DNA from: Verrucomicrobium sp. BvORR106
Lineage (GTDB): Bacteria; Verrucomicrobiota; Verrucomicrobiia; Verrucomicrobiales; Verrucomicrobiaceae
Assembly: GCF_000739655.1 (NCBI RefSeq)
Contig: NZ_BATR01000004.1
Location: 1-32,761 of the forward strand
Length of the DNA: 32,761 nucleotides
Reading direction: 5' to 3'
Shown in pieces: positions 1 to 32,761 of the stretch (its first letter is position 1; each line of letters begins with the position of its first letter). Under the pieces are notes generated by a model, which ran no database searches, had not been told where the DNA came from, and worked only from the letters and a program-made list of their open reading frames with translations. The position numbers and the translations under genes were made by a program.

Positions 1-17
1 GTTTAGTTTTAGATATT

Positions 18-163
18 GAGGGCTGTAGGCCCGACGTCATTCAGGGATGCTCGTCGTGGGCGGGCTTGATGAGGCCGGGCCTTCAGCCCTCAAGAGTTTT
101 TTGGTCATCTATTCCTTGGGCGTTGCCCAAGGCTGCTATCACGCCGAGCCTTCGGCCCTCCTG
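18..163. repeat. REP-like palindromic intergenic element
   Basis: Positions 18-33 (GAGGGCTGTAGGCCCG) and 76-91 (CGGGCCTTCAGCCCTC) are inverted copies with one mismatch, so the stretch can fold into one long stem. A second perfect hairpin, CTTGGGC-GTT-GCCCAAG, follows at 115-131, and a third GC-rich one (GCCGAGCCTTCGGC) lies near 152-165. The arrangement looks like the REP/BIME-type elements scattered between genes in many Verrucomicrobia. No open reading frame here looks like a protein. Nothing else is recognisable up to the gene end at 297 apart from the solitary IS end at 243-258. Confidence 0.7.
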
Positions 164-242
164 AAGTGGCATTCCTACCACCGGTATGGCGGATGCACCG
201 TCGCGACTTCGACCTCACCAAGGCAAAACAACGAGACTCTCC

Positions 243-258
243 TTTTCCCTGATGGCAT
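243..258. repeat. Solitary IS4-family end (remnant)
   Basis: TTTTCCCTGATGGCAT here is identical to the outer part of the right terminal repeat of the IS element at 11346-11364 and to the complement of its left end at 9909-9927. No transposase lies beside it in the window. It is either a remnant of an earlier insertion or a one-ended leftover. The match is short, so chance or shared ancestry with another repeat is not fully excluded. Confidence 0.5.
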
Positions 259-296
259 CAGATGTTGCCGCCCATCCGGCATCGTCCGTCGCACGA

Positions 297-722
297 TCAC
301 AAAGCCTTTCCGGGAAGCTTATCTGCAGGGCGCTCAGCGGCGCGGGAATCAATGACCGCCACTTTCTTGTTGGAAAAGACCAAAAAAATGATGCGGCAAT
401 AGTGCTCTCCACCGTTCGTGTTCAGGCTATCAGAGCTGCGTTGGTACGTGACCATGGTGCAGGGGCCGTCACCGAAATGCTTCACGAGGTCTTCTCTAAG
501 CTCCTTCCGGTTGTCGCTGGGAAACGTTTCGGTGACCTTCTTCCCGCGTTTGAGTATGGGCATGACCTCAAACACACCAGGGTTCCACTTCCCTGAAACA
601 AACGCCGTTTGGGCAGCAGCCAGGGCTTGCTCATCGGAAAGCTCATCACTCGGCTGCTGGCCGCTACAAATGCCGGCACAGAACAGCAAGGCGAACAACA
701 GCAAGGCCGGGACGTTTTTCAT
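297..722 (-). CDS. Small secreted protein of unknown function
   Basis: I do not recognise this protein of about 141 residues. It opens with a clear signal peptide: MKN, then a hydrophobic run rich in Leu, Ala and Phe ending near Gly-Gln-Gln. The cysteines in that run (FCAGIC) do not form a proper lipobox, so export followed by ordinary signal-peptidase cleavage is more likely than lipidation. The mature part is hydrophilic and mixed charge, with two further cysteines that could pair in the periplasm. An in-frame ATG at 737 would add five residues (MIDAL). I prefer 722 because it gives the classic short basic start of a signal peptide. Neither start has a good Shine-Dalgarno site. It stands alone, with spacers on both sides. 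Confidence 0.6.
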   Translation of the reverse strand: MKNVPALLLFALLFCAGICSGQQPSDELSDEQALAAAQTAFVSGKWNPGVFEVMPILKRGKKVTETFPSDNRKELREDLVKHFGDGPCTMVTYQRSSDSLNTNGGEHYCRIIFLVFSNKKVAVIDSRAAERPADKLPGKAL

Positions 723-884
723 AAGGGCATCAATCAATCATCGAAAAAATCGAGCATTGGTCAATCCCTGAGTCACCCACCCACCCGTCAAAGGTCAGAT
801 TGCCTTCATTCAAACGACCAAGACAGGGAGAGACGTCACCCTCTCCCCATCTTGTCAATCTGATCCAAATCTTGTTAATCCGGT

Positions 885-1562
885 CTAGTTACCAAGATTC
901 AAATACTCGCTCAGCGTGTAGTTCATCGCCCGGCGCACGGGCGGGAAGTTCCCGGCCAGACGCAGGAGCACATCGTGCAGGGCGAACTCCTGCGACAGCA
1001 CATGCCGACTTGCGGCGTCCAGATGGCTCACCACGACTTGCTCGTAGTAATTCACATCTGGAGCACCACGGCGCTCGGCGCGCCGGTGCAGGAACGAGGG
1101 GAACAGGCACGTGAGCACGAGGAACTGGTTGGCGCACTGGATGTGGATGAAGAACTTCTCGCGGCTGCGGGCATTCTCCAGCGCCTGCACATAGTCAATG
1201 CTGTAGAGCCCTTCAGCCTCGGCTTTCTCCGCACACCCTCGCGATCCCGAGAGGCCGAAGTCCGAGCAGACCACCGCCATGTAGTCGGCCACCTCGATGT
1301 CATCCACCCCGATGCGCTTCAACGTGTGTCGCACCGTCACCAGGAAGAAGAGCTCCGGGGAGACCATGGCCGCCTGTCGTCCCATCAACAGCGCCTCAAA
1401 GAGCCGGGGTTGATCAACAACGAAACGTACCGCGTCCGGATCGTCAGCCAGGGAGGCGAGACTGTTGCGGCTGCCTTCAGTGAGGGCCAGACAACGTCCG
1501 ATGAACTCCCAGTCCGCCGGGGTGAAACGATACCAACAACCAGTTCGAGGAAACCTCATCAT
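885..1562 (-). CDS. Conserved-looking hypothetical protein, about 225 residues
   Basis: No family is recognised. The frame can extend up to a TTG at 1655, but the sequence becomes protein-like only from the paired ATG codons at 1562 and 1559 (MMRFPRTGCWYRF), so I start there. The protein is soluble-looking and mostly helical in composition. It has no signal peptide or membrane segment, and contains aromatic-rich stretches and four cysteines with no metal-binding spacing. It ends close to a spacer (738-884) that holds degenerate copies of a CATCTTGT-AATC type motif and no gene. It is divergent from the DCC-family gene at 1739. Function is unknown; the coding call rests on even composition and length. 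Confidence 0.6.
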   Translation of the reverse strand: MMRFPRTGCWYRFTPADWEFIGRCLALTEGSRNSLASLADDPDAVRFVVDQPRLFEALLMGRQAAMVSPELFFLVTVRHTLKRIGVDDIEVADYMAVVCSDFGLSGSRGCAEKAEAEGLYSIDYVQALENARSREKFFIHIQCANQFLVLTCLFPSFLHRRAERRGAPDVNYYEQVVVSHLDAASRHVLSQEFALHDVLLRLAGNFPPVRRAMNYTLSEYLNLGN

Positions 1563-1738
1563 ATGGATGGAATTGGTTAGACACGAAGTTCTCAAGCATG
1601 GGGTATGCCAGATCTCTTCGGCATGTTGGACGAGGGAACCCTTCCAGTTGTTCAAGCGTTGACGCAGAATCGTTTACAGCCCCTCCCTCCTGCAGATTGA
1701 TTTGCAGAATCGAGAAAAGAGGGTGATCTTGGGTTCCC

Positions 1739-2173
1739 GTGAGCGACTCCCCCCCTCCCGTTCCTGCCGGGCAATCTGCCAGCCCGGTGGTCCTTTTTGA
1801 CGGCGTTTGCAATCTCTGCGCCTGGGCGGTGCAGTTCATCATCAGCCGCGATCCCGCCGGGAAGTTCCGCTTTGCCTCGCTCCAGTCCGACACGGGACGC
1901 CGCCTCATGGAGGAGCACGGCCTGAACCCTGGGCAGCTCGACAGCTTTGTGCTGGTGGAAGACGGACGGGCCTACACGGAGAGCACCGCGGCGCTAAAAG
2001 TGAGCCGCCATCTCTCGGGCCTCTGGCCAATCTGTCATATTTGTATTATTCTGCCGCACTTTGTGCGCGATCCCCTGTACCGGTTCATCGCCCGCAATCG
2101 TTACCGCTGGTTCGGCAAAAAGGACTCCTGCCTCATGCCCACCCCGGAACTGCGGGCGAGATTTCTGACCTGA
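1739..2173 (+). CDS. DCC-family (DUF393) thiol-disulfide oxidoreductase
   Basis: The 144-residue protein has the family signature near its start: Phe20-Asp21-Gly-Val-Cys24-Asn-Leu-Cys27, that is DxxCxxC, giving the DCC family its name. Family members are small thioredoxin-fold proteins predicted to exchange disulfides; a specific substrate is not established. Length is normal for the family. Later family-typical segments are also visible, such as a FASLQS-like strand after the first helix, the ESTAAL segment (residues 81-86) and an R-Y-R-W-F-G-K tail. The start is a GTG with a purine-rich GAGGG stretch about 18 bases upstream. The short Pro/Ser-rich N-terminus before residue 16 is not part of the fold. 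It is transcribed toward the heme-protein gene, 57 bp away. Confidence 0.85.
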   Translation: MSDSPPPVPAGQSASPVVLFDGVCNLCAWAVQFIISRDPAGKFRFASLQSDTGRRLMEEHGLNPGQLDSFVLVEDGRAYTESTAALKVSRHLSGLWPICHICIILPHFVRDPLYRFIARNRYRWFGKKDSCLMPTPELRARFLT

Positions 2174-2230
2174 CGGTGCCAAAGTGCCCGGCCCTGATCA
2201 AATTCTCACATTCCGCATTCTGATACAAGA

Positions 2231-5200
2231 ATGCTCGGCGTCCGGCGTATCCCTGCCATGCCGAGACTAGTTCCGTTTCTCCTTTGCACCCCCATTTTGA
2301 GCGCCGCGCTCCTGGCGCAAGCCCCCGCCGCCGATGCTGACGGCCAGCCCCCCGCAGGCAATGACGAAGTGCGGAAGATCATGGAGACCTTCACCGGCAG
2401 AGGGACGCTCAAGGACGGCACACCACCGACACCGCCCAAGGAGGCCCTGAGCAAGTTCCAGCTCCGCAAGGGGCTCACGATCGATCTGATGGCTTCCGAG
2501 CCGGGTGTGGAGCAGCCTCTCTGCATGACCTGGGACTCCCGTGGCCGGCTCTGGGTCACGCTTTACCGCCAGTACCAGTTCCCCGCCGGGCTGAAGATTG
2601 TGAAGTATGACCAGCACCTCCGGGCTGTCTTTGACCGAGTGCCGGAACCGCCGCCCAAGGGTCCCAAGGGGGCCGACAAGGTGGTGGTGCTGGAGGATAC
2701 CAACGGCGACGGGGAGCTGGACTCCCAGAAGACCGTGATCGAGGGCCTGAACATCGCCACCTCCGCCCTGGGGGGGATGGCGGCATCTGGGTGATGAATC
2801 CACCCTACCTGCTCTTCTACCCCGATGCGAACCGGGACGACGTGCCCGATGGCGATCCCGAGGTGCATCTGAGCGGCTTCGGCCTGGAGGACACACACGC
2901 CGTGGCCAACAGCCTGCGCTTTGGCCCGGATGGCTGGCTCTACGGCGCCAACGGCAGCACCACCACGGGGAACGTCAGCAGCAAGGTGAGCAAGAACGTG
3001 AAGTGGGAGGGCCAGTGCCTGTGGCGCTACCACCCCGGCACGCATGTCTTTGAAATCTACGGCGAAGGCTCGGGCAACCCGTTCAGCTTGGAGATCGATG
3101 CGAAGGGGCGCTACTTCGCCAGCACCAACGGCAGCCAGCGCGGCATGCACTATGACCAGGGCATGTACGGGGAGAAGAACTTCGGCAAACACGGGCCGCT
3201 CACGAACTCGTACGCCTTTGGCTGGTTCCCCCACATGGAAACCAAGGGCGACGGCAAGCGCTTCTCCCAAGCGATCTGCGTGTACGACGGCGACCTCATG
3301 GCCGACACGCTGGGCGGGCGCTACATCGCGGCCAACTCGCTCCAGAACATGATCTATGTCAGCCAGTTGGTTCCTACCACCTCCACCTTCCGTGCCGAGG
3401 ATGAACCGCCGCTGCTCACCAGCTCGGACCGCTGGTTCCGCCCGGTGGACTGCAAGGTGGGCCCCGATGGTGGCATCTACCTGGCCGACTGGTATGACAC
3501 CCGCCTGAGCCACGTGCGCCCGGTGGATGACTGGCACAAGACGAGCGGACGCATCTACCGCATCCGCCCTGAGGACAAGAAGCCAGTGCTGAAACCCTTC
3601 GATCTGCATACGGCTCCCCCAGCAGAGCTGCTGGCGAAGCTCGACCACCCGAACCGCTGGTTCCGGCAGCAGGCCGCGCTGGAGCTGGGCTGGAGGAAGG
3701 AGAGCAGCGTGCTGGCGGCGGTGAAGGCCAAAGCCCTCGATCCCAAAAATGCGCACGCCTTTGATGCGCTCTCCGCCCTGCTGATGTTGGGCGGGCTGGA
3801 GGAGGAAACGGCGCTGGATTTGCTGCGCCATCCGGATCCCTATGTGCGCCGGTGGACCGTGCACAGCCTCGGTGATCGCGGCAATCTCAGCACCCAGACG
3901 GTGGCAGCGATGAAACAACTCGCTGCAACCGATCCGCACCCTGAGGTGCGAACCCAGCTCCTCAGCAGTGCCACACGGTTGCCGACGGAAGCCTGCCTGG
4001 CCATCACGCATGCCAGCCTGCTGCGGGCCGATGCCGCAGAAGATGCGCGCCTGCCGCTCATGATCTGGTGGGCGGTGGAGAGCAAGGCGGTGTCAGATCG
4101 CGAGGCGGTGCTGGCACTGCTCAAGGACGAGCAACTCTGGACTCAGCCCGTCGCCCAGAAGCAGGTGATTACCCACCTCGCCCAACGCTGGGCGATGGCC
4201 GGCGGCCCGGAGAACTACGATGCTTGCGCCAAACTGCTGGCCCTGGCCAAGAGTGAGAGGAATCGCTCGCTCGTGGTCGAGGGCATTGCCGCCGCGTTTG
4301 AAGGCGGCAAGATGCCGGAACTCCCCCCCGCTATTCAGGAGCCCATGCAGGCCTTCCTCAAGAGCCGTCTAGACACCGATCTGGGTCTGGCGGTGAAGGC
4401 CGGGAATGCCGAGGCTGCCACCAAGGCACTGAAGATTGTGCAGGACAAGACCGCCCCCACGGAGAAGCGCGCCGCGCTGATCCAGGCGCTGGCCGATACC
4501 GGCAACGCCGCCGTGGTGCCCGCGATGCTGAGCATTCTGAGTGACGCGAGCAGCACCGGCCTAAAGAAGGCTGTACTGCCGCTGGCAGCGAAGTTCGACG
4601 AGCGGCGACTGCCCCAGGCGGTGATCAAGGGATATGAGTCCCGCTATGCCGGTGACAAGACCTTGCGCGATGCCGCTCATCGCATGCTCATCAGCCGCCG
4701 TGAATGGGCCAGCCTCTTCCTCAAGGAAGTGGATGAATGGCGCATCAAGAGCGCTGATGTGGCTCCCGATGTGGTGAGCCAGCTCGCCGCGTATTCAGCA
4801 CCGGAGTTCGACGCCCCTATCAAGAAACACTGGCCACCGAAGAGCGCCGCCCTGACTGACAGCCAGAAGCAGGCGGACCTGCAGCGTATCAAGGCCGCGC
4901 TGGCAGGTGGCACCGGAGATGTCGAGAAAGGCAAGGTGCACTACGCCCAACGCTGCGCCGTCTGCCATACGCTCTTCAATGAAGGCGGCAAGATCGGCCC
5001 CGATCTCACAGGCTATGAGCGCGGCAATGTCGAGTTCTGGCTCACCGGTGTGCTCGCCCCCAGCATTGAGATTCGCGAAGGATTCGGCGCCTACATCGCC
5101 AAGCTCAAGAACGGCCAGGTGATGATGGGCATCATGGAGAAGCAGGACGCCGGCGGGGTCACCCTCAAGGACATGGCCGGTCAGCGCCACACCGCCAGGA

Positions 5201-5319
5201 CCGAGGAACTGGAGAGCCTCGAAGCCTCCCCAATGTCGATGATGCCAGAAGGCCTGTTCGGGGGCATGAGCGACGCCGATCTGCGGGACTTCTTTGCCTA
5301 TCTGATGAAGGAAAGCTGA
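2231..5319 (+). pseudogene. PVC-type beta-propeller/HEAT/c-heme protein, frameshifted
   Basis: Two overlapping frames (2231-2794 and 2791-5319) together encode a secreted protein of the putative membrane-bound dehydrogenase/Pirellula-Verrucomicrobium heme-binding type. Adding one G to the G7 run at 2770-2776 joins them into about 1029 residues, reading GLNIATSALGG then DGGIWVMNPPYLLFY across the junction, as expected for the family. Order: signal peptide (about 1-30), seven-bladed propeller-like dehydrogenase domain with FGPDGWLYGANG and VGPDGGIYLADWYD motifs, HEAT-like helical repeats, then a mono-heme cytochrome c domain with CAVCH at 4954-4968 (about residue 909) and a later GPDLTGYERGN segment. 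The C-terminus (MSDADLRDFFAYL) is also typical. The family is thought to oxidise sugars or alcohols in the periplasm; the substrate is unknown. The break may be a sequencing error, real decay or slippage at the G run. Confidence 0.88.
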
Positions 5320-5424
5320 GGGACGGTAGTTCGGTGATTCAGTAAATCGGTAAACCAGTGGATTGCCTGAGCCGACTGGATGTTAAACTCCTCCTTTACA
5401 GGTGGAACGGAGAGGGTTGGAGTA

Positions 5425-5438
5425 CCGCCTTTAGGCGG
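5425..5438. repeat. Short hairpin repeat CCGCC-TTTA-GGCGG
   Basis: This perfect hairpin lies in the 215-bp spacer after the heme-protein gene, within the phrase GTTGGAGTACCGCC. A related phrase, GTTGGAGTTCCGCGGC, recurs near 21084. It belongs to the dispersed palindrome class seen through the window. It could help end transcription, but no T-run follows. Confidence 0.45.
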
Positions 5439-5534
5439 CTCAGGAAACAACCCTCCCAGGATATCCCGTGCCCCCCGGCGAACTGACTTGCTCCTCACAG
5501 TTGCCTTTCGGAGAAAATCCGCCACCATCGCGCC

Positions 5535-7091
5535 ATGCGTTGGTGGCTCCCTCTCCCATCCACTTTGGCCCTCCTGCTTCCCTGCCTGGTCACGCTCAAC
5601 TCCGTCTCCCAGTCGCTGGCGCAGGCCCCGGGGGTCGCCCCAGATCCCAAGTTCGCCGTTGAGCGGACGCCATCCCCTGCCGAGATCTCGGCTTTCTTTG
5701 ACGCCATCGAAGAAGGCGATGCCACGGCGGTCACCCGCCAACTGGACGCCGGCATGTCCCCAGACATCACTGATGCCAAGGGGGTGAACGCGCTCTACTT
5801 CGCCTGTGACAAGGAGCGGCCCAAGATTGCACAGCTACTGATCGCCCGTGGCGCGAACGTGAATCTCACACCCAGGCACGGCAGCACCGCGTTGCAGGTC
5901 TCGATTTACCGGGGATTTGACTCCTATGAGCTGAAGCCCGCAGAAGGATACCCGGAACTCATCAAGACCTTGCTGGCCAAGGGGGCGGACGTGAATGCGG
6001 CGGATGGGGAGGGCAACACACCGCTGATCGCTGCGGCAGAGAAGGACGATGTGGCCACCCTGAACCTCCTCCTGGAGCGCGGCGCGGACCTGAGCCACAC
6101 CAACGAGAACGGCTGGACGGCGCTTGATCGCGCCGTGAGTTATCGCCGTCGCACCATTGCCCGCAAGCTGGTGGCCGCCGGAGCCCCACTGGATGAGGCA
6201 CAGCAGCAACATCTGGCCAACTATCAGTTTGCCCGCCGGGCAGGCGGCTGGTTTCCGGTGATCTTGGTAGGCAGCTTTGTCCTGGCTTCCTTCATGCACC
6301 AGCGATTCAAGGCCCTGCCGAAGCCCGCTGAGACGCCAGGCGGTGGCGACAGCCTGCCCAACCTGCAGCCGCTCAAGTGCAACGCTTGCGGCGGCAGCGC
6401 GTCTCTGAGGCCAGGCAAGGCCACCTGCTCCCATTGTCACGAGCCCGTCCCCGTGCCGGAGGACTATATGGAGACGCTGAAGCTCCGCGAGCGTACCTTC
6501 AAGCTGCTGAAGAAAGCCGGGCTCCTGTGGAAGCGGGTGAGGCTGCTGTCCGTGGCACCCATCCGCTGGACCCTCTGGATCGCCGCCGGCTGGTTCGTCT
6601 GGCGCATGTCGAAAGGGTTGTTTCCTCACTTCGTCCGGGATGCGCTTTATGATCTCATGACTTTCGCGGGCACCATGGCCTGGGCCCTGGGGGTGCTGGC
6701 CATGTCCGCCATCGCCATTGCCCTGGCGGGCTATGCCCTCTATCTGGCCTGTGTCCGCGCCACACTGCCGGATCTGCCTGTGCAGAGGGCAGCTAATGGC
6801 CAAGAAGAGGATGTGCCCTGTCCGAACTGCGGCGGCTCAGTGAACCTGCAACCTGCGGACCTTGTCGGCGTCTGTGGCTACTGCGGCAGCGAGACCTATC
6901 GCACCGCCCTGGCCCGCGAAGCGCGGTCCGCAGCGACCGAGGAGAAACACGCCGCCGCCACCTCCCTGCACCAGGCGATGGCACGGATCTATGAGATGCG
7001 GGAGACTGCTGCGCTGGCAGTGCCGATGGCGATCCTGGCAATCGGGTTCGGGCTGGTGCTGGTGTTATATGTGGTGCTGTTGTTTGTGTGA
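5535..7091 (+). CDS. Ankyrin-repeat membrane protein with two zinc ribbons
   Basis: The 518-residue protein combines domains in an order I do not recognise as a named family. Residues 1-31 form a signal peptide ending near SLAQA. Residues about 48-225 hold ankyrin repeats, with ANVNLTPRHGSTALQ, ADVNAADGEGNTPLI and ADLSHTNENGWTALD marking successive units. A membrane segment follows at about 240-258, then zinc ribbon 1 (Cys282, 285, 298, 301). A basic helical stretch and two membrane segments (about 343-360 and 378-410) lead to zinc ribbon 2 (Cys429, 432, 447, 450), an Ala/Glu-rich coil-like region, and a C-terminal membrane segment to the end. If the signal is cleaved, the ankyrins sit outside and both ribbons fall on the cytoplasmic side, a self-consistent topology. 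It stands alone. A scaffold or membrane sensor is only a guess. Confidence 0.82.
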   Translation: MRWWLPLPSTLALLLPCLVTLNSVSQSLAQAPGVAPDPKFAVERTPSPAEISAFFDAIEEGDATAVTRQLDAGMSPDITDAKGVNALYFACDKERPKIAQLLIARGANVNLTPRHGSTALQVSIYRGFDSYELKPAEGYPELIKTLLAKGADVNAADGEGNTPLIAAAEKDDVATLNLLLERGADLSHTNENGWTALDRAVSYRRRTIARKLVAAGAPLDEAQQQHLANYQFARRAGGWFPVILVGSFVLASFMHQRFKALPKPAETPGGGDSLPNLQPLKCNACGGSASLRPGKATCSHCHEPVPVPEDYMETLKLRERTFKLLKKAGLLWKRVRLLSVAPIRWTLWIAAGWFVWRMSKGLFPHFVRDALYDLMTFAGTMAWALGVLAMSAIAIALAGYALYLACVRATLPDLPVQRAANGQEEDVPCPNCGGSVNLQPADLVGVCGYCGSETYRTALAREARSAATEEKHAAATSLHQAMARIYEMRETAALAVPMAILAIGFGLVLVLYVVLLFV

Positions 7092-7284
7092 TACAGGTTC
7101 GTAGTGCTTGGTGCTTCGTGCTTGGTTCAGAGGCTTCGGAAGTTGGTTTGTAGCTCAAACTTTAGTTTGCCTCAGAAGACAATGGTCAAGTCCGACATCA
7201 ACGCGCTATGACACCATGCCCTGACCGCGCAAGCGAGGAACTCCACCCTCGCTGGCGGCATAGAAGGGAGTAAGTGTAATCTCC
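7092..7284. repeat. Degenerate intergenic repeat tract
   Basis: This spacer holds a short tandem of GTGCTTGG-type units (about 7101-7123), a hairpin CAAACT-TT-AGTTTG (about 7157-7170), and no believable gene. Both motifs resemble low-complexity spacer sequence common in related genomes. It marks the left edge of the lower-GC accessory stretch. Confidence 0.4.
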
Positions 7285-7713
7285 CTACAAGGGCAAAAGA
7301 TTGATCTGCTGAAATTTGTCCGACAGCGGACAGAAGAAGTCCCCGGTGTGATCGACCTCGATACTGTTAAGCTGCCAGTTCGAAAACTTGACCATGATCG
7401 CCCCAATCTCCTGCCCGCCATCAAAGCCGATCATGATGGCGCGTCCCGTCTCCCCCTCCGGAAATTGCACCTCATCCCAATAGTTGATCAGCCAGAGCGC
7501 TTCATCGTAGCTCGTCGCAACTCTTGCGTCCACGAGGGCATCGGAGACAACACGAAGGATTTTGGGCCAGCGTTCCAGCGCTTCCTGGATCAGTGGAAGC
7601 GTGTGAAGAGATTCGCGAGGGAGGCCGTACGGCGAGAAATAGCGGACGGAGTTGACGAGTGCAGAGCGGTCGTTGTTCATCGCGCATGATTTGTTGTGAA
7701 GTCTATTGCTCAC
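7285..7713 (-). CDS. Unknown small protein, last gene of a three-gene unit
   Basis: The 142-residue protein matches no family I know. It is soluble-looking, without signal peptide or membrane segment. Its GTG start overlaps the stop of the upstream gene in a GTGA arrangement, which is typical of translational coupling and is why I favour 7713. A later ATG at 7680 (MNNDRSALV) is a credible alternative. The middle contains an acidic/aromatic stretch (YDEALWLINYWDEVQFPEGETGRAIMIGFD) whose style resembles small SMI1/SUKH or immunity-type proteins, but I cannot show homology. Base composition is lower in GC than the core genes around it. With its two upstream partners it looks like an acquired unit. 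Confidence 0.65.
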   Translation of the reverse strand: MSNRLHNKSCAMNNDRSALVNSVRYFSPYGLPRESLHTLPLIQEALERWPKILRVVSDALVDARVATSYDEALWLINYWDEVQFPEGETGRAIMIGFDGGQEIGAIMVKFSNWQLNSIEVDHTGDFFCPLSDKFQQINLLPL

Positions 7714-8132
7714 GGCTGCGATGGTGGCTCCAGACGAGAGTGTTCTCGATCTGACGCCAGCACCATGCTCCTGGCAACAACGAAACCCGCCACACCGTAG
7801 CTGGAGGCAATGTGCCAGACTTTCAACCCATGCCTCTGCACAAGGTCAGGCAAACTGTCCTCTGCGCCCTCAGTTCTGGGCCAGCCATATTCTTTGAGCC
7901 GCTTGAAGAGATCGCCAAAACTATTCACTTCCTGGTCGATGCCCGAATCCTCGATATCAAAGATGATGTCGTGCCCCAGAACTGACTCGACGTGATGCGT
8001 CCACACGTCGTAGAACCACACGTCCGTAAACTCAGCCGGAGTATTGTGCGGATAGCACGTCCGAAGCACCAGAGTGGAAGTTCGCGCATCAAACTCATAC
8101 CCGTAGAGATAGTTGTCATGGACAGAAGGCAT
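7710..8132 (-). CDS. Unknown small protein, middle gene of the unit
   Basis: The 140-residue product begins MPSVHDNYLYGYEFD. The frame is open further upstream, to 8405, but that extension is antisense-like, arginine/proline-rich, and overlaps the membrane-protein gene. The ATG at 8132 sits just after that gene's stop and is the natural start. The protein is acidic and aromatic-rich (FTDVWFYDVWTHHVES, IIFDIEDSG) with no signal or membrane segment. The style resembles single-domain immunity or accessory proteins, but no toxin or secretion gene is present to support that. Its stop overlaps the GTG of the next gene by four bases, so the three genes are probably co-transcribed and coupled. Confidence 0.65.
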   Translation of the reverse strand: MPSVHDNYLYGYEFDARTSTLVLRTCYPHNTPAEFTDVWFYDVWTHHVESVLGHDIIFDIEDSGIDQEVNSFGDLFKRLKEYGWPRTEGAEDSLPDLVQRHGLKVWHIASSYGVAGFVVARSMVLASDREHSRLEPPSQP

Positions 8133-8134
8133 GG

Positions 8135-8727
8135 TCAATTTGGCTCGATCGGACGCTTTTTTTGCTCTGCGAATACTCGGGGGCTTTTTGTCGGAAGATA
8201 GGGCCCCTTCAGGGGAAACAGCTCCAATGGCCTTGCAAGATCGGCTGTAGTAGCAGGTGCACGACGAACAAGGATGGGAGCCCTGGGCCTGTCTGACACG
8301 AGATCTTGCGGGAGGCGGCGGAGAAGCAAGAAGAATGACAGCAAGATCCCAGCGGCAGCCAAGGGCCCAAGGCCGTACGTCTCCACGTAGTTTTTGATCG
8401 TCCACGCCAGCCCAGAGGATGAGCGCCCCATGGCATCATCCACGATGTTGTAGCACCAATCCCCAACAACAAGGTCCCAGCAAGCAATCCGAAAATCGTG
8501 AGCCCATCTCGATGGCCAAACCACAAACTGGTTACCATGCTGTAGAGGAACAATCCCCCCAGCGCCGCCAAGGCGATAAATGGGATGCCCAACGGGAAAC
8601 TCGCAATCCCCAGAAGCAGAGACATGAGTGACAGACCACCCACCACCACACAGAGCGGCAAGATGACCACCATGCTGATGACGAACTTTCCTAGGTGAAT
8701 CTTCGCGTCTTGGCTTTCGTTCTTCAC
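8135..8727 (-). pseudogene. Four-helix membrane protein, frameshifted
   Basis: The N-terminal frame from ATG 8727 gives MKNESQDAKIHLGKFVIS followed by strongly hydrophobic segments. The C-terminal frame ending at 8135 gives another hydrophobic segment (GPLAAAGILLSFFLLLRRL) and a basic tail. Adding one base in the C4 run at 8461-8464 joins them into about 197 residues, reading AGTLLLGDWCYNIVDDAMGR across the join. The continuous product would have about four membrane segments (residues about 13-33, 36-58, 76-96 and 115-135) and a cytosolic Pro/Arg-rich tail. No family is recognised. It is the first gene of the compact minus-strand unit, with two bases between its stop and the next start. Confidence 0.62.
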
Positions 8728-8834
8728 GGCGGATCAATCCCTGTTTCTGCATACGGTAGTGTGAAGCAGATCTGAGGGCAAGGAACTTGCCAGATCAAGA
8801 CCGCCTTCCTGTCCGCATGAGAATCAGTGAGCTT

Positions 8835-9254
8835 TCATCGGCCTGTCTCCCCCTCAACCCCAAAATAGCCCCTTCGAAGCGGCGCAAAGAAAGCCCGTTC
8901 TCCTAGCTCGACCCCCAGGTGTAAAAGTAAACGACGGAGAGGAACATCGCTCTCCGTGAATTCGATCTCTTCCAGAACTTGCCCATCACGAAATGCAAAA
9001 CCAGCGTGGTCACATACCCCTCCAAAGCACTCCACATACAAATACACGAAAGTAGTTGATGGGAATCGGGGACTCCAGTCAACCAAGACAAGATCCCGTG
9101 CTGCCTGGTTGTCAGCACGCTCGGTGCCGAATTTAACGCCGAAGCCCCGAAACGGCTGCTCCACCTTCCGCCCCACCCCAGGCACTTGAGAGAGCAAATC
9201 ATTCATGACCCCCTCGTCTCCATTCGAAAAGACTCCTGAAAAGTTGAATGCCAT
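8835..9254 (-). CDS. Unknown small protein
   Basis: The 139-residue product begins MAFNFSGVFSNGDEGVMND. I prefer the ATG at 9254 because the first residues look like the structured beginning of a domain. An internal ATG at 9206 has a much better ribosome site (GGAG and GAGGGG just upstream) and would remove 16 residues. The protein is soluble, with beta-strand-like aromatic stretches (TTFVYLYVECFGGVCDHAGFAF). No domain is recognised. It lies 108 bp upstream of the three-gene unit on the same strand and shares its lower GC. Confidence 0.6.
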   Translation of the reverse strand: MAFNFSGVFSNGDEGVMNDLLSQVPGVGRKVEQPFRGFGVKFGTERADNQAARDLVLVDWSPRFPSTTFVYLYVECFGGVCDHAGFAFRDGQVLEEIEFTESDVPLRRLLLHLGVELGERAFFAPLRRGYFGVEGETGR

Positions 9255-9343
9255 GTGCTGAGGTCGCGAGTTACTTTGTATGCCCTCTGCCAGGTGCAGC
9301 CAGCCACTTGGCTAGACAAGCATAAATCTTCATCCCCGCCAAG

Positions 9344-9757
9344 TCACAGGCAGAAATAGAGATACATGGATTGTTTTAGGTCAAGCGCCCTTTGAGCAAC
9401 TGCGGCAATCATCTTGATGACATCTTCGGCTTCGTCGGCACTGCACTGCATCTCCTCGGTCGCAGCCCACGCCTTGGACGCCTCCGACATTCTGGCGGCA
9501 TCCAGTGTAGCAATCTTTCGCACAAGATCTTCAGGCACAATGTTGAGCCATTCTTCATCATGAGCAAAGACTTCCGTAAACTCGTCGATCAAAGCAACGT
9601 CCCATTCTCTCCCATCGATGATGGCCCAGAGCATCGATAGCTTCAAGGGCTCCATCGCGCTCATCTCTGCAACATCCTCCTGTGGCAGGTCATGATTCAG
9701 TTCGATTCGCACTGCGGTCGTCTCGTCAGCAGTGAAGAATATTGAAGGCAGGCTCAT
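9344..9757 (-). CDS. Unknown small acidic protein
   Basis: The 137-residue product is acidic and mostly helical in composition (MSAMEPLKLSMLWAIIDGREWDVALIDEF), with a Glu/Ala-rich C-terminal helix region. It has no signal peptide or membrane segment. The ATG at 9757 has no clear Shine-Dalgarno site. No family is recognised. It is the first of the run of minus-strand unknown genes and lies about 150 bp from the left end of the IS4-family element, with no recognisable gene between. It may be cargo of the same accessory segment. Confidence 0.58.
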   Translation of the reverse strand: MSLPSIFFTADETTAVRIELNHDLPQEDVAEMSAMEPLKLSMLWAIIDGREWDVALIDEFTEVFAHDEEWLNIVPEDLVRKIATLDAARMSEASKAWAATEEMQCSADEAEDVIKMIAAVAQRALDLKQSMYLYFCL

Positions 9758-9908
9758 AGAGGGAATATTTTTGGGGCAAGTTTACATGGTGGTTGAGATC
9801 TTGTAGCAAAAACTGAACTCCAACCTGCTCCGTTCAAGTACCGGGGTCGAAGATGAGAAGCTCCCGAACTGAACGATGTGGGCACTTGCTTCCTGAGCCG
9901 ACTGAAGT

Positions 9909-11364
9909 CCAATGCCATCAGGGAAAAAGCATCGGAGCTGATGGGACTCCTTGCGGCTGAGTTGTTTAGGTTGTCTTAATAAAGATGACTTCGCTGACTC
10001 ACGCCTTTTTTTTAGCTTTTTCCCTCCCCAACTCCTCGATGACCTCCGCCGTCGCTTCGGGCGGGGCTCCCAGGGCAAAGAGCGCGTTGCCTTTGCCGTC
10101 TTTGTCGGCAGTCTGGTCAGCCACGCCCTCAGTGCCACGGGCTCCCTTGGCCATCACCTTCGCACCATGAGCAAGACCAAAATCTCTGATGCCTCCGCCC
10201 AAGAGCGCCGGGCCGGACTTTCCTGGGACTGGTTTTGCGAACTCTTCAAACACATCCTGGTTCCGCTGGCCCGCCCCGACACGCACACCGAGAGCTTCTA
10301 TCAGGGCCTGCGGCTGCTGGGCATCGACGGCACCCAGTGGAGCCTGCGTAACACTAAAGAGCTTGATTCCCAGGGCTTTGCACGTTCCACCAGTGGCAAC
10401 GGGGCCAAAGGAGCCTTCTGCAAATGGATGGCGACAGTCCTCTTGGAACTGGGTACCCACCACCCTTTGTACGCGGCCTGCTCGCAGCCTCAAGTCTCCC
10501 CCTCAGAAGGAGAGCCGACCCTGGCGCACCGGACGCTGGGGGGCCTGCCCCAAGATGAAGACACCCTGCTGCTGGCCGACCGGCTCTATGGCTGCCCCAC
10601 CTTCATCACGGCGGTGCAAAAGGCGGCTTCAGGCCGCTGCCATCTGCTGTTGCGGGTGAAGAGCAACTACAAGGGCAAAGTCCTCGAGCACCTGCCTGAT
10701 GGCAGTGCCATCATCGAAGTCAACTCCCGTGACCAGCGGGGCAAAGGAGGCATCAAACTAGCGACTGAGGGAGATCCGGGGCAAGGTGAAGCGGATCCCC
10801 AAGGCCGGTGAGCAGGAGGCAGCCAATGAGACTGCAGGCACGGAACTGCGGCTGTGGACCACGTTGCTGGATGCCAGCAAATACACAGCGCTGGAGTTGT
10901 ATGCGCAGCGTTGGGAGCAGGAGCTGTTCTTCCACGAACTCAAGCGGCACACCGGACGGGAGAACCTGCTGCGCTCGGGCACGGTCCAGGGGGTGCAGGC
11001 GGAGTTTGGAGCCATGCTCATCGCCGCGAGTGTGCTGGCGCGCCAGCGGCTGGCGGCAGGCGATGCGGTGGGAGTGAGCCCGCTGCGCATCAGTCTGACG
11101 AAGATCAGCCGAGGGCTGGAGGCGTTGCTGCCGGTGCTGGAGGTGTCCGGAGATTTGATCACTGATCAGCAGCGCCAGCAGATGATCGAAAGGTTTATGG
11201 AGCACACCGTGCGGGAAGCGGTCATCCCCAAGCGCAGGTCTCGCGGCTGCCAGAGGGGGCTGCGCAAGCCCGTGTGCGCCTGGCCGCGCATCCGGACGCG
11301 CGAGTACACCGAGGGAGAGAGCGTGATGGAGATCATTGTCACCCCTTTTCCCTGATGGCATTGG
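9909..11364 (+). mobile_element. IS4-family insertion sequence, 1456 bp
   Basis: The element is bounded by near-perfect inverted ends: CCAATGCCATCAGGGAAAA at 9909-9927 and its complement at 11346-11364. These resemble ends of the IS4 family, whose type members start AATGCC-ATCA-like. The length is normal for the family, and the single transposase ends inside the right repeat, also common there. Comparing about 13 bases on either side shows no target duplication, so the insertion is old, one flank has been rearranged, or the exact ends differ by a few bases. A third copy of the end sequence lies at 243-258. Confidence 0.85.
9951..11355 (+). pseudogene. IS4-family transposase, frameshifted
   Basis: The two parts are 9951-10811 and a frame continuing to 11355. 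Removing the single A at 10760 turns CTAG into CTG and restores one protein of about 467 residues, reading GGIKL-RLREIRGKVKRIPKAG. All catalytic parts of a DDE transposase are present: Asp126 (GIDGT), Asp210 (LLADRLYG), and Glu324 in an exact Y-x2-R-x3-E-x6-K signature (YAQRWEQELFFHELK) that defines the IS4 family. The frame opens at a TTG at 9951; a shorter start is possible. IS4 elements do not normally use programmed frameshifting, so this copy is probably inactive, unless the extra A is a sequencing error. Confidence 0.87.
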
Positions 11365-11408
11365 CTTTTGTGCGGTCAGGACACAAACACCCAGCGCTCC
11401 CAACACCG

Positions 11409-11704
11409 CAAGCGACCTCAGCGTTGGAGCACCGGCATCAGGCGGCCGAAGCTCCTCACCTCGCCCCGGCTGCAACCTCACTCAACGCACGACTGAGCGG
11501 GGCTGGGAACCCCCGCCTCCTTTACCAGCCCGCGGACCTCCGGGGCAAACCACGCCCTCACCTCCGATGCTCATCCTCATCCCCGTCTCCCCTTCCCGAT
11601 GCCGGAGGCATCCCAGCCATTAGCCGGATGGTTGAAGGAGCGTAGCGACTGATACCTCCGGTTACCTCAAACAATCTCCCCGACCCCGGAGGGGTCGCAG
11701 CATC
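11409..11704. repeat. Tandem repeat, copy 1 (296 bp)
   Basis: This copy runs from CAAGCGACCTCAGCG to GGTCGCAGCATC and repeats at 11743 with a 334-bp period. It contains two perfect hairpins with a GGA loop: GATGCC-GGA-GGCATC at 11598-11612 and CGACCCC-GGA-GGGGTCG at 11681-11697. The copies differ by a six-base deletion and a cluster of substitutions near the left end (about 11415-11450). The segment 11598-11660 recurs in reverse complement at 25446-25505. No protein is predicted; apparent frames through both copies are artefacts of the duplication. The space from the IS end to the tRNA (11365-12138) holds no gene. Confidence 0.9.
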
Positions 11705-11742
11705 CGCCACCACACTCCAGACGCCCAACGCTCCCTACACCT

Positions 11743-12032
11743 CAAGCGATCTCAGTGTTGGATCACCGACATCAGTCGGCCGTAGCTCCTCACCTCGCCC
11801 CGGCTGCAACCTCACTCAACGCACGACTGAGCGGGGCTGGGAACCCCCGCCTCCTTTACCAGCCCGCGGACCTCCGGGGCAAACCACGCCCTCACCTCCG
11901 ATGCTCATCCTCATCCCCCCTTCCCGATGCCGGAGGCATCCCAGCCATTAGCCGGATGGTTGAAGGAGCGTAGCGACTGATACCTCCGGTTACCTCAAAC
12001 AATCTCCCCGACCCCGGAGGGGTCGCAGCATC
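11743..12032. repeat. Tandem repeat, copy 2 (290 bp)
   Basis: This is the second copy of the unit at 11409-11704, nearly identical over its last two thirds but lacking six bases (GTCTCC) near 11915. Similarity extends weakly about 30 bases further upstream in both copies (CCCAGCGCTCCC versus CCCAACGCTCCC). Just after it, GAACCC-TTC-GGGTTC at 12051-12065 is another triloop hairpin of the same style. Confidence 0.9.
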
Positions 12033-12138
12033 GGCCCCTTGCCTCATGGCGAACCCTTCGGGTTCATGACATAACGACAACGCGCAACAAAAGAACCAAG
12101 AACCATTGTTCCGCAATTCCATTCCTCTCCTGAGGAAA

Positions 12139-12224
12139 TGGTGGGCAGGGATGGGTTCGAACCATCGTAGGCGTAAGCCAGTGGATTTACAGTCCACCCC
12201 GTTTGACCGCTCCGGCACCTACCC
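12139..12224 (-). tRNA. tRNA-Tyr (GTA), CCA encoded
   Basis: Reading the minus strand from 12224, the acceptor stem GGGTAGG pairs with CCTGCCC, including one T-G pair. The D arm is CCG...CGG. The anticodon stem GTGGA/TCCAC encloses the loop CTGTAAA with anticodon GTA. A long variable arm (about 14 bases) follows, as expected in tyrosine tRNAs of bacteria. The T arm is GATGG-TTCGAAC-CCATC, with discriminator A and an encoded CCA at 12139-12141. The 3' end faces the repeat/IS region, the usual side for integration, but I see no second copy of the tRNA end that would mark an attachment site. Confidence 0.95.
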
Positions 12225-12536
12225 GTCGTTCCGCGTGAGACACGCTAGAAGCGAGCCCTTAAATTGCTCGTGACGGCAAAACATGCAAGCGGATTTTGAA
12301 TGGTTTCCGCAACTTTTTTAAGGCCCCACCATTTGTCCCACGCTTCTTAAAGAGCTCGTGCTCATCCAGATGCCAAAATCGTCAGAACTCACTGGATGAC
12401 CGGGCCAAACACCGGCGCATCTTGCCCCCGCCCGGGGGCGTTTCTCTGGGGGAACAGGGTGTCGGTTTTATGCAGTGAGCCGCCCTCGGCACACTCCCTG
12501 CTTGCTAACTTGCCTGTTCTTGACTAGTTTGGCTCC

Positions 12537-12562
12537 CCCCTTTTCCCGAGCGGGCAAAGGGG
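12537..12562. promoter_or_regulatory. Hairpin just upstream of gltB
   Basis: CCCCTTTT-CCCG then AG then CGGG-C-AAAGGGG forms a strong stem with a single T/C mismatch, ending 26 bases before the chosen gltB start. It would lie in the 5' leader if transcription begins upstream. It could be an attenuator, a leader structure or only another palindromic repeat; there is no T-run directly after it. No known riboswitch pattern is visible. The rest of the spacer from the tRNA to here (12225-12536) contains no gene I can support. Confidence 0.35.
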
Positions 12563-12588
12563 CGAACCTCGCATCCCCTTGTGGCCAC

Positions 12589-15500
12589 ATGACCAAGCAT
12601 CCTTATTACGACGAACCAATTCCGAATGAAGGCACGCTCCATAACATGGATATGGAACGCGACGCCTGCGGTGTGGGCTTTGTAGCGCAGGTGGATGGTA
12701 AACGTAGCCGCAAGATTCTCGACTACGCCTTGGGCGGTTGTTGCGCCGTCGTACACCGCGGGGCCATGGAGGCCGATATGAAGACGGGTGACGGCGCCGG
12801 CGTCCTCACCCAGATCCCGCACAAGCTCCTCCTCCCCGAAGTGGAAAAATTCGGCGTAAAGCTGGATCATGAACTCGACCTCGGCGTCGGCATGTTCTTC
12901 CTTCCCCAGGACGAGACCGCCCGCCTTCGCATCCAGCTCGTGGCGGAGAGCGTCCTCGACAAGCGCGACGTCACCGTCATCGGCTGGCGCAAGGTGCCGG
13001 TCAATGAGCGCGAGCTCGGCGAAAAAGCCCGCCGCACCATGCCTTTCATCACCCAGCTTCTGGTGAGACGGCCGGAAGATCTGGATGACGCCGCCTTCGA
13101 GCGTGCGCTCTTCCTCTCCCGCCGTGAGATCGAGCTGAAAGGCAAACAGCAGGGTCTGGCGGAATTCTACGTCCCGTCCATGTCCCACCGGACGGTCATC
13201 TACAAGGCCCTGGTCGTCGCGACCGCCTTGGAGAAGTTCTACTACGACCTGCAGGACGAGAACTACGAGACGGCCCTGGCGGTGTTCCACCAGCGCTTCT
13301 CCACCAACACGTTCCCGACCTGGGCGCTGTCCCACCCCTTCCGCATGCTGGCCCACAACGGTGAAATCAACACCGTGCGTGGCAACCGCAACTGGATGGG
13401 CTCCCGGGCCAGCGACTTCGAACACCCCTGGTGGGAAGGCGATGAGCACCTGCTCAAAGGCCTGTGCGATCCCAAGCAGAGCGACTCCGCGTCCCTCGAC
13501 GCCGCTCTGGAACTGCTCGTCCTCTCCGGTCGCAGCGTGACGGAGTCCATGTCCATGCTGGTGCCCCCGGCCTACGGCATCGACCCGACCACCACGGAGG
13601 AGGAGAAGTCCTACTACGAGTACCACTCCTGCTTCAGCGAACCTTGGGACGGCCCGGCTGGCCTTATCTTCACCGATGGCCGCGTCATCGCCGCCACCCT
13701 GGACCGCAACGGTCTGCGCCCCTCCCGCTACAAACTCACCGAAGACGGCGTGTTTGCCCTCGGTTCCGAAGTGGGCATCGTGCCGCTCGATGACGCCAAG
13801 GTCATCAAAAAAGGCCGTCTCTCCCCCGGTGAGATGATCAGCGTGGACATCTCCAAAGGCGTCGTGTCCTACGACGAAGAGATCAAACAGCAGCTTGTGT
13901 CCCGCCAGCCCTACGGCGAGTGGCTCAAGGAACAGCGCGTGGAACTCACCGCGCAGGCTCCCCACGCTCCCAAGGAAGATCTCGACATCCTCAGCCTTTC
14001 CCAGAAGCAGGTCACCTTCGGCTGGAACAAGGAAGAGGTCGAAATGGCCTTCGCCCCCATGCTCGCCAAGGGTGAGGAAGCCATCTACTCCATGGGTGAC
14101 GACGCCGCGTTGTCCATCCTCTCCAAGCAGCCCAAGCTGCTCTTCACCTACTTCAAGCAGCTCTTCGCGCAGGTCACCAACCCGCCGATCGACCCCATCC
14201 GCGAACGCGGTGTGATGTCGCTCGACGTTGTGCTCGGCTGGCAGCGCAACTGGCTCGCCGAGACCCCAGAGCACGCCCACGTGGTGCACCTGACCTCGCC
14301 GTTCCTGTTTGAAAACGAGCTTGAGACCCTGAAGGGCCTCAAGGACTTCCCCTGCCGCGTGCTCGACATCACCTTCCCGGTGAGCGAAGGCCCCGAGGGG
14401 CTGAAGAAGGCTGTGGACCGCCTTTGCGCGGAGGCCGAGCAGGCCGTCAATGACGACATCCGCATCCTCATCCTGAGCGACCGCGCCGTGGACCACACCC
14501 GTGTGCCCGTGCCCTCGCTCATGGCCACCGGTGCGGTGCACCACCACCTGAACCGCAAGCAGGTGCGCATGCGCCTCAGTCTCGTGGTGGATTCCGGCGA
14601 AGCTCGCGACACCCACCAGATGGCCCTGCTGTTTGGCTTCGGTGCCTCCGCCGTCTGCCCCTACCTGGCCTTTGAGACCGTCCAGGAAGTGCTGGAGAAG
14701 GACAAGACCGCCCGCAAGCCCATCCTCGAAGGCTTCGACTTCGCCAAGGCCCTCACCTACTACCGCAAGGGGTTGGAGAAGGGCGTGCTGAAGATCATGT
14801 CCAAGATGGGCATCAGCGTGCTCAGCAGCTACACCGGCGCCCAGATCTTCGAGGCCGTCGGCCTTGGCAAGGAGCTGATGGACAAGTGCTTCACCGGCTC
14901 ACCGTCCCAGATCTCTGGTATCGGCTTCAACGAAGTGGCTGAGGAAAGCCTCGCCCGCCACGCCGCTGGCTATGGCCCGGCTGTTCCTGAAGCAGGCGCG
15001 ATCGAACTTGCCGACCCTGGCTTCTACCGCCCGCGTCGTGAAGGGGAAGTGCATGCCGTCACCGGCCCGGTCATCAAGAACTTCCACACCTTCGTGAAGT
15101 CCGGCAAGTCGGAGGACTATGAGTCCTACGTGAAGACCCAGCTGGAGAACACCCCGGTGGCTCTCAAGGACCTCATGGAATTCGTGCCGTCCTCCGATGG
15201 CCCGATCCCGCTGGAAGAAGTGGAGCCCATCGAAGACATCCGCGTCCGGTTCACCACCGCCGCCATGTCCCTGGGTGCCATTTCCCCTGAGGCTCACGAA
15301 GCCTTGGCCATCGCCATGAACAGCATCGGCGGCAAGTCTGACTCCGGTGAAGGCGGCGAAGACCCGCGCCGGTTCAAGCCGTACGAAAACGGCGACTGGG
15401 CCATGAGTAAGATCAAGCAGGTGGCTTCCGGCCGTTTCGGCGTGACCGCGGAGTACCTGGCCAACGCCTGGGAACTGGAAATCAAGATGGCGCAGGGTGC

Positions 15501-17166
15501 CAAGCCTGGTGAAGGCGGCCAGCTCCCGGCCATGAAGGTGAACCGGCTCATCGCCCGCCTGCGCAACACGCAGCCCGGCGTGACCCTCATCAGCCCGCCC
15601 CCGCACCACGACATCTACTCCATCGAAGACCTTGCCCAGCTCATTCACGACCTCAAGGAAGTGAACCCACGCGCCCGCGTGTGTGTGAAACTGGTGGCTG
15701 AGTCCGGTGTGGGCACGGTGGCCGCTGGAGTGGCCAAGGCCAACGCGGACATCATTCTCATCTCCGGCCACGACGGCGGCACGGGCGCCTCCCCGCTGAG
15801 CAGCATCAAGCACGCCGGTCTCCCCTGGGAGCTCGGCCTCGCTGAAGCCCAGCAGGTGCTCATGCTCAACGGCCTGCGTGACCGGGTGACGCTGCGTACC
15901 GACGGCGGTCTCCGCAACGGTCGCGACATCGCCATGGCGGCCATCCTCGGTGCTGAAGAGTTCAACTTCGGTACCATCGCCCTCATCGCCCTGGGTTGCG
16001 TGTACGTGCGCCAGTGCCACCTGAACAACTGCCCGGTCGGCGTGGCCACCACGGATCCGAAGTTCCGCCAGAAGTTCAAAGGCAAGCCTGAGCACGTGGT
16101 GAACTTCTTCAACTCGGTTGCTCACGAGACCCGCCAGATCATGGCCCAGCTCGGCATCGCGAAGATGAACGACCTCATCGGTCGTCCGGAATTCCTGCGC
16201 CAGCGCCATGTGCCGGATCACAAGAAGGCCAACCTGCTGGATCTCTCCCGCATCCTTCGCGATGTGGGCAAGGAGGCGGATGAAGATCTGCCACGTATCT
16301 GCCGCGTGAACAGCAACGAGCGCATCAACAACCACCCGCTGGACGACAAAATCCTCCAGGCGGCCCAGGTGGCGATCAGCGACAAGCGCAAGATCAAGCC
16401 GCTCTCCTACAAGGTCGTTAACACGAACCGCAACATCGGCACCGGTCTCTCCGGTGAAATCGCCTTCCACCATGGCAACCACGGCCTGCCCGACGGCACG
16501 ATCGAGGTGAACCTGGAAGGCAGCGCTGGCCAGAGCTTCGGCACCTTCCTGTGCGGCGGCGTGAAGCTGAACCTCACCGGGGAAGCGAACGACTACGTCG
16601 GCAAGGGCCTTTGCGGTGGCGAGATCGTCATCCGCACCCCCAACAAGACTCACCCGAGCTTCAAGTCCTGGGAAAACTCCATCCTCGGCAACACCGTCAT
16701 GTACGGAGCCACCAGTGGCAGCCTCTATGCCGCCGGCCGCGCCGGGGAACGCTTCTGCGTCCGTAACTCCGGCGGCACCGCCGTGGTGGAAGGCATCGGC
16801 GACCACGGTTGCGAGTACATGACCAACGGTCTCGTGGCCGTGCTGGGCAGCTTCGGCAAGAACTTCGGTGCAGGCATGAGCGGTGGCGTGGCCTACCTGC
16901 TCGATGAAGCCGGCATGTTCGACAAGCTGCACAATCCGGAGATGATCCGCGGCGTGCAGGTGTCCGAGCCCGAAGATGTGAAGCAGCTTCAGCAGCTCAT
17001 CTACAGCCACCTCGAGAAGACGGACAGCCTCCGCGCCAAGGACATCCTTGACCGCTGGGATCACTTCCGCCCGCTCTTCGTCAAGGTGACGCCCAAGGTC
17101 GAGCCCGTGGCCCTGCCACCGGAAGAAGAAGGCGAAGCCGCCCAGACCGCTCCTGCCAAGGCCTAG
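12589..17166 (+). CDS. gltB: Glutamate synthase large subunit
   Basis: This 1525-residue protein makes glutamate from glutamine and 2-oxoglutarate in ammonia assimilation. The glutaminase domain starts at Cys27 (ERDACGVGFVA), which becomes the catalytic N-terminus after propeptide removal, and runs to about residue 430. A central domain and the FMN-binding synthase domain follow (SPEAHEALAIAMN, GKSDSGEGGEDP, ISGHDGGTGASP). The iron-sulfur motif C-x5-C-x4-C lies at Cys1137, 1143 and 1148. The C-terminal GXGXG beta-helix contains repeats such as GGVKLNLTGEANDYVGKGLCGG. I chose ATG 12589 because the upstream frame to 12475 is not protein-like; the ribosome site is weak. No gltD (beta subunit) is adjacent, so the partner is encoded elsewhere, or electrons come from ferredoxin. 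A terminator closes the gene. Confidence 0.97.
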   Translation: MTKHPYYDEPIPNEGTLHNMDMERDACGVGFVAQVDGKRSRKILDYALGGCCAVVHRGAMEADMKTGDGAGVLTQIPHKLLLPEVEKFGVKLDHELDLGVGMFFLPQDETARLRIQLVAESVLDKRDVTVIGWRKVPVNERELGEKARRTMPFITQLLVRRPEDLDDAAFERALFLSRREIELKGKQQGLAEFYVPSMSHRTVIYKALVVATALEKFYYDLQDENYETALAVFHQRFSTNTFPTWALSHPFRMLAHNGEINTVRGNRNWMGSRASDFEHPWWEGDEHLLKGLCDPKQSDSASLDAALELLVLSGRSVTESMSMLVPPAYGIDPTTTEEEKSYYEYHSCFSEPWDGPAGLIFTDGRVIAATLDRNGLRPSRYKLTEDGVFALGSEVGIVPLDDAKVIKKGRLSPGEMISVDISKGVVSYDEEIKQQLVSRQPYGEWLKEQRVELTAQAPHAPKEDLDILSLSQKQVTFGWNKEEVEMAFAPMLAKGEEAIYSMGDDAALSILSKQPKLLFTYFKQLFAQVTNPPIDPIRERGVMSLDVVLGWQRNWLAETPEHAHVVHLTSPFLFENELETLKGLKDFPCRVLDITFPVSEGPEGLKKAVDRLCAEAEQAVNDDIRILILSDRAVDHTRVPVPSLMATGAVHHHLNRKQVRMRLSLVVDSGEARDTHQMALLFGFGASAVCPYLAFETVQEVLEKDKTARKPILEGFDFAKALTYYRKGLEKGVLKIMSKMGISVLSSYTGAQIFEAVGLGKELMDKCFTGSPSQISGIGFNEVAEESLARHAAGYGPAVPEAGAIELADPGFYRPRREGEVHAVTGPVIKNFHTFVKSGKSEDYESYVKTQLENTPVALKDLMEFVPSSDGPIPLEEVEPIEDIRVRFTTAAMSLGAISPEAHEALAIAMNSIGGKSDSGEGGEDPRRFKPYENGDWAMSKIKQVASGRFGVTAEYLANAWELEIKMAQGAKPGEGGQLPAMKVNRLIARLRNTQPGVTLISPPPHHDIYSIEDLAQLIHDLKEVNPRARVCVKLVAESGVGTVAAGVAKANADIILISGHDGGTGASPLSSIKHAGLPWELGLAEAQQVLMLNGLRDRVTLRTDGGLRNGRDIAMAAILGAEEFNFGTIALIALGCVYVRQCHLNNCPVGVATTDPKFRQKFKGKPEHVVNFFNSVAHETRQIMAQLGIAKMNDLIGRPEFLRQRHVPDHKKANLLDLSRILRDVGKEADEDLPRICRVNSNERINNHPLDDKILQAAQVAISDKRKIKPLSYKVVNTNRNIGTGLSGEIAFHHGNHGLPDGTIEVNLEGSAGQSFGTFLCGGVKLNLTGEANDYVGKGLCGGEIVIRTPNKTHPSFKSWENSILGNTVMYGATSGSLYAAGRAGERFCVRNSGGTAVVEGIGDHGCEYMTNGLVAVLGSFGKNFGAGMSGGVAYLLDEAGMFDKLHNPEMIRGVQVSEPEDVKQLQQLIYSHLEKTDSLRAKDILDRWDHFRPLFVKVTPKVEPVALPPEEEGEAAQTAPAKA

Positions 17167-17204
17167 ACCGCCCGGCGCTTCGACATCAGCATCAGCTCTC
17201 CTAG

Positions 17205-17237
17205 GAGCGGACTCCCTACCGGGGTCCGCTCTTTTTT
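17205..17237 (+). terminator. Rho-independent terminator after gltB
   Basis: GAGCGGAC at 17205-17212 pairs with GTCCGCTC at 17224-17231, with extra C-G pairing toward the loop, and is followed at once by TTTTTT (17232-17237). It lies 38 bases after the gltB stop, so gltB appears to end its transcript here and is separated from glgX. Confidence 0.93.
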
Positions 17238-17290
17238 GTGGGTGCCGGGTAAAGAAGGGCCTTCAGATTGAAATCCAACCTTTTCGTCAG

Positions 17291-17306
17291 TGGCCAGGTT
17301 CCTGCT
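17291..17306 (+). promoter_or_regulatory. Possible sigma-54-like promoter before glgX
   Basis: TGGCCAG-GTTC-CTGCT has the GG and GC pairs ten bases apart, as in sigma-54 promoters (TGGCACG-N4-TTGCW), with mismatches inside both boxes. It is correctly placed for transcription to start before the ATG at 17347. The match is imperfect and no activator site is visible, so this is only a candidate. Confidence 0.22.
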
Positions 17307-17346
17307 ATCATGCGAAATACTGGCACTCACAGAGGATGAACTGGGT

Positions 17347-19500
17347 ATGAGAGGACTGTTTTCCAAGCTATCAACACTGTGTCTGGGAGATGACGCCCTG
17401 CTCGCCGCGCGTCAGATGGCCGTCTCCCGGCAGACACCCGCCCACCTGGGCGCCACCCTCGCTGACGGGGGCGTCCACTTCAGTATCTACTCCCGGGCTG
17501 CGGATGGGGTGGACCTGTGTCTGTTCGACCCGGCTGAACCCTCGGAGGAGACGGGCCGGGTGCGCATGACAAAGGATGACGACGATGTCTGGCACGCCTT
17601 TGTGCCCGGGCTCACCGCCGGGGCCGTGTATGGCTTCCGCGCTCGTGGCCCCTGGTCACCGACGCAGGGCAAGTGGTTCAATCCCCACAAGCTCCTCCTG
17701 GACCCCTATGCCAAGGCCCTCCTCGGCGAGCCGATCTGGCAGGAGGCCTACCAGAATGTGGGAGAGAAGACGACACGCGATTTTCAGGACAGCGGGCCGA
17801 CCGCGCTCAAGTCTGTGGTGATCTCAGACGAGTTCGACTGGGAGGGAGATGCCCTGCCCGCCGTCCCGTGGCAGGAGACCGTGATCTACGAGCTGCATGT
17901 GAAAGGCATGACCATGCAGCATCCAGATGTGCCGCCGGACAAGCGTGGCACCTACGCCGGGCTGGCCGATCCTGCCGTGATCGAGTACCTGAAGTCCATC
18001 GGCGTGACCTCGGTGCAGCTGCTGCCCGTCCACCAGCATCTGGATGACGGCTTCCTGCTCGCCAAGGGCCTCACCAACTACTGGGGCTACAACACCATCG
18101 GCTTCTTCGCCCCGCACAGTGAATACGCCGCCACGCGCGATCCGCAGGCCCAGGTGGCGGAGTTCAAGACGATGGTTCGAGAACTGCACAAGGCAGGGAT
18201 CGAGGTCATCCTCGATGTGGTGTACAACCACACCGCCGAGGGGGATGAGAACGGGCCCATGATCTTCCTGCGCGGCCTGGACAACGCCGGCTACTACCTC
18301 CTGAACAACGACCATAAGGTGGTGAACTACACCGGCTGCGGGAACACATTGAACGCCGCCAGCCCGCCCGCCCTGCGCCTCGTCATGGACAGCCTGCGCT
18401 ACTGGGTTCAGGAAATGCACATCGACGGCTTCCGCTTCGACCTCGGCGCCACCATGGGACGCCGCGGTGAGCTCTTCGACATCGGCTGCTCCTTCTTCCA
18501 GGGGCTGGCCCAGGACCCCGTGCTGCGCCGCGTGAAGATGATCGCGGAGCCCTGGGATCTCGGGCCCAACGGGTACCAGGTGGGTGGTTTCCCGAAACCC
18601 TGGCATGAGCTCAACGGCCGCTTCCGCGACAACGTCCGCTGCTTCTGGAAAGGCGACGAGGGCCGCATGGCAGACTTTGCCAAGCGCCTCTGCGGCAGCC
18701 AGGACATCTATGGCCCCGGCGGCCGCCCGCCCTCGGCCAGTGTGAACTTTCTCACCTCGCACGATGGCTTCACGCTGCGGGACCTCTGGAGCTACAACAA
18801 CAAACACAACGAGGACAACGGCGAGGAGAACCGGGACGGCGACAGCCATAACAACGGCTGGAACTGCGGCATCGAGGGCGACACCCGCGATGCGATCGCG
18901 CTGAGTCTGCGGCGGCGGCTTTCGCGCTCCTGCCTGGCCACGCTCTTCCTGTCCCAGGGCGTTCCCTTCCTCACCATGGGGGACGAGCGCTGGCGCACCC
19001 AGCGGGGCAACAACAACGGCTACTGCCAGGACAACCCCATCAGCTGGATGGACTGGACGACGAACCGGGAGTCCACCCGCATGCTGGAGTTTGTGAAGCA
19101 GCTCGCCCGCTTCCGCCAGCTCCACCCCGTGGTGCGCCGGGCCAAATTCTTTGACGGGCGCGTCAATCCCTACACCGGCCGGCCAGACATCGCCTGGCTC
19201 TGCCGCGAGGGCCTGACCATGAGCCGGGAGGTCTGGCACGCCGCCGAGACCCGCTTCATCGCCGCCGTGCTGGATGACTCGCAAGGCAACAAGCGTGACA
19301 AAGCCGCCCCCATCTTGCTCTTGTTCAACAGCTCGCCCGAGGACATTGACTTCCCCATGCCTGACGGTACTTGGACTCTGGTCTTCGACACCTCCCGGGA
19401 GCCCTGCTTCCCCAGAGAGTCAGACCCGGTCAAGACATATGAAGAATCCTTTGCCTCAGCCAGCCGGTCGGTGGCATGTCTTGTGCTGAAATTGACCTAA
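17347..19500 (+). CDS. glgX: Glycogen debranching enzyme, GlgX/isoamylase type (GH13)
   Basis: The 717-residue protein hydrolyses alpha-1,6 branches of glycogen or limit dextrins. An N-terminal CBM48-like domain (GATLADGGVHFSIYSRAADGVDLCLF) precedes the GH13 barrel. Conserved regions include DVVYNHTAEG, the nucleophile Asp365 (IDGFRFDLG), the acid/base Glu401 (MIAEPWDLG) and Asp473 (TSHDGFTLRDL). The stretch after it (NNKHNEDNGEENRDGD) is typical of the GlgX/TreX subgroup. Length fits the family. ATG 17347 has AGGA about ten bases upstream; the open frame begins at GTG 17290 and another ATG lies at 17416, so the N-terminus is uncertain. Pyruvate kinase follows after 44 bp, suggesting joint expression of glycogen use and glycolysis. 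Confidence 0.94.
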   Translation: MRGLFSKLSTLCLGDDALLAARQMAVSRQTPAHLGATLADGGVHFSIYSRAADGVDLCLFDPAEPSEETGRVRMTKDDDDVWHAFVPGLTAGAVYGFRARGPWSPTQGKWFNPHKLLLDPYAKALLGEPIWQEAYQNVGEKTTRDFQDSGPTALKSVVISDEFDWEGDALPAVPWQETVIYELHVKGMTMQHPDVPPDKRGTYAGLADPAVIEYLKSIGVTSVQLLPVHQHLDDGFLLAKGLTNYWGYNTIGFFAPHSEYAATRDPQAQVAEFKTMVRELHKAGIEVILDVVYNHTAEGDENGPMIFLRGLDNAGYYLLNNDHKVVNYTGCGNTLNAASPPALRLVMDSLRYWVQEMHIDGFRFDLGATMGRRGELFDIGCSFFQGLAQDPVLRRVKMIAEPWDLGPNGYQVGGFPKPWHELNGRFRDNVRCFWKGDEGRMADFAKRLCGSQDIYGPGGRPPSASVNFLTSHDGFTLRDLWSYNNKHNEDNGEENRDGDSHNNGWNCGIEGDTRDAIALSLRRRLSRSCLATLFLSQGVPFLTMGDERWRTQRGNNNGYCQDNPISWMDWTTNRESTRMLEFVKQLARFRQLHPVVRRAKFFDGRVNPYTGRPDIAWLCREGLTMSREVWHAAETRFIAAVLDDSQGNKRDKAAPILLLFNSSPEDIDFPMPDGTWTLVFDTSREPCFPRESDPVKTYEESFASASRSVACLVLKLT

Positions 19501-19544
19501 TGGCACCGCCCGCTCGCGGGAGTGCCAGCACCAGAAAGATTTGC

Positions 19545-20954
19545 ATGCGAAAAACGAAGATCCTCGTCACCCTAGGTCCGGCCACGGAAAGCGTTGAAAA
19601 GATCGAGGCCCTGATCCGCACGGGGGCCAACATCTTCCGGCTCAACATGAGCCATGCCTCCCATGAGTGGACGCGCAACGTGTACAACAGCATCCGGGAC
19701 GCCGCCAAGCAGCTGAACTCGGACGTGGCCGTGCTCATGGACCTCACCGGCCCCTCCATCCGCACCGGCGATGTGGAGGCCCCCTGGCAGCTCAAGAAGG
19801 GCGACACGGTGGAATTCCGTACCGATGAGACGCTCGCGCCCATCGGCACCTACTCCACCACCGTCAACTACCCCGGCCTCACCCATGATCTCAAGCCGGG
19901 CGACGCCATCGCCATCGACGGCGGCATGATCCAGATGCGCACCGTGTCCGCGATTGGCAAGCGCATCCAGGCCGAGGTGCTCACGGGCGGGGAGATGAAG
20001 TCCCGCCGCCACATCAACCTGCCCGGTGTGGACGTAAACCTCCCGCCTCTGACCAAGAAGGACTACCTGGACTTGGATCTGGGCGTCGAGCTGGGTGTGG
20101 ACTACTTCGCCCTCAGCTTCGCCCGCGAACCCGCGCACATCCAGCACCTGGAACTGCTGCTGGAGCAGAAGAACTCCCACGCCCGGGTCATCGCCAAGAT
20201 CGAGAACCAGCAGGCCCTCAACAATCTGGACGCCCTCGTGGTCGCCTCCAAGGGCATCATGGTGGCCCGCGGCGACCTCGGCAGCGAGTGCCCCGTGGAG
20301 GACCTCCCCATCATCCAGCGTGACATCATCGAGCGCTGCTCCTATCACGGGCGCAAGGTCATCGTCGCCACCCAGATGCTGGAGAGCATGATCGAAAACC
20401 CCGTGCCGACCCGTGCAGAGGTGACCGACATCTTCAACGCCGTGACCGAGCAGGTGGACTGCGTCATGCTCAGCGGCGAAACCAGCGTGGGCAAGTACCC
20501 CGACCGCTGCGTGGACGTGCTCCATCGCGTCATCAGCCGCACAGAAAAGCGCTACCCCTCCGGCCGCTTCGCCTCCGATGCTCCCATCAAGACCAACAAA
20601 CATCGCGCGGTGAAATCCGCCATCGGTCTGGCCAACAGCATCCCCAACTCCAAGCTCCTGGTCTTCACCAAGGGCGGCACCACCGCCCACCTCTGCGCCC
20701 ATCAGCGCCCCGAGTTCGCGCCCATCTTTGCTTTTACCCCGAACCTCTACATCAGCCGCACGCTCATGTCCGCCCGCGGCGTGTTCCCGTTCGTGATGGA
20801 GTTCAACAGCAAGAACCCCAGCGCCACCATCGAGGCCGCCATCAAGTCCCTCCGCGAACGCAGCCTCGTCCTCGCCGGCGATCCCATCGTCATCCTCAGC
20901 GACGTGCTGCATGATGATCTGATCGTGGATTCGATCCTGCTGAGGCAGGCGTAG
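19545..20954 (+). CDS. pyk: Pyruvate kinase
   Basis: The 469-residue protein converts phosphoenolpyruvate and ADP to pyruvate and ATP, the last step of glycolysis. Visible landmarks are the start TKILVTLGPAT, the substrate/cation motif FRLNMSHA, the catalytic lysine Lys218 in IAKIENQQA, metal-binding MVARGDLGSE, and the long signature TQMLESMIENPVPTRAEVTDIFNAV followed by DCVMLSGETSVGKYP. A C-terminal allosteric-type domain completes it. The usual segment DTKGPEIRTG reads DLTGPSIRTG, so the position whose Glu or Lys separates K-dependent from K-independent enzymes is Ser71. The ATG at 19545 is preferred over an upstream frame that overlaps glgX. It is probably co-transcribed with glgX. No hairpin-plus-T-run terminator is visible after it. 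Confidence 0.96.
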   Translation: MRKTKILVTLGPATESVEKIEALIRTGANIFRLNMSHASHEWTRNVYNSIRDAAKQLNSDVAVLMDLTGPSIRTGDVEAPWQLKKGDTVEFRTDETLAPIGTYSTTVNYPGLTHDLKPGDAIAIDGGMIQMRTVSAIGKRIQAEVLTGGEMKSRRHINLPGVDVNLPPLTKKDYLDLDLGVELGVDYFALSFAREPAHIQHLELLLEQKNSHARVIAKIENQQALNNLDALVVASKGIMVARGDLGSECPVEDLPIIQRDIIERCSYHGRKVIVATQMLESMIENPVPTRAEVTDIFNAVTEQVDCVMLSGETSVGKYPDRCVDVLHRVISRTEKRYPSGRFASDAPIKTNKHRAVKSAIGLANSIPNSKLLVFTKGGTTAHLCAHQRPEFAPIFAFTPNLYISRTLMSARGVFPFVMEFNSKNPSATIEAAIKSLRERSLVLAGDPIVILSDVLHDDLIVDSILLRQA

Positions 20955-20974
20955 CGTAAAATACGGGATTGGCC

Positions 20975-21005
20975 AACCACAGAGGCGCAGAGAACACAGA
21001 GGGAT
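20975..21005. repeat. AACCACAGAGGC-type dispersed repeat, copy 1
   Basis: AACCACAGAGGCGCAGAGAA and the following CACAGAGGG recur at 28978-29008 with one substitution. The two copies sit in spacers 8 kb apart on the same strand. It is a short, low-complexity repeat of unknown role. Confidence 0.7.
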
Positions 21006-21130
21006 GAGGGGATTGAGTTGAAGGGGGGCGAGAGTCCTCCAGTTCTCAGCGCCTCCTCTCATTCCTTCCATGTCCGCAAACGGGGTTGGAGTTCCGCGGC
21101 TACGCAAAGGGGGACGGCTCACGCCACCAC

Positions 21131-21202
21131 TGTAGAAGAACCGTCTCGGTTCTTGTTCCCCAACCACCCAGCGCCCCCAAGAGCCGGGACGGCTCTTCTA
21201 CA
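21131..21202. repeat. Double-hairpin repeat, copy 1
   Basis: Two hairpins lie side by side: AAGAACCG-TCT-CGGTTCTT at 21136-21154 and AAGAGCCG-GGA-CGGCTCTT at 21179-21197. The whole unit recurs about 299 bp downstream. The spacer between pyk and the hydrolase gene (20955-21595) is made almost entirely of such elements and holds no gene. Confidence 0.85.
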
Positions 21203-21275
21203 TTGCTGGCGCTCCCACCCCGGCCCCCGTGAAACTCGAAGCCCACCACCCCCCTCCCCAAATCACCGCTTCCTC

Positions 21276-21378
21276 GAACCCGGAGGGTTCACCATGCATA
21301 GCCATGGGTCGGCCGAGCGTAGCGAGGACTACCCATGGATATCTGCAGTGACGCATTCTACCGCGGAGCGGTAGGCCC
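21276..21378. repeat. Palindromic spacer element with CCATGGGT/ACCCATGG
   Basis: GAACCC-GGA-GGGTTC at 21276-21290 is a perfect triloop hairpin. Further on, CCATGGGT (about 21302) and ACCCATGG (about 21331) are inverted copies around a GTCGGCCGAGCG core, and TACCGC-GGA-GCGGTA (about 21359-21373) is a third hairpin. This is the same class of element as in the neighbouring repeats, with a different set of stems. Confidence 0.65.
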
Positions 21379-21429
21379 ATAGCGGCCATCGTCCACACAT
21401 CCTGCGCCCTCGTCCAGCACGCCCCCCAC

Positions 21430-21505
21430 TGGAGAAGAACCGTCTCGGTTCTTGCTCCTCAACCGCCCAGCACCCCCAAGAGCCGGGACGGCTCTTCTAC
21501 CTTGC
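21430..21505. repeat. Double-hairpin repeat, copy 2
   Basis: This is a near copy of 21131-21202, with both hairpins conserved at 21435-21453 and 21478-21496, and with scattered substitutions in the CA-rich connector. Conservation of stems and drift of connectors suggests the folded form matters or that the unit spreads as a whole. Confidence 0.85.
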
Positions 21506-21595
21506 CAGCACACCCACCCCAGCCCCCCCTCGGGTCTTGCGTCTTGTGTCTTTCTCCCCCTTGCGCACCACCCCGTTCTGGTTTGGGTTACACCC

Positions 21596-22825
21596 ATGCG
21601 CACCCGGCTCCTCCTTCCTCTGCTGCTCGGCATCGTCACCCTCGCCACCTCTCCCCCGCGAGCCAACGCCGCCGAATCCCCCTGGGACCTCGCCCAACTC
21701 TCGAAGGCCCCCGCTCACGAGTGGCTCGTCAAAGACGGCCCCATGCGCGCCCTGACCTACACGGGACTCCCCTTCCAGGGCAAACCTTCCCAGGTCTTCG
21801 CCTACTACGCCTCTCCCGCCACCCTTTCCCCCGCCACCGAAGCCACCAAAAAATATCCCGGCGTCGTCCTCATCCACGGCGGCGGTGGCACCGCCTTCAA
21901 GGCCTGGGCTGAACTCTGGGCCAAGCGTGGCTACGCCGCCATCGCCATGGACCTCAGCGGCATGCGCCCGGAGGAGGCCGATCCCAACAAACGCACCCGC
22001 ATTCCCGATGGCGGCCCCGACCAGGGCCATCCCGCCAAGTTCGACACCATCCGCACCGAGGACATCACCGATGACTGGCCGCTCCATGCAGTGGCCAACA
22101 GCATCCTCGCTCACTCCCTCCTCCTGAGCTTCCCCGAGGTGGACAAGGACCGCACCGCCGTCACCGGCATCAGCTGGGGCGGCTACACCACCTGCATCGT
22201 CGCCTCCGTGGACTCCCGTTTCAAAGCGGCCGTCCCGGTCTATGGATGTGGTTTCCTAGAACAAAACAGCTGCTGGCTCGGTGAGTTCACCAAACTCGGT
22301 CCGGATCTCACCAAGAAATGGGTCGAGCGCTACGACCCCTCCAGCCACCTCTCCCGCTGCACCGTGCCCATCTTCTTCATGAACGGCACCAACGACTTCG
22401 CCTACCCGCTCGACAGCTACATGAAGAGCTATGATGCCGTGTCCAAGACCGCCAAGAACATCCGCGTCCAGATCAAGATGCCCCATGGCCACGGTGTGGG
22501 CTGGGAGCCCAAGGAAATCGGTCTCTGGGTGGACCAGCAGCTCGGTCTGGGGGACGGCAAGGCACTCGCCACCTGCACCGCGCCCGTCCTCGCCGATGGC
22601 AAGGTGACGGCAAAAATCACCCACTCGCTCCCGGTGAAAGCCGCGGCCTTCAACTACGCCCTGCCTGGCGAAGCCGTGAACAAACGCGAATGGAAATCCG
22701 TCCCAGCCACCATCGAAAACGACGTCGTGACCGCTCCCGCTGCCGAGGCCGAATCGGACATGTGGTTCTTCACCGTCACTGACGAGCGCGACGCCATGGT
22801 GTCTTCTCCGGTGGCGTTTAAGTAG
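21596..22825 (+). CDS. Secreted alpha/beta hydrolase (dienelactone hydrolase/acetyl-xylan esterase-like)
   Basis: The 409-residue protein has a signal peptide (MRTRLLLPLLLGIVTLATS, cleavage near ANAA). The alpha/beta hydrolase core has HGGGG as oxyanion region, nucleophile Ser193 in GISWGGY, Asp267 in NGTNDFAYP, and His297 or His299 in MPHGHGVGW, giving a full triad. An extra C-terminal domain of about 90 residues follows, possibly a beta-sandwich. Such proteins in Planctomycetes and Verrucomicrobia are usually annotated as sugar-ester or peptide hydrolases acting outside the cytoplasm; the substrate cannot be told here. The ATG at 21596 is chosen because the frame upstream is translated repeat sequence. 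It stands alone between repeat-rich spacers. Confidence 0.87.
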   Translation: MRTRLLLPLLLGIVTLATSPPRANAAESPWDLAQLSKAPAHEWLVKDGPMRALTYTGLPFQGKPSQVFAYYASPATLSPATEATKKYPGVVLIHGGGGTAFKAWAELWAKRGYAAIAMDLSGMRPEEADPNKRTRIPDGGPDQGHPAKFDTIRTEDITDDWPLHAVANSILAHSLLLSFPEVDKDRTAVTGISWGGYTTCIVASVDSRFKAAVPVYGCGFLEQNSCWLGEFTKLGPDLTKKWVERYDPSSHLSRCTVPIFFMNGTNDFAYPLDSYMKSYDAVSKTAKNIRVQIKMPHGHGVGWEPKEIGLWVDQQLGLGDGKALATCTAPVLADGKVTAKITHSLPVKAAAFNYALPGEAVNKREWKSVPATIENDVVTAPAAEAESDMWFFTVTDERDAMVSSPVAFK

Positions 22826-22845
22826 GCCCCGGCAGCCAAACCTGC

Positions 22846-22876
22846 GCGCGGCGGGCACTTTTGTCTCGCCCCGCGC
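22846..22876 (+). terminator. Possible terminator hairpin after the hydrolase gene
   Basis: GCGCGG at 22846-22851 pairs with CCGCGC at 22871-22876, with inner GGC/GCC pairing and a bulge, 21 bases after the stop codon. The loop contains a short T-run, but no T-run follows the stem, so it may be a repeat hairpin and not a true terminator. Confidence 0.3.
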
Positions 22877-22984
22877 CTGGCTGAGCCTTACAATTTGCGC
22901 CGACACCCTTTCACGGTGCGGCTTGGTCTAGGTATCAAGCCCTGAGACAACATCAGTTCAGCTCAGCTCAGCCAAAATCCCCCC

Positions 22985-23695
22985 ATGAAAATCGCAACTC
23001 CGTATCTTCTCACGGTCGCTTGCTTGATCTGCCTCTGCGGCCACGCCCAGCAAGAGCCAAACCAAAAAAAGGAAGCATCGCGCGTGCTTCCCGGCTGGGG
23101 CACCGCCCTGGACCCGGACAACGACTGCAAGTTCTTCCTCGCCAAGGACTCCCTGCTCATCAGCGTCCCCGGAGCACGCCCTCACGATCTGGCCGCAGAC
23201 ATCGGCGTCATCAATGCACCTCGGGTTCTCCAAGAGGTACACGGCGACTTCACCCTGCAGGTCAAGGTAGAGGGACGCTTCACTCCCGGTGACGAATCCA
23301 CCAAAGCAGGACGCACTGGCTACAATGGTGCCGCCCTTATCGCCATGGCCGACCCAAACAATGTTGTCACCCTGGCGCGCGCCGTTTTGCAACACTCCGG
23401 CGAGGAAGCACAGCCCTATGCCAATTTCGAAATTCGGGTGGACGGCGAACTTCAACGCATCGGCCTGACCGGCGACCAGCGTCTCCCCAAAGACGGACCC
23501 GTGTTCCTCCGCCTCGAACGCCGCGGCAACAAGCTCCTCGGAGCCTCAAGCACCGACGGTGTGAATTGGAATGTCCTCGAACCCAAAGAGATCCCCTCTA
23601 ACTGGCCCACGAAACTGCAGGCAGGCGTCGCCGCCATCAGCACCTCCAAAGAAGAGTTCAACCCCCGGTTCTCCAAGCTCCAGACGTTGAAGTGA
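22985..23695 (+). CDS. Secreted DUF1349-type protein
   Basis: The 236-residue protein has a signal peptide (MKIATPYLLTVACLICLCGHAQQ). The rest matches DUF1349, a concanavalin/glucanase-like beta-sandwich: WGTALDPDNDCKFFL, a VPGARPHDL segment, NAPRVLQEVHGDFTLQVKVEG, and the later YNGAALIAMADPNNVVTLARA and FLRLERRGNKLLGASSTDGVNW strands. Family members are thought to bind carbohydrate or form lectin-like folds, often attached to larger enzymes; here the domain is alone. The length fits one domain plus the signal. The nearby secreted hydrolase is compatible with polysaccharide use, but they do not form an obvious operon (159 bp apart). Confidence 0.85.
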   Translation: MKIATPYLLTVACLICLCGHAQQEPNQKKEASRVLPGWGTALDPDNDCKFFLAKDSLLISVPGARPHDLAADIGVINAPRVLQEVHGDFTLQVKVEGRFTPGDESTKAGRTGYNGAALIAMADPNNVVTLARAVLQHSGEEAQPYANFEIRVDGELQRIGLTGDQRLPKDGPVFLRLERRGNKLLGASSTDGVNWNVLEPKEIPSNWPTKLQAGVAAISTSKEEFNPRFSKLQTLK

Positions 23696-23712
23696 AGCCC
23701 TGATTGGACGCC

Positions 23713-24108
23713 ATGGACCACAGCGCGAACCTCCGGTGTCGGCACTGTGGTGTGACGCTCGCGAGCAACCTCAAGCCCGTGGAAGCAGGGTTCAAGTGGG
23801 TGTTCGACATGCAAATCGATGTCGTGCCCTCTGGTCGATTTGCCATCGGTAATGGCAGCTACTCAGGACTCACAAAGGATCACATCATCGTCCATCTTGA
23901 CGATCTCAAGTCCCTCACTCGACCTCCTGACGACGTAGGCCGAGGCTATGGATGTTGCGGTTACTGGGATGGTCACGGTCCCAACTTGGTCTGTGTCTGC
24001 GGCGCTGAAATCGGCTTCGAACTCTCAGATTGTGCAGCCCCTCGAATGGCTCATTTCGCGACCACTGACGTGATGCTAAGTCGCAGCGACCTGCGAGATG
24101 CGGGCTGA
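23713..24108 (+). CDS. Small zinc-ribbon-like unknown protein
   Basis: The product of 131 residues begins MDHSANLRCRHCGVTLASN. CRHC near residue 10 and CVC around residue 98 (LVCVCGAEIGFE), together with the Cys-Cys of GRGYGCCGYWDGHGPN, suggest a metal-binding fold built from distant cysteine pairs. No family is recognised. I start at ATG 23713, since the preceding TTG at 23704 adds only three residues. It is 17 bp after the DUF1349 gene and could be read from the same transcript, although the products look unrelated, one secreted and one cytosolic. Confidence 0.65.
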   Translation: MDHSANLRCRHCGVTLASNLKPVEAGFKWVFDMQIDVVPSGRFAIGNGSYSGLTKDHIIVHLDDLKSLTRPPDDVGRGYGCCGYWDGHGPNLVCVCGAEIGFELSDCAAPRMAHFATTDVMLSRSDLRDAG

Positions 24109-24199
24109 ATCATCCCGTTGCTGGAGCCATGCTCCGCTTTTCATGATGGTCTGATTTGCCCGAAACTCTCTGTTCTGCACCCCAAGAAAAACAGCCCCC

Positions 24200-24616
24200 A
24201 TGCCCCTCACCGAAAGCTCGAACTCCCCGACCTACTACCACGGCACACGCGCCGACTTGCGCCCCGGCGACCTCATTGCTCCCGGCTTCAATTCCAACTA
24301 CGGCAGCAGGAGAAAGGCGAACTTCGTCTATCTCAGCGCCACCCTAGACGCCGCCACCTGGGGAGCCGAACTGGCCGTGGGCGAAGGGCCCGGCAGGATC
24401 TACATCGTGGAACCGACCGGAGCATTTGAAGATGACCCGAACCTGACCGACAAAAAATTCCCCGGCAATCCGACCAAATCCTATCGCACTCGGGAACCTC
24501 TGCGAGTCACCGGCGAGATCATCGACTGGCAAGGACATCCACCCGAAGTTCTACAGAAGATGAAGGACCATCTTGAGAAGCTCAAGCTGGCCGGGGTAGA
24601 GGCGATTGAGGAGTAG
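24200..24616 (+). CDS. arr: Rifamycin ADP-ribosyltransferase, Arr family
   Basis: The 138-residue protein is full length for Arr, the small enzymes that inactivate rifampicin by ADP-ribosylating its ansa-chain hydroxyl using NAD. The sequence follows the family throughout: YYHGTRADLRPGDLI, NSNYGSRRKANFVYLSATLDAATWGAELA, GRIYIVEPTGAFEDDPNLTD, KKFPGNPTKSYRTREPLRV, and a C-terminal helix. His14, Tyr44 and Asp79 correspond at a constant offset of five to His19, Tyr49 and Asp84 of the mycobacterial enzyme, so the active site is intact. No integron, IS or other resistance gene is adjacent, so it looks like a resident chromosomal copy. Arr homologues in environmental bacteria may serve other ADP-ribosylation roles. 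Confidence 0.93.
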   Translation: MPLTESSNSPTYYHGTRADLRPGDLIAPGFNSNYGSRRKANFVYLSATLDAATWGAELAVGEGPGRIYIVEPTGAFEDDPNLTDKKFPGNPTKSYRTREPLRVTGEIIDWQGHPPEVLQKMKDHLEKLKLAGVEAIEE

Positions 24617-24702
24617 CCGACATTCTCTGCACCGAACCCAAGCGAGGCCAACTCCGTGTTTGCGCAACGGTAACCCCACGCCAACGGCGTGATACAAAAC
24701 AG

Positions 24703-24775
24703 CCCGGGGTCAGACCGCGAAGCGGTCGCCACCCCGGGTATCGATGGTCTGGAGATGGAACTCCAACGGAGTTCT
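24703..24775. repeat. Nested palindrome plus AACTCC-AAC-GGAGTT hairpin
   Basis: CCCGGGGT and ACCCCGGG flank an inner perfect hairpin GACCGC-GAA-GCGGTC (24713-24727), and AACTCC-AAC-GGAGTT follows at 24759-24773. These lie in the spacer between arr and the next gene (24617-24879), which has no other content. They belong to the window-wide triloop hairpin class. Confidence 0.75.
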
Positions 24776-24879
24776 ACAGACCGTCCAGATCACAGGCAGA
24801 CGACTATCCTACATGCGGCGGAAACGTGAGTTCCACAATACGAGCCAAGCCAACTTGCAGATCCCAATCCGTCTTTACC

Positions 24880-25437
24880 ATGCGACTCTTTCCCACACGA
24901 CGAAGAACTTGGTTGGTGCTGGCAGCAAGCATCTTCCTGCTCGCCTTCGTGGCCGGGTACTTTATTGATACGTTCGCCTACTCATCCGTCTGCACTCGAT
25001 GCGGCGCGATACAGACCAACTCCGAGTGGAAGATTCCCTCCCTCCGCAAGACGCTAGAGCTCCATTCATCAGAATCCCAGACCCCGGTAAGCACAGCACT
25101 GTCCCGAATGGGAGCCATCTCGGACCATGAACATCAATGGCTCTTTTGCTCAGGAGGTGGCGAAGACATCCTCTGCGCCATCGGCGCGGGCCGTCATATC
25201 GCAGTCCGATCTGAAGAAGTGGCGTCACTCCTGGAATCGATCCACCAATTCGGTGACAAGCAATTCCGTGACCGCATCATCAGTTTGCTCTTCGATCCAA
25301 AGACGTCAGAATTGGTTCGCAGCCTCAGTCTCAGCATTCCCGCAGGTGGTTTTGCCAACATGAATGAGTATCGTGTGTGGCTGGAGGAGCATACGGTCGA
25401 TTTCGATGAGAGGGTGCTGGAGTACCAGCGCCGTTGA
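24880..25437 (+). CDS. Membrane-anchored unknown protein with CxxC
   Basis: The 185-residue protein starts MRLFPTRRRTWLV, a basic start followed by one membrane helix (about 11-30). After it come CTRCG (about residues 38-42), a DHEHQWLFCSGGGED stretch and a mostly helical C-terminal half. The single N-terminal helix and positive-inside start place most of the protein outside the cytoplasm. The Cys pair plus the His/Cys-rich stretch suggest metal binding or redox chemistry, but no family is recognised. The ATG at 24880 is preferred over an in-frame ATG at 24826, which lies in non-protein-like sequence. It stands alone, with repeat elements before and after. Confidence 0.65.
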   Translation: MRLFPTRRRTWLVLAASIFLLAFVAGYFIDTFAYSSVCTRCGAIQTNSEWKIPSLRKTLELHSSESQTPVSTALSRMGAISDHEHQWLFCSGGGEDILCAIGAGRHIAVRSEEVASLLESIHQFGDKQFRDRIISLLFDPKTSELVRSLSLSIPAGGFANMNEYRVWLEEHTVDFDERVLEYQRR

Positions 25438-25445
25438 ACTCCTCT

Positions 25446-25505
25446 CCCGGAGGTGTCAGTCGCTTCGCTCCTTCAACCACCGGCCGATGGCTGGGATGCC
25501 GCCAG
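25446..25505. repeat. Inverted copy of the 11.6-kb repeat segment
   Basis: This stretch is, in reverse complement, a diverged copy of 11598-11660 (and 11926-11988). Shared words include CCGGAGGT, TCAGTCGCT, CGCTCCTTCAACCA and ATGGCTGGGATGCC. It shows that the segment is a dispersed family and not only a local duplication. It lies nine bases after a gene stop. Confidence 0.8.
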
Positions 25506-25567
25506 CCCCCAAAAGCATCTGAAGCCAATGACGCGTCCTCCCCACCATCGCACCCCCAACATCTTGA

Positions 25568-27085
25568 CTACTGACGCACTGACGCACTGCCTACTGGCCC
25601 CTTTCCTTCCAACACCTTCGCCAGTTTCCTCGCACCCTCCCGGATCAATTCCGGCCGGTAGCCGCCGAAGCCCAGCAGCAGCCCGTTCACGTCCTTGCGC
25701 CGGATCTGGAACATGGAGAGCGTCATGCACCGCACCCCTTGCCGCGCCGCCGCCTCGGCCACGGCCTGATCTTTGAGTGACGGAGGCAAATGCCCCGCTG
25801 TCTGCATGCCGGCATGAATCGGGGCGATCTCGATCAGCCCCGCCAGCGGACCGGTCGCCGCCATTTCCATCAGGGTTTCCAGGCGCTCCGCATACGCCTC
25901 CCGCATCCGGCGGATGTGCTGGCCGAAGTGGCCCTCCGTGATGAAATCACACAACACGGCCTGATCCAGCAATGGCGGGAAACGATCACTCAGCGAGCGG
26001 GCCACGGCAAACGGCTCCACCAGCCGCGGCGGCAGCACCACATAGCCCAGCCTCAAATTAGGAAACAACATCTTGTTGAAACTCCCCGCGAAGATCACGC
26101 AGCCGCTGCCGTCCAGCCCCTGCATGGAGGGCAGCGGCCGCCCCTGGTAACGGTACTCGCTGTCATAGTCGTCCTCAAAGATCCATGCCCCCGCCTCCTG
26201 TGCCCACCGCAGCAGGGCCAGGCGACGTTCCAGGCTCAGGCTTGCACCCAGAGGAAACTCATGTGCCGGCGTCACATAGGCCAGCTTGGCATCCGCGGCC
26301 AGCTTTTGCCCTTGGGCCACGTCCAGCCCATCTTCATCCACAGGGACGGCCACCAGCCGCGCTCCCACGGACCGAATGGCGCCCACCGCCCCGATGTACC
26401 CCGGGTCCTCCATCCATACCTTGTCGCCAGGGTCCAGCACCAGCCGCGCCGTAAGGTCGAGCGTCTGCTGGGTTCCGGAAACAATCACCACCTGATCCGC
26501 CGTGCAGTGTACCGCCCGGGCAGATCCCAGATAGGCCGCCACTGCCTCCCGGAGCGGCCGGTACCCGTGAGCCTCCGCCACGCCCAGTTGCAGTCCGGAG
26601 GCCCGTCGCAGCCGACGCCCTGCCAGCCGGCTCCACAGGGTGGTGGGAAAGAGATCCAGCGCCGGCTGGTTGGGCTCAAACGCCACCCCCGTAGGAGCCA
26701 CCCCGCGAAGAGGAAACAGGGGGCGCAGTGTCTGGGACCATGCAGAAAGTCTGGCCCGTGAAGGTGTCACACTCGCCGGTGCCGCCTGCAGGGAGGGGGC
26801 CGGGGCAAAGAAACGCTCTGGCAGATTGCCCGCCACCCGTGTGCCCGATCCCACTTCGCTCTCCACATAGCCCTCGGCCTTGAGTTGCTCGAACGTGACC
26901 AGCACCGTGCCACGTGCTACGCCGTACTGCGTCGCCAGATCCCGGGTAGAGGGCAGCCGCATGCCCGGCTTGAGCCGGCCCTCAGCGATCGCGAGACGAA
27001 GCTCCTCGTAGATCCATCGGAAAAGGGGCGTGCCCCCCGGGGCCGGGCGCAGCGCCAGTTCCTGCAGGGATGCTTTTCTGGCCAT
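25568..27085 (-). CDS. MocR/GntR-family regulator with aminotransferase-like domain
   Basis: The 505-residue protein has an N-terminal GntR winged helix (residues about 15-80: LFRWIYEELRLAIAEGRLKPGMRLPSTRDLA, VARGTVLVTFEQLKAEGYV) and a long linker. A class-I aminotransferase-like domain follows, with HGYRPLREAVAAYL, DDYDSEYRY and the PLP lysine Lys338 in GSFNKMLFPNLRLGY. MocR proteins use PLP, often with an amino-acid or vitamin ligand, to control a neighbouring operon. It is divergent from the CMD-cupin-DoxX genes, the usual placement of a MocR and its target. I chose ATG 27085 (MARKASLQEL) because the extension to 27160 covers the promoter region. Confidence 0.93.
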   Translation of the reverse strand: MARKASLQELALRPAPGGTPLFRWIYEELRLAIAEGRLKPGMRLPSTRDLATQYGVARGTVLVTFEQLKAEGYVESEVGSGTRVAGNLPERFFAPAPSLQAAPASVTPSRARLSAWSQTLRPLFPLRGVAPTGVAFEPNQPALDLFPTTLWSRLAGRRLRRASGLQLGVAEAHGYRPLREAVAAYLGSARAVHCTADQVVIVSGTQQTLDLTARLVLDPGDKVWMEDPGYIGAVGAIRSVGARLVAVPVDEDGLDVAQGQKLAADAKLAYVTPAHEFPLGASLSLERRLALLRWAQEAGAWIFEDDYDSEYRYQGRPLPSMQGLDGSGCVIFAGSFNKMLFPNLRLGYVVLPPRLVEPFAVARSLSDRFPPLLDQAVLCDFITEGHFGQHIRRMREAYAERLETLMEMAATGPLAGLIEIAPIHAGMQTAGHLPPSLKDQAVAEAAARQGVRCMTLSMFQIRRKDVNGLLLGFGGYRPELIREGARKLAKVLEGKGPVGSASVRQ

Positions 27086-27110
27086 GGCGTGGGTGTCTCC
27101 GGGAAAAAAG

Positions 27111-27165
27111 TGGTCCAGTTGATATCGGGTAAATGGACCTTCCGACAAGTCCATTCGCAAGCGAA
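27111..27165. promoter_or_regulatory. Candidate MocR operator in the divergent promoter
   Basis: Between the two divergent genes lie TGGTCCA (27111-27117), ATGGACC (27133-27139) and GTCCAT (27149-27154): three copies of a GGTCCA half-site in alternating orientation, about two turns and one and a half turns apart. A perfect palindrome TTCGC-AA-GCGAA follows at 27154-27165. MocR regulators usually bind paired half-sites in such spacers. The assignment is by position and repetition only. Confidence 0.5.
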
Positions 27166-27207
27166 TCTTTCTCGCGTTCGAAACACCAAAATCAAACCAA
27201 CATCCTT

Positions 27208-27684
27208 ATGAGTGAGATCTCTGACACCCCGGAAGGCAAGCCCCGCATGGCATATCACCTGGCCAGCCCCGACGCTGTGAAGGCCATGTTCGCCCTGTCT
27301 GCCGCCGTCCAGAAACTCGGCATCGAGCCCAAACTCCTGGATCTGATCCACCTGCGCGTCTCCCTGATCAATGGTTGCGCCTACTGCATCGACCTCCACA
27401 ATCGCGAGGCGCTCGCCCGCGGAGAAACCGCCCGCCGTCTGAATCTCCTGCCCGTGTGGCATGAGGTCCCCCACCTCTACACCAGCCGCGAACGTGCCGC
27501 CATCGCCTGGACCGAGGCCGTGACCCTCATTTCCCAAACGCATGTGCCCGATGACGTGTATGCCCGGGCCCGCCAGGAGTTCTCCGAGACCGAACTGGCC
27601 AACCTCAACCTCGCCGTCGTGGCCATCAACGGCTGGAACCGCTTCGCCATCAGCTTCCGCAAGATGCCCGAAGAACTGAAATAA
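27208..27684 (+). CDS. Carboxymuconolactone decarboxylase-family (AhpD-like) protein
   Basis: The 158-residue all-helical protein carries the AhpD-type redox motif Cys57-Ala-Tyr-Cys60-x3-His64 (NGCAYCIDLH), preceded by LLDLIHLRVSLI, and a later LVVAINGWNRFAI-like helix. Family members with this CxxC act in peroxide or disulfide reduction; members without it are lactone decarboxylases. The motif here favours a redox role. ATG 27208 is chosen; the frame opens earlier at 27133, inside the regulator spacer. It is the first gene of a set with a cupin and a DoxX membrane protein, opposite a MocR regulator, so induction by that regulator is likely. Confidence 0.9.
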   Translation: MSEISDTPEGKPRMAYHLASPDAVKAMFALSAAVQKLGIEPKLLDLIHLRVSLINGCAYCIDLHNREALARGETARRLNLLPVWHEVPHLYTSRERAAIAWTEAVTLISQTHVPDDVYARARQEFSETELANLNLAVVAINGWNRFAISFRKMPEELK

Positions 27685-27741
27685 TACCCTCGAACCCCGC
27701 ATTCTGTATTCCGCATTCCCAATTCCACCTTCCGCATTCCT

Positions 27742-28182
27742 ATGACTCTTTCCCGTCGCCAACTCATGACCCTGCTGACCGCTGCCTCCGGCGTTCCCGC
27801 CTTCGCAGCAGCAGCCTCTGCCGCCACGCACCAGGATGCCGCCCAGACCGGCTCCAAGGTCACCTCTCTCTTCACCCGCGCCCTCGCCGGACATCCTGAA
27901 AGCGATGTCAACATGGTGCTGGTGGAGTACACCGGAGGAGCCAGCTCCCCGGCCCATCGCCACTCCGGCCCCGTCTTTGTGTATGTGCTGGAGGGTGCCG
28001 TGGAGATGCAGATCACCGACGGACCGCTCACCAAGCTCACCAAAGGTGAGACCTACTACGAGCCTCCTGGTGGCGTGCATCTGGTCTCCCGCAACGCCAG
28101 CGCCACGGAGCCCGCCAAGCTCCTCGCCTTCGTGATCGGCCCCAAGGGAGAGGCCCCGACCGGACCGGTGGAAAAACACTGA
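27742..28182 (+). CDS. Exported single-domain cupin protein
   Basis: The 146-residue protein starts MTLSRRQLMTLLTAASGVPAFAAAASA, a signal peptide with a twin-arginine pair (SRRQLM), suggesting folded export through Tat, often used for metal-loaded cupins. The cupin core shows AHRHSGPVFVYVLEGAVEMQI (motif 1, His-x-His and Glu) and ETYYEPPGGVHLVSRN (motif 2, with His). It may bind a metal and act as an oxygenase, isomerase or quercetinase-like enzyme; the substrate is unknown. The 57-bp gap before it contains ATTCCGCATTCC-like simple repeats (27700-27740), a spacer sequence seen also near 2211. It lies in the CMD-cupin-DoxX set. Confidence 0.87.
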   Translation: MTLSRRQLMTLLTAASGVPAFAAAASAATHQDAAQTGSKVTSLFTRALAGHPESDVNMVLVEYTGGASSPAHRHSGPVFVYVLEGAVEMQITDGPLTKLTKGETYYEPPGGVHLVSRNASATEPAKLLAFVIGPKGEAPTGPVEKH

Positions 28183-28224
28183 TCACGCCGCCACACCCAC
28201 GTCACCCCAGGCTCACCATAAGTT

Positions 28225-28650
28225 ATGACATTGAACCTTCTCACCGTCTGGAGCCTGCGCATCAGCCTGGCTGCCGCCTTCCTTTCCGCCGTGGCAGACC
28301 GCTTCGGCCTCTGGGGCCCGCCGGGGGCGCCGAACGTCGCCTGGGGTGACTGGGCCAGTTTTGTGGCTTACACCGGCACTTTGAATGCCTTCCTGCCCGC
28401 CTCGCTCTACGCGCCGCTCGGCTGGATCGCCACTGTGGCCGAGGTGGTCTTGGCCGTCTGGCTGCTGGTGGGGGTGAAACTCCGCTGGGCCGCTCTGGGC
28501 AGCGCCGCGCTCCTCCTCGTGTTCGCCTTGTCCATGACCGTCACCGTAGGCATCAAATCCCCGCTCAACTACTCCGTCTTCACCGGGGTGGCCGCCGCCC
28601 TGGCCCTGGCCTGCCTGGCCGCTCGCCCCGGAAATCTTCAAGCCCGGTGA
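28225..28650 (+). CDS. DoxX-like membrane protein
   Basis: The 141-residue protein has about four membrane helices (residues about 10-28, 65-85, 90-110 and 115-132) and the early Arg-x-Ser-Leu-Ala-Ala-Ala-Phe-Leu-Ser-Ala-x-Ala-Asp-Arg pattern (RISLAAAFLSAVADRF) of DoxX/DoxD-related proteins. The family includes subunits of quinol oxidases and SodA-associated membrane proteins linked to thiol stress. Here it closes a set with an AhpD-like redox protein and an exported cupin, 42 bp downstream of the cupin. Together they suggest a small membrane redox or detoxification unit under MocR control, but the chemistry is not known. Confidence 0.8.
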   Translation: MTLNLLTVWSLRISLAAAFLSAVADRFGLWGPPGAPNVAWGDWASFVAYTGTLNAFLPASLYAPLGWIATVAEVVLAVWLLVGVKLRWAALGSAALLLVFALSMTVTVGIKSPLNYSVFTGVAAALALACLAARPGNLQAR

Positions 28651-28778
28651 ACAAAAGTCAGAATAAAAACGGCGACCTGCCCGTCACAAAGGCAGATCAC
28701 CGGACATGCAGTCATTGAAAGGCAGGAGTGAACCCCCTCGCTCCTGCCAATCACAAAACCCTCAATCCCTCCCACTCC

Positions 28779-28952
28779 ATGAACCCCGATTCCACTGCTC
28801 GCATCGTCAGGATCCTCCTGTCCGCCACTGTGGCCTTGGGCCTCCTCGCGGCGGCAGTTCGTCCGAACTTGGTTTATGGCGGGAACACCCCCTTGAGCAC
28901 CCCGCTGGCGGCAGGCAAGACGCCGGCGGGGGCCAGTGGGTGGATTCGGTAA
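28779..28952 (+). CDS. Small one-helix membrane peptide (57 residues)
   Basis: The product begins MNPDSTARIVRILLSATVALGLLAAAVRPNLVYGG, a basic start followed by one hydrophobic helix and a short polar tail ending GWIR. An in-frame GTG at 28728 would add a Pro-rich stretch without a convincing role, so the ATG is preferred. No family is recognised. The sharp change to repeat sequence right after its stop supports a real gene end, but the call rests mainly on the helix, and it could be chance. Confidence 0.4.
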   Translation: MNPDSTARIVRILLSATVALGLLAAAVRPNLVYGGNTPLSTPLAAGKTPAGASGWIR

Positions 28953-28977
28953 CCCGCAGAAGCGGCACTGTGAATCT

Positions 28978-29540
28978 AACCACAGAGGCACAGAGAACAC
29001 AGAGGGCTGAGTTAAGGATAGAGGTAAACGGTGGATAGGTGGCCTCAGAGACGCTTCCTCGAACCTTTCAGTCAAACGTCCCTCCGGCACCTCAAGCCCC
29101 CGGGATCCACTCAAATCCACCACGCTCAACACCTGGCGGCGCAGCCGCTTTGGGACTGCGGTGAGCATCACCGCTTTCGGGACGGCTTGTGAGGTTCGAT
29201 CCCCCTACCAGCAGCAGCGGAGCCCATTCCTCCGCTCCCGCCACATCTTAGTCAGCCCGACACAGGACTCCCCAAAGCGGCAATGCTTGCCGCACTCCCA
29301 AAATCCCGCAAGCGGGATCAGGTGGAGGATGCCGACAGGGCTTACACCTACAAGCGGCCTGCGAAATCCGTGGGCCGTGGGACTGCCGTTCCCGGAAACT
29401 TCGCGTCGGAACAGCACGCATCCTGCGCACCCCACACGTCCTCCTCTCTCCAGCGAAGCGCCTCAACCAGGCGCAGCCATCTCAACCAGCAACGCGTCTC
29501 AACGTGCCGCTTGCGGCACATGCGGCACATCTCAACTTCC
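28978..29540. repeat. Hairpin-rich intergenic tract
   Basis: This 560-bp spacer opens with a second copy of the AACCACAGAGGC repeat (28978-29008, compare 20975-21005). It then carries a run of short hairpins: GCGGCGCAGCCGC (about 29130), GCGGCA-ATGCT-TGCCGC (about 29277-29293), ATCCCGC-AA-GCGGGAT (about 29303-29318) and GTGCCGC-TT-GCGGCAC (about 29504-29519). Apparent reading frames here are arginine/proline/serine-rich repeat translations and I do not accept any as genes. Confidence 0.7.
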
Positions 29541-29549
29541 CTCTCTCCC

Positions 29550-30377
29550 CTAGCTCCCTTCCGTGCTGCCGTGCCACACCCGCTGCAGGCGCTCGATCTT
29601 CAGCGCCTTGCCGGTCGTCGCATCCACATCCACCACTGCGCCGCACAGTTTCACCTGGCCACGAGCCACATGGCCCTTGCTGGGCAGCAGCTTCGTAAAC
29701 CGCTCGATCGCCGTCTGCACCTCCATGCCGATGCAGGAGTCCACCGGACCGCACATGCCCGCATCACAGAGGAACGCGGTGCCGTTTGGCAGCACCCGCT
29801 CATCCGCCGTCTGCACGTGCGTATGCGTCCCCACCACGGCTGAAACGCGACCGTCGAGATACCAGCCCAGCGCCATCTTCTCGCTCGTGGTCTCGGAGTG
29901 CATGTCCACAAAGATGACCGGCGTCTCCTTGCGCATCTCCGCCACCACCTCGTCCATGACGGTGAAGGGGTTCTCCAGCAGCATCTTCATGAAGGTGCGG
30001 CCCTGGACGTTGATCACGCCCACCTTGCCTTTCTTCGTCTCCAGCACCAGCGATCCCTCCCCGGGCGTGCCCGCGGGGTAGTTCACCGGCCGGAGGAGGC
30101 GCGGCTCTTCTGAAAAATACGGCACAATCTCCTTCTGATCCCACACGTGGTCCCCCGTCGTGATGACGGCCGCCCCAGCGCGCATCAGGCCGATGGCGAT
30201 CTTCGGCGTGATGCCACGACCCCCAGCGCTGTTCTCGCCATTCACGATGGCGAAGTCGATGTGCAACTCCTCCTTCAACCGTGGCAGCATCTCTCCCACG
30301 GCCTTCCGTCCCGGGTCACCCATCACGTCACCTAAAAACAGGATGCGAATTGTCTGGTCAGAAGGGGCGTCTGTCAT
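29550..30377 (-). CDS. YmdB-family metallophosphoesterase (TIGR00282)
   Basis: The 275-residue protein belongs to the YmdB family of calcineurin-like phosphodiesterases, shown in Bacillus to hydrolyse 2',3'-cyclic nucleotides and to affect biofilm and motility choices. All metal-binding blocks are visible: LFLGDVMGDPGR, VNGENSAGGRGI, TTGDHVWDQKE, FVDMHSETTSEK and VGTHTHVQTADERVLPNGTAFLCDAGMCGP. The start is either ATG 30377 (MTDAPSDQTIRILF) or ATG 30407; I take the inner one because homologues begin close to the first strand. Neither has a clear ribosome site. It is divergent from the amidase gene, with only about 50 bp between starts, so the promoters must overlap. Confidence 0.92.
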   Translation of the reverse strand: MTDAPSDQTIRILFLGDVMGDPGRKAVGEMLPRLKEELHIDFAIVNGENSAGGRGITPKIAIGLMRAGAAVITTGDHVWDQKEIVPYFSEEPRLLRPVNYPAGTPGEGSLVLETKKGKVGVINVQGRTFMKMLLENPFTVMDEVVAEMRKETPVIFVDMHSETTSEKMALGWYLDGRVSAVVGTHTHVQTADERVLPNGTAFLCDAGMCGPVDSCIGMEVQTAIERFTKLLPSKGHVARGQVKLCGAVVDVDATTGKALKIERLQRVWHGSTEGS

Positions 30378-30429
30378 GCAGTACGTATTTGAGGATGAAT
30401 TGTCCATGAATCAAGTCTAGGCTGCCAGC

Positions 30430-31887
30430 ATGTTGGACGGATGCTGCAGACCTTGGATGACCGGAGTTGCCCTCCTCGCGGGGTTGAACTGCGGCGTGAT
30501 GGCGCAAGCGCCAGCTCCCATGCCTGCAAGCGTCCCCGCACCCGCGGCAACTCAAGCCCCTGCCTCCGCCCCGGCACCCTCCGCGGCCCCCACGTCCGCT
30601 GAGGCCCCGGCTGTGGGTCCCCTGGCGGCAGATTCCCCGTCCGCCCCGCTCACACCGGCCCCGGCGATCCTGGCCAAGCCCAAGCTCAGCCCCTTGGCAA
30701 CCCCGCCGAAATGGGACGAGCTGAAAGCCTACGATGGCGTGCTTACCCGCGCCCAATTCGAGAAAGCCATCTCCCATGTCTATGGCAATGGCTCCAACTT
30801 CCCACCGCCGTGGAAGCTGGATGACCAGGGCATCATCGTGGACACCACGCCCGGCAAGCTGCCGGTGCGAATCACTTTTCGTCCCGCCACCGCTGAGGCC
30901 AGGCAGGTCACCCACTACTGGCGCGCCGCCAAGGACCTGCGACCGCTTGAGCCAGGTCAGCCCTCGCTGAAGGGCGTGCACATCGCCCTGGACCCCGGCC
31001 ACATCGGCGGTGGCTATGCCCACCTCGAGGAGCGCTGGCTGAGCATGAATCCGGGTGAGGAAATCATGGAGGGCCGCATCGTCCTCCAGGTGGCCCAGCT
31101 CCTCAAGCCCCGGCTTGAAGCCCTCGGAGCCCGCGTCAGCATGGTGCGGGAATCCGAGAACCCGCTCACCAAGGACACGCCGGAGAGCCTCCGGGATGAG
31201 GCGCTCAAGGTCCTGCACGAGGCCGGCATCGCCAGCCCCAAGGACACCTACACCGACCCTCGCGACGAAGCCCGCATCCTCAGCGTGCAGTGGCAGGCGG
31301 AGAAGCTCTTCTACCGCGTGAGTGAGATCCACGCCCGCGCCCGCCGGGTGAATGAGGAACTGCGGCCCGATCTGGTGCTCTGCCTGCACCTGAATGCCGA
31401 GCCCTGGGGCGATCCCAAAAAGCCTTCCTTCGTGGATGCCAACCACTTCCACCTGCTGATTAACGGCTGCTACAGCCCGGATGAGCTGCAGTACGAGGAC
31501 GTGCGCTTTGAGATGCTGCGCCGCCTTTTCTCCCGCACGGAGGAGCAGGAAATGGCCATGGCAGCGCCAGTCGCCGCCGCCATGGCCACGGCCACGGGAC
31601 TCCCGCCGTACCTCTACACCACCGCAAATGCCCGTCGGGTCTCAGGAAGCCCCTTCGTGTATGCACGGAACCTGCTGGCAAACCGGATGTATGAATGCCC
31701 GGTCCTCTACTTTGAGCCCTACGTCATGAATCACGGGGAAACCTACCGCCGTCTCCTGCTGGGTCACTTCCTGGGGCGCACGCTCCTGGATGGCAAGCTG
31801 GTCACCAGCCCACTGGAGGACTATGTCCGCGGGGTGGAACGAGGCCTGGTGGAATACTTCACCCAAGCACGGAAAGGAGGCGCCTGA
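30430..31887 (+). CDS. Secreted amidase_3-type peptidoglycan hydrolase-like protein
   Basis: The 485-residue protein has a signal peptide (about residues 1-25, ending near VMAQA) and an Ala/Pro-rich linker (about 26-90). A zinc-amidase core of the N-acetylmuramoyl-L-alanine amidase fold follows. The ligands are His191 (IALDPGHIGG), Glu214 (MEGRIVLQVAQLLKPRLEALGA) and His320 (LCLHLNAE), and Glu429 (VLYFEPYVMNHGE) fits the catalytic glutamate. This would cut the bond between muramic acid and the stem peptide in the periplasm. The core is longer than usual because of an insert between Glu214 and His320, which could change specificity. The next gene follows after two bases behind a strong AGGAGG, so the two are probably co-expressed. 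Confidence 0.85.
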   Translation: MLDGCCRPWMTGVALLAGLNCGVMAQAPAPMPASVPAPAATQAPASAPAPSAAPTSAEAPAVGPLAADSPSAPLTPAPAILAKPKLSPLATPPKWDELKAYDGVLTRAQFEKAISHVYGNGSNFPPPWKLDDQGIIVDTTPGKLPVRITFRPATAEARQVTHYWRAAKDLRPLEPGQPSLKGVHIALDPGHIGGGYAHLEERWLSMNPGEEIMEGRIVLQVAQLLKPRLEALGARVSMVRESENPLTKDTPESLRDEALKVLHEAGIASPKDTYTDPRDEARILSVQWQAEKLFYRVSEIHARARRVNEELRPDLVLCLHLNAEPWGDPKKPSFVDANHFHLLINGCYSPDELQYEDVRFEMLRRLFSRTEEQEMAMAAPVAAAMATATGLPPYLYTTANARRVSGSPFVYARNLLANRMYECPVLYFEPYVMNHGETYRRLLLGHFLGRTLLDGKLVTSPLEDYVRGVERGLVEYFTQARKGGA

Positions 31888-31889
31888 TC

Positions 31890-32761
31890 ATGCGCTGCCT
31901 CGTCGTAGGATGTGGTTACTCGGGTGAGAAGCTGGCAGACCTCCTGCATGAAGCAGGACACGAGGTCACCGGGCTCACCCACTCGCCGGAGTCGGCGGAG
32001 CGGCTCGCTGCGTCCAAGCCCTACCCGGTGCTCGCCGCAGACGTCAGCGATGAAGCCAACCTCGCCAGCGTGGCGGCCACCCTGTCCGGCCCGCCGGATG
32101 CGGTCATTCATTGTGCCTCCTCGAACCGGGGCGGCGCCGATATGTACCGCAAGGTGTACCTGGAGGGCTGCACCCATCTCACCGCCCTCTTCCCCCAGCC
32201 CATCTCCTCTTCACCAGCAGCACCAGCGTTTACCCGCAGGTGGACGGCTCCCTGGTGGATGAGTCCAGCCCTGCCGAACCCGAGCGCGAGACCGGCCGGC
32301 TCCTGCGCCAGACCGAGGAGCTCGTCCTCTCCCACGGCGGCACCGTCACCCGTCTGGCTGGCATCTACGGGCCCAACCGCTCGTTTGTGCTCAAGAATTT
32401 CCTCGAAGGCAAGGCCTCCATCGAGGGCGCAGAAGGTCAGGGGCGCGTGCTCAACCAGATCCATCGCGATGACGTAGCCAGGGCCATCATGCACCTGGTG
32501 CTGGGCGGACACCGTGGCGTGTTCAACGTGGTGGACGATGCCCCCATGACGCAGCGCGAGTGCTTCAAACACCTCGCCGCCGGCTTCGCCCGCCCCCTGC
32601 CGCCCGTGGCCCCGCCCAACAACGAGCGGAAACGCGCCTGGACCAACAAGCGCGTCGCCAACGCCGCCCTGCACGCCACCGGATTCACGCTCACCTACCC
32701 CGGCTACTTCGACGCGCTGGACCACGACCCCCACTTGGTGCCGTCCATCCTCACCGAACTG
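31890..32761 (+). pseudogene. NAD-dependent epimerase/dehydratase-like protein, frameshifted and truncated by the window
   Basis: The start (MRCLVVGCGYSGEKLADLL) is a Rossmann fold with GxGxxG and a strong AGGAGG ten bases upstream. The next block DAVIHCASSNRGGADMYRKVYLEGCTHL matches extended SDR enzymes of the YeeZ type. After LFPQ the frame is lost at about 32196-32201. Adding one base there restores HLLFTSSTSVYPQ, then VTRLAGIYGPNRSFV, HRDDVARAIMHLVL and GVFNVVDDAPMTQRE, to the end of the window without a stop (291 codons visible). The Tyr of SVYPQ stands where SDR proteins have the active-site tyrosine, but the usual YxxxK is not evident. The product may act on a nucleotide sugar. The break lies next to a C5 run and could be a sequencing indel. 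Confidence 0.85.

Follow-up and report, generated by a model that had tools for sequence, protein, structure and literature searches.

An ankyrin-repeat membrane protein with two putative zinc ribbons in Verrucomicrobium sp. BvORR106

The window, a 32,761-nucleotide stretch of contig NZ_BATR01000004.1 of Verrucomicrobium sp. BvORR106, carries at positions 5535-7091 (+) a gene whose product joins ankyrin repeats, four membrane segments and two four-cysteine ribbons in a single chain. This architecture, put forward in the first-pass annotation, is borne out by Pfam, hydropathy, a predicted model and invariant cysteines. The protein is read here, with a probability of about 0.45, as a scaffold or sensor with an accessory role in the inner membrane; through it, protein binding in the periplasm may be linked to ribbons in the cytoplasm. 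Rather than founding a new kind of system, it seems to be a local invention that can be done without.

The gene and its ankyrin domain

The frame opens with an ATG, the first ATG, GTG or TTG past a stop, and encodes 518 amino acids followed by a stop codon. The product aligns without gaps over 518 residues with an ortholog from Verrucomicrobium sp. BvORR034 (87% identity), and the two genes give a dN/dS of 0.115 at a dS of 0.67 (NG86, 518 codons, one sequence pair, no significance test). Because the eight ribbon cysteines are kept in this ortholog and because of the dN/dS value, the sequence comparison identifies 5535-7091 as a real gene under purifying selection; the window and BvORR034 sequences are the only two intact copies available for judging conservation. 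Among the segments compared, dN/dS is highest in residues 1-31 (0.28), followed by 0.225 around TM3, 0.114 in the ankyrins, 0.086 around ribbon 2 and 0.065 around ribbon 1. Minus-strand frames overlapping the gene were set aside, the plus-strand frame being the one under selection.

Residues 1-29 (5535-5621, +) are a probable cleaved signal peptide, with S-L-A or A-P-A preceding Q30. The residues at -3 and -1, to which the rule was applied by eye, fit cleavage before Q30 in both orthologs, and the hydrophobic core is preceded by a single positive charge. The region differs at 13 of 31 residues between the two proteins, and its hydropathy falls under the cut-off in the window protein and over it in the ortholog.

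The ankyrin domain occupies about residues 47-219 (5673-6191, +). Pfam Ank_2 matches with 84.5 bits against a cut-off of 27.3 (E 7.9e-24), and the corresponding match in the ortholog has an E of 2.7e-24. The predicted model forms five helix pairs over residues 51-220 (block mean pLDDT 72-93) and superposes on DARPin 7b4t_A with Z 22.5 over 162 residues (rmsd 1.8) in a fold search whose listed matches all fall in this domain. Structure prediction, one of the checks proposed in the first-pass annotation, gave a good model of the ankyrin domain only and a poor one of the membrane part: past residue 230 the 10-residue pLDDT means are 32-68, and a separate model of the C-terminal part has a mean pLDDT of 51.7 and a pTM of 0.26.

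Ribbons, membrane segments and topology

Ribbon 1 (C282, C285, C298, C301; 6378-6437, +) has the form C-x2-C-x12-C-x2-C and ribbon 2 (C429, C432, C447, C450; 6819-6884, +) the form C-x2-C-x14-C-x2-C, in agreement with the general four-cysteine ribbon pattern. The eight ribbon cysteines are invariant between the window protein and its one ortholog, unlike C406 in TM3, which is a serine there. None of 20000 sequences made by shuffling residues 226-518 contained two such units. Both units are presumed to bind zinc. The ribbons share 9 of 24 residues (E 5e-4 in a single comparison), by which an origin through duplication is only suggested.

From the N terminus, the chain runs signal peptide, ankyrins, TM1, ribbon 1, helix, TM2, TM3, ribbon 2, helix, TM4. 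TM1 covers about residues 239-257 (6249-6305, +; hydropathy 1.75) within a model helix at 221-259. TM2, the weakest segment, covers about residues 342-358 (6558-6608, +; helix 342-361, low confidence). TM3, about residues 379-407 (6669-6755, +), is one long helix at 364-410 in both models, again at low confidence, and TM4 forms the C terminus at about residues 494-518 (7014-7088, +; hydropathy 3.06) inside a model helix at 471-517. A hydropathy scan with a mean cut-off of 1.6 recovered TM1, TM3 and TM4 of the window protein but neither TM2 nor the signal peptide; applied to the BvORR034 ortholog, the same scan recovered all five segments. The predicted model places helices over all hydrophobic segments.

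Four topologies were compared by counting K and R up to 15 residues from the membrane ends. With the ankyrins periplasmic and both ribbons inside, 10 charges lie in and 4 out (ortholog 11 and 5); the counts are 8 and 6 (10 and 6) if TM2 does not span, 6 and 8 (7 and 9) if TM3 is a hairpin, and 4 and 10 (5 and 11) if the protein is inverted. The charge count thus favours periplasmic ankyrins with both ribbons in the cytoplasm as the best-supported of the four topologies, as the first-pass annotation had it, though the weakness of TM2 and of the signal peptide by hydropathy leaves the assignment insecure.

The weakness of TM2 also lends some credit to the improbable arrangement in which ribbon 2 is periplasmic, either with TM2 non-spanning or with TM3 folded as a hairpin. 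A non-spanning TM2 still leaves the larger charge inside in both proteins, and residues 374-407 of the window protein form an uncharged run of 34 residues that could hold a hairpin. Residue 378 is, however, a lysine in the ortholog, where 29 uncharged residues are left; the hairpin puts more charge outside than inside, TM3 is a single helix in both low-confidence models, and four-cysteine zinc sites are less expected in the oxidising periplasm. Both ribbons on the cytoplasmic face remains the preferred arrangement.

Distribution and loss in relatives

Full-length relatives were sought in several ways. Six short peptide patterns, suited to close relatives only, hit 44 stretches of genome contigs, one of which (BvORR034) encodes a relative. 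Matches at E <=1e-3 occur in 39 of 68 genomes of the family, the source genome included; apart from the two full-length genes, the family matches listed all lie in the ankyrin part, except for 33 residues in G067, a member of the genus whose genome is a single contig. The ribbon-membrane part used as query matched in four of 96 relatives: the two orthologs, a remnant in G067 and locus L035, in the ribbon only (E 6.9e-4). Across the phylum, with 387 genomes sampled from a larger group and at most seven candidates scored per genome, the two orthologs alone fell under 1e-3 (next match 0.0018), and 147 genomes matched at a loose limit of E 0.5; G067 is not among these matches and was evidently not part of the draw. 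The search for the same architecture in Verrucomicrobiota, also proposed at first pass, thus yielded one full-length relative, in BvORR034, but none else among the genomes searched.

Individual loci were inspected as well. In both strands of L001-L031, which are best matches only, a frame of at least 150 codons with at least three CxxC motifs and a hydrophobic segment was present only in L001, L002 and L003; of these, L002 corresponds to the window, and L001 and L003 represent a single gene, judged by their contig and position. By eye, no ankyrins were seen in the frames of 11 loci (L039, L042-L047, L050, L058, L059, L063), picked by scanning L039-L066 (28 of 30 new phylum loci) for frames with two CxxC motifs. 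One of these loci, L043 (-), holds a 546-codon frame that by eye joins a ribbon to a membrane glycosyltransferase family 2-like protein. Searches of plasmid and phage collections with the ribbon-membrane part gave nothing at E 0.01, and whole-protein peptide patterns had no match in viral contigs.

In G067 the gene is reduced to a single 91-bp stretch, 95.6% identical and with an in-frame TAA, lying at a site (L036, about 5386-5870) beside about 250 bp that match window positions 6-258 at 80%. A 292-base query from the gene end gave one match each in three of four genomes of the genus, the fourth genome being 76% complete. These remains suggest that the gene was once present in G067 and then largely deleted. 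Because it appears largely deleted there and the upstream gene is intact (open, a frame of 1040 aa), the ankyrin–ribbon gene is probably dispensable in G067 and untied to that neighbour. On sequence evidence the full chain has a narrow range: two species carry it, and a third seems to have lost it.

The upstream gene (window 2198-5319) encodes a protein with DUF7133, HEAT repeats and cytochrome c. In the window its reading frame changes near 2773-2776, so that the gene falls into two frames, and in both relatives it is a single frame; the split reflects either a genuine frameshift or an error in the sequence. Just upstream of the ankyrin–ribbon gene, positions 5404-5429 are part of a dispersed repeat found at 13 places in the source genome including itself (<=3 mismatches; reversed control pattern 0), and similar stretches are present in G067. 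Downstream, 7285-9757 (-) holds four small open frames of 142, 172, 139 and 137 aa, for which no Pfam match was found at E 0.01.

Proposed role and comparison with known families

As an accessory scaffold or sensor, the protein would work as follows. Directed by the signal peptide, the ankyrin domain would reach the periplasm and bind a protein partner there; four membrane helices would keep two zinc-ribbon loops, each followed by a helical segment, on the cytoplasmic face; and binding outside would most likely gather or position the ribbons, which would hold a cytoplasmic protein. This reading builds on the observed domains and their order, on zinc ligands that are kept in both orthologs and on purifying selection, to which presumed secretion, topology and zinc binding are added. 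The poor membrane model, the weakness of TM2 and of the signal peptide, and the loss in a relative count against it. At first pass it was suggested that the protein could relay an external signal to a cytoplasmic metal-binding module, and conserved neighbours were to be noted. That idea found no backing: no partner gene was found, and the upstream gene survives in G067 despite the loss, therefore no partner is indicated.

A new type of one-chain receptor, invented within one bacterial genus and using periplasmic ankyrins to control two cytoplasmic ribbons that membrane helices flank, seems unlikely; if its topology and coupling were true, it would show common binding modules assembled into a membrane-spanning receptor within a single genus, with a narrow reach of two intact members and one apparent loss. 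A passive membrane scaffold, in which each of the two module types holds a protein and no signal crosses the membrane, is a plausible though less favoured reading. Binding is the usual role of both ankyrins and zinc ribbons, and no family besides ankyrin scores over its cut-off; four helices, however, would exceed what an anchor needs, and nothing in these data separates scaffolding from signalling. That the gene is decaying, or recently assembled and of little present function, is very improbable: its presence in two species, with a remnant carrying a stop in a third, would fit, but purifying selection and the retention of all eight zinc ligands at the observed dS disfavour it.

The claim that no named family has this order holds for the models and literature searched. 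No Pfam or NCBIfam model spans the whole chain, the domain search returned only ankyrin models over their cut-offs, and no family of this architecture was found in the literature as represented by titles and the opening parts of abstracts. The ribbons pass no Pfam or NCBIfam family cut-off. DZR (PF12773), which matches weakly at ribbon 1, scores 16.0 bits with the whole protein (cut-off 27.3, E 0.014), 17.9 with the C-terminal part and 15.9 with the ortholog, and Zn_ribbon_3 (PF13248) scores 9.3 bits (cut-off 27, E 1.1). Both families have CxxC...CxxC ribbons like those of the window protein; in DZR, however, the two ribbons are adjacent, whereas here 127 residues, with membrane segments among them, lie between residues 282-301 and 429-450. 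MzaA of the MZA anti-phage system reaches 63.9 bits against an equivalog cut-off of 800, its best stretch (138-218) lying in the ankyrins. Weak family matches to MqsA-type antitoxin (E 0.14), DotU/TssL (E 0.78) and HypA (E 0.15) were set aside, and two cytochrome chains matched by the C-terminal profile among solved structures (E 0.68 and 0.89) were taken as chance.

DZANK1 is not known to have membrane segments. This protein of 752 aa, which has been linked to vesicle transport and to the ciliary base, shares with the window protein zinc fingers (244-317) and ankyrin repeats (595-681) in one chain, but its zinc fingers are N-terminal to the ankyrins, the reverse of the order here (PMC4617706). 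Closer to the source organism, L035, L043, L044, L045 and L047 of Verrucomicrobiota resemble the protein in CPxCGG-type ribbons and hydrophobic segments (those of L035 judged by eye) and differ in their central parts and in having no ankyrins by eye; the similarity is limited and weak (E 6.9e-4 for L035, about 0.003-0.005 for the others). Within the family, L021 (943-2589) encodes a membrane protein of acyltransferase family 3 that contains ankyrin repeats, and L022, which comes from a different genome in the family, is alike by eye; L021 differs in its Acyl_transf_3 domain, whose two matched parts flank the ankyrins, and has no ribbons. Set beside these proteins, the ankyrin–ribbon protein appears as a new combination of ordinary modules.
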